From positions 62,001 to 126,000 of the forward strand of contig JAKQOG010000178.1 of the NCBI GenBank assembly GCA_029565395.1: 64,000 bases of DNA, written 5' to 3'. This DNA is from Candidatus Hydrogenedentota bacterium (GTDB lineage Bacteria; Hydrogenedentota; Hydrogenedentia; Hydrogenedentales; CAILVY01). The notes under the pieces were generated by a model. It had not been told where the DNA came from and made no database searches. It saw nothing but the letters and a program-made list of their open reading frames with translations. The position numbers were made by a program, and so were the translations under genes. How positions within the stretch are numbered: position 1 is the stretch's first letter; each line of letters starts with the position of its first letter. Shown piece by piece: positions 1-64,000 of this stretch.

Positions 1-694
1 TCTCCCTGAACGCCAGGAAGCCGCACGCAACCTCGGCGTTGATGTGGCGCCTTCCGCCGCCGAACTGGCCGCCGCAAGCGACATCCTTGTCTTGTCTGTG
101 AAGCCACAGACCATGGAAACAGCCCTGCAAGTCGCAGGCCCCCATGTGAAGCCTTCCGCACTTATCATCTCCATCGCGGCGGGCATTTCCATCGCTTGGC
201 TGCAAAAACGCCTTCCCGAAGGCGTTCATATCATCCGCGTCATGCCCAACACCCCCGCGCTGGTTCAGGCGGGAGCGGCCGGCGTGGCCCTGGGACCCAC
301 CTGTACGGATCAAGATGCCGCCGTGGCGCGTGTCCTCTTCGAGGCGGTGGGGATCGTTGAGATAGTGGCGGAAAAAGACATCGACGCGGTGACTGCCCTC
401 AGCGGAAGCGGCCCGGCATATTTCTTTTACGTGGTGGAATGCCTCGTGCGTGCGGCGAAGGCTGAAGGACTCGAGGAAAGCGTAGCCACCCGGCTGGCGG
501 TGCAAACCCTGCTCGGCGCGGGGCATCTGCTGAAAACCAGCGGGACGTCCGCCGCGGAACTCCGCCAAAAAGTGACATCGAAAGGCGGCACTACGGAAGC
601 AGCTTTGAAACGGTTTCAAGAAGAAGGTTTGGAACGAATCGTCCAGGAAGCCGTGCGCGCGGCGGCCATGCGGTCCCGCGAACTCGGCGCCTGA
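1..694 (+). CDS. proC: pyrroline-5-carboxylate reductase, 5' end cut by window
   Basis: Catalyses the last step of proline synthesis, NAD(P)H-dependent reduction of pyrroline-5-carboxylate, in the cytoplasm. The frame is open from base 2, so the gene begins left of the window; about 230 residues are visible against a usual ~270, so roughly 40 N-terminal residues including the nucleotide-binding glycine loop are missing. Visible family motifs are MPNTPALVQAGAAG, the ALSGSGPAYF signature and VTSKGGTTEAAL near the C terminus. It is followed after 16 bases by the divIVA-like gene, an arrangement close to the proC-yggT-divIVA neighbourhoods of many bacteria. The family call is firm. Confidence 0.95.
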   Translation, partial: LPERQEAARNLGVDVAPSAAELAAASDILVLSVKPQTMETALQVAGPHVKPSALIISIAAGISIAWLQKRLPEGVHIIRVMPNTPALVQAGAAGVALGPTCTDQDAAVARVLFEAVGIVEIVAEKDIDAVTALSGSGPAYFFYVVECLVRAAKAEGLEESVATRLAVQTLLGAGHLLKTSGTSAAELRQKVTSKGGTTEAALKRFQEEGLERIVQEAVRAAAMRSRELGA

Positions 695-710
695 CCACAG
701 GAGAAAGACC

Positions 711-1316
711 ATGGAAGAAGCAACGAATGACATCGATGTGGCGGCCCTTGCTGGCGAAGAAGTCAGTGCAACCCCCAAGGACATCTACAACGTCAGTTTT
801 AAAGGCAAAGTTTTCGGCGGGTATGACCGAAACGAGGTCGATGCGTTTCTCGAACGCGTCGCCGCGTCGTACGAACTGGTGCTGAACAAGCTCGCTGAGG
901 CCAGGGAACAAAACGATGCCATGGCCGCCGAAGCCCAAGCCTTCCGCGAAATGGAGCACAGCCTCCGGCAGGCCCTTGTCAGCGCGCAGAAAATGTCCGA
1001 AGAAACCCTCGACGCCGCCAAGCGCCAGGCCGACGCATTGCTCGAACAGGCCCGTTCCGCCAAGGAACGCGCGGAAATCGACGCCCAGCATCTGCCCGAC
1101 GCCCTGCGCGATGAAATCGATGCGCTCAAGGCCGAACGCGCACGAATCCGAAAGGATCTGGTTTCCATCCTTGAGACCCATGCTTCCCTTGTGGAGAACA
1201 TCCCCTCCGCGGAAAGCGAAATGGACGATATGGCTGGCAGCTTCGCGCCCGAACCTCCCGACGCGGTGAACGTGGACCGCGAACCGTGGCTCGGACAGCA
1301 GGAGCATGAAGAATGA
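711..1316 (+). CDS. DivIVA-domain coiled-coil protein
   Basis: A 201-residue member of the DivIVA/GpsB family, which binds curved membrane at poles and division sites and recruits cell-wall or division proteins. After an acidic ~20-residue leader comes the N-terminal DivIVA lipid-binding signature (YNVSFKGKVFGGYDRNEVDA, about residues 26-45), then a Glu/Ala/Arg/Lys-rich coiled coil to about residue 165 and a disordered acidic tail. An AGGAGA ribosome-binding site sits just before the ATG. The stop overlaps the start of the next gene (ATGA), so the two are probably translationally coupled. The exact partner cannot be told from sequence. Confidence 0.85.
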   Translation: MEEATNDIDVAALAGEEVSATPKDIYNVSFKGKVFGGYDRNEVDAFLERVAASYELVLNKLAEAREQNDAMAAEAQAFREMEHSLRQALVSAQKMSEETLDAAKRQADALLEQARSAKERAEIDAQHLPDALRDEIDALKAERARIRKDLVSILETHASLVENIPSAESEMDDMAGSFAPEPPDAVNVDREPWLGQQEHEE

Positions 1317-2095
1317 CCTTGCTCACCGTGGCCGCGTTGGCATTACTGGGCGCGGGAGACCCCTCCTTCGACCAGTTTTTCGCCGACTTCACGAAAAAAC
1401 GCGACGGCATTGAAGCGCTCGAAGCGCGTTTTACCCAAAAGAGCATTGTGCCGGAGGAAACCCTCACCACCGAGGGCGGGCTCGTCTACAGCAAGCCCCG
1501 GCGTATTGTCTTTCGCACCGACAGTCCGAACCGCGCCACCCTCATCGAGGAAAGCCGCGTTTGCGAATACGAACCGGAAATTAAACAACTTGTTATCTAT
1601 GACATTGAAGATAACCCACGCGCCGATGTCTTTTTCCTCGGTTTCGACAACGACACCGAGAACCTGCGGAAATCCTATGAGGTGAGCCTCTTTACGACGT
1701 CCGAGGATCCCCAGGGTTCGCGCGGACTCCTGGTCAAGCCGAAGAAAAAGGAAGACGAGGAGCCGCTCTTTATCGAAGCCAAACTCTACCTCCGCGATAA
1801 GGATTATCTGCCCTACCGCATCCAGGTCATCAATGACAAGGAATCGCAGGTCGACATTGCAATCAAGGAATACAAGGTCAACGTCAAGCTCGATCCCGCA
1901 AAACTCCAAATAGCCGTGCCCGAAGGCACCAAAGTCATCGAAAACGACGACGTCCTCGAAACCGTGGGGCCCGAGGGAAAAACCTATCCCGATGCGCTGC
2001 GCTTTAGTGTGTCCATGCCTGAAGAAAAACCTTCCTCCGTGCAGGTGAAAGACCTCGCGCCGCCTGCCCCCGAAGAGGCGCAGAAAACACCGTGA
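1313..2095 (+). CDS. LolA-like outer-membrane lipoprotein carrier
   Basis: A 260-residue protein of the LolA fold, periplasmic chaperones that shuttle lipoproteins from the inner to the outer membrane. The N terminus is a short hydrophobic segment (MTLLTVAALALLGAG) that could be a minimal signal peptide. It is followed by the typical LolA start, in which a helix ends in ALEARFTQKS and leads to beta strands such as GGLVYSKPRRIVFRTD. The C-terminal 40 residues are Pro/Glu-rich and unlike LolA. The ATG overlaps the divIVA-like stop, and the maf start overlaps this stop, so it is inside a tight operon. A LolA-related paralogue with another cargo is possible. Confidence 0.7.
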   Translation: MTLLTVAALALLGAGDPSFDQFFADFTKKRDGIEALEARFTQKSIVPEETLTTEGGLVYSKPRRIVFRTDSPNRATLIEESRVCEYEPEIKQLVIYDIEDNPRADVFFLGFDNDTENLRKSYEVSLFTTSEDPQGSRGLLVKPKKKEDEEPLFIEAKLYLRDKDYLPYRIQVINDKESQVDIAIKEYKVNVKLDPAKLQIAVPEGTKVIENDDVLETVGPEGKTYPDALRFSVSMPEEKPSSVQVKDLAPPAPEEAQKTP

Positions 2096-2700
2096 TACCC
2101 CTCGTACTCGCTTCCGCTTCCCCGCGCCGCCGCGCACTGCTCGCCGCGCTCGGCCTCGAATTCGAGGTGATCACCAGCGACGCCCCCGAAGTCGACCACG
2201 GCGCCGTACCCGCCGCCATCGTTGAAGCCAACGCCCGCGCAAAACGCGACGACGTCGCCCGCAAACTCACGCATCACGCCGTTATCATCGCCGCCGACAC
2301 CCTCGTCTTCCTTGACGAACACGTCCTCTCCAAACCCGCCGATCAGGCCGAAGCCCGCGCCATGCTCCGCCGCCTCTCCGGCAACACCCACCAGGTTGTC
2401 ACCGGCCTCGCCGTCATCAATACCCAAACCGGCCAGACCGCCGAAGGCGCCGAAACCACCGACGTCACCTTCCGCTCCCTCACCGACGCCGAAATCCACC
2501 GCTTCGTCGACATTGTCAATCCCATCGACCGCGCCGGCGCCTACACCGTCGACGGACCCGGCAGCCTCCTCGTCGCCCGATACGACGGCTGCTACCAAAA
2601 CGTCCTCGGACTCCCCATCGTCAAACTCGACAAACTCCTCCGCACCATCGGCCTCCACCTCTTCGATCACATCCACCCTCACCTCGCCTCGTTTCTCTAA
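2092..2700 (+). CDS. maf: Maf-family nucleotide pyrophosphatase
   Basis: A 202-residue Maf protein. The family hydrolyses non-canonical or modified nucleoside triphosphates (dTTP/UTP type in this branch) and was first named for septum inhibition. The N-terminal SASPRR motif (residues 8-13), the AADTLV block around residue 67, KPADQAEARAMLRRLSG and the AGAYTVDGPGSLLV block are all present, so it appears complete and active. The start is a GTG overlapping the preceding stop (GTGA). It is the last gene of the proC-divIVA-lolA-maf run; the 120 bases after it contain no clear terminator. Confidence 0.93.
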   Translation: MIPLVLASASPRRRALLAALGLEFEVITSDAPEVDHGAVPAAIVEANARAKRDDVARKLTHHAVIIAADTLVFLDEHVLSKPADQAEARAMLRRLSGNTHQVVTGLAVINTQTGQTAEGAETTDVTFRSLTDAEIHRFVDIVNPIDRAGAYTVDGPGSLLVARYDGCYQNVLGLPIVKLDKLLRTIGLHLFDHIHPHLASFL

Positions 2701-2824
2701 ATCGCCCCCGTTATCCCCGCGCAGGGAGCCTTCCAAAAAGTACATATTCAATTTTTTATAATTTTGATCCGTTTGAAGACCATAATCCTAATGCTTCGGG
2801 TCTCACACCTTTTCGGGCTACCCC

Positions 2825-3883
2825 TCAGGATAAGGGAAACGTCACGCGTTTGCCGGATTCGGAGGACTGGTAGGCGCCGAGGATCATTTCGGTGGCGATG
2901 CGGCCGTCTTCGGCGGTGGCGGGAGGCGGGGTTTCGGCGATGAGGCTGTCGAGCCAGGGGCGGGGCACGTTGCGGATGCGGTCGCCCTGGCCGCCGGGCG
3001 GGATGGGCACGTCCTGGATGTCCCAGTCGTTTTCGCCGTAGCGGAAGACTTTGAGCGCGGGGCCATCGGGACAGCGCGGCACGCCGCAGGCGGGGCCGTC
3101 ACCGTAGTTCTGGATGAGCACGCCTTTGCTACCGTAGATTTCGGTGGTGCCTTCGGCGGCCATGACGACGGAACTGTTGAAAATCGTGCCCATTTCGCCA
3201 TGACGGAAGCGGTAGATGGCATAGCCGTTGTCGTCGGGCGCGATGTTAGTGATGATGTTGTCGATTTCCGCCATGACGCTCACCGGCTTGCCGAAAATCC
3301 AGTTGAACCAGTCGGCGGGATGGACGGCGTCGTCCATGAACATGCCCTTGTTCTTGTCGGCCTCGATGTGCCAGCGGGTGAGGCCGTTGACGAAGGAGTC
3401 CATGAGCAGCACGCCGATGCAGTGGCGGCGGCGGATCACCGCAATATCACCGAGCATGCCGGAATGCACGATTTCGCGGATGCGGATGTTGGCGGGGTCA
3501 TGGCGCATTTGAAACGCCATGGCGAAGTGGATGCCCGCTTTGTTCACGGCGGCGATGATAGTGTCGCAGGCTTCCATGGAAAAGGCGAGGGGCTTTTGCA
3601 GCAGGATATGCTTGCCCGCCTGTGCGGCGGCGACGGCGAGTTCTTCGTGGCGGCTGGTTTCGCCGCCGATGATGACCGCCTGCACATCCGGGTGATGGAG
3701 CACATCCTCGATGTGCGGCGTGTAACGCATGCCCGCGTTCTCGCAGAGGGGCTTGCCGCGCTCGGGCTTATCATCGTAGCCGATCACAAGCCTCGCATCA
3801 TCGAAATGCTTCATGACTTCCGCGTACGCCTGTACGTGTCCATGTGCAAAACTCAGAAACCCGATGCCAACCGGCGATTTCAT
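2825..3883 (-). CDS. Gfo/Idh/MocA-family oxidoreductase
   Basis: A 352-residue NAD(P)-dependent sugar or polyol oxidoreductase of the Gfo/Idh/MocA family. The N-terminal half is a Rossmann domain; the family EKP motif that holds the catalytic lysine appears as LLQKPLA, keeping the lysine but with Gln for Glu. The C-terminal half carries the usual beta-sheet substrate domain, including HPADWFNWIFGKP. Its start lies three bases after the stop of the mttB-like gene, so the two form one transcript. Substrate cannot be assigned; the pairing suggests that both act on one compound, perhaps a methylated or sugar-derived quaternary amine. Confidence 0.85.
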   Translation of the reverse strand: MKSPVGIGFLSFAHGHVQAYAEVMKHFDDARLVIGYDDKPERGKPLCENAGMRYTPHIEDVLHHPDVQAVIIGGETSRHEELAVAAAQAGKHILLQKPLAFSMEACDTIIAAVNKAGIHFAMAFQMRHDPANIRIREIVHSGMLGDIAVIRRRHCIGVLLMDSFVNGLTRWHIEADKNKGMFMDDAVHPADWFNWIFGKPVSVMAEIDNIITNIAPDDNGYAIYRFRHGEMGTIFNSSVVMAAEGTTEIYGSKGVLIQNYGDGPACGVPRCPDGPALKVFRYGENDWDIQDVPIPPGGQGDRIRNVPRPWLDSLIAETPPPATAEDGRIATEMILGAYQSSESGKRVTFPLS

Positions 3884-3886
3884 TCG

Positions 3887-5320
3887 CTAGATCTCCTTTT
3901 CAATACATTGCCGAAGGACATTTTCAACGGCGGCGCGGCGGGCGGCGTCCAACGGCGCGCCCGGCTGCGTGCGCATCTCACGGATAGCGTCCCGCGCAAG
4001 TTGATAGGTGTCTTTGCCGCCCTGGGCCATCCACGTAGCGAAGGGGCCGCGCACCGCCAGTTTTGGCAGGAAATGTTCATTCGAACGAAGCCACTCCAAC
4101 GTATGCATCGACTCCATGTAGCCCGAACCGCGAGGCCCGACCTCTTTTACGAGATCCGCCGCGATGGTGGCATCATTCACTTCAATGCCTTGTGCCATGC
4201 GGCGCGCCATCGCGGAGATTTCTTCGTCCATGAGCAGTTGCTCTTGACTGCAGGTCATACCCGTGGCGAACATGCCGCAATTGACGATCAGATCATTCCC
4301 TGCGGCCACGGCGCAGAGCGTGCTCAGCGTTTTTTCCCAGGCGTTTTGTTCGTCGTGGGCGTGGTTGTCGGAATTGGGCGCGGTGGTGTGCGACGGCACA
4401 TGATAGAACCGCGCAAGCTGCGCGCCCGCGATGCGGCACAGGCTGGTTTCCACGGAACCGACCAGCGCAAAGCCGGTGCGCATGTCGACGGTGGTCCAGG
4501 AATTGGCATAGAGCACGTTCGCGCCCGGCTTGAGCAATTGCGCGATCACGATGCCGGAAAGACACTCCGCGTTGTTCACGGTCAAGAGGCCCGCCAAGGT
4601 GTAAGGCGCGGAAAAACCCGCGATGGGTTCGGGCAGGATCGCGAGGGGCACGCCGGTTTCCACCGTATCGCGCACGGCCTCGCACACGCCCGACTCCCAA
4701 AACAACGGGCTGGTGGGCGACAATTGACTGATGCCGTAGACCTGCTTCCGCATGTTGCCATTGAACGCGCCCCGCAGCATTTCGATCACGGCATGATTCA
4801 CCGGGGCATTGTCCGTGGAAAAAAAGATCGGCTTGCGGCTGTTCTCGATACAGGCTTTCACGCCATAGAGCAAGGTGGCCTTGGGAACCGGCACGTCCTG
4901 CGGCATCACGGGAATGCCGATCATGTCGATATTCGGAAGCGCCTCGCAAAGCCGAGCAAATTGTTCCACATCCGCGACGGTTGAGGGCCTCGTTTCGCCC
5001 GTTTCAGAGTCCACCCAGAACACCGCATTGTGCCCGGCGGCGATTTTCGAGGTCCCATTACCCAGTACAAAGGACTCTTTCCCCTCACGGTCAAACACCG
5101 CGAAGTGCCGCGGGACTGTAGCCAGCGCCGCTTCCACCCGCGCGCGGGGCATTCGCACGACGGCGGCATTCTCGTCCACCGGCAGGCCGGACTCTTTCAG
5201 GAATGCCAGCATGCGCGGTTCCAGGACCTTTACCCCGGTGTTTTCCAAAATATCCAAGCTGGCCTCATGAATGGCCTGGGTATCCCCGTCTGATAGCACC
5301 GAAAATGTTGCAAGTTGCAT
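3887..5320 (-). CDS. MttB-family (non-pyrrolysine) corrinoid methyltransferase
   Basis: A 477-residue member of the trimethylamine methyltransferase (MttB) superfamily. Characterised relatives move a methyl group from a methylated amine to a corrinoid protein. True trimethylamine enzymes need an in-frame amber codon read as pyrrolysine; this frame is uninterrupted, so it belongs to the non-pyrrolysine branch, which includes glycine betaine methyltransferase. Typical blocks are LDILENTGVKV near the N terminus, FWVDSETGETRPST, and GSGYMESMHTLEWLRSNEHF near the C terminus. No corrinoid protein, activase or second methyltransferase is next to it. It is co-transcribed with the Gfo/Idh/MocA gene downstream. 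Confidence 0.85.
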   Translation of the reverse strand: MQLATFSVLSDGDTQAIHEASLDILENTGVKVLEPRMLAFLKESGLPVDENAAVVRMPRARVEAALATVPRHFAVFDREGKESFVLGNGTSKIAAGHNAVFWVDSETGETRPSTVADVEQFARLCEALPNIDMIGIPVMPQDVPVPKATLLYGVKACIENSRKPIFFSTDNAPVNHAVIEMLRGAFNGNMRKQVYGISQLSPTSPLFWESGVCEAVRDTVETGVPLAILPEPIAGFSAPYTLAGLLTVNNAECLSGIVIAQLLKPGANVLYANSWTTVDMRTGFALVGSVETSLCRIAGAQLARFYHVPSHTTAPNSDNHAHDEQNAWEKTLSTLCAVAAGNDLIVNCGMFATGMTCSQEQLLMDEEISAMARRMAQGIEVNDATIAADLVKEVGPRGSGYMESMHTLEWLRSNEHFLPKLAVRGPFATWMAQGGKDTYQLARDAIREMRTQPGAPLDAARRAAVENVLRQCIEKEI

Positions 5321-5454
5321 AGTTTCTCCTGAAAACTAAAAAAAAGAACTTCTAAAGTATGATGGCCATGCCCCGGCTTCATAATCAAATCAGCCCAAAA
5401 CGATTGCTACCCCTACACCCAATTTTATGTAGGCAAAACCGTACGCACGCGGTT

Positions 5455-5564
5455 GGGAGGGCGAGGCTCCTGCCGAGCCGTGAAACAAGATCGGGAGAAC
5501 CGTGGAGCCATGCGCAGTACAAGGTATGTTTAGTTCTACGGCTCGGCAGGAGCCTCGCCCTCCC
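5455..5564. repeat. palindromic repeat, copy 1 (26-bp arms)
   Basis: Two perfect 26-base arms face each other: the left begins GGGAGGGCGAGGCTCCTGCC at 5455-5480, and the right arm at 5539-5564 is its exact reverse complement. The 58-base centre contains ACAAGATCGGGA, also found in the second copy at 19844-19950. In single-strand form it would make a very stable hairpin. Apart from a candidate promoter at 5599-5628, this repeat is the only structure I see in the gene-free stretch 5321-5725. Small ORFs across it, whose translations contain GEAPAEP or AGASPS, are artefacts of the repeat. Confidence 0.9.
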
Positions 5565-5598
5565 GTGTAAAAAATCCCGCCCCGCCCCTCTTTTTTGC

Positions 5599-5628
5599 TT
5601 GACTTCTAACTGTTTGATATGATACAAT
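5599..5628 (+). promoter_or_regulatory. candidate sigma-70 promoter
   Basis: TTGACT (5599-5604) and TACAAT (5623-5628) are separated by 18 bases, in AT-rich DNA about 100 bases before the 5726 start. An overlapping TATGAT offers an alternative -10 with poor spacing. It would drive the exported Skp-like protein gene. Confidence 0.45.
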
Positions 5629-5725
5629 TAGACCGTGAACAGTAGAATCCGGGGCGCGGGAAAGGGAAAACAGCCCCAATGAGGGGTGTTTTAACCATAC
5701 GCCCCATACACAGGAGGAAGAGATC

Positions 5726-6433
5726 ATGGTGTGCGATGTTCTGCTCAATGGCGTGTTTGTGGTGTTGACCTTTTTCTGCGGTCCGGTCTTCCTGGATACC
5801 GCGATGAATACGGAAGCTGCTGATGGGGCAACGAATTCCCTTTCAAGCGTGTGGCCTTCAATACTGCCGGAAGAAAAGGTGGTTCGTATTGGGACCTATG
5901 ATTCCAGATCGATCGCCATAGCCTATTTGGGATCCCGCGCTTATAAACAAACGATGGATGAATACTGGCGGGTGTATGAAACGGCGAAGAAGGAAGGCGA
6001 TCAACAGCGGATTGCCGAACTGGATGCACTGGCCACTGAACGGCAGAAAAGGATGTTCAACCAGGGTTTCAGTATTGCGTGGGTCGATGAATCTTTTACA
6101 TCGATTGGGGACAAATTGCCGGAGGTTGCCAAGAATGCTGGGGTAACCTGTATTGTTCCCATATGGCACGATAAAATACAGGCCAGGGTGTGCCCGCTTG
6201 AAAGTATTGACATAACGATGGCATTAGTGAATGAACTGACATCGGATCCCTGGCTTCGTACTTGCGCTTTAAACGTTCAGGGGCTTTGGCCGTTACCGAG
6301 ATTAACCACAAGCGATCCTGTTCCACGCATAATGCAATCGACAGGACTTAATGATTTAAAAGGGTCTGAGCTATTTCAAATGATGAAAATGGGTTTTTCG
6401 TTGTGGAATATATGCGATGTGCGCTCATGGTAA
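5726..6433 (+). CDS. exported Skp/OmpH-like protein
   Basis: A 235-residue hypothetical protein. The first ~20 residues form a hydrophobic export signal. Residues ~52-170 resemble the OmpH/Skp pattern: a strand (RIGTYDSRSIAIAYLGS), a charged helical arm (MDEYWRVYETAKKEGD and onward) and a return strand ending with a ~VNEL helix. Skp proteins are trimeric periplasmic chaperones; this is an inference from pattern only. The start is supported by an AGGAGGAAG ribosome-binding site. The C-terminal ~60 residues match nothing I know. GC content is lower than in its neighbours. Confidence 0.5.
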   Translation: MVCDVLLNGVFVVLTFFCGPVFLDTAMNTEAADGATNSLSSVWPSILPEEKVVRIGTYDSRSIAIAYLGSRAYKQTMDEYWRVYETAKKEGDQQRIAELDALATERQKRMFNQGFSIAWVDESFTSIGDKLPEVAKNAGVTCIVPIWHDKIQARVCPLESIDITMALVNELTSDPWLRTCALNVQGLWPLPRLTTSDPVPRIMQSTGLNDLKGSELFQMMKMGFSLWNICDVRSW

Positions 6434-6482
6434 CTTAATGAATGCGGACGTGATATAGTAGCTTTATGGGAGGCCCTCGCCT

Positions 6483-9400
6483 ATGGACTCAAAGGATGAA
6501 GTACGGCGTTTACGCAGGGATCTCGACGAGATCATTGCCCGGACCGGGGATCTTTCAACGCGTTTGGAAGCGCTGGAGAAAGGGGAAGCGCGGGTAACGC
6601 CGCTGAAGGAAGCATCCGCGGCGCCCAGTCAATCGAAACCTGTGGAACCTCCACCGATACCTTCCGCCGAACCGGAACACACCGGCCCGGCGCCTGTGCG
6701 CCCATTAAAGCATCCTGCTAGTGGCCGTGAATTCAGCCCTGGCATTCCGTCGTTCTTCCGTGGAGGAAAATTGGACCGGTATATCCGGGAACGGATCGAG
6801 GAGTTTCGCACCAAGAAGCGCGATCTTGGCTGGGAAGTGCTTTTGGGGACCTATTGGCTGCCGCGCGTGGCGGTGCTGTGCATTACGATTGCGGTGGTGT
6901 TCTTTTTATCGTTGGCGATAGAGCGTTGGGGCGCGCACTGGATGCCGCATCTGCGGGTGGGGATTGGCTACGCGGTCGCGGCGGGCCTGCTGTTCATGGC
7001 GTGGCGGTCCGAAAAAAAATATGGCGGATTAGCGCGCGTTCTATATGGCGGCGGCTTTGCCGTGATGTATTTTGTGACGTTCGCCACGCATTACATCCCC
7101 TTTGCGCGCGTGTTTGCGAATCCGGAGCCAACGCTGTTGCTGCTGACAGGTGTGATAGTGGCTTGGGCTGTCGTCGCGCAGATCCGGCAGTCCAAAATCA
7201 TTGCGGTGCTGGCCACCGTACTGGGTCATCTGACGGTGTTGCTCTCCACGTTTACCCTGGAGAAGCCTGGACTGGTTTCCATGGCAGGCCTCTTGGTGTT
7301 GAGCGCGGGCAGTGCATTCTTCCTGTTGCAAAACCGCTGGTACTATGTGGCGGCGCTGGGCATGCTGGGCGGCTACCTTAACTGTTTTTGCGTGCTTGCG
7401 CGCGGAGAGGGCACGAATCCAGTCTCCGATTTCACAGGTTCCATGGGTGCGCTCACGGCCCTGCTACTGATTTTTGCATTGGCGGAGCTGTTTTCCCCTG
7501 AAGATCTTCGGCGCAAGGTGCCGGTGTGGTTCCGCAGTGCCTTTATGACAGTGAACACGGTGTTGTTTCTGGTGTTGGGTACGATGCTGATGGAGCATTA
7601 CGCTTTCACCCGTCCGCATGAGGATCTGTTCCGAATCAGTGTGGCGGGGTTGATGGCGGTGATTGGAATGGCGTACCTGCACGTACGGTCCGCCGATTCG
7701 CTGTACAACGTGTATTTCACTAAAGCGACGGCCCTGCTGACGCTTGCAATTGCTACCCGGTATGGCGGCAGCACGCTGTCGGCGTGGCTGGCGGTGGAGA
7801 CGGTGCTCTTGCTGGTGTCCGCGCAACGTTCCGGGTTGATTGTGATGCGGCTTCTGGCGTTTGCGTTGGGCGGCATCGCGCTGATCCAGTCGGTTTCCAC
7901 AGCGATCCATCTTGCGCCTATTGCTTATGCTTCACCGGAGTATTCAAGGCATCTATTTGAGGCGTTGCTGGGTGTTGCGGCGTTTCTCGTTTCCTCGCAG
8001 TTGTACCAGCGGACGAACTGGGTGTTTCGCTCGCCGAAGTCTCTTCCGTTTTCGCCAGATGCGGCGCCGGAAATGGCGGCATTCTGTTGGAATCTGGATC
8101 TGATTGCAGAATGTCCCGCGCAACTCAAGGATGGAAAGAAACCGTTGGAAGGCTTGCTGTTTCCATATGTATATGCACTGTCGGGCGCGGTGATATTTTT
8201 GGCACACGTTGGATCATTGTCGCAGGAGGGACATCGCTTCGCAACGGTAGCCGGGTTTGCCCTGATGTTGTCGGCAATGGCGGCTCTTCTGAATTCCAAA
8301 CCGTTTGGATTGGCGGCATTGGGATCGCTTCTTCTACCGGCGTTGCCGGTGGGCGCGCCGGAAATTTTAGGTTCCGCGCCAGAGGGTATGGCGGTACGGA
8401 TTGCAGGCTTAGTAATGGTGGGCGCGGTGGCTTTAATGTCTGAAAAACAGCTTTTCGGAAAATATACTGGCTTGTCATTTCATCAAAAAAAAGCCTCGCC
8501 GTATTTATTGTATTTTGCAGGTGCTTTACTCGCGATTTTCCTGTTAATAAAGGAATTTCCGGGTGTGAACGGCATTTTCGCGCTAGCGGCAGGAGCAGTG
8601 GCGGCGGCGGGTTTGTTTTTAGTGTTGCACCCCGCTGCATGGGCGATTATTTCCTGCGGGTATGTGCTTGCGGGAAGTCTGGTATTTATCCCTGATGCAT
8701 CATATTACCTGCAAAAAGATCCGGAGCGATTTGGTGTGGCGGCCGCAGTATTAGTGGGATTATCTTTAATGGCGGATCGCTATTTCGCCTTTTTCCGTCA
8801 ACGCACCGCAGCAAGCCCGTATGTATGTGCACTCGTCGTGGTAAATGCGGCGCTGGTTCTCCCGAGCTATTTCGAGGTGCGCATCGATCCTGTCTGGCTG
8901 ATGACGCTGACCGCCGTGGCGGGATATGGCTTTTTGCTCTACTGGGGGGTGTTTCGTTCCCCGGCGGCACTGGTGATTTCTCTCGTCATCATGCTCTACG
9001 CTTCCGCCCGTCATTCGTTTTTTATATTTGATGAAAATTCCCTTGAAACGGGTTTGGTGGTTGCGTTTGTGCTTCTTGCGGTGTTCTGGGTACTGCTGGA
9101 GCGCTTTTACACCCGGTGGGCGCCGAATCTGAATGCGGCGGGGAGACTGAAGTTTCTCAATAAGCCCGAAAATGCCGTGATTCCCATCGTGTTGGCCACG
9201 GGCGTGCTGTTGATCCTGCTGGACCGGATTCCCCATCTCGCCAACACACAATTAGCCCTGATCACAATCGGATGGTTCGTGCTCGCGGCGGTGCTGTTCC
9301 TGTTGTCACTCGTTTTCCGTCAACGCTTCTACCGTTATGCCGGATTGGCGGTCATTCTGCTTTCCCTGGGCCGTCTGTTCCTGATTGACATGAAAGAACA

Positions 9401-9542
9401 AGACCCCTTGCTGCGCGTGGCGGCGTTTGCGGTGGTGGGCGCGGGGCTGTTGTTTATCAGCGTCGGTTATTTCAAATGGATGGCCCGCATGAGAGGGAAA
9501 ACGCCGGATAAAGAAAGCGGCGAGGACGCCGCTTCTACGTGA
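6483..9542 (+). CDS. DUF2339-family multi-pass membrane protein
   Basis: A very hydrophobic 1019-residue protein. Residues 1-35 form a short coiled coil (RRLRRDLDEIIARTGDLSTR) and are followed by a Pro-rich linker to about residue 80. The rest is more than twenty membrane helices broken by short loops. The WEVLLGTYWLPRVAVL block just before the first helix is typical of DUF2339, a family without known function, and the length fits. The last codons (GEDAAST) lie in a small inverted repeat, GCGGCGAGGACGCCGC, so a repeat fragment may have replaced the original 3' end. It is 50 bases after the Skp-like gene and possibly co-transcribed. Confidence 0.75.
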   Translation: MDSKDEVRRLRRDLDEIIARTGDLSTRLEALEKGEARVTPLKEASAAPSQSKPVEPPPIPSAEPEHTGPAPVRPLKHPASGREFSPGIPSFFRGGKLDRYIRERIEEFRTKKRDLGWEVLLGTYWLPRVAVLCITIAVVFFLSLAIERWGAHWMPHLRVGIGYAVAAGLLFMAWRSEKKYGGLARVLYGGGFAVMYFVTFATHYIPFARVFANPEPTLLLLTGVIVAWAVVAQIRQSKIIAVLATVLGHLTVLLSTFTLEKPGLVSMAGLLVLSAGSAFFLLQNRWYYVAALGMLGGYLNCFCVLARGEGTNPVSDFTGSMGALTALLLIFALAELFSPEDLRRKVPVWFRSAFMTVNTVLFLVLGTMLMEHYAFTRPHEDLFRISVAGLMAVIGMAYLHVRSADSLYNVYFTKATALLTLAIATRYGGSTLSAWLAVETVLLLVSAQRSGLIVMRLLAFALGGIALIQSVSTAIHLAPIAYASPEYSRHLFEALLGVAAFLVSSQLYQRTNWVFRSPKSLPFSPDAAPEMAAFCWNLDLIAECPAQLKDGKKPLEGLLFPYVYALSGAVIFLAHVGSLSQEGHRFATVAGFALMLSAMAALLNSKPFGLAALGSLLLPALPVGAPEILGSAPEGMAVRIAGLVMVGAVALMSEKQLFGKYTGLSFHQKKASPYLLYFAGALLAIFLLIKEFPGVNGIFALAAGAVAAAGLFLVLHPAAWAIISCGYVLAGSLVFIPDASYYLQKDPERFGVAAAVLVGLSLMADRYFAFFRQRTAASPYVCALVVVNAALVLPSYFEVRIDPVWLMTLTAVAGYGFLLYWGVFRSPAALVISLVIMLYASARHSFFIFDENSLETGLVVAFVLLAVFWVLLERFYTRWAPNLNAAGRLKFLNKPENAVIPIVLATGVLLILLDRIPHLANTQLALITIGWFVLAAVLFLLSLVFRQRFYRYAGLAVILLSLGRLFLIDMKEQDPLLRVAAFAVVGAGLLFISVGYFKWMARMRGKTPDKESGEDAAST

Positions 9543-9665
9543 ATCAAACGGTAAAATAGAACGCGGATATAACGGATTAGGCGGATTTGCGAAAGTAATC
9601 ATACATTCTATTTCTCGTCAATGTATGTGGTAACAACATCTGCAGGACTGAGAGGATGGATCATG

Positions 9666-9674
9666 TGATATAAT
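9666..9674 (+). promoter_or_regulatory. extended -10 promoter of hicBA
   Basis: TGATATAAT is an extended -10 element (TG at 9666-9667, TATAAT at 9669-9674) about 100 bases before hicB. It lies in a short dyad, GGAT...ATCC, that could be the HicB operator. No good -35 hexamer is seen, as is usual for extended -10 promoters. The remaining 9543-9777 gap shows no gene. Confidence 0.45.
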
Positions 9675-9777
9675 ATCCACAGGAAAGCATTTTTGCAGCG
9701 TGGCTTTTGCAACATTAAAACGGATGGCCCAGGGTTTTGCTTGTAGAACGCAGAATGTTACATCAGGAGATTCAGTA

Positions 9778-9984
9778 ATGCGTGAAGTTGTAATTTGGCC
9801 CGGAGAGGATGGGTATTGGGTTGCAGAATGTCCGAGTCTGCCCGGTTGCATTTCCCAAGGCAAGAGCCGTGAAGAAGCCGTGACCAATATTAAGGAAGCG
9901 ATAGACGGCTACATTGAAGCGTTGCTGGAAGACAACCTGCCGGTGCCCGAGGAACATTTCAATACAGTAGTCGTGGCGGTATGA
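9778..9984 (+). CDS. hicB: HicB-family antitoxin
   Basis: A 68-residue HicB/UPF0150 protein, the antitoxin of a type II toxin-antitoxin pair that binds the HicA RNase. The partially degraded RNase H-like fold shows as EVVIWPGEDGYWVAECPSLP and GCISQGKSREEAVTNIKEAI. The frame is open upstream to 9700, but AGGAGA seven bases before the 9778 ATG and the family start (VIWPGEDGYW soon after Met) fix the start here. There is no added DNA-binding domain, so autoregulation would rely on the small fold itself. Its stop overlaps the hicA start; antitoxin-first order is common in short HicB systems. Confidence 0.88.
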   Translation: MREVVIWPGEDGYWVAECPSLPGCISQGKSREEAVTNIKEAIDGYIEALLEDNLPVPEEHFNTVVVAV

Positions 9985-10202
9985 GTTCTTTACCGATACT
10001 TTCAGGGCGCCAGCTTGTGGGGGCATTGGTGAAAGTTGGTTTTGTTATCAAACGCCAGCAGGGTTCACACATCATTCTGCGCCGTGACAATCCATTCTGT
10101 CAGACAGTAGTCCCAGACCACAAAACCCTCGACCGAAGCACACTCCGCTCAATACTCCGCCAAGCAGATATATCAAGTGCGGAACTAGAGCATTTGTTGT
10201 AA
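9981..10202 (+). CDS. hicA: HicA-family mRNA interferase toxin
   Basis: A 73-residue HicA (YcfA-like) toxin with a double-stranded RNA-binding fold that cleaves mRNA. The essential histidine is in the GSHIILRRD segment (QQGSHIIL), and the C-terminal TLRSILRQADIS helix is typical. ATG overlaps the hicB stop (ATGA), so production is coupled to the antitoxin. It looks complete and probably functional. Confidence 0.9.
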   Translation: MSSLPILSGRQLVGALVKVGFVIKRQQGSHIILRRDNPFCQTVVPDHKTLDRSTLRSILRQADISSAELEHLL

Positions 10203-10262
10203 TAACGGCAGACATATCTTGCTTCTGGGGAATTCGAAATAAAATTTTCAAAAAAAGCCGGA

Positions 10263-12131
10263 CTATGGTGTCTTTTGTTTTGCGCTTCCCGCCTCCGGAA
10301 TACGGAAGGTTTGTTCGGAGGATTCGATGAGGCGCGCGGCTTCTTCCAGTTCGCCCTGGCCGTGGAGGAAATCGATACGCGACAACAGGCAGCGCAGATC
10401 CCAGGCGGTTTGCGAGGTACATTGCGTGGCACGCGCTTCAGTATTTAGTTTCCGCAACTCGTCCATGGGTTTACTGGCGAGGATACACTCGGCGACTCCT
10501 GTCCAATAGGTTTGGAAATCCACGTACTGCATTTCGCGCAAGAGATCTTGTGCATACCGCTGAAAGTTGCCGGGATCGCCGTTTGCGGCGGAAGCGAGTT
10601 TGGAATCGGGTTCGAAAGGCCGGCGTGCAGTCATGGCCGCCATAAACCGGCGGTTTGCCGCGTTGGCCTCCGGCAGGATTTTTTCCATATAGCGCTTGCT
10701 CAAGGCTTCGACATCCCACGGAATATCTTCGGCGCGCTCATCCGTTGCGTTCACGATGCGATGTGAATCACCGAAATCATACTCCCACCGGTCAAAATAG
10801 CCGTTGCCGTTCATGTCGAACATACGAATTTCGCCGAGAGTACCGAGGCCCGCGAAATGTCCCGCCTGCAACCATCCTTCCTTGGCGTGCTTGAGATGGA
10901 AACGGCGATCGATGCCGCTGTAGTAAAGGTCGCGCTTCCCGGCGGGCACGGTGCTGTATTCGCGCCGCACATTCCACTTCTGGTTCGGCCCGCCGGTGTT
11001 TTCCATGAACCGCCGCTCCCAGGTCCAGAAGACGCCTTCCCACCGTGCATCGTCGTTGGCTAAATCCGCATAGCCGATCGCGATGGTGTCGTCGGTCTGT
11101 TCATGCCAGCTCAATCCGCTTTCCCGCGCGGGATAGGCATCGCAGATGGCGCGCAGATCCTTCCACGGCGTCACGATGGTGACCTGGGGCGGGCGGCGCT
11201 TCCGGTTGAAGTGTTCCATGCCAGGGTATTGATACGGCGCGGAGCCAACAAGGTTGAATCCGAAATCGTAGTGGAGCGGCGTGGTTTTTGAACTGCCGCC
11301 GTCGATGTCGAAACTGTAGCGGATGTTCACGATGCCCATGCGGGCAAGGATGGGCTTCCATGGCGCGGCGAAGTGGCCGTAATCGTTTGCGTAATCGGGG
11401 TCCTTATTCGGATCATAACTTAGCGGAACGGCGCTGCAACGAACTACCGTTTCGCTATACCCATCGGCATCGGTATCGTAGAAAGCGAACGGACATTCGG
11501 ATATGGGTGACCAGCCGCCTGAGTCGGTGTCGAGCTTGTTCATGTAGACCATGGCGTCGCCGTACGGATCGCTTTCAAAAAAACTTGGGCCGCCATATTC
11601 GTACCCGGCTAGGCTCCACATGATGTTGTCATCGTCGAGGTCCATGCCGGACCAGCAATAACGCAGTTCGCCATCGACAAAGTAGCGGATGTCCATCTCG
11701 TCGGGGTCGTTGTCACTGTCATCGTCGATGTAATCGACCATACGGTCCACTGTGCCGTCGCGGCCGTAATCCGCCACATAACAATCCGAATCCTTATCGC
11801 CGCCTGTCGCGAGGCTGCCGTCTTCATCGTCGTCGATCACCCACACGATGGCATCCTGGGCGCGTCCCCCGCGATCCTTGAATGTTTCCCGCCGAACCAG
11901 TTCCCGATCCCCCTCAAGGATAAAAGATTCCCCAACACTCAGGGCGGTCGCTTTGTTCCACCATGGTTTGGTGTCCAAGCGGAGGCCGCCGGTAGGCGTC
12001 AAGGCCGTCTCCTGCATCCACCACGGCCCCTGTGCGTCTTGTCCAAGCCGCAACGGCGCAGGTTCCTCCGCGTCCAAGGCCGCCATTAACAACGCCATCA
12101 TCAGCATAACTATGATCAGTGTCCGCATCAT
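10263..12131 (-). CDS. secreted Asp-rich protein of unknown function
   Basis: A 622-residue protein with a clear signal peptide (MMRTLIIVMLMMALLMAALD). Residues ~95-260 hold many acidic D-x-D-x-D clusters such as DDDEDGSLATGGDKDSD, DDDSDNDPDEMD and DTDADGYSE, which look like calcium loops of the kind found in EF-hand, dockerin or thrombospondin-3 repeats. Another, DMNGNGYFDRWE, lies near residue 450. The last ~100 residues are helical and may form TPR-like repeats (RCLLSRIDFLHGQGELEEAA). I do not recognise the family. It is probably periplasmic or surface-exposed and calcium-stabilised. No neighbour suggests a role. Confidence 0.6.
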   Translation of the reverse strand: MMRTLIIVMLMMALLMAALDAEEPAPLRLGQDAQGPWWMQETALTPTGGLRLDTKPWWNKATALSVGESFILEGDRELVRRETFKDRGGRAQDAIVWVIDDDEDGSLATGGDKDSDCYVADYGRDGTVDRMVDYIDDDSDNDPDEMDIRYFVDGELRYCWSGMDLDDDNIMWSLAGYEYGGPSFFESDPYGDAMVYMNKLDTDSGGWSPISECPFAFYDTDADGYSETVVRCSAVPLSYDPNKDPDYANDYGHFAAPWKPILARMGIVNIRYSFDIDGGSSKTTPLHYDFGFNLVGSAPYQYPGMEHFNRKRRPPQVTIVTPWKDLRAICDAYPARESGLSWHEQTDDTIAIGYADLANDDARWEGVFWTWERRFMENTGGPNQKWNVRREYSTVPAGKRDLYYSGIDRRFHLKHAKEGWLQAGHFAGLGTLGEIRMFDMNGNGYFDRWEYDFGDSHRIVNATDERAEDIPWDVEALSKRYMEKILPEANAANRRFMAAMTARRPFEPDSKLASAANGDPGNFQRYAQDLLREMQYVDFQTYWTGVAECILASKPMDELRKLNTEARATQCTSQTAWDLRCLLSRIDFLHGQGELEEAARLIESSEQTFRIPEAGSAKQKTP

Positions 12132-12377
12132 GATCGTGCTCCTCTCGAACCGTGCGTAATGACAATACGCGCGGAGGATTTTCTTTCTGGTGAAAAACCC
12201 CGGTTAGGGTTATTGAACCAGAATTCCTTTTCTACCTTCAACCAATGAGGCAGGGTTACTATTTATTAGTGGACGTCATTAAAAATTACTATCGCAATTA
12301 CTCCCACTACTGGGTAGCGCGGCAAGCGCGTAAGAATGTGGCCCAAGGCAAACGTTGATCCATTTTTGCCGGACGTT

Positions 12378-13136
12378 TTAGGCTGGTTTATCCATCCGCC
12401 AGAAGAGATGAAGGCTGGCGCCTGGCCAGAGTTTTACTATCAGAGGACCACATGCGCGGAAAAGCCGCTGCAACCGGAACCGAATGCGGTCCGGCATGCG
12501 CGGATGGTCCATCCAGGGGAATATTCCCAAGCCCGCTTCCACGCCATACCCCATTCGTCGAATGGGGGAAAATCCTGCCCGTGAAAAAAGGCGGCGGACA
12601 CCGCTCTGGGTGAGGGCCTGTTCCAATTCCTGCGGTTGCCACTGGCCAAAGGGCGCCCAGGAATCTTTGGCATACGCGCCGCTCTTTTCGCAGTATTTTT
12701 TCACAAGGCCCGCCACATTGCCGTAATTCGGGGCGGACAAAAAGAACAATCCGCCGGGAGTGAGCACCCGGTAAATCTCGTGGGCGGTTCGCTGGGGATT
12801 TGGAAAATGCTCAAAGGCATCGATGCAGAAAACCACGTCAAAGCGGTTTTCAAGAAACGGGAGATGATGCGCGTCACCGAGAAGGAAAGGAAATCCTTTC
12901 CTGGAGCAGACAAAATCCATCCCCAGGTAGGCGCCGCCCGCATCCCGTACCACTTCTTCCACCAATCCCCTTCCACACCCGATATCCAGTACCCGCTTCC
13001 CAGTAAGGGTGATGTTCAGGCTATTCAACACCGAAAGGAACAATTCGCGGTTCCAGGAATCCACCCCGCCGAAGGGCGAACTCACCATCCTGGGGTGCTG
13101 TTCGTAAAAAGCGCGTATGGGATTTTCGTCGGGCAT
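12378..13136 (-). CDS. class I SAM-dependent methyltransferase
   Basis: About 252 residues starting MPDENPIRAFYEQHPRMVSS. Motif I is VLDIGCGRGLVEEVV, with an acidic end to the second strand at YLGMDF and a motif post-I region of FDVVFCIDAFEHF, which is the Methyltransf_11 layout. The frame is open to 13211, but the start at 13136 shares one base with the glycosyltransferase stop (TGATG), so coupled translation is likely and the longer version would overlap 75 bases. Paired with a glycosyltransferase it probably modifies a surface glycan or lipid-linked sugar; substrate unknown. Confidence 0.8.
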   Translation of the reverse strand: MPDENPIRAFYEQHPRMVSSPFGGVDSWNRELFLSVLNSLNITLTGKRVLDIGCGRGLVEEVVRDAGGAYLGMDFVCSRKGFPFLLGDAHHLPFLENRFDVVFCIDAFEHFPNPQRTAHEIYRVLTPGGLFFLSAPNYGNVAGLVKKYCEKSGAYAKDSWAPFGQWQPQELEQALTQSGVRRLFSRAGFSPIRRMGYGVEAGLGIFPWMDHPRMPDRIRFRLQRLFRACGPLIVKLWPGASLHLFWRMDKPA

Positions 13137-14017
13137 CAGTACCACACCATGTTGCGCGCGAAGCGGCTTCCGTAATACACCGCCGCGGGGCGCAGCACGG
13201 GATAGCACCACTCCGCGGCGTTACGGAGGTTGCCGTGGCGCACCTCGCGGAGCCATTGGACATATTTGGGCAAACTCAGCATATCCATCAGCACGTCCAC
13301 TTCGGTGTAGGCACATCCCATCTGCCGGAGTGCGAGACCTTCGTTACGGCAGCGGCGAAATACGCCCTTTAGCGAATAATTATGATGATGCAAGACGGGC
13401 GCATCTTGTGGAAAAGCAATTCGCAATCCCGCCTGATGCAGCTTGATTTGAAAGCCGAAATCTTCCCCGGTGGCCTGCGGATCCACGCGCACCTTCTCCC
13501 AAACCGTTTTGGGAACCGCCGTGTTGGCAAACGACATTCCCTTGCCGTACCGCTGCACGAATTTGCGAATCTCGCGGGTGAAATAATAGTAGCCGTTTTT
13601 TTCCCATTGAAATTGCCGGACGGGGCGTTCCGGATCGGGAAGCGATGAGCCGCAAGAGGCGCCAACCCCTTCTTCTTCCAAAGGACGCACCAGATGGTCC
13701 AGCCAGTCCGTGCGCGCGGGGACTGCATCCTGCGACAAGCTGATCACCGCCGCGCCGCGCGCCTCCGCATGCAAGTGATCCCGCAGACGGCCCCAATCAA
13801 AGGTTTCCTGAGCAATTGAAATGATCCGAACGGGATACCCGGCCAGTGTTTCCATCGTGCCGTCCGTCGAGCCCGAATCCAACGCCATCACCTCGAAGCG
13901 CTTGCCGGTTTCCTGCGCAAAAATACGATCCAGGAGGCGGCGCAACAAGGGTCCTGCATTGCGCGTGGGGATGCCAATACTGACGTCCGGCGTTTCTCCG
14001 TCTTGGACTAAGGGCAT
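13136..14017 (-). CDS. family 2 glycosyltransferase
   Basis: A 293-residue GT-A fold enzyme. The N terminus VSIGIPTRNAGPLLRRLLD and MALDSGSTDGTMETL are the usual GT2 nucleotide-sugar-binding strands, and the later ATGEDFGFQIKLHQAGLRI segment carries the ED acceptor motif. Rhamnosyltransferases resemble this most. GGAGAG lies six bases before the ATG. It is followed directly by the methyltransferase gene, so the pair likely adds and methylates a sugar of an exported polysaccharide. Confidence 0.82.
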   Translation of the reverse strand: MPLVQDGETPDVSIGIPTRNAGPLLRRLLDRIFAQETGKRFEVMALDSGSTDGTMETLAGYPVRIISIAQETFDWGRLRDHLHAEARGAAVISLSQDAVPARTDWLDHLVRPLEEEGVGASCGSSLPDPERPVRQFQWEKNGYYYFTREIRKFVQRYGKGMSFANTAVPKTVWEKVRVDPQATGEDFGFQIKLHQAGLRIAFPQDAPVLHHHNYSLKGVFRRCRNEGLALRQMGCAYTEVDVLMDMLSLPKYVQWLREVRHGNLRNAAEWCYPVLRPAAVYYGSRFARNMVWY

Positions 14018-14066
14018 TCAGAACTCTCCGATACCAGCGTCACTATACCCCGTGCGTCGTTTGCTC

Positions 14067-15647
14067 TCAAGTGGCCGGGACGGGCGCGCTGTTTTCTTCA
14101 ACAGGCTGCGGCGGCCCCAGTGGTTTGCCCAGCAGATGCTCCGCCAGGCGCGTGGCCAGCCCCATGATGGTTTGCTGCGGATTCACCCCCAGCGGCGTAG
14201 GCACAACACTGCCATCACACACATACAGCCCCGGCGCGCCAAAGACCTGATGATACGGATCGCACACCCCCAGCCCCGGTGACACGGCCATGCGGCACGT
14301 GCCCAGCGGATGAAACGCCATGGATTCAATCACGCCGGGCGGCAGTTCGGTCCGCTCGAAGCAATCCACCTCCTGCATGGAGGTGAAGATATTGTTGCGG
14401 GAACTCACCATGGCATAGACGCGGAGGGCGCCGTTTTTCAGGAACAGCCGCGCAAGAAAGGCGATGGCGCGGCGCATGCGGCACGCATCCACTTTCGACA
14501 TCGAATACAAAAATTTGTAGCCAAGAACCGGCAGTCGCATCAGATGGCCTTCGGTGGTATCGCTAATCATAAAGCCGCAAGAGGCCATGTGCGCGTACCG
14601 CTTGATGTAGTGAGCAAGTGTCGCGCCTACGAATGGCACCGCCGCCGCGCCCAAATCCGGCGGCATGGATATGCCTTCCATCATGATCCCGTCGTCGTGC
14701 AATCCCTCATAGGAATATGCTTGCGGGATGCCTTCCCAGCTATCAATGCGCTGCTCGAATTCCGCGACTACCTTGCTCGCGGGATGCAGAGTAAGATGCC
14801 GGCCCAAGTGCCGGTTGCCGCGCGCAATGCCGCTTTTCTTCATCAAAATCGGCGAGAGCAAGGTGCCGCACGCAATCACCACAATCGGTGCGCGCAAGGT
14901 AATCTTGCAGCCCGTGACCGCAGCGCGCGCCACTATGCCTTGGGCGGCATTCCCCGGACCTGTGAGAATGCGCTTTACCTCGGCATTGACATACGCGCGC
15001 GCGCCCGCTTTCAAGGCTTTGGGAAGATAACTCACATTCATCGCCTGCTTCGCCCCGGAAGTGCATCCGTAACAACACGTGCCACACCCCTCGCACTTAT
15101 GTGCATTGCGCCGGAGCGGCGCGCCATGCAGCCCTTCCCGGGCGAGAAATTCGTGCACCAGCAGATTCGGACGGCCCATCACCGCGAAATCGGCGGGCTG
15201 GATATGAAGCTCCTGTTCCACGCGGCTGAACACCCGGTCCATCCGATCCGGTTCAAGACCGGGCAGACCGAATTCCGTCCGCCATCGTTCGAGCACCGGT
15301 TCCGGCGTGCGGAAACAGGTTCCGGAATTGACGGTGGTGCTGCCGCCGAAACATTTCCCCATCGGCACGGCCACCATGGGTCTTCCTATTGTAGCGGTAA
15401 CACCCACATCGCGATACATCCGGCCCAGTGATTCGCTGGGGAGATCATGGTGCTCCGAATGGTATCCGCCCTCTTCCACGATAACGACTTTAAGCCCGCC
15501 TTCGGCAAGTTCCTTGGCCAGCACGGCCCCGCCCGCTCCGGAACCCACCACGATCACATCGCAATACTCCAGCACGTCCGCCGGAAGCTGCGTGGCATCG
15601 TACATTCCAGGCAACATCGATTTTAGTTCGTTTGTTTCTTCGGGCAT
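14067..15647 (-). CDS. GMC-family FAD oxidoreductase
   Basis: A 526-residue glucose-methanol-choline oxidoreductase. FAD binding is shown by VIVVGSGAGGAVLAKELAEG near residue 30 and by the FGGSTTVNSGTC segment. The active-site end is HPLGTCRM, followed by PTPLGVNPQQTIMGLA. A four-cysteine loop (CEGCGTCCYGC) is typical of the branch that holds long-chain alcohol and sterol oxidases rather than glucose oxidase. Its first 25 bases overlap the end of the 162-residue gene upstream. It lacks a Tat signal, so it probably works in the cytoplasm or at the membrane face. Substrate is unknown, with a hydrophobic alcohol most likely. Confidence 0.88.
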   Translation of the reverse strand: MPEETNELKSMLPGMYDATQLPADVLEYCDVIVVGSGAGGAVLAKELAEGGLKVVIVEEGGYHSEHHDLPSESLGRMYRDVGVTATIGRPMVAVPMGKCFGGSTTVNSGTCFRTPEPVLERWRTEFGLPGLEPDRMDRVFSRVEQELHIQPADFAVMGRPNLLVHEFLAREGLHGAPLRRNAHKCEGCGTCCYGCTSGAKQAMNVSYLPKALKAGARAYVNAEVKRILTGPGNAAQGIVARAAVTGCKITLRAPIVVIACGTLLSPILMKKSGIARGNRHLGRHLTLHPASKVVAEFEQRIDSWEGIPQAYSYEGLHDDGIMMEGISMPPDLGAAAVPFVGATLAHYIKRYAHMASCGFMISDTTEGHLMRLPVLGYKFLYSMSKVDACRMRRAIAFLARLFLKNGALRVYAMVSSRNNIFTSMQEVDCFERTELPPGVIESMAFHPLGTCRMAVSPGLGVCDPYHQVFGAPGLYVCDGSVVPTPLGVNPQQTIMGLATRLAEHLLGKPLGPPQPVEENSAPVPAT

Positions 15648-16111
15648 GGGGGTACTTCCGCCTCTCCAAGAGGCCGTTCCTGACGGTGACGCATAAACGC
15701 TGAATACCCAGCAAAATCCAACAGACCGGGTTCGCTGGCGAGCGAGGTGAGCGTGGAAGCCTTGAGCAAAAGAAAAAGATTGCGCTGCATATCAAGCGGA
15801 CTGTATTCCCAGCCTTCCAGGTACCGAACCCGATCTTCAAGCGGCATGGAGGTGAAGCGCTGCCAGCGGCGGGTCATCAACGGCGCAAAAAACTCCAGCA
15901 TGAAGAGCGTGGCTTTAACCGTAAGGAAGATCTGCAGCGGATAATGTGCAATGGCGTTTTCGGAGCGCTCGATAACAGCCTCCATGCGGACGCGCGAGAG
16001 GATCTCCACGTCCTCGGCCACCAAAGACTCGATAAGTGTCCGGAGCACACCCCGGCCCTTGGGCAATAATCGCCGAACAACCATTACTTGTATTTTGTTC
16101 ACTATCAGCAT
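15623..16111 (-). CDS. small partner protein of the GMC oxidoreductase
   Basis: A 162-residue protein with hydrophobic helices (LQIFLTVKATLFMLEFFAPL) and the segment FTSMPLEDRVRYLEGWEYSP followed by NLFLLLKASTLTSL. That pattern matches the N-terminal helical region fused to GMC domains in long-chain fatty alcohol oxidases, here on its own gene. It overlaps the GMC gene by 25 bases, which supports a stoichiometric partner. It probably anchors the enzyme to the membrane or shapes its entry channel (inference). The start is uncertain; an AAAGGG lies very close to the chosen ATG. Confidence 0.6.
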   Translation of the reverse strand: MLIVNKIQVMVVRRLLPKGRGVLRTLIESLVAEDVEILSRVRMEAVIERSENAIAHYPLQIFLTVKATLFMLEFFAPLMTRRWQRFTSMPLEDRVRYLEGWEYSPLDMQRNLFLLLKASTLTSLASEPGLLDFAGYSAFMRHRQERPLGEAEVPPCPKKQTN

Positions 16112-16175
16112 CCCTTTCTAACGGGAAACAATTCGACAATGTCCGGACAGTATACGCAAAGACCGATACCCTGCA

Positions 16176-17024
16176 TCAACCCAGGAAAAACGGCTTGGGG
16201 AGAGGGCTTTCCACCGTGACGCGTTCGCCGGTGACCGGATGCGTGAATACCAGCCGGTAAGCATGCAGTGCCAAACGGCGAATAGGGTTGGTTTTCGCGC
16301 CGTATTTTTCATCGCCCGCCACCGGACAGCCCAGTTCGCTGAGATGCACGCGAATTTGGTTTTTCCGGCCGGTGTCGATGCGAACCTCCAGCAGTGTGTA
16401 CCGATCATACGCCTTTTTCACCCGGTATCGCGTTATCGCCAGTTGGGCACCCGGCCCTTTCGGCACCGAATGCACCTTGAGCGTATTTTCCTCGCGAAGC
16501 CATGTTTTGATGGTGTCCTGATCCTGGGGCGGGTGTCCTTCCACGAGCGCGCCATACAGCTTGATCGTCTGATTCCATTCCTTCTGAAGTTTCTTCTTGG
16601 TCTCCAGCGTTTTTGCCAGAAGAATCACTCCCGACACATCGCGATCCAGGCGGTGCACGATATAGACGCGGCCATGCTCCTGCGTTTTCGCCTGCACATA
16701 CGCATACACCTTACGGTAAAGCGTGTGCTGGTTGGAGGTCTCCGTGGCGATGGACAACAGTCCACCTGGTTTTTCCACCGCAATCAAAAACCGATCCTCA
16801 AACAACACAGGAAATGGCGCGGGAACGCGATCTTCCGGACCAAGGTGCTTGATATCTACGCGCTGCCCCGGTTTCAACAGCATGTCCCCGGCGAGGGCGG
16901 GCGCGCCGTTCACACTGACCGCGCCATATTTCAGCATTTTCTTTAAACGCGTTTTCGTGGCGGAGTCCAGCTTTTCCTGAAGCAGTTCCATCAGCGTAAC
17001 GGATTTTTTTACATTAATTCGCAT
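16176..17024 (-). CDS. RluA-family pseudouridine synthase
   Basis: About 282 residues. An S4 RNA-binding domain occupies the N terminus (LKKMLKYGAVSVNG). The catalytic signature HRLDRDVSGVILLAKT holds the essential aspartate, and the later KKAYDRYTLLEVRIDTGRKN and QIRVHLSELGCPVAGDEKYG blocks are standard. It converts uridine to pseudouridine in rRNA or tRNA; which site cannot be told. The frame opens at 17087, but that would overlap the neighbour by 50 bases, so MRINVKKS at 17024 is preferred. Confidence 0.88.
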   Translation of the reverse strand: MRINVKKSVTLMELLQEKLDSATKTRLKKMLKYGAVSVNGAPALAGDMLLKPGQRVDIKHLGPEDRVPAPFPVLFEDRFLIAVEKPGGLLSIATETSNQHTLYRKVYAYVQAKTQEHGRVYIVHRLDRDVSGVILLAKTLETKKKLQKEWNQTIKLYGALVEGHPPQDQDTIKTWLREENTLKVHSVPKGPGAQLAITRYRVKKAYDRYTLLEVRIDTGRKNQIRVHLSELGCPVAGDEKYGAKTNPIRRLALHAYRLVFTHPVTGERVTVESPLPKPFFLG

Positions 17025-17037
17025 AAGGGTTCCATTG

Positions 17038-18039
17038 TTAAATGACAAGGGGAATATCGGACCGTTTCTCGCGAGTGACAAATTCAAACGCGGCGGAGTC
17101 CCGCGCGCGGTAGATCGCCTCGCGGATTCCGCCCCGGAGGATTTCCACGGTCATGTTCGACATTTTGGAGTTGTAACAGTATAAAAAGCTGCCGTCAGTG
17201 TCTTCATAGGTCACGCCGGCGAATTCGCTGAGAGCCGCGTCCACCCGTCCACGAAAAGTGAGGCCACGCTGGCGCGCTTCGAAGCTCCAGGCTTCCGGGC
17301 TATACTGTGCGCGGGCGCGCAACGCGTCAAAAAAGCCATTCACGTGATATTCGCGGCCATTGTAATAAAAGAAAAACGTGCTTAAGAGCGGTGTGCTCCC
17401 CGAATCGCCCCGGCGGCCCCGCGCGCTGATTCCATCAAAAACAAAATTTACAGGCGTGCCTTGTTCATCCACAAAGGTGTTGCAATGGCCCCAGGCCCAG
17501 GAATGGCCATTGCGCGCGCCTGCAAGATGTCCTTGCATGCCCGGGGCGTCATTCCATTCACATCGCTGCCCATCCACTTCGCTCCAACCGTTCCATCGGA
17601 GATCTTCAAAAACGGTCCATGTGGTATTTTTTACGAGCCCCATCCGTTGCAGCAGGCGCGGCACAAAATCGAAGGCCAGATCACGATGCGGGGTCAGTGT
17701 CAGATCCCAGGTAATGCGGTGATCCGCATTGTGAACCGCACCGCGGGTATGGGTGTTGCAAAATTCATTTTCACCAATTTGAAACGCTGCGTTGCCGGTC
17801 TCTTTAAAATCGTTCAGGCCATAGGTGTTTTTCACCCCCACTTTCAATGTGGCTGCATGTTTATCGAATGCAATCGCCCACGTTTCCGCAATGCGTTTTT
17901 GACCATCTCCGCTCATAAGCAGCGTGAACCGCAGCCACAGCGCCCGCCGGTGCGCGGGTTGGTTGAATTTCATGTACCACACTTCCTGCCACGGGCCTGT
18001 GGCGGGACGCAGGGGGTGATTGGTGATGGGGATGGTCAT
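17038..18039 (-). CDS. hypothetical protein, lipocalin/AttH-like beta fold
   Basis: A 333-residue protein without signal or membrane segments. It is rich in aromatic, beta-strand-like segments such as EVWYMKFNQPAHRRALWLRF, HSWAWGHCNTFVDEQG and FFFYYNGREYHVNGFF. The layout recalls the double lipocalin-like fold of AttH/hydroxyneurosporene hydratase proteins, but I am not certain. Its start overlaps the stop of the membrane-protein gene upstream (ATGA), so the two are co-translated. Function unknown. Confidence 0.4.
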   Translation of the reverse strand: MTIPITNHPLRPATGPWQEVWYMKFNQPAHRRALWLRFTLLMSGDGQKRIAETWAIAFDKHAATLKVGVKNTYGLNDFKETGNAAFQIGENEFCNTHTRGAVHNADHRITWDLTLTPHRDLAFDFVPRLLQRMGLVKNTTWTVFEDLRWNGWSEVDGQRCEWNDAPGMQGHLAGARNGHSWAWGHCNTFVDEQGTPVNFVFDGISARGRRGDSGSTPLLSTFFFYYNGREYHVNGFFDALRARAQYSPEAWSFEARQRGLTFRGRVDAALSEFAGVTYEDTDGSFLYCYNSKMSNMTVEILRGGIREAIYRARDSAAFEFVTREKRSDIPLVI

Positions 18040-18500
18040 GGCAATGAGGCGGGAGTCGATTCTGTTTGCTTTAACGCGCGAAACGCCTTCAGCGACATGT
18101 ACAGCACGATTAGAAAGATGGGAAAATCGGTGATGAATCCCGCCAAATATGCAAAATAGTGAACATCCACAATAAAAAAATAGAGATAACCGAGGCTGGA
18201 GCAGAGTTTCGAGGCAATTTGCACCCAGGCGAGAATTTTCGTTTGAGGCGACGCCGCAGCGCTGAACGCCAGAATGGTGAGCATAACCATCATGGACGTG
18301 GCCAGCGGGAGCCAGAAATATTCAGCACTGGGCGGAATGCTTTCAATGCCGCGAAACATCCGGGGCAGCAGATTCAAGATCCAGAATATCAACGACGGCG
18401 CAAAGAAAAAGCTGACCGCGCCCACTGCGTACATCGCGCCGAGAATCCGCATCATCAGTACATACCGGCTCACTGCCGGAGGATAATTCGTTTTGCTCAT
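18036..18500 (-). CDS. small four-helix membrane protein
   Basis: About 154 residues with four predicted membrane helices (LGAMYAVGAVSFFFAPSLIF; FWLPLATSMMVMLTILAFSA; a third near YLYFFIVDVHYFAYLAGF; a fourth near FPIFLIVLYMSLKA). The frame is open to 18596, but AAGGG nine bases before the ATG at 18500 marks the start. Its stop overlaps the start of the AttH-like gene, forming a two-gene operon. I do not recognise the family. Confidence 0.6.
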   Translation of the reverse strand: MSKTNYPPAVSRYVLMMRILGAMYAVGAVSFFFAPSLIFWILNLLPRMFRGIESIPPSAEYFWLPLATSMMVMLTILAFSAAASPQTKILAWVQIASKLCSSLGYLYFFIVDVHYFAYLAGFITDFPIFLIVLYMSLKAFRALKQTESTPASLP

Positions 18501-18581
18501 GAGCTTACCCTTCCATTGACATCCCCTATAGCATACCCCAAGCAGGGTGAATTTGCCTAAAACTTCCCTTCTTCCCCTAAA

Positions 18582-18661
18582 AAGTGGCTTGGGCATCCCT
18601 GCCCAAGTTCTTTTTCTTGCCCAAGCTCTCTATCTTGCCCAAGGATGGGCAAGCTACTTTT
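18582..18661. repeat. imperfect inverted repeat, TTGGGCAAG-type
   Basis: The left end reads AAAGTGGCTTGGGCATCC and the right end reads GGATGGGCAAGCTACTTT, near mirror images. CTTGCCCAAG occurs between and within them, so several alternative hairpins can form. It sits between two converging or tandem minus-strand units in a gene-free gap (18501-18669). It looks like a second family of intergenic palindromic element, distinct from the copies at 5455 and 19844, and may also act as a terminator. Confidence 0.7.
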
Positions 18662-18669
18662 GATTGCTT

Positions 18670-19146
18670 CTACCACCGCAAGCGGGGGCCGGTCGCGGGA
18701 TTGATGTGGCTCATCGGGGTGGAACGCCGGGTTTCCCGTAACGACGAAACCACGCCATGCATTCCGCTGGGTCCTGAGCCGATATATTCCATGCGGCTGA
18801 ATAAATCCTTCGAGGCATCCCCCAGCGAACGATACAAATCCAGATGGCAATAAATACAAAATTCCGAGTCTTCAATGGCCTTTCGCTGATTGCAGCGCAC
18901 GCATATCGCTTCATTGAACCGGCTGCGCTCCGCCATGTCCTCCACGGCGTCTTCCACCGCCTCGCGCGACATGCCGGAATACCGCGCAAAGTTATTGACG
19001 ATCCGCGCTTCCCGCAGCTTGTTGAGCGCATCGTCTTTGGAATCTTCTCCGGAACACACCCGGCATAAAGCGCGGCCAGGCTCCATCTGAATCAGGCGCC
19101 CGCACTTCTTGCAACGCCCTATGTCAAGATCTTCCAATCTGGCCAT
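18670..19146 (-). CDS. zinc-ribbon protein of unknown function
   Basis: About 158 residues. The N-terminal CKKCGRLIQMEPGRALCRVC and the later CVRCNQRKAIEDSEFCIYC each form a four-cysteine zinc ribbon (CxxC...CxxC). A helical stretch with ALNKLREARIVNNFARYSGM lies between them. The frame opens at 19179, but GAGG seven to eight bases before the ATG at 19146 is the better start. It overlaps the 3' end of coaE by 23 bases and is probably co-transcribed with it. A nucleic-acid or protein-binding role is likely; no family is recognised. Confidence 0.6.
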   Translation of the reverse strand: MARLEDLDIGRCKKCGRLIQMEPGRALCRVCSGEDSKDDALNKLREARIVNNFARYSGMSREAVEDAVEDMAERSRFNEAICVRCNQRKAIEDSEFCIYCHLDLYRSLGDASKDLFSRMEYIGSGPSGMHGVVSSLRETRRSTPMSHINPATGPRLRW

Positions 19147-19732
19147 GTATCGCCTCTGCAATGGCGTCCACCTGCGCATGCAGCGCCTCGATGGAGCCGT
19201 CGTTATTAATCACCCAATCCGCCAGCGCCCGCTTGGACTCCGGCGGCGTCTGCGCGGCGATGCGCCGTTTCACTTCTTCTTCATCAATGCCGCGCATGGC
19301 GGTGAGCCTCCGGATGCGTTCCGCTTCCGGACACACCACCAGGATGAAACCTTTGAGCCATGGCTCGCGAACACCGCCTTCGCCCAGCAGCGCCGCGTCG
19401 ATAATCACGGCATGCCGTCCCTCCGCCTCCAGTGCCGCGCACCGCCGTGCGATTTCCTCAAAGATCGCCGGATGCACCACCGCATTCAATTTCATCCGCG
19501 CGTCCGCATCGCGGAACACCACCGCGCTTAATTTCTCGCGATCAATTTTACCACAAGAAAGAATAGTTTGTCCGAACGCCGCAATGATTTTTTGTTCCGC
19601 CGCCCCGCCCGGCGCAATCACCTCATGCCCGATCACATCCGCGTCAATGACCGGAATGCCCCGCGCGATGAATCGCCGCGCGGCTTCGGATTTTCCGCTG
19701 CCGGTGCCGCCTGTCAATCCATAGAGGTCCAT
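19124..19732 (-). CDS. coaE: dephospho-CoA kinase
   Basis: Phosphorylates the ribose 3'-hydroxyl of dephospho-CoA, the last step of coenzyme A synthesis. About 202 residues from MDLYGLTGGTGSGKSEAARR, with the P-loop GTGSGKS and the following IPVIDADVIGHEV substrate block; the lid region includes RLTAMRGIDEEEVKRRI. Length fits the family. The frame is open to 19765, but family alignment places the start at MDLYGLTG. It precedes the zinc-ribbon gene. Confidence 0.92.
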   Translation of the reverse strand: MDLYGLTGGTGSGKSEAARRFIARGIPVIDADVIGHEVIAPGGAAEQKIIAAFGQTILSCGKIDREKLSAVVFRDADARMKLNAVVHPAIFEEIARRCAALEAEGRHAVIIDAALLGEGGVREPWLKGFILVVCPEAERIRRLTAMRGIDEEEVKRRIAAQTPPESKRALADWVINNDGSIEALHAQVDAIAEAIHGQIGRS

Positions 19733-19843
19733 ACTTGAGTTTACCTTCCCTTGAATCATAGGCAAGTTCTATGCAGAAGTACAATGTTTCAACGCGAAAC
19801 AAAATTATGAACACTGGTTGTTTTTCTGCTTCTGTAACTGCAT

Positions 19844-19950
19844 GGGAGGGCGAGGCTCCCGCCGAGCCGTCAGACAAGATCGGGATCATGGTATTATAAT
19901 AACGAATTTGGATGTTATGTCTTACGGCTCGGCGGGAGCCTCGCCCTCCC
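19844..19950. repeat. palindromic repeat, copy 2 (26-bp arms)
   Basis: The 26-base left arm (19844-19869) begins GGGAGGGCGAGGCTCCCGCC and the right arm (19925-19950) is its exact reverse complement. It matches copy 1 (5455-5564) except for a compensated C/T change in both arms, and shares ACAAGATCGGGA in its centre. It is the main structure in the gene-free stretch 19733-20106, between coaE and the WG-repeat gene; I see nothing else there. Confidence 0.9.
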
Positions 19951-20106
19951 GTGCTCTCTCTTTTTGCTTTGAATTGAGGCCAAAGACGACCGCAGGCATG
20001 CAATAAAGGGGCGGCACATATTCCCATGAAAAATGACTTGCTTCACCAAGTGGAAGCGAAGAAGGCATATACAATAAACTAAAAAACAAGCAAAGAGCGT
20101 CCGCAG

Positions 20107-21198
20107 TTACAGTCTGAAAAAGTACCATGAAAGGAAATCAAAAATATACGAATGGCAGCTAACGATGGCTGTTCCTCCGTAAAAAGGAGTTACGGCCGAA
20201 TATTTTGGCGGGATGACAAAAGTACCAGTTTTGTCAATATAGCCCCATCTAGTCGATTTTCTATAGCCGATACTTGCCGCTGCCAACCCTTCAGAAAACT
20301 CATCAGCCGAGGAACACTGATGTTGAATCACCATATTGCCGGTCTTATCAATATACCCGCTTTTGGAGCCCTCATCTGTGTTCACTCTTACCGAAGCCAG
20401 CCCTTCCGAAAATTCTCTAGCCATGTGAAATTTGGGTTGAATAGCCCATTGGCCTGCATGATCGATGTATCCAGATTTCTCTCTCCTATATTTTCCGTCC
20501 TCCTTGTTCTTTCCCCCTTCAAGTGATGCTGCGGCAAGTCCTTCCGAGAAAGACGATGCACAAGCATATTGGGCCGGGAGAACGAACTTCCCCTGCTTGT
20601 CAATGAATCCCGTCTTACCGTCTTTTTCCACTGCTGCAAGACCTTCGGAAAATGATCGGGCATAATCAAATTGTGGGGGGATCACCCATGCTCCTGTTTT
20701 GTCTATATATCCCCAGCGCTTGAAGGAAAATCCACCGCTGCTCACTTGACGGGTTTCCGTGGCAATAGCGGCAAGACCTTCTGAAAATGTCCCTGCCGAA
20801 TATGCTGGACATATCTCAAATTTTATTTGTCCATCTTTGTCTATGTAATATGCAACATCGCTATGGAGAAAGCATATAGGATTTAGCCCTTCTTTGAATT
20901 CATAGTTACTACGGTCGTCCATCCACATTAACATCGCGACTTTGTAATTTCCGTTCCTGTCCATACTATAGTGCATGTAATCCGGGAATAATTGTTTTCC
21001 ATGTGGGATACGGCGTATCGCCTCAATGTACGCCTTACTAAGTGTTACAGTGGGCATGGGCACGATTTTTCCGGTGCGATCAATGGCAATGGGATTCATG
21101 GGATAGAGATCAAGACCGGCTAGAATAACAAGCAACAAGACAACCCCGATAATGAACCGGACTTTTTTGTGTTTTTTGCTGATGCCAGAAAACTTCAT
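20107..21198 (-). CDS. membrane-anchored WG-repeat protein
   Basis: A 363-residue protein. Residues ~13-30 form one membrane helix or uncleaved signal (VRFIIGVVLLLVILAGLDLY). The rest is a run of about six WG repeats of the form YIDKTGxxVIPPxF...FSEGLAA, each ~45 residues, with copies near WGYIDKTGAWVIPPQF, TGFIDKQGKFVLPAQY, SGYIDHAGQWAIQPKF, SGYIDKTGNMVIQ and WGYIDKTGTFVIPPKY. WG repeats make beta-rich scaffolds of unclear function. It is probably anchored in the inner membrane with the repeats outside. AT content is higher than in the surroundings. Confidence 0.85.
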   Translation of the reverse strand: MKFSGISKKHKKVRFIIGVVLLLVILAGLDLYPMNPIAIDRTGKIVPMPTVTLSKAYIEAIRRIPHGKQLFPDYMHYSMDRNGNYKVAMLMWMDDRSNYEFKEGLNPICFLHSDVAYYIDKDGQIKFEICPAYSAGTFSEGLAAIATETRQVSSGGFSFKRWGYIDKTGAWVIPPQFDYARSFSEGLAAVEKDGKTGFIDKQGKFVLPAQYACASSFSEGLAAASLEGGKNKEDGKYRREKSGYIDHAGQWAIQPKFHMAREFSEGLASVRVNTDEGSKSGYIDKTGNMVIQHQCSSADEFSEGLAAASIGYRKSTRWGYIDKTGTFVIPPKYSAVTPFYGGTAIVSCHSYIFDFLSWYFFRL

Positions 21199-21445
21199 AT
21201 TTACGCACCTTTCACCCGTGCCTTCGCCACCATTTTGGGCATATCCGCAGAATAGCCATCGGGAGCATAACGTTGTCTTTACTATAGTCTAATAATTCGG
21301 TGTGCAGGGTTCAATAAAATAGTGCAACTTGGGAATGAGTTGTCATGAACCTTGGGTATGAGCCGAATGCGCCGTACTTGATTCTTTTGCGCGGGTGGTG
21401 TTGAATACGGGTTGGACGTCAACGATTGGAACGAGGAGAAACGGC

Positions 21446-22393
21446 ATGCGCGCACTGGTATACGACGGCGAATTGAAAGTTCGCGAGGTGCCCATGCCCA
21501 AGCCAGGACCAGGCGAGGCGTTGATTAAGGTGTTGTCCGCGGGGGTATGCAAAACGGACGTGGAAATCCTGCACGGGTATATGAATTACATGGGGATTCC
21601 CGGGCATGAGTTTGTGGGCATGGTGGAAGACGCGCCCACCAAGGCGTACATTGGCAAACGCGTGGTGGGCGAAATCAATTGCGTCTGCCACCAATGCCAC
21701 TATTGCCTGATGGAGATGCCGCGGCATTGTCTCAACCGCACCGTACTGGGCATCGCGGGGCGCGAGGGCGCCTTCGCGGAATATCTTACGCTCCCGGAGG
21801 AAAACCTGCATCTGGCGCCGGGTAGTGTTCGCGATGATGTGCTGGCATTCACGGAGCCGGTGGCGGCGGCGTTTCGCATCACGGAGCAAATCCCCATTAC
21901 CACTGCGGACCGTATTGTGGTGCTGGGCGACGGAAAACTCGGTCAGTTGGTGGCGCAGGTGCTCTGGCTGTATTCCAAGAATTTAGTGTGCGTGGGAAAA
22001 CACGAATGGAAAATGGAACTGCTCAACCGCCTGGGCATCGCCACCGCGCACAAGAGTGATCCGCTGGAACGCGGCGCGGATATCGTGGTGGAAGCCACAG
22101 GATCGCATGATGGTTTCGCGCGCGCGCTCGAATTGGTCCGCCCGGAAGGAACTATTATTCTTAAAACGACCACCACGCATCCGACGGCGCTGGAATTCAG
22201 CCAGCCGGTGGTCAATGAGGTGAAAATCATTGGTTCGCGCTGCGGCCCCTTCCGGCCCGCACTGGAGGCATTAAGCATGGGAAACGTGGAAGTACGCCCC
22301 ATGATCAGCGCCGACTTCGACCTGCGCGACGCCGTCGCAGCGATGATCCGCGCGCAGGATGCGGATGTGTTAAAAATCATTCTGCATATGTGA
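21446..22393 (+). CDS. zinc-dependent MDR alcohol/polyol dehydrogenase
   Basis: About 315 residues of the medium-chain dehydrogenase family. The catalytic zinc ligands are in AGVCKTDVEI and GHEFVG. A cysteine-rich structural zinc loop is visible as CVCHQCHYCLMEMPRHC. The Rossmann domain contains RIVVLGDGKLGQLVAQV. AGGAG upstream of the ATG at 21446 fixes the start; the longer frame from 21395 lacks one. The next gene is a TIM-barrel isomerase 76 bases on, so the pair may work in sugar or inositol breakdown. Substrate unknown. Confidence 0.85.
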   Translation: MRALVYDGELKVREVPMPKPGPGEALIKVLSAGVCKTDVEILHGYMNYMGIPGHEFVGMVEDAPTKAYIGKRVVGEINCVCHQCHYCLMEMPRHCLNRTVLGIAGREGAFAEYLTLPEENLHLAPGSVRDDVLAFTEPVAAAFRITEQIPITTADRIVVLGDGKLGQLVAQVLWLYSKNLVCVGKHEWKMELLNRLGIATAHKSDPLERGADIVVEATGSHDGFARALELVRPEGTIILKTTTTHPTALEFSQPVVNEVKIIGSRCGPFRPALEALSMGNVEVRPMISADFDLRDAVAAMIRAQDADVLKIILHM

Positions 22394-22469
22394 ATTATAT
22401 ATTCTTGGGAAGACGCCTGTCCGTGTGATACGATGCCCGGTCTTTATTAGTCCATAGGAGAGAATAACC

Positions 22470-23303
22470 ATGTACGTAGGAATGTTAACCGGCCCCTTTG
22501 GCGGGGAATCACTGGAAAACGTGCTGGATTTCGCGGAATCCGCTTCTATTTCACATCTGGAAGTAATCGCCCATCCCGGCAGCAAGCACATTGATCCGGC
22601 CACACTAACCGCCACGCGTATCAAGGAGATCCGGTGCGCCCTGGAAGACCGGATACTGGAAATCAGTTCGCTCGCCTACTACACCTGCGACCTCACATGT
22701 CCGGGAAAAATGAAAGCGGTTCAAGCGCACACCATTAAAACGATTGATGCGGCGGCCAAACTGGGTGTGCCCGTGGTATGCATGCTCTCCGGGTTTCCCG
22801 CTCCCGGCATGAGCAAGCTTGAAACTATCCAAAAAGTGCTGCCGAAGGCCTTCAAGCCCATTCTGGCCCACGCACGCAAGAAAGGCATTAAAATCGCCCT
22901 CGAAAACTACTTTGAAACCTGTTTGCAGGGCATTGATACCTTCGAAGCGATGTTCGAGGCCATCCCAGACGACCATTTCGGCCTCAACTATGACCCGTCA
23001 CATCTTTTTCACCAGGAATGCGATCATTTACTCCCCCTCTCCATGTTCAAACACCGTATTTTCCACACCCATGCCAAAGACACCCTGGTGAACCGAGCAC
23101 TGCGCGCTAAAGTAGGCATTTATGCGGGGGGGTGGTGGCGGTATGTCATTCCAGGCTTGGGAAACATCGACTGGGGTGAGTATATCAGCCATTTGCGCAT
23201 GAACGGCTACAACGGCGTGCTCAGCATCGAGCATGAAGACTGTGCCCAGGGCCGAGAGGAAGGCTTTTTGCACGGGGCATGGTTCCTGGAGCAATTCTGC
23301 TGA
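22470..23303 (+). CDS. TIM-barrel sugar isomerase/epimerase-like protein
   Basis: A 277-residue xylose-isomerase-like TIM barrel (AP endonuclease 2 superfamily). Metal-binding residues typical of the group are in IALENYFETC, FGLNYDPSHLFHQ, FHTHAKDTLV and VLSIEHED. This family interconverts keto and aldo sugars or 2-keto-inositols. GGAGAG precedes the ATG. It follows an MDR dehydrogenase on the same strand, suggesting a short carbohydrate pathway; substrate not assigned. Confidence 0.82.
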   Translation: MYVGMLTGPFGGESLENVLDFAESASISHLEVIAHPGSKHIDPATLTATRIKEIRCALEDRILEISSLAYYTCDLTCPGKMKAVQAHTIKTIDAAAKLGVPVVCMLSGFPAPGMSKLETIQKVLPKAFKPILAHARKKGIKIALENYFETCLQGIDTFEAMFEAIPDDHFGLNYDPSHLFHQECDHLLPLSMFKHRIFHTHAKDTLVNRALRAKVGIYAGGWWRYVIPGLGNIDWGEYISHLRMNGYNGVLSIEHEDCAQGREEGFLHGAWFLEQFC

Positions 23304-23434
23304 AGAACTGAGTTGATGTCGGCGAGCCAGCCTGTAAACCGAACCCATTTGCTGCAAACGGATCCTAAACCAGACACGGGGGATGTATCCCACATTGTTC
23401 ATGTCTTAAAAAAAACACCGCAGGGCTCCCGACA

Positions 23435-23908
23435 CTAGCGTTTGGACGCAGGGCGCGAGGCTTGTTTTAGTGCCCGGCTAAGCTCCCGCTGGGTTTCACG
23501 CTCTTTGATGGACTCCCGCTTATCAAAGCTCTGTTTGCCCTTGCACAGTCCCAATTCCACCTTCACAATCCCATCCTTGAAATATACCCGCAGGGGAATC
23601 AGGGTCAGTCCCTTTTCCTCCACCCGCTGACCCAGCTTCAAGATTTGCTGCTTGTGCATCAATAGCCGCCGCCGCCGTTCCGGCGAATGATTGTAAATGT
23701 TCCCATGATCATACGGCTCGATATGGGCTCCGATCAGATAGGCCTGGCCTTCCTCAATATCCGCGTAGGAGTCCTTCAGGGTCATGCTCCCATGCACCCG
23801 CAGGGATTTCACCTCCGTGCCCACTAACTCGATGCCCGCCTCAAGCCGATCCAGCACCGAATAGTCCCGGCCCGCCCGGCGGTTATGTACAATGATTTTT
23901 TCGCTCAT
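23435..23908 (-). CDS. smpB: SsrA-binding protein
   Basis: Binds tmRNA and delivers it to stalled ribosomes for trans-translation. The 157 residues include the full family pattern: IIVHNRRAGRDYSVLDRLEA, EVKSLRVHGSMTLKDSYADI, HIEPYDHGNIYNHSPERRRR and the basic C-terminal helix with KGKQSFDKRESIKERETQRE. I searched the flanks for ssrA and did not find its 5' or tag-coding pattern, so tmRNA is probably elsewhere. Confidence 0.96.
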   Translation of the reverse strand: MSEKIIVHNRRAGRDYSVLDRLEAGIELVGTEVKSLRVHGSMTLKDSYADIEEGQAYLIGAHIEPYDHGNIYNHSPERRRRLLMHKQQILKLGQRVEEKGLTLIPLRVYFKDGIVKVELGLCKGKQSFDKRESIKERETQRELSRALKQASRPASKR

Positions 23909-23986
23909 GTCTTTGCTCGCTTCAACAGGATAATTATACGTGACTTTGGTGATCGAATCCCAAGTTCGATTCGCGGCAAAAGGCGC

Positions 23987-24015
23987 TTGACATTTTGTGC
24001 GATCAAGTCTAGCAT
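23987..24015 (+). promoter_or_regulatory. candidate promoter for the micro-membrane genes
   Basis: TTGACA (23987-23992) and TAGCAT (24010-24015) are 17 bases apart and lie 32 bases before the 24047 GTG. Only the -10 departs from consensus. It would drive the two small membrane-protein genes. Confidence 0.5.
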
Positions 24016-24046
24016 TGTTTCATGCCTGAAGAAAGGAGGTGAGCTT

Positions 24047-24169
24047 GTGGATATTTTCGATACAACTAACCCGCTATCAATTCTGTTGTGGTTCTTACTG
24101 TGGCCGATTTTACTGATTGTGCAACTTGCGGGAGGTGATCTAAACGACCTGTTCAACTTCGACAAGTAA
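24047..24169 (+). CDS. 40-residue membrane miniprotein
   Basis: GTG start with a perfect AAAGGAGGTGAG ribosome-binding site just upstream. The product is 40 residues: a short polar head (DIFDTTNP), one very hydrophobic helix (LSILLWFLLWPILLIVQLAG) and an acidic tail (DLNDLFNFDK). The frame is open further upstream into smpB, but those codons lack a good start. No family is recognised. A second, shorter hydrophobic gene follows 58 bases on with its own strong ribosome-binding site, so this is unlikely to be chance. It could be a regulatory miniprotein of a membrane complex or a toxin-like peptide. Confidence 0.6.
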   Translation: MDIFDTTNPLSILLWFLLWPILLIVQLAGGDLNDLFNFDK

Positions 24170-24227
24170 AAGAACGGTCAGACTCCACCAAAAGGTGGAA
24201 GAACACAAAGTGAAGGAGGAAAAAGAA

Positions 24228-24299
24228 ATGGATATGTGGTTGAAGATCCTGTTAAGCATTTTGCTGTTCCCCATTGGCCTGATTGCCTGGGCTTTCTAG
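24228..24299 (+). CDS. 23-residue membrane miniprotein
   Basis: ATG preceded by AAGGAGG, stop TAG at 24297. The product, MDMWLKILLSILLFPIGLIA plus three residues, is a single membrane helix with a lysine near the N end. TCCACC...GGTGGA forms a small hairpin between this gene and the one before. It is too short for ordinary gene finders. Evidence is the ribosome-binding site, the hydrophobic pattern and the tandem with the 40-residue gene; function unknown. Confidence 0.5.
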   Translation: MDMWLKILLSILLFPIGLIAWAF

Positions 24300-24649
24300 G
24301 GAAATCATTTCAGGGCTCATCCACTGCCACTAGGGATTATGGGGTATAATCCAGAAAATGAGCTGTAGCAGATGCGAAATGTCATGTACTAAAAGAAAGA
24401 GGGGGGACGCCGAGTTCCCCCTCCTAAAATCATTTCGTTCGGTTTCTACTCTGAATTATAGGGGCTGGGGATAGGGGGATAGTGAAGAAAAGGCGAAAAG
24501 CTTCTTGAATTGGGAAAGAAACCTGTGGTACAACCTCTCCGAGAATAGATAATTACATGGAATCATTAAAGTTTATCCCGATTTTGCCGATATATAGGGA
24601 TAAGCGATAAAAGAACACGAAGACAGGCTTGACCTGAGGAGAGTGCTAT
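24300..24649. other. gene-free stretch between micro-genes and flgM
   Basis: Contains a short palindrome GGATTATGGGGTATAATCC (24334-24352), a GGGGGA...TCCCCC dyad near 24410-24425, and the sigma-28 promoter at 24567-24593. A 38-codon frame from 24358 encodes a Cys-rich peptide but lacks a ribosome-binding site, so I do not call it. Confidence 0.5.
24567..24593 (+). promoter_or_regulatory. sigma-28 (FliA-type) promoter of flgM
   Basis: TAAAGTTT (24567-24574), exactly 11 bases, then GCCGATAT (24586-24593). The enteric FliA consensus is TAAAGTTT-N11-GCCGATAA, so 15 of 16 positions match with exact spacing. It lies 56 bases before the flgM-like ATG, which is itself an anti-sigma-28 gene, so both signals support each other. 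Confidence 0.88.
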
Positions 24650-24970
24650 ATGGTTGGTATACAAGGACTTGGCGGCGTTCCAGAGCCGAAGTCTGGACGG
24701 CCAGCCAAAGTACGCGATGAGCGCGAAATCGGTTCACGAGATGGTGGCGAATCAGGCGGAAAAGTCCTGGAAGCCAAAGACGGTGTCTTGATTAGCAGCG
24801 AAGCGCGCGCAGCGGCAGAATTATCCAGAATTGTCCAAATGACAAAAGCCCAGGAGACAGCCCGGGCCGACAAGATTGCGGCGGCCAAAGAACGTCTCGA
24901 CCGGGGCGAGTATAAGAATCCCGAAGTGGTCGCCAAAGTGGCCGACCGCGTGATGAAATATCTCGTTTAA
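24650..24970 (+). CDS. flgM: FlgM-like anti-sigma-28 factor
   Basis: A 106-residue, mostly polar protein. The first ~50 residues are Gly/Lys/Glu-rich and probably disordered, as in FlgM. The C-terminal half (VLISSEARAAAELSRIV, then DKIAAAKERLDRGEYKNPEV and VAKVADRVMKYL) fits the FlgM sigma-binding helices, including the G-E-Y turn. FlgM binds FliA until the flagellar hook is complete and is then exported. GAGGAGAG precedes the ATG and a near-perfect sigma-28 promoter lies upstream. No other flagellar gene is in the window. A strong hairpin terminator follows. Confidence 0.8.
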   Translation: MVGIQGLGGVPEPKSGRPAKVRDEREIGSRDGGESGGKVLEAKDGVLISSEARAAAELSRIVQMTKAQETARADKIAAAKERLDRGEYKNPEVVAKVADRVMKYLV

Positions 24971-24995
24971 CCCATTTCCTTACAGTGATTTACGC

Positions 24996-25020
24996 AAGCA
25001 CGCCTGCACGGCGTGCTTTT
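24996..25020 (+). terminator. Rho-independent terminator after flgM
   Basis: AAGCACGCC, loop TGCAC, GGCGTGCTT, then TTCT. A nine-base-pair GC-rich stem ending in T residues, 26 bases after the flgM stop. Confidence 0.85.
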
Positions 25021-25071
25021 CTATTCGTGGTTTGGTATAACATCATTAAATCCAATCCGTGAAAGCACGTT

Positions 25072-26418
25072 ATGCCAGCACTTAGTGTGGTGATGATCGT
25101 CAAGAACGAAGAGGGTTGCCTCGCGCAATGCCTCCAAAGCGTCCATGCTGTCACTGATGAAATTGTGATCGCCGATACCGGTTCCACGGATGCCACAATA
25201 ACTATAGCGGAACGCTTTGGAGCACGGGTCTTTTCCATCCCCTGGGAAAACGATTTCGCCGCCGCCCGTAATCGCACCCTCCAGGCCGCAACCGGGGATT
25301 GGCTGTTGCATCTGGATGCCGACGAAGTATTGGATCCAAGTGGGGCAAAACGGGTCCGGGCACTCGTCGATGCCGACGGCCTGGGCGCCGATGCCATTGA
25401 AGTGACTCTCGCCAATTACTCGAATGATCCCAGGGGCTGGCGCTGGACGCCTGCACCCCCCGGCGATCCCCTCGCCCGGGGATATGCCGGGTACCTTCGT
25501 GTAGACCTTCTTCGCCTTTTCCGCAACCGGTGTGGTTTCGAATACCGGGAGCGGGTCCATGAAAACATCACGGAAAGTGTAGGGGAAAAAAATGGCCGAA
25601 TCCGGCACGAGGATATTCTTATCCACCATTACGGCTACGACGCGCCCAAGGCGCGCAGTGCGGAAAAAGCCGCTCTCTACCTTGCCATTGCCCGCCAAAA
25701 ACTGCGGGAACGCCCCGACGATCCCAAATACCTGTACGATTTCGCGGAGAATGCCCTGGCGCACGGGCTTGTGGAGGAAGCGGAAGCCACATGCCGCCGC
25801 GCCTTGGCGATTGATCCGATACACTTGGGTTCGGCCAGCACGCTGGCTACGATCCTCCTGAATCGGGGCGATCTTTCCGAAGCGCGCCAGTTGCTGGAGC
25901 GATTGGAAACAGCGGGCATCACACCCCCCCACATCCTCACCGCCCTGGCGGCTATCGACTGCCGCGAAGGACACCTGGACGATGCAGGAGCCCGCCTCGA
26001 TGCCGCACTTAAAGAGAACCCTCGTGCGATTATCTCGCGTCTATATCGAGCGCGCGTGTTTGACCTGCAAGGCGAGGAAGACCATGCTTTTGAAGAATTG
26101 AATATCGCGTCGAATACCGCGCCGGGTCTTGACGAGATTCATCGGAGAATAGAAGCGCATCGGTTGCGGCGGGAAGGCGCGGCCTTGCTTCGCGCGGACC
26201 GGGGCAAAGAAGCCCTCGAAATCCTGGTGAAATCGCTCCGGCATGATCCGGAAGACCCATTAACCCATTCCCAGGCAGGAAAGGCGTTGCACCTGCTCGG
26301 TCTCGATGCAAAAGCCCGGGAAAGTTTTCAGAGAGCCCTGCGGCTTTCCCAAAGCGCTCCCGTAGGCAGCATACTTACAAGCATGCTTGTGGCGATCCTT
26401 GCATTAACAGGCCTGTAA
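25072..26418 (+). CDS. GT2 glycosyltransferase with TPR domain
   Basis: A 448-residue two-part protein. Residues ~1-215 are a family 2 glycosyltransferase of the SunS/WaaE-like type: LSVVMIVKNEEGCLAQCLQS, IVIADTGSTDATITIAERFG and WLLHLDADEVLDP with the DxD motif. Residues ~220-430 are tetratricopeptide repeats (for example YDFAENALAHGLVEEAEATC and THSQAGKALHLLGLDAKARE). Such proteins add sugars to other proteins or to surface glycans, with the TPR arm choosing the acceptor. It stands alone after a terminator. Confidence 0.85.
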   Translation: MPALSVVMIVKNEEGCLAQCLQSVHAVTDEIVIADTGSTDATITIAERFGARVFSIPWENDFAAARNRTLQAATGDWLLHLDADEVLDPSGAKRVRALVDADGLGADAIEVTLANYSNDPRGWRWTPAPPGDPLARGYAGYLRVDLLRLFRNRCGFEYRERVHENITESVGEKNGRIRHEDILIHHYGYDAPKARSAEKAALYLAIARQKLRERPDDPKYLYDFAENALAHGLVEEAEATCRRALAIDPIHLGSASTLATILLNRGDLSEARQLLERLETAGITPPHILTALAAIDCREGHLDDAGARLDAALKENPRAIISRLYRARVFDLQGEEDHAFEELNIASNTAPGLDEIHRRIEAHRLRREGAALLRADRGKEALEILVKSLRHDPEDPLTHSQAGKALHLLGLDAKARESFQRALRLSQSAPVGSILTSMLVAILALTGL

Positions 26419-26436
26419 ATGTTAGAAAAATTCGGG

Positions 26437-28845
26437 CTATTCCACTTTCAGTTCAAAAGCACAGATCGTTTCCTTTGGCGCCTGCCCGGGTTCATTACCT
26501 TCAATACACACCCGCACCTCCACCGTGCTCTTGCCTCGATCGCCTTGTTCTGGTGTACCCCGCAATAAACCCGTTTCCGGATCAAACGAAAGCCACTTCG
26601 GGCCCCGTACCAAGGCATACCGGAAAACATCTTTGTCCCATACAAGCGACCCGTCAGGCTTCGCCTGGAGACTGCCCATCGAGGAAATACTGCGAATCAG
26701 GCACGTGTACCGCCCCCCGGCCCGCACCCGCGTTATGGGTTGCGTGTACACAAAGGGCCGCGGTGTTTCCACATATTCCGAAGAGCCGCTTTCAACACCG
26801 TTCGCATCCATGGCCGTCACACGGTAATACGCCCTGTTTGCATTCTCGTGCGTGAGATCAGACCCGGCAATTTTCAGCGAAGTTCCCGTGGTTACTGCAA
26901 AGAAGTTGCCCGGCACACTCCCCAGGACCGGCAATAGGGAAGACGCTTTGCTGACAGAAAAACCGCGCCGATCACATCCGTATACATTATAGCTGACCGC
27001 AGGCGTTCCCGATGCATTCGGCGTCCAACTTAACATCAACCCCTCGCCCTCTTGCTTTACCTGCAATTCTTGCGGCGCCAAAGGTCCTTCCCATTGAAAT
27101 GTCCATGTGGGGCTCCATGCACCCCACATGCCATTTTCAAGCCGTGGCCGAACCGACCAATAATACGTCTCACCCGGGTTAAACAATCCCACCGATGGCG
27201 CTTCATACGAAGGCGCCGTGACAATCACATCAAAACCCGGCCGATAGGGATAGCGCAATTGCGGATCGCGGCTGACGCGCAAACGATACGCGGTGCATCC
27301 CTCAACAGCAGGCCATGCAAAGGTCCCGCCGGTGGCGCGAACCGTCTCGCCTGCTTTCGGAGAATCGGGCTCCTGCGGTGGCACAGGCGGTTGCACAGCG
27401 CCCGACTCCACCCACTCGTGCCTGATGCGCACGGAATGCCGTTCCGCCGTATCGTCAGAATAACGAACCTGGTTCGTACCGGCGGAGAGCCTCGGCAATG
27501 CGAACGGATTCGCGTAAACATCCGTGCCCAGCACCATATCCGTGAGCCGCGCACCCAATGCATTTTGAAAACTCACCCGGAACCAATACTTCCGTAGCGG
27601 CGGCGCACCCAGCACGGGCAGTACGGTGTCCGTAAGCATTTGAACCCAGTTGGAGCTTTCTTCGGAAGACCGCCAGAATTCTTTGAATTCGCCTTCCGTC
27701 GTCGCGATTTCCATGATCACGGTCCCGGAAGCGGGCATACGCTCCCAGCCTGCCCGGACGCCGCCCCCGCAAATGATATAGGGTGTTTCAGCAACAAGTG
27801 TGAGCGACGCAGCATTGCTTTCCGCTTCCAATCCCCACCAGCATCGTGTAAATCCTTCCATCGCGGACGGCTCGAATTTCGGCGCGGCGGACGAAATCGG
27901 CGCTTCATAGATGATCGTTGAATTGCCATAATACTTCGGCGTGTAGTCGTTCACATGCCAGGCGCGTTTTCCCATGTTGCCCCAGCAATAGCGGATGCTT
28001 TCACCGGGCCGCAGTATAAAATTCATGGCATTGGCCGGCGCCACGGCGGGAATGCGCGTATCGTCCGGGCCAAAGTATGGCGTCAGACTTCTGGCAGTTT
28101 CCCCCCAGTCCTGTCCGCTTAAACCATTCATCAACTCGCGCGAAATAAGATCCTGATCCAGGATCAACGCATCGCCTCCCAGCGGCTTCTGATTTCCACG
28201 ATCCAGGAAAAAAGTCCCATTTACAACATCCATGCACTGGTATGCCCCGCCGCACCACACTTCACACAGCGTTGGACCATGCAGATCGCGGATTACCGGA
28301 TCCTGCCCTCCATTCGCGGCGTTGAATCCCGCCAGCATAAAAAGCCCAGCCATGGCATGAGCAAAATCATCGCTGGGCGCGCCGCCATAAATATTGAGTA
28401 AGCGCAGCGGGTCACGGCGTTCTTCTACTTCTGCAATCGGTACATCCACGTAGAAAAGCCGCCGAAGCCGCTCCACCATGAGATACAACCGCTCCTGTTC
28501 ATTCGAAGCGCCTTGCGTGAGATCCGCCACCAACTCCTCTGGCTTAAGCCATCCCCCAGTTCCGTTCACCGAGATGCGCGGATTGATCACCGGGATCTTG
28601 CCGGTATTTTTAATCGTCACCGCTACATTATTTTGAAACCCTACTGTCCATCCTTCGCGCAAACACGTGGAGGTGGCATCCATGTCCGCCGTTCCGTCCA
28701 CACGAATGGTATAGGTTTTAGCGCCGGTGTGAGTCCGCTCGACATGATCCTTCTCAGCGGAAACCTGGAACGGATTTGTTTCCTCCTGACTCCACACCAG
28801 GCTGGCCATAAAAAAACTAATAAAAAAACAAGCACTCTTCTTCAT
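26437..28845 (-). CDS. secreted protein with transglutaminase-like region and Ig/FN3 domains
   Basis: About 802 residues from MKKSACFFISFFMASLVWSQ, a clear signal peptide; a GTG seven codons earlier is a weaker start. Residues ~100-260 resemble a transglutaminase-like core (helix LYLMVERLRRLFYV, then DDFAHAMAGLFMLAGFNA and LCEVWCGGAYQCMDVV), but a full Cys-His-Asp triad is not certain. The C-terminal half has two fibronectin-III-like domains (YRLRVSRDPQLRYPYR; LMLSWTPNASGTPAVSYNVY) and a putative Ig domain ending in LSFDPETGLLRGTPEQGDRG. It probably acts outside the cell on a polymer; exact activity unknown. Confidence 0.6.
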   Translation of the reverse strand: MKKSACFFISFFMASLVWSQEETNPFQVSAEKDHVERTHTGAKTYTIRVDGTADMDATSTCLREGWTVGFQNNVAVTIKNTGKIPVINPRISVNGTGGWLKPEELVADLTQGASNEQERLYLMVERLRRLFYVDVPIAEVEERRDPLRLLNIYGGAPSDDFAHAMAGLFMLAGFNAANGGQDPVIRDLHGPTLCEVWCGGAYQCMDVVNGTFFLDRGNQKPLGGDALILDQDLISRELMNGLSGQDWGETARSLTPYFGPDDTRIPAVAPANAMNFILRPGESIRYCWGNMGKRAWHVNDYTPKYYGNSTIIYEAPISSAAPKFEPSAMEGFTRCWWGLEAESNAASLTLVAETPYIICGGGVRAGWERMPASGTVIMEIATTEGEFKEFWRSSEESSNWVQMLTDTVLPVLGAPPLRKYWFRVSFQNALGARLTDMVLGTDVYANPFALPRLSAGTNQVRYSDDTAERHSVRIRHEWVESGAVQPPVPPQEPDSPKAGETVRATGGTFAWPAVEGCTAYRLRVSRDPQLRYPYRPGFDVIVTAPSYEAPSVGLFNPGETYYWSVRPRLENGMWGAWSPTWTFQWEGPLAPQELQVKQEGEGLMLSWTPNASGTPAVSYNVYGCDRRGFSVSKASSLLPVLGSVPGNFFAVTTGTSLKIAGSDLTHENANRAYYRVTAMDANGVESGSSEYVETPRPFVYTQPITRVRAGGRYTCLIRSISSMGSLQAKPDGSLVWDKDVFRYALVRGPKWLSFDPETGLLRGTPEQGDRGKSTVEVRVCIEGNEPGQAPKETICAFELKVE

Positions 28846-28922
28846 CGCAAACACAACCTTCGACACTCTATGTAATGATTAGAGATGTATTGAAATTGCC
28901 GCATATCGGAAAAAGTTTACAC

Positions 28923-30278
28923 TCAGAAGAACGTAAGGTAACGTTCCTGGCGGATCTGGCGTATAAGATACACCGCCAGCTCCATCGTATGGTAATCGCC
29001 CCACAACGACGACTCGCCCTGCGGCGCCTGATGTCCTTTGGGAACATAATCCCAGCCATTCGGCCGGTGATATACCGAATGCAGCAACAAGCCTTGATGC
29101 TTGGGTTCTACCGAAAGATACGGCGGCGAAAATAGAGTCTTCGCCACAGTCAGCCCCGCCTGCCAGTACCGTTTTCCGCCACGCGTCAGTACGTGGCCCA
29201 ATCGCAACAAACCCTGCGCGGCGATGGCGGCCGCGGAACTGTCCACCGGTTCGTAGAGGTTATCCGGCTCCGAAGGCCTCGATTGGTAATCGCCCAGCGC
29301 TGCCACGCCTGGGGCGCCCGTATCCCAGAACGGAATCCCGTCCGACGCGGTATTTTCAATAAAGAAATCCGCGGTAGACAACGCGCCTTCCATCAATAAC
29401 TCATGAAACTGCCCCTCTGTATCAAACGGTTTCCACGCCGAGGCGGGTGTTGCCGCAAAAAACTCCAATTGCTCCGCACATCCCAGCAATACCCACGCGA
29501 GGCCACGCGTCCAGGTGCTGAAGGGGGAATAGCCCTGCTGCGTACTGGGACAACGGTACCGCCCATCGGTTGTGTTGAAGATACCCTCGTGCGCCACGCG
29601 CCCCCGTACATCATACGCATCGCGTCCCGCGCCATAATAGACATTGAACTTGAGCGTATTGCAGATGTGCTGCATGGCGCGGTCAAGCAGGGAAATCCGC
29701 CGGTCATTTTCACTCATGAGCATATGCCCCAGCCGATCCGCCACCACCAGCGACCGGCACGACCGGATCGTGTCGCTGAACAGTGAATGCGGACCATTGA
29801 AGGAGTGAATAAACCCCGTGCCGTCGAGAAGCGTAGTCCACCGCGCCGCCTGCACCGCCCCCGACACCTTCAATGCAATTTCATAGGCCTGCACGAGATC
29901 CGCACTGTCGGAACTTTTGCCCTCCAGAGCCAGCCGCCTCAAATTCCCATACGTGGAAATATTATTGAAGCCATGATCATGCACTCCGGTGTGGCTGAGA
30001 TGCGGGGCCATGCGCTCCAGCGTATTCCGACGGCCCAACTCCAGCATCGCCTCGTCCCCCGTGGCATCAAACTGCAAAATCTGGCACCCATACTGAAATC
30101 CCTGCGTCCATTCCGTCCATCCCCGCGTCGTATACGTCCCCTTGCGCGTAAACACCGGCGTCCCCTTCGCCGGGTCCCACGCCTTATCCAACAAACGGAT
30201 TTTTTTCGCCGAAAGCGCAAAAAACCGGTTGAGCAAAGGGCTTAAGTCATTGATTTTCAATCGGTTATCTATATTCAT
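28923..30278 (-). CDS. GH88-like glycoside hydrolase
   Basis: A 451-residue (alpha/alpha)6-barrel protein like unsaturated glucuronyl hydrolases. Supporting blocks are GWTEWTQGFQYGCQILQFDA (substrate tunnel), VHDHGFNNISTYG with the conserved Asp, QQGYSPFSTWTRGLAWVLLG, the EPVDSSAAAIAAQGLLRLG core and GDYHTMELAVYLI at the end. No signal peptide, so it probably works on imported unsaturated uronate oligosaccharides in the cytoplasm. Its ATG overlaps the hsdR stop (ATGA), so it sits at the downstream end of the defence operon, an odd partnership. Nearby secreted proteins do not suggest a polysaccharide locus. Confidence 0.7.
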   Translation of the reverse strand: MNIDNRLKINDLSPLLNRFFALSAKKIRLLDKAWDPAKGTPVFTRKGTYTTRGWTEWTQGFQYGCQILQFDATGDEAMLELGRRNTLERMAPHLSHTGVHDHGFNNISTYGNLRRLALEGKSSDSADLVQAYEIALKVSGAVQAARWTTLLDGTGFIHSFNGPHSLFSDTIRSCRSLVVADRLGHMLMSENDRRISLLDRAMQHICNTLKFNVYYGAGRDAYDVRGRVAHEGIFNTTDGRYRCPSTQQGYSPFSTWTRGLAWVLLGCAEQLEFFAATPASAWKPFDTEGQFHELLMEGALSTADFFIENTASDGIPFWDTGAPGVAALGDYQSRPSEPDNLYEPVDSSAAAIAAQGLLRLGHVLTRGGKRYWQAGLTVAKTLFSPPYLSVEPKHQGLLLHSVYHRPNGWDYVPKGHQAPQGESSLWGDYHTMELAVYLIRQIRQERYLTFF

Positions 30279-33200
30279 GGTTTACCTTGGGTTGCACTTA
30301 CAGGAATATGATACGAATTCTGAGAGCTGGGTTCGCCTCTCAGCTTGTGGTATGCCTCGGATGCGAGCCATGTGGTGACCACTTGCTGGAATGCCTTGTC
30401 GTTCATGAAACGGGCAAAGATATCTTCATTCTGATCCATGCGTTCTACGAATAAGGTCTCAAGCAGGTTTTTGAAAACTAACTCGAATTTGTCGCCAGGA
30501 TTAACCGCCGCCGCCTCTTTCAACGACTCATCCGTAATCGCTGCCTCGACAATTTGATCAAAGAAAAGTTGGTCAGCCTGATTAAAATCAGTTCCAAACC
30601 TTTCATTCACAAGATCTATTAAACGTGACAATAGTACTGGTTCCTCCCGTACCATGCCGCTACCCAACTCTGTCGGACCATCCAAGGGCCTGCCCACGCC
30701 CTCCTTAAGGCTGATAGACCCCTCACTGATCTTTTGTAAACGGTAATATTCCAGCCGAACCTCGTTATCAAAGTCGTAATCGGGTCCATTTTTCCGGCGC
30801 GGGAGTTTTGCAGCAAGATGCCGAAGAAACACATAGAGTTTTTCTAGGTCTGAATCCTGATATGGAATAACCTGACTGAGAAACCCGTAAAGGTTACGGA
30901 AGGCTTGAGTCTTCCTGCGCCAAAGTTCAGCTTCATCCTCGTTCTCTTCCAGAAGATGTTTGAAGCGTTCAACCGCAGGATCGAGCACCGCGTTCATGGC
31001 CTCATGATCCGCCGCGCTTTGGCGCTGCCGGGGCTTGAAGTAGATCTCGCAGAATCGCTGTTCTTCTTCGGCAAGATAAATGCCAGAACTGTCCAATTCG
31101 CCTTTGATCTGGTACATCCGCGCCGGGTCCACCTGTTCGCCCATTTGTGCGCCCGCGTAGTAGACCTTGAACGCTTCGCGGATCTCCTCGGGGTCGTTAA
31201 CGAAATCAAGTATGAAGGTGTCTTCCTTAAGCGGATGGGTTCGGTTCAGGCGCGACAGTGTCTGAACCGCTTGCAGGCCCGCGAGCCGCTTATCCACATA
31301 CATCGTATGCAGCAATGGTTGATCAAATCCGGTCTGATATTTCTCAGCAACCAAAAGGACCTGGTATTCGGCTGTAGCGAATTTCTCGGGCAATTCCTTT
31401 TCTTTTACACCATTATTCATACTTACTTCGGTGTAAGTCATTTTGGGCAATTTATCATCCTGCACAGTGCCAGAGAAGGCCACTAGCGTCTTGATAGCGT
31501 AACCTTTTTTCTTGATGTAACGATCGAAGCTTTGCTTGTAACGCACCGCCTCCAGCCGCGAACCGGTCACTACCATTGCTTTGGCTCTTCCGCCTATCTT
31601 GTGCCGGGTAACGGCGTTGAAGTGTTCCACCATTATTTCGGTCTTCTGCGCAATATTGTGCGGATGCAGTCTAATAAACCGATTCAGGGCCTTTGCGGCT
31701 TTTTTACGCTCAACGTTGGGATCATCCTCGCAGGCTTTGAGCAGCTTGATGTAGGTGGCATAGGTTGTGTAGTTTTTCAGCACATCAAGAATGAAATTTT
31801 CATCAATGGCTTGCTGCATAGTGTAACGGTGGAAAGGATCGCCGTTACGTCCAAAAACCGCCAAGGTCTTGTGCTTTGGCGTCGCCGTGAATGCAAAAAA
31901 GCTAATATTGGCTTGCCGTCCCCGCTTGGCCATGCTTCGGAACAACTCCTCTAAGTGTTCCTGCCCGTCTTCGGCGGCCTTGCGTTTGGCTGCCTCCAGC
32001 AACGCCTCTCCGCCCAATACCTCTTTGAGGTCGGTCGCCGATTCGCCACCTTGTGAACTGTGGGCCTCATCAATAATTACCGCGCAACGCCGGGTCGGCA
32101 ACGTGCCAGTGCCGTTCTTGCCCCGCTCTTCCGCCATCTTGAGTAACTGCTGAGAGACGAACGGGAATTTTTGGAGCGTCGTAATGATGATGGGGACCGC
32201 ATTTTCCAGCGCTTCCGCCAGTTGGCGTGAATGTTCATCAATTTTCTGTACCACGCCGCGTTTGTGTTCGAATTGATAGATCGTATCCTGCAATTGCTGG
32301 TCCAGAACGATTCGATCCGTAATGACAATCACCGAATCAAAGACACGTTGATTTTCGGTGTTGTGCAGTGAGGCTAAGCGGTGAGCCACCCAGCCGATGG
32401 TATTGCTCTTGCCGCTGCCCGCGGAATGCTCTACAAGGTAATTATTTCCCACCCCCTCACTCCGCGCGGCTTCCACCAGTGTACGGACCGCTTGAAGCTG
32501 ATGGTATCGCGGAAAGATCATGGTCTCCTTCTTAACCTTCCTCCCGTCATCTGTACGCTTCTCTTCTATCTGCAAATGGAGAAAGCGGGCCAGCAGGTCA
32601 AGCAGGCTGTCCCGTTGGAGGACTTCTTCCCAAAGATAGGCTGTGCGATAGGTCCGGCCAGCCGGATCGGGCGGGTTGCCCGCCCCGCCATCACAACCCT
32701 TGTTAAACGGCAGGAAGTGTGTGGCCGTCCCCGCCAGGCGCGTTGTCATGAAAACCGCTTCGGTATCCACCGCGAAATGCACCAGCGTGCGCCGTTTGAA
32801 CTCAAAAATGGTCTCGCGCGGATCACGATCACGGCGGTATTGCCACAGGGCGTTCTCAATGGTTTGGCCGGTCAGTGGGTTCTTCAATTCCGCCGTGACT
32901 ATCGGAATGCCGTTCAGACTTAAGACGACGTCGAGGGACTGTTCCGAACGCGGAGAGAAATGCAATTGCCGGGTAATCCCAACCCGGTTGGCGGCATAAC
33001 GCTCCTCCAATTCAGGATTTAATTCATGTGCGGCCTTAAAGGAAGCCACGCGCAACGTCCGGCCATAGCACTTGAACCCGTGCCGCAACGTGGCCAGCGA
33101 TCCATTCGCGTCCATCCACTTGCACAGATCTGTCAGCACCTGCTCGCCGGTGTTCGTCCCGTGCAATGCTTCCAGCTTCGCCCATTCCTTCGGTTGGGTG

Positions 33201-33346
33201 TCGCGGATGAACGACAAAACCATTTCGGGAAACACAGCCCGTTCACGGTCAAAACCATCCGGTGTCACGCTGACGTAGCCGTGTGCCAGTAAGCACGACT
33301 CAATGACAGCCTCAAAACTCTTTTCGGTCGTTTCAGCCATAACCAT
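30275..33346 (-). CDS. hsdR: type I restriction enzyme, R subunit
   Basis: About 1023 residues. The N-terminal nuclease carries TAELKNPLTGQTIENALW, a PD-(D/E)xK-type site. The SF2 translocase follows: HSAGSGKSNTIGWVAHRL (Walker A), IVITDRIVLDQQLQ, VIIDEAHSSQGG (DEAH box) and FFAFTATPKHKTL, with later helicase motifs including QTLSRLNR. All motors and the nuclease look intact. The frame begins at 33409 with GTG; I prefer MVMAETTEKSF because family proteins start near that helix, but no ribosome-binding site decides it. An ATCAAATAAG element overlaps the start. R, S and a fragment of M share the same strand. Confidence 0.92.
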   Translation of the reverse strand: MVMAETTEKSFEAVIESCLLAHGYVSVTPDGFDRERAVFPEMVLSFIRDTQPKEWAKLEALHGTNTGEQVLTDLCKWMDANGSLATLRHGFKCYGRTLRVASFKAAHELNPELEERYAANRVGITRQLHFSPRSEQSLDVVLSLNGIPIVTAELKNPLTGQTIENALWQYRRDRDPRETIFEFKRRTLVHFAVDTEAVFMTTRLAGTATHFLPFNKGCDGGAGNPPDPAGRTYRTAYLWEEVLQRDSLLDLLARFLHLQIEEKRTDDGRKVKKETMIFPRYHQLQAVRTLVEAARSEGVGNNYLVEHSAGSGKSNTIGWVAHRLASLHNTENQRVFDSVIVITDRIVLDQQLQDTIYQFEHKRGVVQKIDEHSRQLAEALENAVPIIITTLQKFPFVSQQLLKMAEERGKNGTGTLPTRRCAVIIDEAHSSQGGESATDLKEVLGGEALLEAAKRKAAEDGQEHLEELFRSMAKRGRQANISFFAFTATPKHKTLAVFGRNGDPFHRYTMQQAIDENFILDVLKNYTTYATYIKLLKACEDDPNVERKKAAKALNRFIRLHPHNIAQKTEIMVEHFNAVTRHKIGGRAKAMVVTGSRLEAVRYKQSFDRYIKKKGYAIKTLVAFSGTVQDDKLPKMTYTEVSMNNGVKEKELPEKFATAEYQVLLVAEKYQTGFDQPLLHTMYVDKRLAGLQAVQTLSRLNRTHPLKEDTFILDFVNDPEEIREAFKVYYAGAQMGEQVDPARMYQIKGELDSSGIYLAEEEQRFCEIYFKPRQRQSAADHEAMNAVLDPAVERFKHLLEENEDEAELWRRKTQAFRNLYGFLSQVIPYQDSDLEKLYVFLRHLAAKLPRRKNGPDYDFDNEVRLEYYRLQKISEGSISLKEGVGRPLDGPTELGSGMVREEPVLLSRLIDLVNERFGTDFNQADQLFFDQIVEAAITDESLKEAAAVNPGDKFELVFKNLLETLFVERMDQNEDIFARFMNDKAFQQVVTTWLASEAYHKLRGEPSSQNSYHIPVSATQGKP

Positions 33347-33524
33347 CAAATAAGATTTTGGCGGACAGATTTTCATAAGTGCTTTTATATCAAGGGTTAC
33401 TACAACCACTCAGGTACTACATAGCGGCCAGGTTTCCCTTCTGATCAAATAAGTATCAAATAAGCGTTCCGAGCTCACCATACCCACAAGAAAACCGATA
33501 TTGAACATTTCTCACAAGTTAGGT

Positions 33525-34301
33525 TTATGCTGCTTGAGCCAAAACACGCCCAAATTCATCTGGAGCAGACCAACGGACAACTTCCGATAATGGTTCCACC
33601 AACCGGAAATCCTCGTCCGACCAGACATCCGCCGTATCGTCGAAGAGTGAAACACAATGCAGCCCTTCGGGACCAGCGGTCAACTGATTAAGATCGTACC
33701 ACGCTGTGAGCACATGCTCGACAATCGGCCTCGACGCGGAACGGCTCCCAGTGGTCAGGACATAGACCAGAGAACTTCGCGCGGGAACACGTACGTGGAA
33801 ATCCGGCGTCCATATTTTGCCGGAGCGGCCAACAAGCCGCTCGCCCCGCTCATACGGAAAACTCCGTTCCGTGAGAAAATCGGCCACTTCATCCACAACC
33901 GATTGTACTGCACGATTCCGGAAACTGAACCAAAGGTCAGCGACACGCAAAGCCGCTTGGGCGAGTCGCATGACTGCAGGGGCGTATTCCGGCATCGAGG
34001 AACATCGAACTACCAACATGCCCTTGAAAAACTCCACGCCATGGTTTAGGGCAACATCTTCAATAATGGCCTGTTGCTTCGGAGATCGTTTGGGTGATAG
34101 AGACTGCATCCGCAACCAACGCAACGTTTCGCCCAGATCGGTGATAGTCCAAACACCGCCGGTTTGTTTGGCGAAAAGGTCAATACTGTCTCCGTCGGGA
34201 TATAGGAAAGGCGTCCGAATGCGCTGATAGTCCCCATGAGGGGAGCATTCAAACAACGCACCCAGCGTTTGTATCCATGGACCACAGGAGGCGTTTGTCA
34301 T
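33525..34301 (-). CDS. DUF1828/DUF1829-type protein in the defence island
   Basis: A 258-residue protein. Residues ~10-100 match the DUF1828 pattern: RIRTPFLYPDGDSIDLFAKQ, then GGVWTITDLGETLRWLRMQS. The C-terminal half resembles DUF1829 (VDEVADFLTERSFPY; SLVYVLTTGSRSA). Function unknown; such proteins occur with phage and restriction genes. GGAG lies eight bases before the ATG at 34301 (an ATG two codons earlier is too close to it). It overlaps the upstream DUF6978-like gene by four bases, indicating a two-gene unit inserted between hsdS and hsdR. Confidence 0.7.
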   Translation of the reverse strand: MTNASCGPWIQTLGALFECSPHGDYQRIRTPFLYPDGDSIDLFAKQTGGVWTITDLGETLRWLRMQSLSPKRSPKQQAIIEDVALNHGVEFFKGMLVVRCSSMPEYAPAVMRLAQAALRVADLWFSFRNRAVQSVVDEVADFLTERSFPYERGERLVGRSGKIWTPDFHVRVPARSSLVYVLTTGSRSASRPIVEHVLTAWYDLNQLTAGPEGLHCVSLFDDTADVWSDEDFRLVEPLSEVVRWSAPDEFGRVLAQAA

Positions 34302-34756
34302 ATCCATATCTCCGTTTGAACTGAAGGGGGCTGAGCGAGTGTTCCGGCATGTTGAATCGACGCCTCTTTACAGAATTGCCGCCAGACCATCACCGGATCC
34401 GCCACATCGGCGGTAATGTCATCCGGAACATACGCATGCTTGTCACGATACGTGTCGGTCCATTTGTGCTTATGGGTTTCGCCAACGTGCTGACACGTGG
34501 GATTATGATGTTCCTTGCCAAGGTCTAAACCGTAAATCCGGCCATCGCTCTTCAAGATGAGCATATAACTCAATGTCTGCGCCAACCGGTTGTAACTCCC
34601 CCGGACAAATAATGGATACCCCGGCCCCGATATCACCTCGGCGCGGAATTCAACACTCGGCGAGTGATCTTCGTCATCCATCCATTCAATATCACCTTCA
34701 ATATATTTGGTTGTATCGGACAGGATGGCTTCAAACTCCGTATTTGTTAATGCCAT
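34298..34756 (-). CDS. DUF6978-like protein in the defence island
   Basis: About 152 residues. Recognisable blocks are YPLFVRGSYNRLAQTLSYML, RIYGLDLGKEHHNPTCQHVG, HKHKWTDTYRDKHAYVPDDI and VWRQFCKEASIQHAG, which I associate with DUF6978. The conserved His and Cys residues (HHNPTC, HKHKW) hint at a metal or nuclease site. AAGGG precedes the ATG at 34756. It ends inside the start of the DUF1828 gene, and the pair is transcribed with hsdS and hsdR. Could be a toxin-antitoxin-like or anti-restriction module. Confidence 0.6.
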   Translation of the reverse strand: MALTNTEFEAILSDTTKYIEGDIEWMDDEDHSPSVEFRAEVISGPGYPLFVRGSYNRLAQTLSYMLILKSDGRIYGLDLGKEHHNPTCQHVGETHKHKWTDTYRDKHAYVPDDITADVADPVMVWRQFCKEASIQHAGTLAQPPSVQTEIWI

Positions 34757-34791
34757 ACTCCTTACCCTTTCTTCCGCCCGCACAAGCAGGA

Positions 34792-35970
34792 TTATACGAT
34801 TTCGTCCATACGCACCATATCGATTCTACCACAGACCGCCTCGGAAATCAGCGCCGCCCGCCGCTCTCTCAATAACGCAATGGTCCGCTCTGCCGCAGAG
34901 CGTAACGCATCCAGTCTGCCTGTCTCACGCTCGATGTGTGCCACGATGGCTTGCTGTTCCGAAAGCGGCGGTACAGGCATCATGATTTCGTAGAGCCCTT
35001 CGGGATAAAGACGAAGTCTTGAGGACCATACGCCCTTCGAATATCGCGTTGCTTCCTTGGCAAAGTCCGGGATGCGAACCAATGCGTCAACATAACGCGG
35101 ATCAAAACGGCCGCAGGGCGAGTAAACATTGTAGGCAGGGCTGACGATGCCGTGTACTGGGGAAACACCCATTGCCCCCATCCATGCCCAAAGCGTGTTG
35201 ATGACAAGATCATTTTTGTGGCAGATCTTATATCCTTCAGTCGTTTCGGCCTCGAACATGTTTACGTCTTTTTCGGAACGCGGTGTGACCCCCGTGAGGT
35301 GTGAAACGGTGAGCAGTTCCTCGTCTCCCGTTTCCGAACGCTCATCACGTTCACGGAAGAGCCAGCGGGCGCGCTCTGTCTCCCAATGCTTCGGGATTTG
35401 TCCGAGCCAGGGGATGCCGGAATCGCGGAGGGGTGCATTGGGATTCAGGCCGCGGGTGACGGCTTGGGTGATGAGCGCGCGGCGCTTTTCTGCCAATAAA
35501 TCCAACCACCGTTCCTTTGCCCCTACCAACGCATCCAGCCGCCCCGTCTCCCGGTCCAGATAATCGGCTATCGCGCGTTGCTCGGGAATCGATGGAACGG
35601 ATACTGTCATCTCATAAGCAGACTCACGATTCAAGCCAGGGACAGCCGCTTCATCGGAGCCTTCATCAAGCCGAAGAGTCTGGAGAAGCCAGTAGATCCA
35701 CCGCAGCTCGTGTTGTGTAACGGTTTCATCGACATAGAATGTAGTATCGGAAGCAAAACAAGCGGTAGAACTCCAATTCACTTTTCCGTAGGAGCCTTTC
35801 CGCCCGATCACAAGCGCTGGGGCTGCCGTGTTGGAGATCGAATGAACCGCATAGGGACCATTTGATCCATACACCGGTACCTCTCCGGATGATTCCCGGT
35901 CAGGAGGCAGAGTATCGCCATAGGCAAAGCGCGCAACATACTTCAATTTGGACTTTTGCCATATCTTCAT
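34792..35970 (-). CDS. hsdS: type I restriction enzyme, S subunit
   Basis: About 392 residues with two target-recognition domains, each followed by the conserved spacer helix: first EQRAIADYLDRETGRLDALV then EKRRALITQAVTRGLNP, later EQQAIVAHIERETGRLDALR then RERRAALISEAVCGRID. PLRDSGIPWLGQIPKHW is the central conserved region before the second domain. This gives a bipartite DNA target of unknown sequence. GAGGTG six bases before the ATG at 35970 marks the start. Complete and likely able to bind M subunits, were a full one present. Confidence 0.92.
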   Translation of the reverse strand: MKIWQKSKLKYVARFAYGDTLPPDRESSGEVPVYGSNGPYAVHSISNTAAPALVIGRKGSYGKVNWSSTACFASDTTFYVDETVTQHELRWIYWLLQTLRLDEGSDEAAVPGLNRESAYEMTVSVPSIPEQRAIADYLDRETGRLDALVGAKERWLDLLAEKRRALITQAVTRGLNPNAPLRDSGIPWLGQIPKHWETERARWLFRERDERSETGDEELLTVSHLTGVTPRSEKDVNMFEAETTEGYKICHKNDLVINTLWAWMGAMGVSPVHGIVSPAYNVYSPCGRFDPRYVDALVRIPDFAKEATRYSKGVWSSRLRLYPEGLYEIMMPVPPLSEQQAIVAHIERETGRLDALRSAAERTIALLRERRAALISEAVCGRIDMVRMDEIV

Positions 35971-36046
35971 TCGCCCACCTCTCGTACCGCCGGTCGGCAT
36001 GCGCGTTTTATTTCACGACAAGCCGCGGAGCCGCCAAGAGCTTTCC

Positions 36047-37132
36047 TCATGGCTTCCCCTTTTGCGTCTTGGCGCCTTTGCGTGCGGTTGCTTTTTTCTT
36101 CGCCTTTCTCTCGGTTTCCAATTTTTCCGCCGAGTTACGGAGGTCGTCCAGATAGCGCTTTTCCGCTGCCGCCTCCGCTTCCAAGCGGCGGCGTCCCGCA
36201 AAGGCATCATACTGTTCGTTTGCCCAAACGAGTGCCTGTTCCCTGCTGACAGTTCCCGCATTCTCCAATACAGGAAGCTCAGTATCGCGCAGAAATTTGT
36301 CGAGGAACATTTCCCAGTCGCGAATGCGGATATCCTGCCGTCGTTGAGATCGGAATTCGGCCTGGTCAAGGAACATGACCGTGATGCGGTTGAGCGTGTC
36401 GATTTCCTTTGCGTCCAGGTAGTTCTTCGCGGTGCTCACGTCGCGTTTGAGCACATGGCCGCCTTTCCAGGAGGTAAGGCCCATATTGGGCTTGGCCGCA
36501 TCGGCGCGATCACGGATGATTTCGGCGGCGGTCATCCCCGCAGCGGCATAGTGCATCTTGTTCTGCATGGCGGCGAAGAAGCGTTGTGTTTCCTGCTCGT
36601 CCTCAACGTAATCGCTGGCGAGCGCGAAAATGTCACGGATACGCTGGTAAACGCGGGCTTCGCTGGCACGAATCTCCCGTATGCGGGCCAGTAACTCGTC
36701 GAAGTAGTCCGCCAGCCCGCCGCCACCCTTCAGGCGTTCATCGTCCATCGTAAAGCCCTTGACGAGATATTCGCGCAGGCGTTCAGTGGCCCACTGCCGG
36801 AATTGCGTGCCCCGGGGCGAGCGCACGCGGTAGCCGATGGCGAGGATCATATCAAGGTTGTAGTGCTGCAAGCGGCGCGCGACGGAACGGTTCCCCTCAG
36901 TGCGAACTTGTAAGTATTCCTTACAAGTTGCCTCTCGTCCTAGTTCTCCTTCTTCGTAAATACTGCGAATATGGAGGGTTATGTTTTGCGGGGTGGTTTG
37001 ATACAATTCCGCTATCATGGATTGCGTCAGCCAGACGGTCTCGTTTTCGAGCAGGACCCGAATCCGGTTCAGACCATCTTCGGTCCGGTAAACAATAATC
37101 TCCCCGCCTGGCATTTCATGTGCATCGCTCAT
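36047..37132 (-). CDS. rhuM: RhuM-family protein
   Basis: A 361-residue RhuM (virulence protein RhuM/Fic-DOC type) protein. Conserved blocks are WLTQSMIAELYQTTPQNITL (helix-turn-helix-like), RRLQHYNLDMILAIGYRVRS and GTQFRQWATERLREYLVKGF, then a helical middle and a Lys/Ala-rich coiled tail. RhuM genes are common passengers of type I restriction loci; the role is unknown. Its ATG overlaps the stop of the hsdM fragment (ATGA), with GGAGG placed seven bases ahead inside the fragment. Confidence 0.85.
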   Translation of the reverse strand: MSDAHEMPGGEIIVYRTEDGLNRIRVLLENETVWLTQSMIAELYQTTPQNITLHIRSIYEEGELGREATCKEYLQVRTEGNRSVARRLQHYNLDMILAIGYRVRSPRGTQFRQWATERLREYLVKGFTMDDERLKGGGGLADYFDELLARIREIRASEARVYQRIRDIFALASDYVEDEQETQRFFAAMQNKMHYAAAGMTAAEIIRDRADAAKPNMGLTSWKGGHVLKRDVSTAKNYLDAKEIDTLNRITVMFLDQAEFRSQRRQDIRIRDWEMFLDKFLRDTELPVLENAGTVSREQALVWANEQYDAFAGRRRLEAEAAAEKRYLDDLRNSAEKLETERKAKKKATARKGAKTQKGKP

Positions 37133-37428
37133 TGCGTTACCTCCGGACCGCCTTTGAGCTTTTCAAATGTAAGGGATGTGTGGTTGTGGAATCGCTGCCC
37201 AGATGCTTTATTCAGCATTTTATCAAGCGCATCATCGGTGAGTTTCACCCCCATGCGCCTTGCCATCTCGGCCAGCACTTTCTCTTTTGTGGGTGCAAGA
37301 ACACAATCAAAACGGCGCAGCACCGTCATGGGCCGCATCACCCGTTCATATTGCGGTGGGCGATAGGGTCCTCGCAGCAACTCGGCAATTTGCCAAATTA
37401 AATTCGCATGATCATGATGACTAGCCAT
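37129..37428 (-). pseudogene. hsdM: hsdM N-terminal fragment (methylase domain missing)
   Basis: Encodes only 99 residues. HANLIWQIAELLRGPYRPPQ, YERVMRPMTVLRRFDCVLAP, SGQRFHNHTSLTFEKLK and the spacing between them match the N-terminal helical domain of type I M subunits up to about residue 90. A full subunit is ~480-520 residues with a SAM motif and NPPF; neither occurs anywhere in the operon. The frame closes at GGPEVTQ, where a GGAGG and the ATGA overlap with rhuM are exactly as expected at the end of an intact hsdM. AGGGA before the ATG shows that it is still translatable. Looks like an internal deletion. Confidence 0.8.
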
Positions 37429-37513
37429 AAAAATCCCTAAGTAAATCCCTTTCCACAAAATACTTAAGACTACCGAAACTAGCATACGTATTTATCGTTT
37501 TGGATGCAATACC

Positions 37514-37539
37514 GGTTCCTCTTAACTGGTTCCTCTTAA
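37514..37539. repeat. tandem 14-bp direct repeat
   Basis: GGTTCCTCTTAA occurs at 37514-37525 and again at 37528-37539, a 14-base period with one mismatch in the full unit. It lies between the divergent hsdM fragment and tetR promoters and could be a regulator site. Confidence 0.6.
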
Positions 37540-37549
37540 AAACGAACGT

Positions 37550-37578
37550 TTGACTTAAACAAACATTTGTTTTAAAAT
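37550..37578 (+). promoter_or_regulatory. tetR operon promoter with embedded operator
   Basis: TTGACT (37550-37555), 17 bases, TAAAAT (37573-37578). The spacer contains the inverted repeat AAACAAA-CA-TTTGTTT (37557-37572). A TetR dimer bound here would cover the promoter, so autorepression of the export operon is likely. Confidence 0.7.
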
Positions 37579-37616
37579 AGAGGGGAAAACAGCGGCGCAT
37601 AGCCGGGAGGCACAGC

Positions 37617-38315
37617 ATGGGACGACGACCAAAACTATTGCCGGATTCGAACGACGACACACGTCAGCGGCTGATTCTGGCGGCGGGCGAGCTTTTCGCG
37701 GAGAAAGGCTTTGGGGACACGAGTGTCCGGGACATCGCCCGGATGGCGGGCGCGAATGTAGCCGCGGTGAATTATCACTTCACCTCAAAAGAAAACCTGT
37801 ATCTGGAGGTGGTCCGGTTTGTGTTGGGCCAGATGACGGCCGTACGCCGCACTGCCATGGCCGATATTGTTCCCGCGGCGTTAACTCAGCCGCAGGCGGT
37901 GGAGGCCTTGCGCGTACTGATTGATCGCGAGATCCGTTCCTACGTTTCCAGCGACTTGCCCCGCTGGTATGCGCGTCTGATCCTGCGGTGCATCATGAGC
38001 AAGAGTCCGGTGCTCGATCCCATCATGGAACAGGCCTTCCGCCCCAACCGCCAGGCACTCATGAGTCTGCTCAAGGCGGCCTGCCCCCATCTGAGCGACG
38101 AAGAAACGCGGCTGTGGGCATACTCCATCACCGGACAAATCGTTTTTTACAACTTCGCGCGCGAACCCATTCTGCTGTTGGCGCGCGAGAAGGAATATAC
38201 CGAGAAGTTTTTGCGGTCTGTGGTGGCGCATATCACGCGGGTCACGTTTTCCGGACTGGGCCTGGACAAACACCCCGTGCGCCGCCCGAAAAAACAGGCG
38301 GGAAAGAAGTCATGA
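37617..38315 (+). CDS. TetR-family repressor of the CecR type
   Basis: A 232-residue TetR regulator. The N-terminal helix-turn-helix is clear (LILAAGELFAEKGFGDTSVR, then DIARMAGANVAAVNYHFTSK). The C-terminal part resembles CecR/YbiH, with YSITGQIVFYNFAREPILLL. In Escherichia coli, CecR controls the ybhGFSR efflux operon, which has the same order of HlyD and permease genes, matching the layout here. It overlaps the hlyD start by four bases. The palindrome in its own promoter is the likely operator. Confidence 0.88.
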   Translation: MGRRPKLLPDSNDDTRQRLILAAGELFAEKGFGDTSVRDIARMAGANVAAVNYHFTSKENLYLEVVRFVLGQMTAVRRTAMADIVPAALTQPQAVEALRVLIDREIRSYVSSDLPRWYARLILRCIMSKSPVLDPIMEQAFRPNRQALMSLLKAACPHLSDEETRLWAYSITGQIVFYNFAREPILLLAREKEYTEKFLRSVVAHITRVTFSGLGLDKHPVRRPKKQAGKKS

Positions 38316-39334
38316 GAACCGTCATCAGTGTTATTGCCTTCGTATTGATTTTGGCCGTGGTTGCGGGGGTGGTCTATCTGGGCAACCAGAAAATTTTCGC
38401 TCCCGGTCCCCTTGTGATTCAGGGCGAAGTGGACGCCCGTCAGATCGACGTTGCACCGAAGATATTCGGGCGCATCGATCTCCTGAATATTCAGGAAGGC
38501 GATTCCGTCAAAAAGGATCAAGTGCTGGCCATCCTGAAAAGTCCGGAAATCGAGGCCAAGGTGCAGCAGGCCACCGGCGTACAGCAGGCCGCCACGGCCC
38601 AACGCGAAAAAGCCGACACCGGCGCGCGCAAGCAGGAGATTGAAGCCGCGTATCAATCCTGGCAAACCGCCGAAACCGCTGCCGGTCTCGCGGAACGCAC
38701 CTATAAACGCCTCTCCGCACTCTACGAAACCGATTCCATTCCCATTCAGCAATTAGACGAGATCACCATGAAGTATCAGGCCGCGACAAAAATGGCCCGG
38801 GCCGCGAAAGCGCTCTACGACATGGCGGTCGAAGGCGCACGCGCCGAGGACAAAAAGGCGGCGCAGGGCATTGAAAAACAAGCCGGCGGCGTGGTTTCCG
38901 AGGCGAAATCCTATCTGTCCGAAACCGAAATCAAAGCACCCATTGACGGGGAGGTCGTGGATATATCCGCCGACCCCGGCGAACTGGTCACCCCCGGCTT
39001 CCCGGTAATCAGTCTGCTCGATCTCAACGATATCTGGGTCGTGTTCAACCTGCGCGAGGACTTGCTTGCCGACATTCGCATGGGCAGCACCTTTGACGCG
39101 ATATTCCCCGCCCTGGGCACACAAAAGATCGAACTGAAGGTCGATTACATCAAGGCGCTCGGCGAATTCGCCACTTGGCGCGCCACCAAAACCGCCGGAG
39201 AATTCGATCTGAAAACCTTTGAAGTGCATGCCCGCCCCGTGGCCCCCACGGACGGATTACGCCCCGGCATGAGCGCCGTGGTCCAATGGAAACGGCCTAG
39301 CACGCCCCCAACGGAGGTTCCCAAAACCTCATGA
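38312..39334 (+). CDS. HlyD-family membrane fusion protein
   Basis: A 340-residue periplasmic adaptor. One N-terminal membrane helix (VISVIAFVLILAVVAGVVYL) is followed by the barrel-sandwich segment GEVDARQIDVAPKIFGRIDL with its lipoyl-like half, a long Ala/Gln/Glu coiled-coil hairpin (~residues 85-190), and the second half (IKAPIDGEVVDISADPGELV). The frame extends upstream to 37988 but those codons overlap tetR; ATGA at 38312 sets the start. It links the permeases to the TolC channel. Confidence 0.9.
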   Translation: MRTVISVIAFVLILAVVAGVVYLGNQKIFAPGPLVIQGEVDARQIDVAPKIFGRIDLLNIQEGDSVKKDQVLAILKSPEIEAKVQQATGVQQAATAQREKADTGARKQEIEAAYQSWQTAETAAGLAERTYKRLSALYETDSIPIQQLDEITMKYQAATKMARAAKALYDMAVEGARAEDKKAAQGIEKQAGGVVSEAKSYLSETEIKAPIDGEVVDISADPGELVTPGFPVISLLDLNDIWVVFNLREDLLADIRMGSTFDAIFPALGTQKIELKVDYIKALGEFATWRATKTAGEFDLKTFEVHARPVAPTDGLRPGMSAVVQWKRPSTPPTEVPKTS

Positions 39335-40512
39335 GCGGAACCGCCACAGGATTTTTCCCTGTACTGATCCGGGAACTCAAACGAATGGTTTCCCGGCCAC
39401 TCTACCTGTTGCTCATCGTTGGATTCCCCATGACGACATTTGGGATTATGACGGCCTTGTTTTACCAAGCCGTTCCCCGCGACCTGCCCATCGCAGTATG
39501 CGATCAAGATAACTCCAGCCTGTCGCGCCGCCTGATCCGCTGGGCCGATGCCACCCCCTCCCTGCGCGTGGCCTATACCGTCCAGGATACCCGGGAAGGC
39601 GAGCGGCTCATGAATACCGGCGAAGCCTACGCTCTCATCCTGATTCCCGAAGACCTTCAGCGCAATGTCTACCGCGGAACCGCCCCCAATGTAATTCTGT
39701 ATTACAACAATCAATACATGTTGACCGGTTCGATGGTGCAACGGGATCTCACGGCGGCCATGCTGACCTTATCCACCGGCATCAACATACAAGTACGGCA
39801 AAAAAGGGGCGAAATGCGGGAGACCGCCTTGAATCACGCCCTGCCAATCCAAGTCGACAACCACATGCTCTTTAACCCGTACTTCCATTACGGGTATTAC
39901 CTGCTCACCCCTCTGTTTCCAAGCCTGCTGCAACTATTTATCATTATCACCACCGTTTTCGCATTGGGCATCGAACTCCGCGAAGGCTCCAGCCACCGCT
40001 GGCTGGCCTGCGCGGGCGGAAGCGTGGTGAAAGCAATTGCGGGCAAATTATTTCCCTATTCCGTAGCCTTCTTTCTGGTGGGATGGCTGATGAACGCGCT
40101 GCTGTTTAACGTGCTTGGATTGCCCCGGAATGGCGATGAGCGAGTATTAATCGCCGCGCTCGCCGTGTATGTCCTCGCCTATCAGAGCCTGGGGATTTGT
40201 TTTCTCGCGGTCTTCGCCAATCTGCGGATGGCGCTTAGTGTAGGCGCGTTGTTCGCCTCGCCCGCCTTTGCCTTTTCCGGCGCATCCTTCCCGGTCGCGG
40301 CCATGCCGCTGTTCGGGCGCATCTGGTCGCAACTGCTTCCCGTGACCCACTACTTAAAACTGTTTATCGATCAATCCCTGCGGGGCGCGCCGATCCACAT
40401 CTCATTGCCCGCGCTGGAAATCCTGGCGCTGTTCGCCTGCATTGGCCCGCTGCTCATGCTGCCGCGCATGAAACATGTGATGGAGCACGAACACCATTGG
40501 GGGCATGTATGA
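39331..40512 (+). CDS. ABC-2 type exporter permease 1
   Basis: A 393-residue ABC-2 membrane subunit of the YbhS/YbhR type. The first helix (LYLLLIVGFPMTTFGIMTAL) is followed by a ~160-residue extracytoplasmic domain that includes RDLPIAVCDQDNSSLSRRLI and EGERLMNTGEAYALILIPED. Five more helices form the C-terminal half, with GASFPVAAMPLFGRIWSQLL. Both ends overlap the neighbours by four bases, so it is inside a tightly coupled operon. No ATP-binding subunit is encoded beside it. Confidence 0.85.
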   Translation: MSGTATGFFPVLIRELKRMVSRPLYLLLIVGFPMTTFGIMTALFYQAVPRDLPIAVCDQDNSSLSRRLIRWADATPSLRVAYTVQDTREGERLMNTGEAYALILIPEDLQRNVYRGTAPNVILYYNNQYMLTGSMVQRDLTAAMLTLSTGINIQVRQKRGEMRETALNHALPIQVDNHMLFNPYFHYGYYLLTPLFPSLLQLFIIITTVFALGIELREGSSHRWLACAGGSVVKAIAGKLFPYSVAFFLVGWLMNALLFNVLGLPRNGDERVLIAALAVYVLAYQSLGICFLAVFANLRMALSVGALFASPAFAFSGASFPVAAMPLFGRIWSQLLPVTHYLKLFIDQSLRGAPIHISLPALEILALFACIGPLLMLPRMKHVMEHEHHWGHV

Positions 40513-41702
40513 TCCGCGCATGGTTTGAAGAGTACCGCAGCATTCGAGGCAATCAGGGCGCCCTGCTCATCCTCTTTGGCGCGGTGTTCATTTATTCCTT
40601 TTATTATCCCGTGCCCTACCTGAATGAAATCCTGCGAAAAGTTCCAATGGCCGTGGTGGATAACGACTGCTCACCCCTTAGCCGGCAGTTTATCCGCATG
40701 ATGGACGCCACGGAATATGTGCAGGTGGCCTCAAAGCCCTCCACCATGGAACAGGCCAAGGAGGAATTCTACCAGCGGAAGATTTTGGGAATCCTGGTAA
40801 TCCCCCAGGATTTCCAGCGCAGCATTCGGCGTGGAGAAGACACCCGCCTTGCCGCTTATTATGACACCGGCAATTTCTTCGTATACCGTCAATTGCGCAG
40901 TGGCGTCAGCTATGTGAGCCGCACCCTTGGGGCGGGCATTCAAATGAAACGCTTTCAGGCCGCCGGGCTGTCCGCGCACCGCGCCCTCGCCGCACAGGAT
41001 CCCCTGCCGTTGCTCACGGTCCCCCTGTTCAATCCGTCGAGCAATTACGGCGCCTACGCCATTCCCGCGGTGTTTTGCCTCCTGATCCAGCAATCCCTGT
41101 TGATTGGCATCGGGATGGTAAGCGGCGTGACCAATGAGCGGGTGTATGCGCAGGGCGGAATCCGCCCCGACTTTCTGGCGGCGCTGAAAATCGTCCTGGG
41201 CCGCTCCGCCGCTTATGTCTCCATCGCCGTCCTCACCTCTCTCTACATGCTTGCGATGGTACACCTCTATTACCGCTATCCCATGCGCGTATTGCCCGTG
41301 GAATTGCTGCTTTTCGCCCAGCCGTATCTCCTTTCCTGCACCTTCCTCGGAATTACCCTGGGGCCCCTTTTCAGGAGCCGCGAAGTGCCCGTGCTGGCCT
41401 GTTTGTTCACCTCAATGCCGTTCATTTTCTTCTGCGGATTCGTCTGGCCCCCGGAAGCCTTTCCGTATTGGCTGCGCATAATCACCTATGCCATCCCCGC
41501 CTCACTGGGCGTTGAAGGATTTGTCAAACTGAGCCAGATGGGCGCGCCCCTGCGCGATGTCGGATTTAATTACAATGTCTTGTGGATGCTGTCGGGTATT
41601 TATTTTATTACCGCGTGCATTGCCACCCGCTTTTCCCGCATGCCCGACACCACAAACATTCCCATACCCGTAACCATAAAAGCATTCAACAGCACGGCTT
41701 GA
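40509..41702 (+). CDS. ABC-2 type exporter permease 2
   Basis: About 397 residues from MIRAWFEEYRS; ATGA at 40509-40512 overlaps the previous stop. Same layout as permease 1, with a first helix (LLILFGAVFIYSFYYPVPYL), a large outer domain with VPMAVVDNDCSPLSRQFIR and QAKEEFYQRKILGILVIPQD, and a C-terminal helix bundle with CGFVWPPEAFPYWLRIITYA. The two permeases would form a heterodimer. The hydrolysing subunit must come from elsewhere if the complex is a classical ABC exporter. Confidence 0.85.
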   Translation: MIRAWFEEYRSIRGNQGALLILFGAVFIYSFYYPVPYLNEILRKVPMAVVDNDCSPLSRQFIRMMDATEYVQVASKPSTMEQAKEEFYQRKILGILVIPQDFQRSIRRGEDTRLAAYYDTGNFFVYRQLRSGVSYVSRTLGAGIQMKRFQAAGLSAHRALAAQDPLPLLTVPLFNPSSNYGAYAIPAVFCLLIQQSLLIGIGMVSGVTNERVYAQGGIRPDFLAALKIVLGRSAAYVSIAVLTSLYMLAMVHLYYRYPMRVLPVELLLFAQPYLLSCTFLGITLGPLFRSREVPVLACLFTSMPFIFFCGFVWPPEAFPYWLRIITYAIPASLGVEGFVKLSQMGAPLRDVGFNYNVLWMLSGIYFITACIATRFSRMPDTTNIPIPVTIKAFNSTA

Positions 41703-41738
41703 TAAGAATCATCGGCACAGGATGAGGAGATTGAAACG

Positions 41739-44219
41739 ATGAATCGATACATTACAACACGAAATCGGTACAACAATCCCTTATTTTTCCATTTTGCCAG
41801 ACTCCTGACTCCACACTCCGGGATCTCTCCCTCGGATCCCGGATCCCGGACCCCGGACCCCGTCTTTGGTTTTGGCTATGCCACATGGTGGGCCTTCGTA
41901 CTTCTGCTCCTTTTCTCTCCGATGGCATCTTCCCAAACCCATATTGGCCTGCTTTTCGACGGACCTGATGCCAAGAACGCAGAACTTGCCCGCACACTTG
42001 ATCAGGAACTCCAAAAACTCGCGCAGGGCGGCGAAGTCATGGACCTGCCCGCGAAGCTCCAAGTCGAATCCGACGGAACCCTTGCCGGAGCGCAAAAAGC
42101 GCTTGATCAACTGTCAAAGAACGGTGCCGCGCGCCTCATCGTTACGATGGGGCCGGTGGCCTCCGCGGCCGCATGCGCGCACGGACCTTGGAATAAACCC
42201 GTGATCGCACTGTTTGCGCCGGATCGCGAAATCACCCCGCTGCCCCGCAAAGAAGCCGGATCGGGCGTGGCCAATCTTGCCTATGTCACCGCTCCCGGCA
42301 CTTTCAAACGCGATCTGGAACTGTTCAAAAAAATCGTGCCGTTCGACCGCATCGCGGTGGTAATGCCGTCCGCCTTTGCGGGCGATGTGGCCGGCATCGC
42401 GAAAGCGGCGGAAGCCCTGGGCATTTCCGCTGTCGTACTCCCCGCCGGCGCTTCCCCACAGGAAATCTTGCCGGCCCTGCCCGCGGATATGCAGGCTGTT
42501 TATGCCAGCAACCTCCTGCATTTTGACGATGCTGGTTGGCAGGCGTTTATCGCTGGATGCAATGATCGGCATTTGCCATGTTTCAGTGCATCGGGCAAGA
42601 CACTGGTGGAACAAGGCATGCTCGCCTCGGCGCTCCCGGATGATGAACTCCAGCGTCGGGTGCGCCGCGCCGCATTGCATATCCGCCGCATCCTCATGGG
42701 CGAGGCGCCCGAATCCCTCCCAGTGGATCTTCCCGCCACGCCGCAGCTCGTGATCAACATGGCCACGGCCCGCGCCCTGGGCATCACGCCTTCCTGGGCT
42801 GCGCGCACGGACGCAACACTCCTTAATGACCTCCCGCCGGAATCCGCGCGGGAAATCACGCTCACAGGCACGGTGCAGGAAGCCGTTGAAGCCAATCTGG
42901 ACTTGAAAGCGGCGGATAAAAACGTGGCGGCGGGCGCGCAAAACATCCGCGAGGCGAAATCGAAATTGAAACCATCGATTGAACTTTCCACGGTCGGATT
43001 GAACGTGGACGGCGATCGCGCCCAGGCCAGCAACGGCCTGCAGCCCGAATGGACTATTAAAACTTCGATCACACTGACCCAAGTCTTGTTTGCGGAACCC
43101 GCCTTCGCGAATATCGAGGCGCAAAAGCATTTGCAGCGCGGCCGTGAATTGGAGCGCGAACGTCAACGCCTTGATTTGGTGATGGAAACCGCCACGGCGT
43201 ATGTGACTTCGCTCCGCGCACGGGCGTACGAACGCATTATGCGCGATCTGCTGGACCGCGTCCGCGAACATCTCCAAACTGCGCAGGTGCGCAAGAACGC
43301 GGGCATCGGCGGCCCCATCGAGGTCAGCCGCTGGCAGACCGAAGTGGCCACCGCGCGCAAGAACGTCATCGATGCCGAAGCCAAGCGCACGGCAGCGGAT
43401 GTTGCATTAAACCGGCTCATCAATCATCCGCAGGACGAAACCATCCACCCCGTCGAAATCTCCGGAAGCGATACCGCCTTCGCCGCCGATGCGAATACGC
43501 TCGCGGTGTGCTTTAATGCCCCGGAAAGCTTTACGAAACTGCAAACGTTTCTCCTGAGTGAAGGGCTGTCGCGATCTCCGGAATTGGGACAATATGAAGC
43601 GGGGATCGCCGCGCAGGAACGCGCCCTCAAGTCCTACGAACGCTCCTACTACGTGCCGATTGTCGCCGCCCAGGCCCAACTCTCCGAAGACCTCTATAAA
43701 GCCGGAAAAGGCTCCACCTCCGATTTGCCCCTGCCCCTCGGCATTAAATTTTCTCTCGCTGAACTTGACGATACCGAATGGCAGGTCGGCGTGAAAGCCA
43801 CCTTGCCCGTATATTCCGGCGGTGCGCGCAAGGCCGCACGCATCAGGGCAGAAGAAACCCTTGCCAAATTGAAACTCGAACGCCTCAGCGTCCAGGGCAA
43901 ACTCGAACAGGCCATCCGCCAGGCCGCCCAAATCACGCAAGCTTCCTACGTCGCCATTGGACAATCCGAAGAATCCGCCGCCGCCGCGCTCAAAACCTAT
44001 GACGTCGTAAAGAACGCCTATGCCCAGGGAGAAGCCTCCATGCTCGAACTCCTCGACGCGCAGACCGCGCGGTCCGTCACCGAAGAATTCGTCATGAATG
44101 CCCGCTACGAATACCTCCTCTACATCATCAAAACCATGCGCGCCTCCAACTCCTTCGACTTCCTCATGTCCCCCGAAGAGCGCACCGCCTGGCGACAGCG
44201 GCTGGATGCTGGTCTGTAG
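41739..44219 (+). CDS. TolC-family channel fused to a substrate-binding-protein domain
   Basis: An 826-residue fusion. Residues ~46-62 are a signal helix (WWAFVLLLLFSPMASS), preceded by an unusual 45-residue extension encoded partly by a GGATCCC/GGACCCC low-complexity tract. Residues ~65-360 match ABC_sub_bind proteins: THIGLLFDGPDAKNAELART, RLIVTMGPVASAAACAHGPW, KPVIALFAPDREITPLPRK and RAALHIRRILMGEAPESLPV. Residues ~375-815 are a TolC/OEP barrel-tunnel with two repeats (REAKSKLKPSIELSTVGLNV; GEASMLELLDAQTARSVTEE). GAGGAG precedes the ATG. Final gene of the TetR-HlyD-permease operon. Confidence 0.85.
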   Translation: MNRYITTRNRYNNPLFFHFARLLTPHSGISPSDPGSRTPDPVFGFGYATWWAFVLLLLFSPMASSQTHIGLLFDGPDAKNAELARTLDQELQKLAQGGEVMDLPAKLQVESDGTLAGAQKALDQLSKNGAARLIVTMGPVASAAACAHGPWNKPVIALFAPDREITPLPRKEAGSGVANLAYVTAPGTFKRDLELFKKIVPFDRIAVVMPSAFAGDVAGIAKAAEALGISAVVLPAGASPQEILPALPADMQAVYASNLLHFDDAGWQAFIAGCNDRHLPCFSASGKTLVEQGMLASALPDDELQRRVRRAALHIRRILMGEAPESLPVDLPATPQLVINMATARALGITPSWAARTDATLLNDLPPESAREITLTGTVQEAVEANLDLKAADKNVAAGAQNIREAKSKLKPSIELSTVGLNVDGDRAQASNGLQPEWTIKTSITLTQVLFAEPAFANIEAQKHLQRGRELERERQRLDLVMETATAYVTSLRARAYERIMRDLLDRVREHLQTAQVRKNAGIGGPIEVSRWQTEVATARKNVIDAEAKRTAADVALNRLINHPQDETIHPVEISGSDTAFAADANTLAVCFNAPESFTKLQTFLLSEGLSRSPELGQYEAGIAAQERALKSYERSYYVPIVAAQAQLSEDLYKAGKGSTSDLPLPLGIKFSLAELDDTEWQVGVKATLPVYSGGARKAARIRAEETLAKLKLERLSVQGKLEQAIRQAAQITQASYVAIGQSEESAAAALKTYDVVKNAYAQGEASMLELLDAQTARSVTEEFVMNARYEYLLYIIKTMRASNSFDFLMSPEERTAWRQRLDAGL

Positions 44220-44345
44220 GCTGGAGTCTGGAGTCAGAAACGAAAAGGGGGCAGGGAATGCGAAACGGGAAATGCGAAATGGGAAACGGCAAACGGGGAA
44301 TGCGAAACGGGAAACACGAAACAAGGGGGGGCACGCGGACTGATA
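44220..44345. repeat. low-complexity degenerate repeat tract
   Basis: Begins GGAGTCTGGAGTCAGAAAC and continues with at least six imperfect copies of AATGCGAAACGGGA. Related GACTCC words occur inside the tolC 5' end (41795-41860). The rest of the gene-free stretch 44346-44826 holds ATGGACA-type short repeats (44344-44380), a perfect palindrome at 44485-44512 and a TACGGTA direct repeat near 44767 and 44787, but no gene I can support. Confidence 0.7.
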
Positions 44346-44484
44346 TGGACAACATGGACACTATTGACATGATGGACAGAGGGGAGGGGGTGGAAGCGGG
44401 GCAGGAAAGAAAAAACATTAAAAAAAAGGGGAATTTGTGGGAATATCTTTTTGAAAAAATTTTTGAGGGGAAAATTTTGGGCAA

Positions 44485-44512
44485 AAAAAGTAGACTCCGG
44501 AGTCTACTTTTT
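44485..44512. terminator. 28-bp perfect palindrome, bidirectional terminator
   Basis: AAAAAGTAGACTCC immediately followed by its reverse complement GGAGTCTACTTTTT. A-rich on one side and T-rich on the other, so it can terminate on either strand. It lies 270 bases after tolC. Confidence 0.75.
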
Positions 44513-44826
44513 CCAAAAGATGGAAAATGGGGGTGGAATGCGAGGGGAAGAAGCTAGGAATTTGGCAAAAATGGGCGTGAAATGATTGGCACTGTTGGAA
44601 TTAACGATAATTATCTGGGAAAAGTGTGCTATATAAGAAGTATGAGGGATGGAATGAAATAGGAAGCGTAAGGATGGATTTTTTCAGGCAATAGGTTTTT
44701 ATATACCCTCAAGACGGCAGAGGCAATTGCCGGGGATGACAGCAAAGTGGACAGGAACGCGGCAATACGGTACAGTATCCCCTTTACGGTATAGAATGAA
44801 ACATCTCAATTGGAAAGGCATCGAAT

Positions 44827-46395
44827 ATGGATACGAAAAAGACTCTCACAGGTTGTATTGGATGCGATCTCAGCCGGCGGGGATTTCTGGCCGCAGGCTG
44901 TGCGGCATGCGCGGGCGTGGCAGGTATCTTGAGTGTTCCCAACATTGCGCGGGCGGCCTCTGACGCCGTTGGCAAGGTTCGGATACGGGTGATCTATGCA
45001 TTGCATTCGGAAGTGCAAGCACAGCCGGACTGGCCCAACATCGGCTTTAATTTCAAGCCGACCATGGACTTTATCATGAAAACGCTGACAAACGCGCTTC
45101 CCAATTTTGAATTCATCCCCTCGATGGCCAATGGTCAAGAACAGGCCAAGCAACTGATCAAAGAGGACAAGAAAGCCAATATCGACGGCTACCTGGTCTA
45201 CCAGATGAATGCCTGGAACCAAGTGGTGCAGCCGGTGGCTGAAACCAAGAAACCGGTGCTGTATGCCGATTTTCAATATGGCGGCAGCGGCGGTTTCCTC
45301 GTGTATACCGCGGCCTTTCTCCGGAAAAACACTCCCAACGTCGGATTCGTGGCCTCTTCCAATATCGAGGACCTCGTGGAAGCGGTCAAGTGTTTTGAAC
45401 TGGTTAAGAAAGGCGGAACCGTGGCGGATTTCACTGCCGCCACCGCCCGGCTGCGGGTCGAACGGACGCTAAAACCCCGGGATCGGGCCTGTACCGACGA
45501 CCCGGTGAATGCGCTATCCCCCCAAGACTGTTTAAACAAGCTGAAATCCTCGAAAATCCTGGCCTATCGAAATGCGGAAGGCGGCGCCGATGAATCCTTT
45601 ATGGATATCCCCGTGCTGGTGCGGCCGTTCAGTGAACTCAACGATGCCTGGAAAACCGCCAATAAAGACGAGGCAAAAGAAATCGTCAAACAATGGCAGA
45701 AAAACGCCTCTATGATCGAGGGCGTATCACCGGAAACATTGGAAACGTGTGCTGCCATGTATTTGGCCGAAAAAGCCATGTTGAAGAAACACGGCGCGGA
45801 CGCCATCACCATCAACTGCCTTGGGGGATTCTACGGTGGCCAAATTCACGCGTATCCGTGCCTGGGTTTCCATGAACTGTGCAATGAAGGCTTGGTCGGC
45901 GCGTGTGAATGCGATGTGCGTTCGACAGCCAGCATGCTGGTGGTAACTGCGTTGTCGCAGGGACGCCCCGGATATATCTCCGATCCCGTGTTGGATACCG
46001 CCAAACGCCAAATCATTTACGCCCACTGCGTAGCCTCGAACAAGCCCTTTGGCCCGCAAGGGAAAAAGAACAGTTTTGAAATCCTCACCCATTCCGAGGA
46101 TCGGCAGGGCGCCTCGGTGCGTTCCATGCTGCCCGTGGGTTTCATGACCACCACCGTGGAATTCGCCCCCGAACGCAAGGAGATCCTGTTCCATCAGGCA
46201 AAATCCGTGGACAATGATCTTAATGACCGTGCCTGCCGCACCAAACTCGCCGCCGAACCCGTCGGCGACTTCGAAAAGCTGTTCACCATGTGGGATCAGT
46301 GGGGCTGGCACCGAGTAACCGTATACGGCGACCTTAAAGCGCCTTTGTTTGCTCTGGCCGACACGTTGGGCTACAAAGTAATTCAGGAAGCGTAA
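44827..46395 (+). CDS. Tat-exported sugar-isomerase-like protein
   Basis: A 522-residue protein with a twin-arginine signal (SRRGFLAAGCAACAGVAGIL). The mature part looks like the L-fucose/L-arabinose isomerase fold: LVYQMNAWNQVVQPVAETKK, ADAITINCLGGFYGGQIHAY, then CNEGLVGACECDVRSTASML, the segment that holds metal ligands in that fold. Known members are cytoplasmic metal enzymes, so export is unusual. It may be an isomerase working in the periplasm or a protein that binds sugar without catalysis. A strong hairpin follows. It converges with the Gfo/Idh gene. Confidence 0.7.
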   Translation: MDTKKTLTGCIGCDLSRRGFLAAGCAACAGVAGILSVPNIARAASDAVGKVRIRVIYALHSEVQAQPDWPNIGFNFKPTMDFIMKTLTNALPNFEFIPSMANGQEQAKQLIKEDKKANIDGYLVYQMNAWNQVVQPVAETKKPVLYADFQYGGSGGFLVYTAAFLRKNTPNVGFVASSNIEDLVEAVKCFELVKKGGTVADFTAATARLRVERTLKPRDRACTDDPVNALSPQDCLNKLKSSKILAYRNAEGGADESFMDIPVLVRPFSELNDAWKTANKDEAKEIVKQWQKNASMIEGVSPETLETCAAMYLAEKAMLKKHGADAITINCLGGFYGGQIHAYPCLGFHELCNEGLVGACECDVRSTASMLVVTALSQGRPGYISDPVLDTAKRQIIYAHCVASNKPFGPQGKKNSFEILTHSEDRQGASVRSMLPVGFMTTTVEFAPERKEILFHQAKSVDNDLNDRACRTKLAAEPVGDFEKLFTMWDQWGWHRVTVYGDLKAPLFALADTLGYKVIQEA

Positions 46396-46410
46396 AACCA
46401 CTTAATGAAA

Positions 46411-46439
46411 ACAGGCCCCGGATAATTCCCGGGGCCTGT
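46411..46439. terminator. bidirectional terminator
   Basis: ACAGGCCCCGG, seven-base loop, CCGGGGCCTGT. Eleven perfect base pairs in the 69-base gap between converging genes, flanked by A-run and T-run on the two sides. Confidence 0.85.
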
Positions 46440-46464
46440 TGTACTTATGTTAAAGCCGTTTGAA

Positions 46465-47832
46465 TCACAGGGGCATGAAATCCCAGCCCTTGCGGTATTT
46501 CTTCGTAAGATACTTGTTGGCTTTCCAGCAATTCGTAATCTTCATCTTGGCCACGTCGAATTCGATCTTCTTACCCGCAAGCAGCGCCACATTGCCCATA
46601 TTCGCCACTTCCGTGAGCGGTCCCGCATATGAAAAATCGGACACGGTCTTCTCGCCTTTCTTGCAGCATTCAATCCAGTGCTTGTATGAATTGCCGTCCG
46701 GGATGCGTGGAATAGTGGGTTCCGGACGCTTGAAGTCTTTCATCAATTCATCGGGCAGCAGCCGCGATTCGCCGCCATAGCACCCGGAAGTCATAATGCC
46801 TTTTGTGCCTATGAACAACGAGCCATTGTCGCCATCGCCCAGTTTTTGTTCTTCCGGCACTCCTTGCGGCCGCGGCGGCTTGATTTTTCCGTCATACCAA
46901 TAGAGGGTGACCGGCCCCATGCCCGCGCGGGCCGGGAACGTATACTTGATAACCGATTTCCTCGGGGGCGTCTGCTTGGTCATGCCTTCCTGCTGCACAA
47001 CTTCGACGGTATAACTCGGCGCTTCATACAACTTGAGCGACCAGAACGCGGGGTCCATGATGTGGCAGGCCATGTCGCCGATGGCGCCGCAGCCGAAATC
47101 CCACCAGCCCCGCCATTTGAACGGCGCATAGCCGGGGTTGTAGGGCCGCACAGGGGCAGGTCCCAGCCACAGATTCCAGTTTATCGTATCTGGCGGATCC
47201 TCGGCTTTCAGAGGCTTTTCGATGCCCTGGGGCCAAATGGGCCGGTCGGTCCAGACATGCGCTTCGGTTACCTCGCCAATCGTCCCGGCCCATAGCATCT
47301 CACACAGTTCGCGGACGCCGTCGCCGCAGTGGCCTTGATTACCCATCATCGTGGTCACACCGGTTTCCGCAGCGGTTTTCGCCATAAGGCGCGCTTCCGC
47401 GATGGTGTGCGTCATGGGTTTTTGCACACGCACGTGCTTGCCCATTTTCATGGCCATGTATGTGGCGGGTGCATGCACGTGATCCGGCGTCGAGACCGTC
47501 ACCGCATCGATTTCCTTATCCATCTTCTCCAGCATTTTCCGAAAATCGAAAAAGCGTTTGGCGTTGCGGAACTTGTAGAAGGTTTCTTCCGCCTTCAGCC
47601 AGTCCACGTCGCACAGTGCAACGATGTTTTCTTCGCCGCAACCGTTGACGTCGCCGCCGCCCATGCCGCCGACGCCGATCCCGGCGATGTTCAGTTTTTC
47701 ATTCGGCGACAATTTCCGCGGCACTACCCGCGCTGTGTTCGGCTTCGTCGCACAGCCGCCCGCCGCGATCACCACCGCGGTCGTCGTAGTCGCCGCCAGG
47801 AAAGCCCGCCGTGTCATTTTCGAATCACTCAT
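46465..47832 (-). CDS. Tat-exported Gfo/Idh/MocA oxidoreductase
   Basis: A 455-residue protein beginning with a twin-arginine signal and lipobox (TRRAFLAATTTTAVVIAAGG then CAT), so it is probably a lipoprotein. The NAD(P) Rossmann motif is GIGVGGMGGGDVNG. The EKP motif is replaced by VQKPMTHT, keeping lysine. The C-terminal domain has KWRGWWDFGCGAIGDMACHI, typical of the secreted Gfo/Idh group abundant in Planctomycetota-type genomes, which carry their cofactor folded before export. The substrate is likely a sugar or sugar acid. Confidence 0.85.
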   Translation of the reverse strand: MSDSKMTRRAFLAATTTTAVVIAAGGCATKPNTARVVPRKLSPNEKLNIAGIGVGGMGGGDVNGCGEENIVALCDVDWLKAEETFYKFRNAKRFFDFRKMLEKMDKEIDAVTVSTPDHVHAPATYMAMKMGKHVRVQKPMTHTIAEARLMAKTAAETGVTTMMGNQGHCGDGVRELCEMLWAGTIGEVTEAHVWTDRPIWPQGIEKPLKAEDPPDTINWNLWLGPAPVRPYNPGYAPFKWRGWWDFGCGAIGDMACHIMDPAFWSLKLYEAPSYTVEVVQQEGMTKQTPPRKSVIKYTFPARAGMGPVTLYWYDGKIKPPRPQGVPEEQKLGDGDNGSLFIGTKGIMTSGCYGGESRLLPDELMKDFKRPEPTIPRIPDGNSYKHWIECCKKGEKTVSDFSYAGPLTEVANMGNVALLAGKKIEFDVAKMKITNCWKANKYLTKKYRKGWDFMPL

Positions 47833-48001
47833 GTTCAGTCCCTCTCCTGTGGTTTAAATACGGATGTTACAGGCACGATTTCGTGTATGACTAGACAGAA
47901 TACTGCCTAAACAGCGCCCAAATCAATTTTCTTGTGTTTGAAACGGTGTATAATAAATGATAATAGAAGATGGAAATTCCTAAGCGTTACAGAATCACAC
48001 C

Positions 48002-48166
48002 ATGAAGAAACGACATGTATTCCAAGTGATTATCGAGCAAGATGAGGCGGGATACTATGTTGCGGAATGCCCGGCATTGCGTGCTTGCTATACGCAAGGA
48101 AGAACCTACGAGGAAGTCATTGCCAATATCGAGGATGTGATTGCACTCTGCCTGCGGACCAGGTAA
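48002..48166 (+). CDS. orphan HicB-like protein
   Basis: A 54-residue ORF starting MKKRHVFQVIIEQDEAGYYV followed by AECPALRACYTQGRTYEEVI, which is the HicB/UPF0150 half-RNase-H fold; it stops after a single helix (NIEDVIALCLRTR). No hicA lies next to it, unlike the pair at 9778-10202. It may be an antitoxin remnant or a stand-alone regulator. A TATAAT at 47949-47954 lies upstream. Its product resembles the other HicB in length and pattern but not in sequence detail. Confidence 0.7.
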   Translation: MKKRHVFQVIIEQDEAGYYVAECPALRACYTQGRTYEEVIANIEDVIALCLRTR

Positions 48167-48277
48167 ATGAATACATTAGTGGAGAAAATTGATTAACGTG
48201 ACGTACAAACGCGCACTTATTATCACCATTACTATTCAATATTTTCCCTGTATCCATCGTCCTTTTGAAGTAAAAGC

Positions 48278-48625
48278 CTATTTCGTACATGCCTGAAGTA
48301 TTTTATGAAGCTGTGAAATAATGACTGGCAACGCTCGCTCAATAGTGCTCCAAACCACATCCATGTCAACATCGAAATAAGCATGAATAAGCCTGTTCCG
48401 CATGTCCGCCATTGTGCGCCAAGGGATTTCAGGATGTTCCTCGCGCAGTTCCGGGCTGATACGTGAGGCAGCTTCCCCTATGATTTCCAGATTGCGAACA
48501 AATAAATGCTGAAGAGGAGGATTTGATTCTACTTCTAGCCGCGAATGCTTGCCCGCATATTCTACTGCCTGAACCGCTGCCTCAAGCATATGGCGAATAC
48601 GGTTTTTGTCCGAATCAAGCAGCAT
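48278..48625 (-). CDS. hepT: HepT-family RNase toxin
   Basis: A 115-residue HepT (DUF86, HEPN) protein. The active Rx4HxY motif is [24 protein letters not shown] and [20 protein letters not shown] are typical surrounding helices. HepT cleaves RNA or is silenced by AMPylation on its HxY tyrosine by the partner MntA. The start overlaps the mntA stop by 11 bases. Complete and likely functional. Confidence 0.88.
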
Positions 48626-48914
48626 ACTGGACCACGGCAGATTTAACGGCTTCTTCCCTAAAATACCGGCTGAGATCTTTTGCTGTCCGAATATCCGCTT
48701 TACGGCCTACAATCCTGGAGAGTTCACGTTCCATTTCAACTACGTCAAACAAGGTTGGAATGTTATCAGGGTCAAACTCAACAAGAACATCCACGTCGCT
48801 TTCCGGCCCAAAACGGTCTGTCAATACTGAGCCGAAAAGGGACAGTTTTAGAATGTGGCGCCGCTTGCAAAAATCCGAAATATCTTCTTGGTTTATCTGA
48901 ATGGGCAGGTTCAT
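48615..48914 (-). CDS. mntA: MntA-family nucleotidyltransferase antitoxin
   Basis: About 99 residues from [15 protein letters not shown]. The minimal nucleotidyltransferase motif GSx10DxD is [20 protein letters not shown]. The known partner activity is polyadenylylation of the HepT HxY tyrosine, which neutralises it. The frame opens at 48935 with TTG, but AAGGA before the 48914 ATG is better. It lies upstream of hepT in one unit. Likely a stabilising or defence toxin-antitoxin module. Confidence 0.88.
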
Positions 48915-48994
48915 TTTTCCATTTCCTTGTTTCAAGGCAGAAAAAGTATACCACAGGTTTGATCTGGTTATGGACTCTTTAGGACAAGGCCAGT

Positions 48995-49693
48995 TTACCC
49001 GATAAACAATCCTTCGAGGCGGATTTGCCAGCCATCATTTGTTTTATTGAGGTAATTGATGAGTCCGCTGTGCCGCCATTGCAGCATGCACATCCGGGGC
49101 TGGAAGAAGTGGCGCATGCCGATGCGCAGTTCCACGCGCGATTTGTGCACCATGCCTTCATACCCCTCCGCGATGTAATAGCCCAGGTCTTTGTATCCAT
49201 GCTGGCGCGGTCCCAGCGGGCCGGTGACGCACCAGGTCATGACACCGTTCCGCTGATCCACGGCAACCGCCACGCCACAATGGGTGATGGGACACCCGCA
49301 GGACATGCCGAGGGGCCGTCCGATCAGGATATCGCCCACCTGCACGTCGAGTTCACGGGTCAGCATGGGATTATGCGGCAGGATGATTTCGCGGGGGCCG
49401 GGATCTTCGGGGAAATGCTCCAGGTAAAAGTCGAATTCCCGGCCCAGGCTGTCCGTAAAGGGCGCCGATACGCCAGGCATGGGCCGTCCGGTGGTGCAGG
49501 TGGTGCAAGCGGATGCCTGGCATGTCTGCAAGGTTTCCGCCGGGCGCCGCCCAATATTTTCGCGAGAAAGATGAATGCACCGTTGTGCCAGTTCCGGTTT
49601 CTCTTTCATGTGTTCCGCCATTTCCGAACACTTGCGAAATCCGCACAGCCCGCAATCCAATCCGGGCAGCTCAATGGCTGTTGTGTTATTCAT
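48995..49693 (-). CDS. 4Fe-4S domain protein of a metallocofactor operon
   Basis: A 232-residue protein. LPGLDCGLCGFRKCSEMAEH with a fourth Cys near residue 39 (QRCIHLS) is the CdhD/AcsC-type [4Fe-4S] domain (C-x2-C-x4-C-x18-C). More cysteines follow (CQASACTTC). The C-terminal 150 residues contain SCGCPITHCGVAVAVDQRN and HPNPML-like blocks; I know no function for that part. It ends the operon begun by the ATPase and GTPase genes, 15 bases after the GTPase stop. It would be an electron carrier or a metal-cluster scaffold. Confidence 0.75.
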   Translation of the reverse strand: MNNTTAIELPGLDCGLCGFRKCSEMAEHMKEKPELAQRCIHLSRENIGRRPAETLQTCQASACTTCTTGRPMPGVSAPFTDSLGREFDFYLEHFPEDPGPREIILPHNPMLTRELDVQVGDILIGRPLGMSCGCPITHCGVAVAVDQRNGVMTWCVTGPLGPRQHGYKDLGYYIAEGYEGMVHKSRVELRIGMRHFFQPRMCMLQWRHSGLINYLNKTNDGWQIRLEGLFIG

Positions 49694-49708
49694 GGTAAAT
49701 CCTCCTGA

Positions 49709-50410
49709 TCATTCGCCGCGGTAAAAATTCTGGTTATTCAAGGCGCGCACTACGCCAAAGTGAGATTGCCAGCCGATTTCTTTTTTGCCGACGCAAATGG
49801 TGCAGGTGCCCACCGGCGGGTTTCCCCGGAGCACTAGTTGTTCCGGAATATCGGGGGTGTTGAGAATGTGATCCACGAGGGGATCCATGCCGATGCCATA
49901 GAGCGCGTTTACCTCGCGCACCCGCACCCCCGGCGCCGCTTCGATGATGCGTGCGCGAAACACTTCCCGTTCGGCCTGCGAAACCAAGTCGATTTTAGTT
50001 ACCACGGCAATGTCGGCCAGCGATAGCATTGGGCCCACTTTACGGGGCAGATTCATCCCGCTGGTGGCTTCCATCACCATCAGCCCGAGACCGCCGTCCA
50101 CATAGGGGGCGCAGCGGAGACAAAGCCCGGCGGTTTCCACCAGCAACACGTCCGCATCGGCCTTCTGGGCCCATTGCAGCGCATCCCCCAGAATCAGAAC
50201 ACTGCAATGGTCGGGGCAAAGTTCGCCGGAGTAAATTTTTCGCGCGGGAATTTCAAACTCCCGTGCAAACACTTCATCTTCGTCGGCAAACTGGACGTCA
50301 ATTTTCAGGAAGGCCGGGTGAAGGCCGTTATTGATAAGTCTCCGCGTCAGGTGGCGAAGCACGCTGGTCTTCCCGGTAGTGGCCGGGCCCGCACAGATGG
50401 CCAATTTCAT
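49709..50410 (-). CDS. SIMIBI-type GTPase with CxxC motifs
   Basis: A 233-residue nucleotide-binding protein related to HypB/UreG/CooC. The P-loop is GPATTGKTS, Walker B is DVLLVETAGLCLRC, and the G4 motif is TKID. A GELCPDHC segment plus CLRC and the C-terminal CTICVGKK add probable metal ligands. HypB, UreG and CooC insert nickel into hydrogenase, urease and CO dehydrogenase, so a similar job is inferred. Its start overlaps the ATPase stop by four bases and the Fe-S gene follows. Confidence 0.75.
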   Translation of the reverse strand: MKLAICAGPATTGKTSVLRHLTRRLINNGLHPAFLKIDVQFADEDEVFAREFEIPARKIYSGELCPDHCSVLILGDALQWAQKADADVLLVETAGLCLRCAPYVDGGLGLMVMEATSGMNLPRKVGPMLSLADIAVVTKIDLVSQAEREVFRARIIEAAPGVRVREVNALYGIGMDPLVDHILNTPDIPEQLVLRGNPPVGTCTICVGKKEIGWQSHFGVVRALNNQNFYRGE

Positions 50411-51219
50411 GCCTTTGCCTCCATCGCCGTGAAAGCTGCGTGTTCGCGGACGTCTTCCATCGTCATGCGTCCGCCCATGCGAATACGCTCCCGCAGTTTG
50501 GTCAGGGTGTCATCAATCCGGGTTACCGCTCCCGCAAACAGCCGCTCGGCGGCATCCGTCTCGATAAACTGCGTGACGCACCCATTCTGCATCACTATCC
50601 GGGCATCGGAAAGCAACGCAATCCGCGGATCGTGGGTCACAAACACAAAGATTTTTTTATATTGCCGCAACAATTCCAAAGCGCGCGTACGATGAATGCC
50701 CGCGTTTTCCACCTCGTCCAGCAGCACAATGGGGGTGTTGCAAATGATGGTCGCATCCGCAATCAAAAGCGCACGGGTCTGCCCCCCGGATAACTCTGTC
50801 ATTCGGATCGACGCGATGACGGGTTCGCCGGTCAACTGATTCGCAAAATCCAGCGTCTTCTCCATCAGCGACGACACCATGCCGCCATCATTGGTGCGAA
50901 TCCCCGCATGGGTCCGTAAAAATTCGCCCACCGGCAAATCGGACAGGAAGTTGGTGTGCTGCGTTATCAACGCTATGGGATTTAACGACGGATCCTCTCT
51001 ATATTGCGCGGGGGGGGTCTTCCCATCTATCAAAATCCGGCGCCCGGTCGGGGTATCGCCATTGGCAAATAACTCAATATCGTTGATAAACGTGGTTTTG
51101 CCCGACCCTGTCGGGCCCACAATACTGATCACCTGACCCATGGAAAGATCGATTCGCGCCACCGGTTCCGGCGTGGAATCTTTTCCGTGTCCGCCGAGGA
51201 TTGTAATCTGTTGTATCAT
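50407..51219 (-). CDS. ABC-type ATPase of a metallocofactor operon
   Basis: A 270-residue soluble ATP-binding protein. Walker A is GPTGSGKTTF, the signature is LSGGQ (MTELSGGQTRALLIADATI), Walker B is PIVLLDEVENAG and the switch is FVTHDPRI. There is no membrane subunit gene. It is first in the operon with GTPase and Fe-S protein. Promoter TTGACA-N16-TATAAT is directly upstream and an Rrf2 gene lies beyond. It may power transfer of a cofactor or metal rather than import (inference). Confidence 0.75.
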   Translation of the reverse strand: MIQQITILGGHGKDSTPEPVARIDLSMGQVISIVGPTGSGKTTFINDIELFANGDTPTGRRILIDGKTPPAQYREDPSLNPIALITQHTNFLSDLPVGEFLRTHAGIRTNDGGMVSSLMEKTLDFANQLTGEPVIASIRMTELSGGQTRALLIADATIICNTPIVLLDEVENAGIHRTRALELLRQYKKIFVFVTHDPRIALLSDARIVMQNGCVTQFIETDAAERLFAGAVTRIDDTLTKLRERIRMGGRMTMEDVREHAAFTAMEAKA

Positions 51220-51251
51220 GATATATGCTCCTTTGGTTGTCTCTATAACTT

Positions 51252-51279
51252 ATTATATCATAAAACTCTGGAATGTCAA
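51252..51279 (-). promoter_or_regulatory. consensus sigma-70 promoter of the Fe-S operon
   Basis: On the minus strand TTGACA (51279-51274) and TATAAT (51257-51252), 16 bases apart; both hexamers are perfect. It is about 33 bases before the ATPase ATG. The short gap to the Rrf2 gene makes it a likely Rrf2 target. Confidence 0.8.
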
Positions 51280-51297
51280 TAAAAAAATTTTGCTGGC

Positions 51298-51699
51298 TTA
51301 TAACACGTCGGCAATGGTGGTATTTTCTAGTTTGGTGGAGACGTAATCCCGGATATCTTTAAACACCGCAATCAGTTTTGTTTCTTTTTCCACAGGGGTG
51401 GATTCGTAGAAGTAGGTGCTGACGGATTCCGTGGGGGCCAATGCGCCGTCAAAGAGCCGAACGATTTCAGCTAACATAATCGTGTCCGGCGTTTTAGAGA
51501 GCCGATAGCCGCCGTGCTGGCCTTTTTGGCTATAAACATACCGCGCATTTTTTAATGTCAATAAGATTTGTTGAAGAAATTTCTGCGGGATGGCCTGTTC
51601 TTGAGCGATCGTTTCCCCATTGATATATTCCCCTGGTTTATGCCGTGCCAGGCAAATCAGGGCCAATAGGGCGTATTCACTTCTAGTCGTCAATTTCAT
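51298..51699 (-). CDS. Rrf2-family transcription regulator
   Basis: About 133 residues from MKLTTRSEYALLALICLARH, the typical Rrf2 winged-helix start, then AQEQAIPQKFLQQILLTLKN and SQKGQHGGYRLSK. The three cysteines that hold the Fe-S cluster of IscR or NsrR are absent, so it must sense something else, as CymR does. It is on the same strand as, and directly upstream of, the ATPase-GTPase-Fe-S operon, which makes it the likely controller. Confidence 0.88.
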   Translation of the reverse strand: MKLTTRSEYALLALICLARHKPGEYINGETIAQEQAIPQKFLQQILLTLKNARYVYSQKGQHGGYRLSKTPDTIMLAEIVRLFDGALAPTESVSTYFYESTPVEKETKLIAVFKDIRDYVSTKLENTTIADVL

Positions 51700-51808
51700 A
51701 ATAGACAATATTCCAAAAAGTTTGCTAATTGAGAATATCAGATTCCTTTACCAGTTGCAACTGCAAATTTTGCACGTGACCTTTGAGATGGGAAATTTCA
51801 AAAATTAC

Positions 51809-51838
51809 TTGAAAATGCCTTCCCCGCCGTGGTATTAT
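51809..51838 (+). promoter_or_regulatory. candidate promoter of the DUF1559 gene
   Basis: TTGAAA (51809-51814), 18 bases, TATTAT (51833-51838), 45 bases before the 51883 ATG, in AT-rich DNA. Confidence 0.5.
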
Positions 51839-51882
51839 TTTTTAAAATTTCGTAATAACGCTATGCTAACGGGAGAAGAATC

Positions 51883-52848
51883 ATGCATCGCACAACAACA
51901 AAAGGGTTCACGCTCATTGAATTGCTGGTTGTCATTGCCATTATTGGAATTTTAGCTGCAATCCTGTTGCCTGCGCTGGCCCGCGCGCGGGAGGCGGCGC
52001 GGCGCTCATCGTGTCAGAACAATCTTAAGGAATTCTCATTAATATTCAAGATGTATTCGAATGAGAGCCGCGGGGAGATGTTTCCGCCCTGTGCGCCTTT
52101 CGGGAATCCGTTTATGAACGGCATGACGCTCTTTAGCGCGCCCAGCGCTGCGGCGGTGTATCCGGAATATCTATCGGATTTGAACATATCAAAATGCCCT
52201 TCGGATACCGGTGTGGACGCGGGCGGGACCTATGTTGCCGCGCGCCTTCCGAATGACGGTGATTTTGAGAGTTGGGTGCAATCTGCACGGGATGCAGGAG
52301 ACAAGGATTCGGAGAATTATTTCCTTAGCGCGCAATTGGGCCGGTCCTATATGTATAAAGGATTCGCCTCGACCTGTATTGAAGAATATTATGGGATCTG
52401 GGGCGCGATGGGAGCGCAGCCGTTTGATCGCGTGATAAATGTAATCAACATCCAGCCGGTAGTGCGGGTGAAAGACTTTTCCGATGACCTCGGCATGGAC
52501 GCGGGCAGTTGGCCCTCCATGGTGGATCAAACGATTGCAAAAGGCACGGCGGGCGGCGATAAAGTGCTGCGGTTGCGTGAAGGTATTGAGCGGTTCTTTA
52601 TAACCGACATAAATAATCCGGCGGCCAGCGCCCATGCACAAAGCACCATCGCGGTACAATGGGACACCTTTGGCAGTTTTGGAGATTCAGCCGCGACGGC
52701 GGGAGGAACCGTCTTCAATCATGTTCCTGGCGGATGCAATGTGTTGTACATGGATGGCCATGCCGCGTTCATCCGGTATCCAGGAGAGTATCCGGTTGTC
52801 AATGATTCCGGAATGTTACTGGAAAACAGCCACTTCGGTTTATATTGA
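51883..52848 (+). CDS. DUF1559-type prepilin-like protein
   Basis: A 321-residue protein. The N-terminal cleavage/methylation motif is [20 protein letters not shown], cut before Phe in type IV pilin-like proteins. A type II secretion G-like mature domain follows with [20 protein letters not shown], and a C-terminal [20 protein letters not shown] block typical of DUF1559. Such proteins are numerous in Planctomycetota and Lentisphaerota; each genome carries tens. It is probably surface or periplasmic. GGGAGAAG precedes the ATG. Confidence 0.88.
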
Positions 52849-52890
52849 TACTTCCCCAATCCGAGCAGCGGACTAGAGTGGAGATGATGG

Positions 52891-53745
52891 ATGGGTGCAT
52901 ATGTAAAAATGGCGGCCACGCTGTTGTTGGTGTTCTTGCCCGTGTTCGGAATGTCATGTGGGCGCCCCCATCCGGAAATTACCGCCGGCACGTCGCTGGT
53001 TCAGGAATTGGCCAATGATCTGTTGCGGACAAAGGTTCCTGCGCGAACCCTGCTGCCGCCGGACATGTGCCCTGGGCATTACGATATGCGCCCTGGCGAC
53101 ATTGAGGCAGTTGCTCAGTGCCGGCTGTTGTTGATCCAGCCCTGGCAGAAGGGCATGCCGAATATCACGGGAGCCATAAAGGCCGCTGGCATATCGGAGG
53201 AGCGGGTGCGGGTGGTGCCCGTGGATGGAAACTGGATGGTTCCGGAAAAACGTGCGGAAGCGGCGCGCGCCATTGGGGCTATGCTTGCGGAAGAATTCCC
53301 CGATCAGAAAGACATTATTCTGGCGCGTGCGGAAGCGTTGGCGGCACAGACGCTTGCGGCAGGGACAGCGGTTCAGGGACGGCTGGCCTCAGTGCGGTCC
53401 TCCTCAATTTCTGTTCTTTGCAATGAACAACAGGCGCCCTTTGTTCAGTGGGCGGGGTTTCACGTGGTGAAAACCTTTGGCCGTCCGGAGGGTTTGAGCG
53501 TGGCGCTCGTGGAGGAGTTGACGCGCCTCGCGAAGGAAGACGGCGTGGCGCTCGTGATTGACAATATGCAGAGCGGAAGCACTAAAATGGGCGAAAGTCT
53601 GGCGCGTACAACAGCAACGGTGCACGTGCTTCTGTCCAATTTTCCCGGCTCGGAACCCGGCACGGAGAGATGGGAAGGCATGATGAATAAAAACGTGGAC
53701 ACGCTCCTGGCCGGGGTGGAAGCGTGGCGAAAAGCGCATGGGTGA
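52891..53745 (+). CDS. ZnuA-like metal-binding lipoprotein
   Basis: A 284-residue substrate-binding protein of a metal ABC importer. A lipobox follows the signal (LLLVFLPVFGMSC), so it is probably membrane-anchored. The pattern resembles ZnuA/MntC with GTSLVQELANDLL and HYDMRPGDIEAVAQC, and a C-terminal LARTTATVHVLLSNFPGSEP, but the usual His-rich loop is missing. It overlaps the ATPase gene by eight bases. The metal is most likely zinc or manganese; this is inferred. Confidence 0.75.
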   Translation: MGAYVKMAATLLLVFLPVFGMSCGRPHPEITAGTSLVQELANDLLRTKVPARTLLPPDMCPGHYDMRPGDIEAVAQCRLLLIQPWQKGMPNITGAIKAAGISEERVRVVPVDGNWMVPEKRAEAARAIGAMLAEEFPDQKDIILARAEALAAQTLAAGTAVQGRLASVRSSSISVLCNEQQAPFVQWAGFHVVKTFGRPEGLSVALVEELTRLAKEDGVALVIDNMQSGSTKMGESLARTTATVHVLLSNFPGSEPGTERWEGMMNKNVDTLLAGVEAWRKAHG

Positions 53746-54508
53746 ACCGTTGGTGGATATCCATGGGGCGTCGGTGGCGCGGCATGGCCCGCTCGTGCTG
53801 CGGGACATCACATTGCATGTTCACCGGGGCGAGTTCGTAGGGATAATTGGTCCTAACGGGGCGGGGAAAACCACCTTGCTCATGATGATCAATGCTCTGC
53901 TTGCACCCGCACACGGCCAGGTGGACATTCTTGGGGTACGGCTGCCGACATGGCGCGGCTACCGGATCCGCCGCCGCATTGGCTATGTCGCCCAGGTGGA
54001 AAGTGTCGATCCCCGGCTCCCCATGACGGTGAGAGAAACGGTGCAGCTTGGTGCGGCGGGGCGGCTTGGTTGGTTTCACCGGCTGGGAAGAGAAGAGGCG
54101 CGGAAGGCGGACGAGGCCCTGAACCAAACGGGGTTGACCCGGCTTGCCCAACGGCCTATCGGGCAACTATCGGGAGGAGAATACCAGCGCACGGCCATTG
54201 CGCGCGCTTTGGTGCAATCGCCGGAATTGTTTCTGTTTGACGAGCCCACGGCCTCGGTGGATCCGCGTGCGCAGCGGGATATTTTGCACATCATCCAGGA
54301 AATGCATCTGGATCGGGGCGCGACCGCCCTTTACGTCACGCACGATCTGCATACGCTGCCGGAACGCTGCACCCGCCTTGTGCTGATGAAGGAAGGGCGC
54401 GTCTGGCGGGACGGCCCGAAAGAAGAAATGCTCGCCCCGGCCTTGCTCCGGGAATTGTATGAACGTGCAGGAGGAGGGAGTTCCAATGGCGGACCGGGAG
54501 AGCCTTGA
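53738..54508 (+). CDS. ZnuC-like metal ABC importer ATPase
   Basis: A 256-residue ABC ATPase. Walker A is GPNGAGKTTL, the signature LSGGEYQR, Walker B LFLFDEPTASVD and the switch VTHDLHTL. It fits the ZnuC/MntB group. Its 3' end touches the permease gene (stop then ATG with no gap). It provides energy to the metal importer. Confidence 0.88.
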   Translation: MGEPLVDIHGASVARHGPLVLRDITLHVHRGEFVGIIGPNGAGKTTLLMMINALLAPAHGQVDILGVRLPTWRGYRIRRRIGYVAQVESVDPRLPMTVRETVQLGAAGRLGWFHRLGREEARKADEALNQTGLTRLAQRPIGQLSGGEYQRTAIARALVQSPELFLFDEPTASVDPRAQRDILHIIQEMHLDRGATALYVTHDLHTLPERCTRLVLMKEGRVWRDGPKEEMLAPALLRELYERAGGGSSNGGPGEP

Positions 54509-55309
54509 ATGATGCCACAGTATCTGATCAATGCAATTCTGGCGGGCCTCTTCGCGGGAGTGTCATGCTCGCTGGCGGGGGCGTTTGTGGTTACGATGCA
54601 TTTATCGTTTCTGGGTGTGTGTATCGCGCATGCGGCGTTCGCGGGCGCATTGATGGGGGTGTGGCTCGGTTTTGATCCGCTCTTAGGCGCATTATTCTTC
54701 AGCTTGGGCGCTTCGGCACTGGTGGGTCCGCTGGCGGATCGAGGCGAGTTAAGCCCCGACGCCTCGATAGGCATTGTGTTTTCGTTTATGATTGGTTTGG
54801 CCTTTTTATTCCTGGGTTTGACGCCCGGCTCCCGCACCGAAGCGCTCTCGCTGTTTTGGGGAAGCATTCTGACAATCTCCCCACAGGATTTGCTCTTTCT
54901 GGGCATGGTGGCGGTGGCGGTGACGCTGGGGATCCTTGTTTTCAATAAGGAAATTCATGCCACGGCCTGCCACCGGAATGTCGCGGCGGCCATAGGCATT
55001 CCCGCCACCCTCGTTTTCTATGCCATGCTCTTCGCCACCGGGGCAACCATTGCCGTGAGCCTGCGGAGCATCGGCGGCCTGCTTATTTACAGCCTGGTGG
55101 TAAATCCGGCGGCCTCCGCATTGCAGTTGACATACCGATTCAACCTAATGCTCCTGTTATCCGTCCTTTTTGGCGTGGGTGCATGCTGGATCGGCCTCGC
55201 CGCCTCCTACTGCTGGGACCTTCCGGCAGGGGCCGCCATCGTTCTCAGTTCCTCCGTGCTTTTTGCCGTTTGCACCGTGATGTCCCCTAAACGGAGGGCT
55301 CAACAATGA
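54509..55309 (+). CDS. ZnuB-like metal ABC importer permease
   Basis: A 266-residue membrane protein of the ABC-3 family with about eight helices (SCSLAGAFVVTMHLSFLGVC; GFDPLLGALFFSLGASALVG). The GLLIYSLVVNPAASALQL loop is a family hallmark, with RSIGGLL just before. Its ATG follows the ATPase stop directly. Together the three genes form a complete importer. Confidence 0.88.
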   Translation: MMPQYLINAILAGLFAGVSCSLAGAFVVTMHLSFLGVCIAHAAFAGALMGVWLGFDPLLGALFFSLGASALVGPLADRGELSPDASIGIVFSFMIGLAFLFLGLTPGSRTEALSLFWGSILTISPQDLLFLGMVAVAVTLGILVFNKEIHATACHRNVAAAIGIPATLVFYAMLFATGATIAVSLRSIGGLLIYSLVVNPAASALQLTYRFNLMLLLSVLFGVGACWIGLAASYCWDLPAGAAIVLSSSVLFAVCTVMSPKRRAQQ

Positions 55310-55941
55310 CCGCTTCCGTTTTTAAGGACATGACACAAAAGATACGCACTTTTTTTGACAATCTCGCCGCAGAGTGGGACCAATCCACCTGTCCACAGCA
55401 TTCGGAACGCTTGAAAACCCTGGTTCACCGTTTGAATATCCCCCTACAGGCAAAAATTCTTGATGTGGGCAGCGGCACCGGCGTGCTGTTGCCGTTGTTG
55501 GCGCCCCCCGAACAATACCAACGCTGGGTGGTGGCTATCGATCTTGCTTTTCTAATGATGCGCGCGGCGCGGCGCCGCACGGATTGCGCCCAGAGGCGCG
55601 TTTTGTGCGTTCAAACCGATGTGCTCACGCCTCCTTTTCGTCCTGAAACCTTTGATTGGGTTATTTGCAACAGTGTGTTTCCCCACTTCCTCGATCAACA
55701 AGCCTGTTTGCATCAACTTGCCTGGGTATTGCGTCCGGGCGGGGCCTTTGTAGTGTGCCACACGCAAAGCCGCGAAGCCATTAATGAATTTCATCGCTCG
55801 AAAGGCGGACTTATCGGCGGACACGAGCTTCCGGATATGAAGGATATGGAATTACTGTTTCACCGTGCAGGGCTCCATGTCCAGATACATGAAAACACTC
55901 CGGAATATTATCTGATAACAGCGCGGAAACAAACCGGATAA
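55306..55941 (+). CDS. class I SAM-dependent methyltransferase
   Basis: A 211-residue methyltransferase. Motif I is ILDVGSGTGVLLPLL, motif post-I WVVAIDLAFLMMRA, motif II FDWVICNSVFPHFLDQ. Start overlaps the permease stop by four bases, so it is in the metal importer operon. Methyltransferases are sometimes co-transcribed with metal uptake for cofactor or metallophore work; no evidence here tells which. The last 12 residues are basic. Confidence 0.82.
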   Translation: MTASVFKDMTQKIRTFFDNLAAEWDQSTCPQHSERLKTLVHRLNIPLQAKILDVGSGTGVLLPLLAPPEQYQRWVVAIDLAFLMMRAARRRTDCAQRRVLCVQTDVLTPPFRPETFDWVICNSVFPHFLDQQACLHQLAWVLRPGGAFVVCHTQSREAINEFHRSKGGLIGGHELPDMKDMELLFHRAGLHVQIHENTPEYYLITARKQTG

Positions 55942-56127
55942 ACAATTTTCTAAAATATCCGGGAACGCGGTTTCAGGCAAATAGATTTCCTTTTTGGACT
56001 GCGCCAAGGGCTCACCCCGTACTGCCCTTCCCTCCCAACGGAACAACCTGACACCCGATCTACAGAAAATATCTTGTCAACATCGGAGGGTGATTTGCGT
56101 CATAATGGGCAAAGGAGTGTTAAGAAA

Positions 56128-59100
56128 ATGCATATACCTCTATGGACACGATCTGACGCGAAGGTGGTCCGCCGGGTGCTCGCTGGTCGGCGGAATGATT
56201 TTGGCGTGTTGGTGCGGCGGTATTTGCCCACAGTGCTGGCGGTGGCTCACGGCCATCTTGGAAATCGGGCGGATGCGGAGGATGTGGCGCAGGAAAGTTT
56301 CCTGGCGGCCTATCAGCGGCTGAATACCTTGCGGGAGCCGCATAAGTTTCCGTCGTGGTTGTTGGCCATCGCTCGGAACACGGCCGTAAGCTGGCAGCGG
56401 CATCAGAAAAACGAAGTGCCTTTGGATGAGGGGATTCTTTCATTGTCTTTACCGCAGGAGCAGCCTGCACTGGAGCGCCGTGAAATGCAGGAACTATTGC
56501 ATAAAACGTTGATGGAACTGGAGCCGGACACGCGGGAAATCCTCATGCTCCATTATTATGCCGGACATTCGTTGCGCGAGATTGCGGCCATGCAGGGCAT
56601 CACGCGCCTGGCGGCGGCGAAACGTCTGCAACGGGCGCGGGAATCATTGGGCGCAGCGTTTTTAAAACAAATTCCGGAAGCGCCTGCACGGCAAGTCTTA
56701 AAGAAACATGCGAAGAAGATTACGGCGGCGGCATTGGCGGCGGGCACGGTCTGGAAAGCCGCTCCGGCGCATGGCATGGTGGCGGGGCTGGTTATCGGCG
56801 CGGCGAAACTTACCGCGGGAGCGTCCATTACTCTTTTGCTGTTAGGCGGCGCTTTTATCAGTGCGCCGTCGCTGTTGGGCTGGGAGCCCAACTTCTCCGA
56901 GGCGGCTCAAGCAGAAGCCCAGCCCGCCGCGGCGCCGCTTGCCCTTCCTGAATCCTCTGCAACGGCTATTGAAGAACCGGTAGAAGCAGCCGTTCCGGAG
57001 GAAAGCGGACATTACTCAATCAGCAACGTGCTCGTGACACCTTTTGATCAAGTGATTGGCAATGCGCGTGTAGTGGCGGAACGTGTTACGTGGAAACCGG
57101 AAGAATTGCCGCCCGCCAAAACAGAGAAATGGGTCGTTGCGGCCAATGAAAACGGAATTTTTACCTTTGAGGATTTGCCCTCCGGCGCGTATTCCATCAC
57201 GGCGCAAACCAGACTTCTGGGCGGCGCGCACGATTTCCTGATCACAAAAGAGGGCAAGGTTCGCGGACCACGGAACGTTAAAATGTATCCGTTTTTGCGG
57301 TCCTATGGGGTGGTGCAGGATGGCACTGGGAATCCGGTTGCGGGAGCCGTGCTGTATCCTGTTTCTCATGAATTGTTCCCTGAACAGGAATTTGACCACG
57401 TGACCGTGGCGGGCATCCGGGCATGCACGGACGCCGAGGGCCGGTTCCGTTTCGAGGGGATTATCCCCGGTGCGTGGAAGATTTTTGTTGTTGCACCCGG
57501 CCATGTGCCCTTTTACACGGACTACATACCGTTTTACGGACTCCGCACGACAATTGTGATTGAGAAGCCAGGCAGCATGATACTCCGGGTAGCCGATACC
57601 TCCGGCAAGGTTATTGCGGGAGTAAAAGGTCAGATTGTTTCAGGAAAGAGTGTGTCCACCTATGATAATTATCAGCCGAAGCACCGGGTGCAACAATCGT
57701 TTGTTTCCGGGGAAGACGGGGTATTCCGCATCGATCCCATTGCGAGCGGCGAGTATGCATTTTCCATCGAAGATGCAATGTTAACTCTGGCAAATCTGAA
57801 TCAATCGGTGCGCGTGAAACCCGGAGCGGAGGCACAGGTTGACCTGATCGTCACGCAAGGGGCAATGATCCTTGGCCGGGTGATCAACAGTGCATCGGGG
57901 GAAGGAATAGCCGGGATCCCGGTACATGCCTATCTCCGTCAGAGGAACGTGCTGGTACAGCGCGAGGTACTAACTGGTCCTGACGGCGCCTATGCGCTTA
58001 CAGGGCTGCCAGGCGGAGAATATGAAGTGATGGCAAGGAAGGCGCCCAAAGGTGATTTCATGCATAAGCGGTTGACCGTCTTGGTAAAGGCGGGAGAAAC
58101 CGTTGATCATCAGGATTTCACTGTTGAGCCCCTGGCGGCACTTGCCGGACGGGTAGTCAATGCCGATGGATCACCCGCCGCGGCAGAAGTGACGCTCCGT
58201 GGGGGGCAGTACGCGGAAACGCAATCCGGTGTGGACGGCTCCTTTTCGTTTCCGGTGAAGCTGGAAGGCAGTGTGACGATAAGCGCTTCGACTAGTTCTA
58301 TGAAGAGCTTGCCGGTAAAGGTTGACCTGAGTGCGGAACAGACCCAGGAACTCGTGTTGGAACTTACAGTAGTTGCCAGCGGGGGGATCGAAGGCTTCGT
58401 TTATGAAGAGGACGGGAAACCCGCTTATGGAGTCATCGTCAGTGAACAGTACCTCAATTCAGGACAGCATTGGAGCGAATCATCCGAAGAGACCACACCG
58501 GACGGGCGGTTCCTGCTGACTGGGCTGTCTGCGGGGGAATACCAATTGCACGCCAGACGGCGCGGTGGGTACGGAGCATCGTATATACCGGTTACGGTGG
58601 CGGTGGCGGACGGCGCCATCACGCGGAATGTTGAAATTCGGCCTGAGCCTGCGGGTGATCTGAGTATCGAAGGCACTGTGTATTATCCAAGCGGGCTGCG
58701 GTGTCCGTTTGCGGTACTGTCATTGGGTGAAACACAAGGCACTGCCACGGGGCCGTTAGGCAATTTTACTTTCAACAATCTCCGGGAAGGGTCGTATACG
58801 GTCTTTGCGATGTCGCCAGGATACTCGCCCGCCATAGTGAGCGGCGTGGCCGCCGGCACGCGCGATCTGCAAGTTGTCCTTGAATCGTATTGCCAGTTGA
58901 GCGGCACGGTTCTTGATGCGGTGACCCGTCAACCCGTGCAGGAATTCCAGGTGGCGTACACGGGGATGATAAATGTAAGTTTCCAGCATGAAGTTCTGCG
59001 TAACAATGAAGGCAGCTTTTCCGATCCGAAGGGAAAGTTCCACTTCGATAAAGTTCCTGCCTTGCCCCTGGTGCTGCATGTCAGGGCGGCAGGCTATGCC

Positions 59101-59697
59101 CCATGGCAGCAAGCGCTTGACGATGCCGAAGGCGGAGAGGAAATCACCGTAGCGGTTGAATTAAGTCCTGCGGTGCGCGTCACGGGTACGGTCCGAAACG
59201 AAGCGGGCGAACCGGTCCCGTTCGCCAGGATCAGGGTGCCGGATACTCCCCAGCAACTCGCAACCGAGTCGGATACTGCCGGTAATTTCACCCTGGAGGA
59301 GTTGTCCGCCGGACGGGAAACAACGCTGATTGTTTCTTCCGACGCCTATGCCTCCGTGTGCGTTACGGTTATCCCCGGAAGCACCGGACCGCTTGATATC
59401 GTGATGCAGCAAGGAGGCTCCGTGCGGGTGCGCGCTCTTCTGAATGGCCGGCCGAGCCCGAAATTCTTCGTGAAGGTCGAGGGGGCGGATGCTTTGCCCA
59501 AGTTGGCGCTGGAACCGTCCGAAGAGGCCGTTATTCATGGCGTTGCGGCAGGAGACGTGGAAGTGACTGTTCAAGTGCAAAATGGCGACACTATTGCGCA
59601 ACAGACGGTAGCCGCAACAGTAATAAGGGGTCAAGAAACATGTGTTGACGTGGATATACAGACAAATACCGAGACGGTATCTGGGGGAGAATCCTGA
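56128..59697 (+). CDS. ECF sigma factor fused to a membrane anchor and carboxypeptidase-regulatory repeats
   Basis: A 1189-residue chimera. Residues ~15-90 are sigma region 2 (FGVLVRRYLPTVLAVAHGHL, NRADAEDVAQESFLAAYQRL) and ~130-185 region 4 (EPDTREILMLHYYAGHSLRE, MQGITRLAAAKRLQRARESL). Two hydrophobic helices near 205-260 (AAALAAGTVW; GASITLLLLGGAFISAPSLL) cross the membrane. The remaining ~900 residues are a run of beta-sandwich carboxypeptidase-regulatory-like domains, e.g. DGAYALTGLPGGEYEVMARK, TTPDGRFLLTGLSAGEYQLH and AGNFTLEELSAGRETTLIVS. AAGGAG marks the ATG at 56128 (the frame is open to a TTG at 56074). Confidence 0.85.
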   Translation: MHIPLWTRSDAKVVRRVLAGRRNDFGVLVRRYLPTVLAVAHGHLGNRADAEDVAQESFLAAYQRLNTLREPHKFPSWLLAIARNTAVSWQRHQKNEVPLDEGILSLSLPQEQPALERREMQELLHKTLMELEPDTREILMLHYYAGHSLREIAAMQGITRLAAAKRLQRARESLGAAFLKQIPEAPARQVLKKHAKKITAAALAAGTVWKAAPAHGMVAGLVIGAAKLTAGASITLLLLGGAFISAPSLLGWEPNFSEAAQAEAQPAAAPLALPESSATAIEEPVEAAVPEESGHYSISNVLVTPFDQVIGNARVVAERVTWKPEELPPAKTEKWVVAANENGIFTFEDLPSGAYSITAQTRLLGGAHDFLITKEGKVRGPRNVKMYPFLRSYGVVQDGTGNPVAGAVLYPVSHELFPEQEFDHVTVAGIRACTDAEGRFRFEGIIPGAWKIFVVAPGHVPFYTDYIPFYGLRTTIVIEKPGSMILRVADTSGKVIAGVKGQIVSGKSVSTYDNYQPKHRVQQSFVSGEDGVFRIDPIASGEYAFSIEDAMLTLANLNQSVRVKPGAEAQVDLIVTQGAMILGRVINSASGEGIAGIPVHAYLRQRNVLVQREVLTGPDGAYALTGLPGGEYEVMARKAPKGDFMHKRLTVLVKAGETVDHQDFTVEPLAALAGRVVNADGSPAAAEVTLRGGQYAETQSGVDGSFSFPVKLEGSVTISASTSSMKSLPVKVDLSAEQTQELVLELTVVASGGIEGFVYEEDGKPAYGVIVSEQYLNSGQHWSESSEETTPDGRFLLTGLSAGEYQLHARRRGGYGASYIPVTVAVADGAITRNVEIRPEPAGDLSIEGTVYYPSGLRCPFAVLSLGETQGTATGPLGNFTFNNLREGSYTVFAMSPGYSPAIVSGVAAGTRDLQVVLESYCQLSGTVLDAVTRQPVQEFQVAYTGMINVSFQHEVLRNNEGSFSDPKGKFHFDKVPALPLVLHVRAAGYAPWQQALDDAEGGEEITVAVELSPAVRVTGTVRNEAGEPVPFARIRVPDTPQQLATESDTAGNFTLEELSAGRETTLIVSSDAYASVCVTVIPGSTGPLDIVMQQGGSVRVRALLNGRPSPKFFVKVEGADALPKLALEPSEEAVIHGVAAGDVEVTVQVQNGDTIAQQTVAATVIRGQETCVDVDIQTNTETVSGGES

Positions 59698-59746
59698 GCA
59701 ATTCTTAAACAAAGCGCGCAAACAATAAAAATTTCCCTTACTCAAT

Positions 59747-59780
59747 GGTGGCGGGTTACATGACAGCAGGGCCCGCCACC
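59747..59780 (+). terminator. Rho-independent terminator
   Basis: GGTGGCGGG, 16-base loop, CCCGCCACC, then GTTCCTTTT, 50 bases after the sigma-fusion stop. Confidence 0.75.
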
Positions 59781-59878
59781 GTTCCTTTTAGTATCCCCCA
59801 GTTGAATAATGAGGAGGCGTTGGTGGTAAATAAGCAGGAGAGCGCTGGAATAGTTTTTATAAGGAAAGGGTACATGCG

Positions 59879-61024
59879 ATGCCATATATTGACAGGCCCA
59901 GTGCGAGCAAGGCGTATCTTGCTACAGTGCTTGGTATTTTACTGCTTTGCCTGCTTCCTGCAGCGCTGATGCTGGCGGCGGGTCCAACGTGGATGATGTA
60001 TATCGTGTTGCCGCTGTATTCGCTGGTGATGCTGGCGCTTCTGCTCATGTTGATTCAGGCAGCCTTTATGACCGAATACCGCATCGAGGAGGACGCCGTC
60101 TACCTGCGGTGCGGCTGGCTGTGGAAAAAGCGCGTCCCCTTTAGCGAGATCCGGTCCGTGATGCCCGTCAAGAGAATTAGCCGCGTGCTCGGGTGGAATC
60201 CCGGCGCGCTGGGATACTGCAATCGTTACACCAACGGCCTGTTGTTGATCACAAAGACAGTGGCGATTTCCATAAGCCCGGGTGACGTGGAGGCGTTTCG
60301 CGCCGTGTTGCCTTCCTTCCCTGAGTCCAACGGGATCCCTTCGGAACTGATAAAGGAACCCCTGTGGACCAAACGGTTCATAGCGTTGGTGTTCGCCGCT
60401 CAGGGCATATTAATCATAGCGCTGGCGATCCCGATGATCACCGGGATAGTGCCGCCCAACAGCGGTTATGGCGTGCGCACCACGGCCACAATGTCCAACC
60501 CGGATATCTGGTATCCCGCAAACCGCTTCGGCGGAGGATGTCTCGCGGCTGCGGGCATAGTGACGCTGCTGGTGAGTTTGGTAATGCTGGCCTATGCCCG
60601 GAAACTGAATACATGGGTCGTTACGTTGATTTGCTTCGGTTCGTTTCTGCTGTGCATCTTCGGAACCTTGGCCGGTACGCTATACTATACCGATAGGCTG
60701 GAAAACGGCCCCTTTGTCACGGATCCCGACATGATCGGACATTGGACGTGTGTGGATTACGTCCCCACTGTAGACGCCTTCCAGCCCGGTAAAAAACTTG
60801 CTGAAGGCGATTTGTTCCTGAAAGAACTCACCTTCAAGGCGAACGGAACGACCTCCGGCGTGTGGCGGTGGTCCAAAGGGGTCTACTGGCATCCGGATGA
60901 ACTGCGCAAAGACCCTTACGAAATCCGGACCGTAAACGGAACCAAGTTCCTCTTCCTTAAATGGGTCAACGGCGACGTGCTCTATCGCGGCCAACCCGCC
61001 TATTATTACGTCTTCACCCAGTAG
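59879..61024 (+). CDS. membrane protein with bacterial PH domain and BlaR1-tail-like domain
   Basis: A 381-residue protein. Two N-terminal helices (VLGILLLCLLPAALMLAAG; a second ending LLLMLIQAA) lead to a PH-like domain (TEYRIEEDAVYLRCGWLWKK, FSEIRSVMPVKRISRVLGWN) and three more helices to about residue 280. The last ~100 residues (GHWTCVDYVPTVDAF, FLKELTFKANGTTSG, RTVNGTKFLFLKWVNGD, PAYYYVF) resemble the beta domain at the end of BlaR1-type proteins. AAGGAAAGGG precedes the ATG. A membrane-signal sensor is possible; function unknown. Confidence 0.65.
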   Translation: MPYIDRPSASKAYLATVLGILLLCLLPAALMLAAGPTWMMYIVLPLYSLVMLALLLMLIQAAFMTEYRIEEDAVYLRCGWLWKKRVPFSEIRSVMPVKRISRVLGWNPGALGYCNRYTNGLLLITKTVAISISPGDVEAFRAVLPSFPESNGIPSELIKEPLWTKRFIALVFAAQGILIIALAIPMITGIVPPNSGYGVRTTATMSNPDIWYPANRFGGGCLAAAGIVTLLVSLVMLAYARKLNTWVVTLICFGSFLLCIFGTLAGTLYYTDRLENGPFVTDPDMIGHWTCVDYVPTVDAFQPGKKLAEGDLFLKELTFKANGTTSGVWRWSKGVYWHPDELRKDPYEIRTVNGTKFLFLKWVNGDVLYRGQPAYYYVFTQ

Positions 61025-61105
61025 ACAACGCCTCTATGTTTTCGTTTGTCAGTGCGAGGATTGCCCGGCGCAGGTGGAAACGAAGTTTCATTGTTCGGGA
61101 GGGCG

Positions 61106-64000
61106 TTATTTTTTCCGATCTGCGAGAAGCAGTGCCATCCCCGAAAAAAGAGCAAGCAGCATATCGCCGTAAGACAACCCGGTGATCCCGTTGGGCGCGT
61201 TTTTGTCTCCGGCGCATCCACATGTTTTTTCTCCTTCTCCTTCGCCCTCTCCTTCTTCCTGGCCTTCGCCTTCCTCACCATTTTCCGGGTTCAAGGGCGT
61301 CACCACCGAGACCAATTGCCCCGCCAGTGCTGTTACATTCTGTCCATTGTCTTCGTAGTCCTGTGCCGTGGCCAGTAGGGCGTAGGTTCCGGCGGGAATC
61401 GCCGGGAAGGAATATATGCCCCCCACGTTTTCCGTAATCGGTCCGTAGGTTCCCGCCTGCACGGCGGCGTTCTCAATCGGCTCCCGTGTACGGGCGTCCC
61501 ACACGGTACAGAACAGGGAGGCCGCCAGGATGCCGCTTCCCGTGGCCAGGAACGGCTCGTAATCTCCAGGGCCATCGAGCCGCTCTGCAATTTCGTCAGG
61601 ATCATTGGTGCCCCAGTCATTTTGCTCCATTTTAACGGTTTCGCCGCGCTCATTGACCACGGCCGGCCCTTCAATGGTAATGGAAAACGTATTGCACCCC
61701 ACGGTGGGATCAGACTCATCGCCCAATGATCCGGAGGGAGCTTTTCCAGAGGCGCGCAGAATAATTGCGGGGCCGGCCAAGTCCTGGAACAGATTCCGGC
61801 GGATGGCGGGAATAGCCCCGGCAATATCAATACCCGCCGCAAGCGTGGAGAAGGTGCATTTTTCAATCACCGAATTGGCCGAATTGTTTCCCTCCACAAG
61901 AATGCCCGTTTCGGTGCGGCTTCCCCCGCCGGCAAATGTCACATGCGCCAGATGCATGGCCGCGGTGTTCAAGTCCAGCAGCACCGCAGTCCCTGTATCG
62001 GCGTTGATAGTGAGATGCTCGATGGTGCTGTTATTCGCGCCGGTGATCATTCCGGTTATTTGCGCCTCAGCGCCTTCCGCGCCCGCCAGCGAGATCCAGG
62101 GTTTAAGGGTCACATTCTCGGCATAATTTCCGGAGAACAACATGATTCTGACCCTGGCCATGGCCGTGGCGTTTGTCTGACGAAGGGCATGGCCGACCGT
62201 GGCCCAAGGCTTGGCTTGGGTGCCGTATCCAGGGGCATCCACACCGTCCGGTCCGACATAAAACAGGCCGCCAGAAGCCGGGCTGGCAGGATTTTCCGGG
62301 AGCGTCCCGCGCAGATATTCTTCAAGATTAGTCAGGCCGTCCTGGTCGAGATCCCCGTCCGCATCATTGGCCGTGGGATCAAGCCCATGATTTGCCTCAA
62401 AAGGATCGGGCATGCCGTCGCCGTCCGTGTCTATCAGGGAATCGCTGGTACAGAGGCAATCTTCAACGCACTCGGTAAGCCCGTCGCCATCATTATCTGT
62501 ATTCGGTTGTCCGGCGCATGCGGGCGTGCAGGTTTCGATGTCGCCGCAGGTTTCGCCTTCCCCCTCGGCGGTAATCACTATCGGGGCGCTGAATTCCGAG
62601 GTGTTGCCTTCGATGCTGGTAACCGTAGCGGTCAGGTTTTCACCGATATGGAAACCCAGGTTAATTGCGATCGAAAACGCGCCACCAGCGTCCGATGTCG
62701 AACTGCCAATCAGTGCACTGCCTTCATCTCCCATATCGGCGAAAAATTCCAGCATGGAATTGGGGACGGTGGCGCCGCGGACAGGATATAAACCGGTGAT
62801 GACAGGCGGGGTAATTCCCCCATTGGCCCCGTTGTCAAGCACAATTCCTTTCCACGTGTTTAGCTTGATCTCATTGCGCTGAATCCGGTTTCCTGCCGTG
62901 GTTGCCCCCGACACCCATACGCCATCTTCTCCGCTGTGCGCAATGACATTGCCAAATGTTTCAACCAAAGGACCGCCAATCCAGTTATTGGAAGCGCCTC
63001 CCATAATGAGCACACCCTTCCGGGTGTTAGGAATGCCAAACGCGCCGGAAGGATCATAACCGATAAGATTGCCTTGCACTTGGTTATTCGCGGTGCCGTC
63101 ATCCATGATCGAGATGCCGCACCCGTTGTTTCCGGAAATGGTGTTGCCCAATTCCGCCGCGCTGCCGCCGATGTAATTCGTATTGGCGCCCGACCGGATA
63201 GATATGCCATCCGATTGGTTGGGAAGAGCCGCCGTGCCTGCCGCGTTTGTGCCGATGTAATTGCCCATCACAAAGTTGTTAATGGTGCCGGTATCTTGAA
63301 TAAGCACTCCGACGCCGCAATTGCCGGAAATAACATTCCGCGAAATGTCATCGCCACTGCCAATGATGTTCTGAAACGCACCGGAACGGATCACAATGCC
63401 ATGCGCCTCGGCGGGCGGCGTTACATTGCAGGGGCCCGGTGCGTTCCCGGCGGCATTGGCGCCGATATAGTTTCCCAGGATCGAATTGCTGTGGGTGTCC
63501 GTCTGCTTTGGGGCGAGTTCTACATCTTCAATCAGGATGCCCGCATAGGTATTGCCTGAAATCACATTACGGGCGCCGGTAACGGTTCCGCCGATTAAAT
63601 TTGTGGAGGCGCCGCAACAGATGGTCACCCCCACCCGGTTGCCCAAGCCGGGCTCATTCGCCGCATTTGTCCCGATAAAACATCCTTCGACGGTGTTGTA
63701 GGCAGCTTGCGGGCCGGAAAGGAAGATGGCGGCGTCGGGACTATTAATAATAGTCAATCCCTGAATTACATTAAGTTGAGAGACGATGTTTATGCACGGT
63801 GTGGCAGCTCCCAGAGCCGAGCCGTCCAGGGTTATTTGTCCATCACCGCGAATAAAAATGCGTCCAGACATGTCCGCAAGTGCGGGCAATTGTCCGATCA
63901 AGGGTATAGTTCCGACAACATTACTTTGGAACAAGATATCTTCCGAGCCAGTGGTGTTATTGGCGGCGATCAGGGCTTCACGCAGGGAGATCGAGCCATC
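61106..64000 (-). CDS. surface beta-helix protein with calcium repeats and C-terminal anchor, N end beyond window
   Basis: The frame is still open at base 64000; the first visible residues DGSISLREALIAANN are the CSLREAL-type start of a parallel beta-helix domain, so only the N-terminal export signal is missing. About 964 residues are seen: beta-helix coils such as GARNVISGNTYAGILIED and NVISGNCGVGVLIQDTGTIN, then calcium-binding thrombospondin-3-type repeats (DTDGDGMPDPFEANHG), a second beta-helix, a carboxypeptidase-regulatory-like domain (GGIYSFPAIPAGTYALLATA), a Glu-Gly linker, CGCAGDKN, and a final helix with RKK, suggesting a PEP-CTERM-like sorting tail. Confidence 0.75.
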   Translation of the reverse strand, partial: DGSISLREALIAANNTTGSEDILFQSNVVGTIPLIGQLPALADMSGRIFIRGDGQITLDGSALGAATPCINIVSQLNVIQGLTIINSPDAAIFLSGPQAAYNTVEGCFIGTNAANEPGLGNRVGVTICCGASTNLIGGTVTGARNVISGNTYAGILIEDVELAPKQTDTHSNSILGNYIGANAAGNAPGPCNVTPPAEAHGIVIRSGAFQNIIGSGDDISRNVISGNCGVGVLIQDTGTINNFVMGNYIGTNAAGTAALPNQSDGISIRSGANTNYIGGSAAELGNTISGNNGCGISIMDDGTANNQVQGNLIGYDPSGAFGIPNTRKGVLIMGGASNNWIGGPLVETFGNVIAHSGEDGVWVSGATTAGNRIQRNEIKLNTWKGIVLDNGANGGITPPVITGLYPVRGATVPNSMLEFFADMGDEGSALIGSSTSDAGGAFSIAINLGFHIGENLTATVTSIEGNTSEFSAPIVITAEGEGETCGDIETCTPACAGQPNTDNDGDGLTECVEDCLCTSDSLIDTDGDGMPDPFEANHGLDPTANDADGDLDQDGLTNLEEYLRGTLPENPASPASGGLFYVGPDGVDAPGYGTQAKPWATVGHALRQTNATAMARVRIMLFSGNYAENVTLKPWISLAGAEGAEAQITGMITGANNSTIEHLTINADTGTAVLLDLNTAAMHLAHVTFAGGGSRTETGILVEGNNSANSVIEKCTFSTLAAGIDIAGAIPAIRRNLFQDLAGPAIILRASGKAPSGSLGDESDPTVGCNTFSITIEGPAVVNERGETVKMEQNDWGTNDPDEIAERLDGPGDYEPFLATGSGILAASLFCTVWDARTREPIENAAVQAGTYGPITENVGGIYSFPAIPAGTYALLATAQDYEDNGQNVTALAGQLVSVVTPLNPENGEEGEGQEEGEGEGEGEKTCGCAGDKNAPNGITGLSYGDMLLALFSGMALLLADRKK

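Follow-up and report, generated by a model that had tools for sequence, protein, structure and literature searches.

An operon with a truncated hsdM

The window analysed here (that is, the whole 64,000-nt stretch from Candidatus Hydrogenedentota bacterium, assembly GCA_029565395.1, contig JAKQOG010000178.1, positions 62,001 to 126,000, forward strand) carries on its minus strand a type I restriction–modification (R-M) operon in the order hsdM stub–rhuM–hsdS–PDC-M24A–PDC-M24B–hsdR. The first gene (37129–37428, −) is, as originally predicted, an open frame of only 99 residues, comprising the N-terminal domain of HsdM (residues 1–95), the last four HsdM residues (EVTQ) and a stop codon, and its profile matches are confined to the N terminus of the subunit (Pfam HsdM_N, 2e-14, residues 9–92, profile positions 3–78 of 135; PADLOC MTase_I, positions 4–96 of 661). 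The stub runs into rhuM (36047–37132, −), an intact frame of 361 amino acids (Virulence_RhuM; PADLOC candidate PDC-S05), through an ATGA stop/start overlap (37129–37132, −), and the GGAGG Shine–Dalgarno motif for rhuM (37140–37144, −) lies inside the last codons of the stub, where it is encoded by the EVT codons; both signals had been read correctly in the original prediction.

The remaining R-M subunits look complete, as had also been claimed. The frame of hsdS (34792–36000, −; 402 amino acids) is open, and its product has the target recognition domains that a functional type I system requires (the PADLOC specificity-subunit model spans residues 14–398 and Pfam Methylase_S covers the first domain). 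The frame of hsdR (30275–33409, −; 1044 amino acids as listed, although the start is probably an internal Met, MVMAETTEK) is likewise open and encodes what is required of a type I HsdR in nuclease, motor and helical parts, with nuclease (LDVV...AELK), Walker A (AGSGKS) and DEAH motifs and HSDR_N, SWI2_SNF2, ResIII and T1R_D3-like domains; its score against the NCBIfam hsdR model is 202 bits, under the cut-off of 285. Along most of the protein, this HsdR shares 71–85% identity with HsdRs that stand beside an intact HsdM of the same family as the stub; it can thus be assigned as the nuclease of that family, and the missing partner is of a known and ordinary kind. What the locus lacks of a functional type I system is the SAM-binding and NPP(Y/F) catalytic domain of HsdM and the C-terminal tail through which HsdM binds HsdS, of which only EVTQ is left; no N6_Mtase domain was found in the operon proteins scanned with profiles, which bears out the earlier observation that neither a SAM motif nor NPPF occurs in the operon.

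Two small genes that were absent from the earlier account, a DUF6978 gene (34298–34783, −; PADLOC PDC-M24A) and a DUF1828 gene (33525–34307, −; PADLOC PDC-M24B), form a PADLOC candidate defence pair inside the operon (33525–34783, −); both frames are open, and from hsdR (30275–33409) up to the stub (37129–37428) hsdR, hsdS, rhuM and the pair are all without frame damage. Close relatives of the pair, 58–67% identical, also stand together (L099/L114 and L100/L115) in two further genomes of the phylum, with no recognisable R-M genes beside them in either genome (G024 and G007, the latter on a short contig). A fixed association of PDC-M24A/B with stub-type loci is therefore rejected; the pair rather resembles a self-contained module of two genes that was inserted in this operon. 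The place of rhuM also varies, being between hsdM and hsdS in the window and between hsdS and hsdR in four related operons (L040, L073, L082 and L084).

Anatomy of the deletion

A scan of one genome per species (84,980 bacterial and archaeal species) returned 313 relatives of the stub, of which the best 80 loci were fetched and 63 intact hsdM copies compared. Across these best 80 of 313, the first 96 residues of the stub are 67–82% identical to HsdM N termini, and most of the loci carry an HsdM of about 660–680 amino acids (intact copies, 651–700 amino acids; median 666; n = 63). The stub tracks intact HsdM through LKG(D/G)P, at residue 95, and then passes directly to EVTQ and the stop codon. 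The junction lies between codons 95 and 96 (37141–37146, −; CCG|GAG), with the LKGDP of intact HsdM to its left and the EVT-x C terminus to its right; EVT-x ends 50 of the 63 intact HsdMs, exactly EVTQ ends one, and the last four residues and stop of the stub match this C terminus. Given the N-terminal identity across 80 loci together with the C-terminal match, the stub is a remnant of HsdM and not a chance frame. The same correspondence is visible in the DNA: on the left, intact relatives read CTC AAA GGC GAT CCG GAC where the stub reads CTC AAA GGC GGT CCG, and on the right, CGG GAG GTG ACG CAA TGA corresponds to GAG GTA ACG CAA TGA in the stub (GAG GTG ACG CAA TGA in L047; GAG GTG ACN in the other relatives shown).

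Since an HsdM N terminus is thus joined in frame to the C-terminal codons of the same gene, the event, as read from sequence comparison, is an in-frame internal deletion of ~1.7 kb (about 567 codons, or ~85% of hsdM), in support of the clean internal deletion that had been proposed. The inferred microhomology at the junction is at most GGA (3 bp), and no long repeat is present. We considered frameshift or read-through as the cause and rejected both, as codon 95 is followed by the HsdM C terminus and no catalytic-domain sequence occurs at this locus or anywhere else in the genome. Because the rhuM ribosome-binding site and the start overlap are located in the retained last codons of hsdM, both survive: a Shine–Dalgarno-like motif lies within the last six codons of 56 of the 63 intact hsdM genes, and ATGA stands at the gene end in 30. 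As this HsdM family often encodes the Shine–Dalgarno motif of the next gene in its conserved EVT codons, a deletion that spares these codons need not be polar.

Comparison with related strains was a check that the original prediction had suggested. The intact HsdM family gives the anatomy of the deletion, but a close relative that has the locus intact did not turn up (it is lacking from G001, a genome of the same genus), and the pre-deletion state is accordingly read from relatives that are 67–82% identical to the stub.

Other HsdMs, other stubs and the state of the assembly

The genome assembly (7.5 Mb, 290 contigs, 93.5% complete, 4.16% contamination) was searched for a second hsdM, again as had been suggested, and both the stub and a full-length relative (P0002, at E up to 10) found only the stub locus in the whole genome. 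A genome-wide N6_Mtase search returned four genes. One is an HsdM–HsdS fusion of another type with two specificity domains of its own; apart from the hsdS of the window, these are the sole hsdS-type domains in the genome. The other three are long open frames (958–1057 amino acids) of other kinds; the nearest N6_Mtase gene on the same contig lies ~113 kb off (contig position 212455 versus 99132) and encodes a different protein. The fusion (L001:1105-3612, contig C108; 835 amino acids, N6_Mtase and two Methylase_S domains) adjoins a gene of 277 amino acids (L001:269-1102), and the two make up a second, different R-M locus in this genome.

We consider it very improbable that a second HsdM works in trans with the HsdS and HsdR of the window, as had been put forward originally. 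A precedent exists in Staphylococcus epidermidis, in which an orphan hsdS became active once a matching HsdM was supplied elsewhere (PMC6918075), and at 93.5% completeness such a gene could be missed. Against this, P0002 finds the stub alone, the four N6_Mtase genes are the fusion with its own specificity domains and three frames of other kinds, and the S. epidermidis HsdS variants function only with a specific HsdM (PMC6918075).

An artefact of assembly or strain mixture, in which the population has an intact hsdM and the assembler either joined the contig wrongly or followed a minority variant with the deletion, is unlikely, yet it is the main uncertainty over the deletion. The 290 contigs and 4.16% contamination leave room for a mixture of strains, and an unbinned alternative contig of ~1.7 kb would escape notice. 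However, the junction lies deep within a 233-kb contig, the join is exactly in frame and has no long repeat (only the ≤3 bp of inferred microhomology), no remainder of the HsdM of this locus was found in the assembly, and odd residues of the stub at invariant sites also fit a real, unconstrained remnant. In a leave-one-out count over 81 rows, the stub departs at two otherwise invariant positions (D16E and L32R); it is the sole row with two such departures, and 73 rows have none. Its N-terminal divergence relative to that of HsdR is also high (ratio of 1.21 versus a mean of 1.07, s.d. 0.10) but within range, as 3 of the 41 others reach a value as high as this. Together these features suggest, as modest evidence, that constraint on the stub has been relaxed since the deletion.

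The departures at invariant positions also count against a kept function of the stub, for example as a translational leader for rhuM–hsdS, as an M fragment with a regulatory or dominant-negative effect, or as part of a methylation-independent system, a set of readings that we regard as very improbable. The in-frame deletion does retain the Shine–Dalgarno motif and ATGA, which preserves translational coupling to rhuM, and the downstream genes are intact. An in-frame result nevertheless arises by chance in a third of cases, the tail that binds HsdS is absent (PMC9613975), and the same stub was seen in none of the best 80 of 313 loci, 68 phylum genomes, 8 viral contigs and 4 plasmids, so that there is no sign of the stub as a kept design; only truncations with other breakpoints came up. 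Truncated frames at seven loci (L008, L014, L040, L043, L054, L062 and L074) were dismissed as instances of the same stub because they break elsewhere, are frameshifted, contain stops or run into masked sequence, and an eighth locus (L113) because its match breaks off after 33 residues. Also very improbable, in our estimate, is the specific case in which selection keeps the 99 residues as a working part, such as a leader or M-domain adaptor in a non-methylating rhuM/HsdS/HsdR/PDC-M24 defence operon.

Probable consequences of HsdM loss and comparison with known systems

We conclude that the locus is probably an inactivated type I R-M operon, that is, an ordinary restriction-minus, modification-minus null allele, given that one essential subunit gene is disrupted relative to intact homologues while the rest remain recognisable. 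The undamaged frames of hsdR, hsdS, rhuM and M24A/B weigh against inactivation and would mean either that the deletion is recent or that selection still acts on part of this gene set. The ancestor would have had an ordinary HsdM of ~660–680 amino acids at the head of the operon, with rhuM, hsdS, PDC-M24A/B and hsdR behind it. By bringing codon 95 next to the final four hsdM codons, the deletion removed the catalytic domain (SAM-binding/NPPF) as well as the C-terminal tail by which HsdS is held; the kept ribosome-binding site and ATGA overlap would leave the downstream genes translatable. Judging from the type I enzymes that have been studied, loss of HsdM would leave no M2S core, such that HsdS could not bind DNA and HsdR would not be recruited, with no methylation, no restriction and no self-harm as the expected outcome; rhuM and PDC-M24A/B may still function independently.

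The original prediction had reasoned that an active nuclease without its own methylase should be harmful, which, by analogy with characterized enzymes, is an argument that fits type II systems and not type I. Type I HsdR docks via HsdM, and neither M alone nor S alone binds DNA (PMC3874165); the type I REase has no independent activity (PMC12707154). A 1,005-bp in-frame hsdM deletion in group A Streptococcus left growth normal (PMC8084154). In a separate study, knocking out hsdM increased transformation about 500-fold and growth was unaffected (PMC8597746). Raised transformation after such deletions amounts to relief of restriction (PMC8084154; PMC8597746). As an orphan type I HsdR would thus be inactive and hsdM deletions carry no growth cost, neither an M subunit in trans (for which no cognate was found) nor a new role or methylation-free mode, all raised in the original prediction, is needed. 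Tethering of HsdS by the stub, the example given there of a new role, is unlikely, as HsdM holds HsdS through the lost C-terminal tail, with the N-terminal domain in M–M contacts (PMC9613975).

Several of the best 80 of 313 loci have a broken hsdM of the same family with other hsd genes still recognisable, although assembly errors may account for a part of these cases too. Three (L008, L014 and L074) carry deletions in the hsd operon with breakpoints that differ from that of the window, and L008 and L014, unlike the window, have also lost most or all of hsdS; the deletions in L074 are internal to hsdM, and in L054 hsdM is broken by a frameshift. In L008 (5257-5925, +), HsdM residues 1–185 are fused in frame to an HsdS-like C terminus (222 amino acids in total), apparently by a deletion spanning hsdM and hsdS. 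In L014 (3707-4867, +), HsdM is cut near residue 310, after which the frame continues into sequence that is either foreign to HsdM or out of frame; hsdR, 81% identical to that of the window, follows directly and no hsdS was found at this locus. Two further proteins of ~900 amino acids, in which HsdM continues into an HsdS-like C terminus (L024:4224-6932, +; L078 from 9001, +), are probably natural M–S fusions of the same family.

The closest intact counterparts are type I operons with an HsdM of ~660–680 amino acids (L006, L010, L012 and L083 are examples), with HsdM N termini 72–79% and HsdRs 77–85% identical to those of the window and a related HsdS; most of their HsdMs end in EVT-x with Shine–Dalgarno-like codons, and they encode the whole catalytic domain and C-terminal tail that the window lost with its ~567 codons. 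Disrupted hsd loci are common (PMC3874165), and the deletion in the window is most likely of this common and harmless kind. The deletion engineered in strain 854 of group A Streptococcus is likewise internal to hsdM and in frame, leaves hsdR and hsdS in place, and weakened the restriction barrier at no cost to growth, but it was made in the laboratory, spans 1,005 bp and affects a different type I family (PMC8084154). The naturally broken type I locus of S. epidermidis ATCC 12228 similarly retains a complete hsdS without hsdM and is reported to be nonfunctional alone, its modification being revivable by a matching HsdM in trans; it differs in that hsdR is also truncated and in that hsdM is missing altogether, with no stub left (PMC6918075). 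Alongside these cases, the window would represent one more type I restriction operon decaying through the loss of a single subunit with the cell unharmed. In contrast to many nucleases of type II systems, those of type I should not become lethal after methylase loss.

Follow-up and report, generated by a model that had tools for sequence, protein, structure and literature searches.

A widespread ABC ATPase, GTPase and Fe-S protein operon and its possible role in metallocluster assembly or delivery under sulfur limitation

The soluble ABC ATPase, the HypB/UreG-like GTPase and the Fe-S protein encoded by a short operon of a Candidatus Hydrogenedentota bacterium may together form an engine that assembles or delivers a metallocluster in response to sulfur limitation. 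This is the best explanation of the trio, held tentatively and at somewhat less than an even chance. It rests on the genes themselves, their conservation, putative ligand residues, the operon partners, the sulfur-related gene neighborhood and a candidate two-promoter operator in relatives. In the proposed mechanism, the cytosolic engine would be driven by ATP and GTP and controlled by a CymR-type Rrf2 repressor that answers to the supply of sulfur in the form of cysteine. The sulfur itself would come from a cysteine desulfurase, which is encoded in the operon in most relatives and would, for the organism studied here, presumably be the housekeeping enzyme. The Fe-S protein would serve as scaffold or carrier, holding a [4Fe-4S] cluster as well as another metal site of the Cys2His2 type. 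The ABC ATPase would alter the conformation of this protein, as SufC does for SufB, and the GTPase, with a Cys/His site of its own, would gate the entry or release of metal. The client is probably an anaerobic sulfur-acquisition enzyme.

The stretch of DNA analyzed, called the window in the following, comprises 64,000 nucleotides of contig JAKQOG010000178.1. The ATPase, GTPase, Fe-S protein and Rrf2 genes that a preliminary description had assigned to one operon and its regulator are all present on the same strand, with family-model scores above the respective cut-offs (Table 1). A 4-nt overlap joins the ATPase and GTPase genes, and a gap of 15 nt separates the GTPase gene from the Fe-S protein gene. 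The perfect promoter of the preliminary description was likewise recovered; TG precedes its second hexamer, and among the 5 sites of any quality returned by the promoter scan (against 3.0 in shuffles) it is the only notable one. The span originally given to the operon, 49709-51279, holds the promoter, the ATPase and the GTPase, with the third member lying outside. For the Rrf2 gene, the open reading frame list gives a TTG start at 51708; the ATG at 51699 agrees with the orthologues and is likely the true start. Within the operon, the Pfam scan found no membrane subunit gene for the ABC ATPase. A NifS gene is absent from the operon as well, and the window genome contains no close NifS copy (best identity 27%). 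It also holds for the window that no target enzyme gene is adjacent.

Table 1. Positions of the trio genes, their regulator and the promoter-like site in the window.
Feature	Position	Strand	Assignment
ABC-type ATPase, soluble, 270 aa, first gene of the operon	50407-51219	(-)	PF00005, 55.5 bits (cut-off 25)
GTPase, G3E/SIMIBI, HypB/UreG-like, 233 aa	49709-50410	(-)	PF02492 (cobW), 41.3 bits (cut-off 20.7)
Fe-S protein, 232 aa	48995-49693	(-)	PF04060, 31.8 bits (cut-off 23)
Rrf2-family regulator, CymR-like	51298-51699 (listed open reading frame to 51708)	(-)	PF02082, 105.7 bits (cut-off 30)
Promoter-like TTGACA-N16-TATAAT	51279-51252	(-)	12/12 match, sigma-70-like

Directly downstream of the trio (48278-48935, (-) strand), a HepT-like HEPN protein (PF01934) and an MNT-type nucleotidyltransferase (PF01909) are encoded, likely a toxin-antitoxin pair. 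On the other side and on the (+) strand lie a gene for a protein with a prepilin-like N-terminal start, as judged by eye (51883-52848), and a ZnuA-ZnuC-ZnuB type metal importer (PF01297, PF00005, PF00950; 52891-55309), about 1.2 kb from the Rrf2 gene. A link between this importer and the trio was rejected as coincidence, since none of the other Hydrogenedentota loci inspected showed the Znu set.

A scan of the species-genome collection with the Fe-S protein returned 129 relatives, 80 of which were kept; together with the window they make up 81 loci, referred to as clade A. Among the loci kept, the trio module occurs in more than 15 phyla as labeled, archaea included. The bacterial labels are Hydrogenedentes, Chloroflexi, Thermodesulfobacteriota, Planctomycetes, Omnitrophota, Acidobacteria, Bdellovibrionales, Elusimicrobia, Verrucomicrobia, Lentisphaerae, Myxococcota, Alphaproteobacteria, Actinomycetota, Heliobacterium and Schekmanbacteria, and Thermoplasmata and Micrarchaeota appear as further labels. 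The spread is patchy, with the trio in 8 of 68 genomes of its own phylum and in 4 of 199 genomes of the class Anaerolineae. In the plasmid collection, the Fe-S protein had no match and the GTPase had one, a Fusobacterium record. No description of the trio module was found in the open-access papers covered by the literature search, outside of which most subscription papers fell, and the module seems to be undescribed so far.

Gene orders and neighbors were counted by tblastn because some genes of GC-rich loci had escaped greedy gene calling. The order Rrf2-ABC-GTPase-NifS-FeS is found at 24 of the 81 loci, ABC-GTPase-NifS-FeS with no Rrf2 upstream at 22, ABC-GTPase-FeS alone at 15, and Rrf2-ABC-GTPase-FeS, the arrangement lacking NifS, at 12. 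Other arrangements account for 8 loci, six of which were checked for contig ends. The Fe-S protein is present in 81/81 by construction, the loci having been gathered with it. A NifS-type cysteine desulfurase is thus located inside the operon at 49/81 loci. The operon NifS of the relatives reaches 494.8 bits with TIGR03402 (cut-off 530.75) and matches cysteine desulfurases of the PDB at E~1e-105.

The Fe-S protein consists of an N-terminal PF04060 four-cysteine motif and a C-terminal domain of predicted β structure (residues 81-230, blocks with pLDDT 83-97). All three trio proteins show striking conservation: alignments drew on 42 (Fe-S protein), 35 (GTPase) and 29 (ATPase) of the 81 loci and gave mean column identities of 54%, 80% and 59%, respectively. 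In the Fe-S protein, C14, C17, C22, C39, C134, H138, C202 and H208 are invariant in 69 sequences of clade A and the related clade B introduced below. The protein had been called CdhD-like. This applies to the N-terminal cluster motif of about 45 residues, whereas the other ~190 residues are not CFeSP-like: the CdhD/AcsC structure 4djd is matched at E=0.0045 over only about 52 N-terminal profile positions, PF03599 is absent in the Pfam scan, and the corrinoid-binding part of CdhD/AcsC remains unmatched. The trio protein has the four-cysteine motif in common with the large CFeSP subunit, but its remainder is a 150-residue β domain that does not match this corrinoid protein. Two structure models (pLDDT 78 and 86) found no Foldseek match in the PDB at E<=0.001, and their best VIA Z scores, 5.4 and 4.3, lie within the stated noise of that tool.

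In the ATPase, the Walker A, LSGGQ and DE..N motifs are invariant. The GTPase belongs to the PF02492 (CobW/HypB/UreG) domain family, and HypB (TIGR00073) and UreG (TIGR00101) are its best NCBIfam models, though both equivalog cut-offs are missed by far (42.2 versus 121.2 bits and 30.7 versus 204.2 bits). C65, H68, C97, C100, C203 and C206 are invariant in 71/71 GTPase sequences from three clades and are metal-ligand-like, that is, putative metal ligands; in the alignment, a Cys and a His of E. coli HypB correspond to C65 and H68. Compared with the HypB/UreG nickel GTPases, with which it shares the G3E fold family, the trio GTPase forms its own family in the tree, carries the extra C97/C100/C203/C206 and has a fixed ABC ATPase partner, and no HypA/UreE-like partner was seen with it. 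It is an undescribed G3E/SIMIBI subfamily. The binding of cluster and metal by the two proteins, as well as the direction of transfer, is inferred.

The ATPase-GTPase pair occurs in two further clades. Clade B was recognized from distant copies matched by the Fe-S profile in heliobacteria (identities of 45-48% for the ABC ATPase, 52-54% for the GTPase and ~30% for the Fe-S protein), with no Rrf2 or NifS alongside. Clade C, first recognized from the Fusobacterium record, has a DUF1858/SBP_bac_6 protein in place of the Fe-S protein; among its 21 loci, the DUF1858 protein is found in 13 and another SBP_bac_6 protein in 4. In the phylum of Heliobacterium, GTPase profile matches occur in 51 of 398 genomes. 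Except for one contig end, the ATPase adjoins the GTPase in all 27 clade B and 21 clade C loci. The GTPase tree, built from 23 clade A, all 27 clade B and all 21 clade C sequences with E. coli HypB, YjiA and ArgK as outgroups, recovers each of A, B and C as monophyletic (support 0.90, 0.97 and 1.0); the grouping of all three is weakly supported (0.43), and A+B is unresolved. A gene for the hybrid cluster protein (Hcp) lies beside the pair at 8 of 21 clade C loci and at none of 108 clade A and B loci, counts that are the same by gene calling and by tblastn. In the Fusobacterium locus (L135), the clade C pair is followed by a Znu set similar to that of the window, with two ZnuA genes.

In clades A and B, the ABC ATPase is always paired with the Fe-S protein, and the four-cysteine cluster motif of the latter is invariant. 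Both features would also suit ATP-driven electron transfer, in which the two proteins act as a low-potential reductase that activates a client and the GTPase serves as a switch; AtwA has an analogous role in the methyl-coenzyme M reductase activation complex. This is unlikely, however: clade C swaps the Fe-S protein for a solute-binding-type DUF1858 protein, so that the pair itself needs no electron carrier, and the operon cysteine desulfurase is left unexplained.

The connection to sulfur emerges from the neighborhood. Searched by tblastn with thirteen sulfur-acquisition queries, at least one sulfur-acquisition gene was found at 23/81 clade A, 4/27 clade B and 0/21 clade C loci (Fisher p=0.003 for A versus C); because the queries were taken from the clade A loci themselves, it is clade C that provides a fair comparison. 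At 58/81 clade A loci, no sulfur gene lies within the contig sequence searched, many of these contigs being short. The sulfur-positive loci carry the labels Chloroflexi, Omnitrophota, Planctomycetota, Proteobacteria, Myxococcota, Actinomycetota, Acidobacteria, Hydrogenedentota, Schekmanbacteria and Heliobacterium. Their genes encode CysK (12/81 loci), MET17, sulfate and sulfonate importers, MarDK and a sulfur encapsulin. In L038, an operon for sulfate import encloses the trio, with Sbp and CysT over cut-off, and in L070 the trio lies ahead of Sbp and CysT; a taurine-type binding protein is found in L062 and a sulfonate-type one in L057. MarDK adjoins the trio in L042 (Pararhodospirillum), where MarD matches 9fmg/9d9u over its full length (~1040 bits), and in L059 (Heliobacterium). 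Shell genes of family-2A sulfur encapsulins are present in L042 (818-1735, NF041162 over cut-off) and L048 (17081-18058, SrpI 6x8m at E 1e-123). MET17-CysK-MetX-MetW occurs in L024 and L041, MetX and MetW being named by eye and from the Pfam tally. That tally covered 117 of 161 neighbor candidates (11 were cut by length or rank, and 33 short or doubtful open reading frames were dropped by hand) and gave 11 PALP/CysK-type proteins, 9 transport permeases, 8 Cys_Met_Meta_PP, 5 nitrogenase-like, 3 solute-binding, 3 rhodanese and 2 MetW proteins.

The cysteine desulfurase and CysK/MET17 as neighbors, together with rhodanese/persulfide-dioxygenase-type genes near the trio in L027 and L048, could also indicate a sulfur-trafficking relay, which would hand persulfide or sulfide to CysK/MET17 and make no metallocluster. 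The invariant metal-ligand-like residues in both the GTPase and the Fe-S protein argue against such a relay, as does the clade C pair beside Hcp, and it is considered distinctly unlikely.

The window Rrf2 protein belongs to the Rrf2 superfamily (TIGR00738, 114.1 bits, cut-off 73.3) and remains below the equivalog cut-off of CymR (NF047409, 73.3 bits, cut-off 195). Its closest solved structures are 4cic and then B. subtilis CymR, 2y75. The regulator had been described as Cys-free. It indeed lacks the cluster triad of the IscR/NsrR type, but it contains one cysteine, at position 19; among 36 orthologues upstream of the operon, 25 are devoid of Cys and 9 contain a single one. CymR, the repressor of cysteine metabolism, is the closest named Rrf2 model and the second-best structure, and is likewise without cluster cysteines. 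Different from CymR, the operator in the trio relatives sits at the regulator's own and the neighboring promoter. At 27 of 71 loci, a 23-bp candidate operator, TATGACTAATCCGATAGGAWAAG, precedes the ATPase gene with a lowest score of 14.7 (99th percentile of shuffles 8.7, maximum 15.2), the matrix having been trained on these same sites. Independently of matrix training, it also precedes the Rrf2 gene in 15 loci. Of 58 sites scoring >=14 in 1142 kb, 49 lie at ATPase or Rrf2 promoters by hand count, and the remaining 9 agree with the background level, given 7 sites in 805 kb of control loci. Upstream of the neighboring CysK/MET17 genes, no shared operator was found except for one weak site at L024, and a common regulon is hence unsupported. 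The window, the segment 51220-51300 included, holds no operator of this type (best score 4.8, inside the shuffle range), so that the footprint target proposed earlier in this segment is only putative.

Another way to connect the trio to sulfur would be as a replacement of siroheme sulfite reductase, reducing sulfite or making it usable where CysJI is absent. The sulfite reductase search covered 50 of the 80 relative loci. Outside its own phylum, 32/50 trio-positive genomes lack a NIR_SIR domain, but 18/50 keep it; within the phylum, it is missing in 5/8 trio-positive versus 17/60 trio-negative genomes, a difference (3/8 versus 43/60 with the domain) that has p=0.10, and Anaerolineae show no difference (1/4 versus 40/195). 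Such a replacement would fit with the genes for sulfate import found near the trio in L038 and L070 and with a heliobacterium described as growing on sulfate without CysJI (PMC9147875). Many of the genomes searched retain CysH- and CysD-type genes, but a role in sulfation is possible for the CysDN genes of P. oryzae and others. Production of sulfite or APS in the absence of a siroheme reductase is thus possible in some organisms; the trio is no consistent explanation for this, and the replacement is judged improbable. CysDN-type sulfate activation genes were seen by eye in L103, L110, L111 and L112, from genomes without a NIR_SIR match, and some of them adjoin sulfotransferase-like genes.

The preliminary description had read the trio as a metallocofactor maturation machine for nickel or corrinoid enzymes. 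The general class gains support from the invariant Cys/His residues of the GTPase and the Fe-S protein, from the operon cysteine desulfurase and from the clade C pair beside Hcp. The proposed clients fared worse. A trio that supplies nickel to a hydrogenase or to CO dehydrogenase, or that switches on a corrinoid methyltransferase (for example, MttB), would agree with the kinship of the GTPase to HypB and UreG, with the PF04060 motif common to the Fe-S protein and CFeSP, with the clade C pairs beside Hcp, a prismane/CODH-family protein, and DUF364 'heavy-metal chelation' genes, and with one clade B locus (L129) near a corrinoid activator and a URO-D methyltransferase. The MttB gene reported about 45 kb from the trio does exist (G000:C171:65920-67317, corresponding to 3920-5317 of the window) and is one of three in the genome. 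However, no MttB or HycE relative was found at any of the 129 trio or pair loci (tblastn E<=1e-10), the GTPase falls far below the HypB and UreG cut-offs, and the trio neighbors are sulfur genes. The evidence therefore favors a connection with the supply of sulfur over one with nickel or corrinoids, and there is little likelihood that the trio serves these clients. A role in maturing methylthio-alkane reductase or further nitrogenase-like enzymes, suggested by MarDK beside the trio in Pararhodospirillum and Heliobacterium, is highly improbable, and MarDK was rejected as a general client: it is found at only 2/81 loci, PF00148 is absent from the window genome and exceeds its cut-off in the phylum only in two trio-negative genomes, and MarHDK is described as having been produced in R. 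capsulatus with MarB (PMC12552129).

For the assembly or delivery of a metallocluster under sulfur limitation, the nearest precedent is the Rrf2-iscS-iscU-trmU operon of C. perfringens (cpe1786-1783), described as induced by cysteine limitation (PMC2940859). In comparison, the trio module has the ABC ATPase, the GTPase and the Fe-S protein in the place of IscU. The SUF system also joins a soluble ABC ATPase to a cluster-carrying partner and a cysteine desulfurase, often with an Rrf2 regulator, and has all of these in common with the trio module. It differs in that the GTPase is invariant in the trio module, the Fe-S partner is a PF04060 plus β-domain protein, and neither SufB nor SufD is found among the trio operon members. 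SUF comprises SufBCD with SufS/SufE; SufC, its ABC ATPase, is covered in PMC8593673.

If correct, widespread genes that match only generic family models would represent a separate route of metallocluster assembly tied to sulfur supply. This would provide a handle on how anaerobes build clusters under cysteine scarcity and, as the clade C pair adjoins Hcp, perhaps insight into the maturation of the hybrid cluster protein. The predicted operator and the invariant ligands make the proposal directly testable in cultivable hosts, for example, Heliobacterium and Pararhodospirillum.

A broader proposal, for which we claim possibility rather than likelihood, takes the ABC ATPase-GTPase pair itself as the engine of a metallocluster assembly system that is as yet undescribed and would stand alongside Nif, Isc, Suf and the nickel systems. 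Its cargo subunits would be interchangeable: clades A and B would use the Fe-S/β-domain protein, and clade C a cytosolic DUF1858 protein of solute-binding type that is often adjacent to Hcp. Clade A would have become part of the response of many anaerobes and of archaea to sulfur limitation.

Two further settings of the pair were observed. In L194, L196, L201 and L211, clade C pairs have FecCD-type importers and 'heavy-metal chelation' proteins (DUF364/DUF4213) as neighbors, and L211 additionally encodes a methyltransferase and a small NTPase; this is another undescribed neighborhood of the same engine. In L129 (3711-6433), genes for a RACo-type corrinoid activator and a URO-D-family methyltransferase adjoin both the clade B trio and a gene of the MET17 type; this may be a corrinoid methionine synthesis cluster.

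Follow-up and report, generated by a model that had tools for sequence, protein, structure and literature searches.

Within the window, the whole 64,000-nucleotide stretch of DNA that was analysed, one open reading frame joins an ECF sigma factor through a single predicted membrane span to a long array of CarboxypepD_reg (transthyretin-like) domains (Table 1). This union of sigma regions 2 and 4 with a carboxypeptidase-regulatory-like series, as read in the initial annotation, was borne out by Pfam, NCBIfam and AlphaFold/Foldseek. The sigma part has regions 2 and 4 and lacks regions 1 and 3 (only PF04542 and PF08281/PF04545 match), as expected of an ECF factor, and the protein scores over the cut-off of the NCBIfam sigma70-ECF model TIGR02937; with TIGR02989, the model of the Rhodopirellula/Verrucomicrobium sigma subfamily, it reaches 88.7 bits and stays below the curated cut-off of 124.55. 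An AlphaFold model of the sigma part, built with 41 sequences, has the ECF fold with pLDDT >90 across most of residues 10-180 and is of low confidence everywhere beyond residue 207. Searched against solved structures with Foldseek, this model retrieved AlgU, SigW, CnrH and E. coli sigmaE (E 1.5e-7 to 1e-5). The outer repeat region covers about 890 residues. Its fold rests on Pfam because the full-length AlphaFold model, made with three sequences, was a low-confidence all-beta structure (pLDDT 45) and was discarded.

Table 1 Features of the fusion gene and its upstream region (positions in the window)
Feature	Position	Strand	Evidence or remark
Putative ECF -35 element, TGTCAAC	56075..56081	+	Kept in orthologues as TGTCAAC, CGTCAAC, TGTCCAC
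Putative ECF -10 element, GCGTCA	56097..56102	+	Separated by 15 nt from the -35 element and by 25 nt from the ATG
Shine-Dalgarno sequence AAAGGAG for the ATG at 56128	56111..56117	+	Sequence
Fusion ORF, sigma - single TM - CarboxypepD_reg	56128..59697	+	1189 aa, ATG start, no internal stop
Sigma region 2 (residues 28-94)	56209..56409	+	Pfam PF04542 Sigma70_r2, 1.5e-16
Sigma region 4 (residues 122-174)	56491..56649	+	Pfam PF08281 Sigma70_r4_2, 2.3e-10
Juxtamembrane helix (residues 188-209), ending in KKITAAALAAGTVW with conserved Trp209	56689..56754	+	AF2 helix 188-206
Predicted single transmembrane helix (about residues 228-252)	56809..56883	+	Hydropathy; low AF2 confidence there
Acidic Pro/Ala-rich linker, predicted extracytoplasmic (residues 253-300)	56884..57027	+	K/R absent from the 60 residues that follow the hydropathy window
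CarboxypepD_reg (transthyretin-like) array, at least 7 domains	57067..59667	+	PF13620, 7 separately significant stretches, 6.7e-73

The proposal that this protein works with no separate anti-sigma factor agrees with what surrounds it, as no anti-sigma gene is adjacent and Pfam recognises no anti-sigma domain. A hidden anti-sigma domain was rejected, the 16 Pfam matches of the protein including none (no FecR, no zinc finger). Apart from the fusion itself no gene is common to the corresponding regions of its own genome (G000) and of the related genomes G001, G038 and G004. Upstream on the same strand lies a probable zinc/manganese uptake operon (52891-55309, +) of a ZnuA-like binding protein, an ABC ATPase and an ABC-3 permease, followed by a methyltransferase gene (55306-55941) just ahead of the fusion gene; neither the operon nor the methyltransferase occurs beside the fusion orthologues compared. 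The same applies to the gene directly 3' of the fusion gene on the same strand (59879-61024, +), which encodes an SdpI/YfhL-family membrane protein with a PH-like domain. Nearby, a gene on the other strand (61106-63934, -) encodes a large repeat protein whose N-terminal part is beta-helix-like; it also has a DxDxDG stretch, and its hydrophobic C-terminal tail (LSYGDMLLALFSGMALLLADRKK) resembles a surface-sorting signal.

Predicted membrane span and topology

Two membrane helices had originally been read between the sigma part and the repeats. This was not borne out, as only residues 228-252 are long enough to span a membrane; the first hydrophobic stretch (residues 198-209, ITAAALAAGTVW), preceded by KKHAKK and forming the hydrophobic end of the helix at 188-206, has about 12 residues, and the two-span reading was rejected on that ground. 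Two spans would also return the sensor to the cytoplasm. In several members of the family the loop between the two hydrophobic stretches is basic (for example KPEAPQEGLKTQLGRR), which argues against the first stretch as a span, although in many the loop carries no charge. The exact ends of the predicted span are uncertain because the best 21-residue hydropathy window starts at residue 218 and takes in Lys227. A span is present in 62 of 66 long-frame sigma ORFs of the order, with a median start at residue 231, and in 0 of 33 plain ECF controls; since these controls are short frames by selection, its near-fixed position is informative and its absence from the controls is not.

The distribution of basic residues about the span is asymmetric in the window protein, with 18 K+R per 100 residues before it and none over the following 60 residues, and four close relatives show a drop in the same direction. 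Across the family the mean is 11.5 per 100 before the span against 6.7 after, a direction seen in 45 of 62 members and moderate only. From this positive-inside pattern an N-in/C-out topology is predicted, and the pattern in the window protein and its orthologues supports the initial view that the sigma part is tethered at the membrane. The AlphaFold model of the sigma part resolved neither a membrane span nor a sigma-inhibiting contact.

Reading frame and lineage of the sigma fusions

The nearest named orthologue, from the Candidatus Hydrogenedentes MAG LaPlata_bin-1517 (CAILVY010000192.1), is 57% identical over residues 1-1186, which places the window in Hydrogenedentota. In G001, a genome of the same genus, the orthologue is 63% identical over the N-terminal 324 residues and has a frame of 1375 aa, and the same long frame is found in G038 (54% identity), G004 (48%) and G044. 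The initial annotation had named a frameshift near residues 200-260 in other strains as a sign against a single protein. None was found, four orthologues from other assemblies being in frame, and the one-protein design is supported by the intact ORF and by a frame kept in independent assemblies. A frameshift artefact or MAG chimera was rejected on the same fusion recurring in five assemblies. Between the genus-mates G038 and G044 dN/dS was 0.11 in the sigma part, 0.18 in the linker with the span, 0.35 in the acidic linker, 0.13 in the first repeats and 0.23-0.29 in the later repeats, and these low values in every segment indicate that the whole chain including the junction is under selection.

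We therefore consider it very improbable that internal initiation, cleavage or a frame error lets the gene yield two products, one a soluble sigma factor and the other an envelope protein. The frame kept in five assemblies and the purifying selection across the junction count against two products, as does the second, stronger hydrophobic segment at its near-fixed place. No in-frame start with a Shine-Dalgarno sequence occurs in codons 151-270 of four of the five genes (the window gene and those of G001, G038 and G044); in G004 two TTG codons in this interval pass a crude internal-start/Shine-Dalgarno test. What favours two products is the first hydrophobic stretch, which together with its upstream basic residues resembles a signal peptide in several paralogues, among them C126 (RKRVMALILFMPVAWDSPASA).

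The window's own genome (7.5 Mb in 290 contigs) encodes four further fusions, namely C95 (a 1410-aa frame of the same type), C45 (812 aa), C20 (989 aa) and the short C126. The outer repeats of C45 (L028:2742-5120, -) seem STN-like (secretin/TonB short N-terminal) and not CarboxypepD_reg. C126 (L032:4122-5030, -) is a minimal member of about 303-313 aa with sigma, hydrophobic segments and a short basic tail and without an outer domain.

An initial scan of the genome contigs with the single protein as query returned nothing. The family was listed with a profile (A6) of sigma region 4, the juxtamembrane segment and the span, with which the window protein scores 2.9e-40, having been in the alignment, and members outside the alignment score <1e-30. 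The count of similar fusions across PVC-type genomes, called for at the outset, proved large: A6 matches in frames of 300-1400 aa come from no fewer than 37 of the 68 Hydrogenedentota genomes, with at least about 17 each in G055 and G052, and the same arrangement was found in Planctomycetota and Verrucomicrobiota among 43 other genomes reached via named loci. At that stringency and with the span covered there were no matches in the sampled Acidobacteria, Firmicutes, Proteobacteria and Bacteroidota, the 43-genome sample being a by-product of the sigma search and not a balanced survey.

CarboxypepD_reg domains were recognised in 19 of 25 and 20 of 36 fusion members, STN in two and a kinase domain in two; some planctomycete members (L295, L296 and L301) carry CarboxypepD_reg too. 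We think that the kinase-domain pair is G033:C159 and G019:C26, since they lack the usual span and branch apart in the tree. The long sigma frames L188 and L199, which have no such span and group together on the tree, are probably the two kinase-domain members and would be a different kind of sigma fusion in the same genomes.

On a tree of sigma domains the fusion label can be explained by 2 changes, compared with 28 when labels are shuffled, the exception being C20, which joins through a long-branch pairing flagged by the program. The fusions thus appear to be essentially one dedicated sigma lineage, in which the window protein takes its place with a span about 55 residues after sigma region 4 and the conserved juxtamembrane segment. 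A literature search, which had the main ECF classification works outside its reach and so does not establish absence, returned no paper on sigma-CarboxypepD_reg fusions and none with Hydrogenedentes sigma factors as its topic.

Putative promoter of the fusion gene and predicted targets

The putative ECF promoter ahead of the fusion gene is conserved. Orthologues carry CGTCAAC-GCGTCA, TGTCAAC-GTGTCA and TGTCCAC-GCGTCT with unrelated or diverged spacers, the C95 paralogue carries TGTCCAT-GCATCT, and the -10 element ends 22-25 nt upstream of the start codon in the five orthologous genes (including the window gene) and the C95 paralogue. More widely, TGTCNNC occurs within 160 nt upstream of 33 of 67 fusion genes (shuffled mean 9.7, maximum 15) against 0 of 33 plain ECF genes, with a Fisher p-value of 5e-8 that is optimistic because the pattern was picked after viewing the upstream regions of both sets, and that relatedness inflates. 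About half of the fusion genes have no clear TGTCNNC site. The simpler TGTCNNC count was adopted because a position weight matrix from 7 sites separated held-out fusions weakly (10/42 at p<=0.05 vs 2/33 controls).

From the habit of ECF factors, and from a motif that is found in the lineage and absent before plain ECF genes, we infer that the sigma factor activates its own gene and that the fused sigma itself reads the site. The motif could instead be read by another sigma factor.

Of the target promoters that were to be predicted, that of the gene itself stood out, and the remaining hits in four genomes were near chance. The exact site of the window gene's type occurs a single time in the 7.5 Mb genome, ahead of the fusion gene, and in G000, G038 and G044 alike the only exact match and the only well-placed site is the fusion gene's own. 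Allowing up to 2 mismatches gave 8 hits in G000 (10 with the reversed pattern as control), 6 in G038 (5), 6 in G044 (3) and 13 in G001 (8). Relaxed regulon patterns stayed at about the level of the reversed control, the loosest being modestly above it (21 vs 7), and nearly all of their hits lay within coding frames or were badly placed. The best-looking possible second target is L256/L331 (G001:C121), with a promoter 50 nt before a gene for a 339-aa membrane protein that has an N-terminal membrane anchor and a Pro-rich stalk.

Near-control counts in four genomes and a solitary well-placed site in three would suit a sigma domain that serves mainly as an expression device, in a self-amplifying gene for an envelope protein that is itself the output, with no wider regulon. 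We regard this as quite unlikely; true targets may have weaker sites, and the L331 gene of G001 is a possible extra target.

Proposed signal transfer by a membrane-anchored sigma factor

In the usual account a signal is passed to an ECF sigma factor by a separate anti-sigma factor. The classical arrangement of RpoE with the membrane anti-sigma RseA likewise brings an envelope signal to an ECF factor, with two genes there and one here. We think that the window protein is probably a single-pass, membrane-anchored and self-activating ECF sigma factor with its own sensor, released by intramembrane proteolysis as in IutY. The sigma domain would lie in the cytoplasm, the helix at about residues 228-252 would cross the inner membrane and the transthyretin-like repeats would face the envelope. 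The sigma factor would recognise TGTCAAC-N15-GCGTC, with its own gene as the clearest target (positive autoregulation). At rest the tether, perhaps together with the juxtamembrane helix, would block productive binding of RNA polymerase. A change in or on the repeat array would then expose the stalk to a periplasmic protease, after which a site-2 (RseP-type, M50) protease would liberate the sigma domain as in IutY. Both inhibition at rest and proteolytic release are inferred. An M50 protease gene is present in the window's own genome and also in all 14 control genomes, and being universal it does not discriminate.

Whether or not cleavage occurs, the juxtamembrane segment is a conserved element of these proteins. 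Its length is fairly constant across the family (median 54 aa), Trp209 is invariant in an alignment of 5 relatives, and a hydrophobic-Trp motif is found in 31 of 61 fusions (shuffled mean 3.2, maximum 9). The best superpositions of the sigma model are with anti-sigma-bound ECF factors (CnrH-CnrY, TM 0.77; SigW-RsiW, 0.75). The sigma part may be silenced by tethering alone or by a juxtamembrane helix that serves as a short anti-sigma like CnrY, for which the match to the CnrY complex is suggestive only. The same observations favour a reading without cleavage, in which the sigma factor works from the membrane or changes conformation upon ligand binding to the envelope domain, with the juxtamembrane helix as a minimal built-in anti-sigma; the extensions of ECF41/42 are thought to act through conformational change (PMC8999054). 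However, compact sigma states are common in AF2 and we found no demonstrated case of transcription by a membrane-anchored sigma factor, and we consider this reading unlikely.

Release by proteolysis is the reading that we prefer. The fusion of a sigma factor to a membrane part is not an unprecedented design, being preceded by IutY, ECF48/52/53 and the planctomycete ECF-WD40 proteins. IutY of P. putida (ECF243) is a sigma-TM-periplasmic protein held inactive and freed experimentally by Prc and then RseP; the likeness consists in a sigma domain, a single TM and a periplasmic domain in one protein, whereas IutY is 374 aa long, its periplasmic part is an anti-sigma domain from the cell-surface-signalling family, and a receptor gene lies next to its own (PMC5411451). 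The window protein in contrast has about 890 aa of CarboxypepD_reg without a FecR-like anti-sigma domain and without a conserved neighbour. SCO4117 (ECF52) combines sigma, zinc finger, TM and carbohydrate-binding domain under a proteolysis model, and this group along with ECF48 and ECF53 resembles the window protein in its sigma, span(s), Pro-rich extracellular stretch and ligand-type domain, with proteolytic release proposed and autoregulation suggested (PMC5826349, PMC8999054). These groups are actinobacterial and have a zinc-finger anti-sigma between sigma and TM, to which the window protein has no match. Planctomycete ECF factors with a C-terminal extension (ECF57, WD40 type) likewise have a large extension, of WD40 there and CarboxypepD_reg here. 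ECF01-Gob is another planctomycete ECF type with a large C-terminal extension. Some ECF sigma factors of Tuwongella immobilis were recovered in Triton or SDS fractions (PMC8567305).

What is added here is a sigma lineage whose core is conserved while its outer domains vary, together with a predicted private promoter. A bolder and rather doubtful possibility is that a giant envelope protein carries, on the other side of the membrane, a sigma factor for its own promoter and practically no other. One molecule would then do the sensing, transfer, transcription and output, and this architecture would be lineage-wide in Hydrogenedentota, with a swappable outer domain on the conserved sigma-juxtamembrane-TM core. 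In this large lineage the single span sits at a near-fixed position, the outer domains vary and a promoter was predicted directly from sequence; the member studied here shows neither a recognisable anti-sigma domain nor a conserved partner gene. The silencing and release of a tethered sigma factor can thereby be put to a direct test with a single gene and its promoter.
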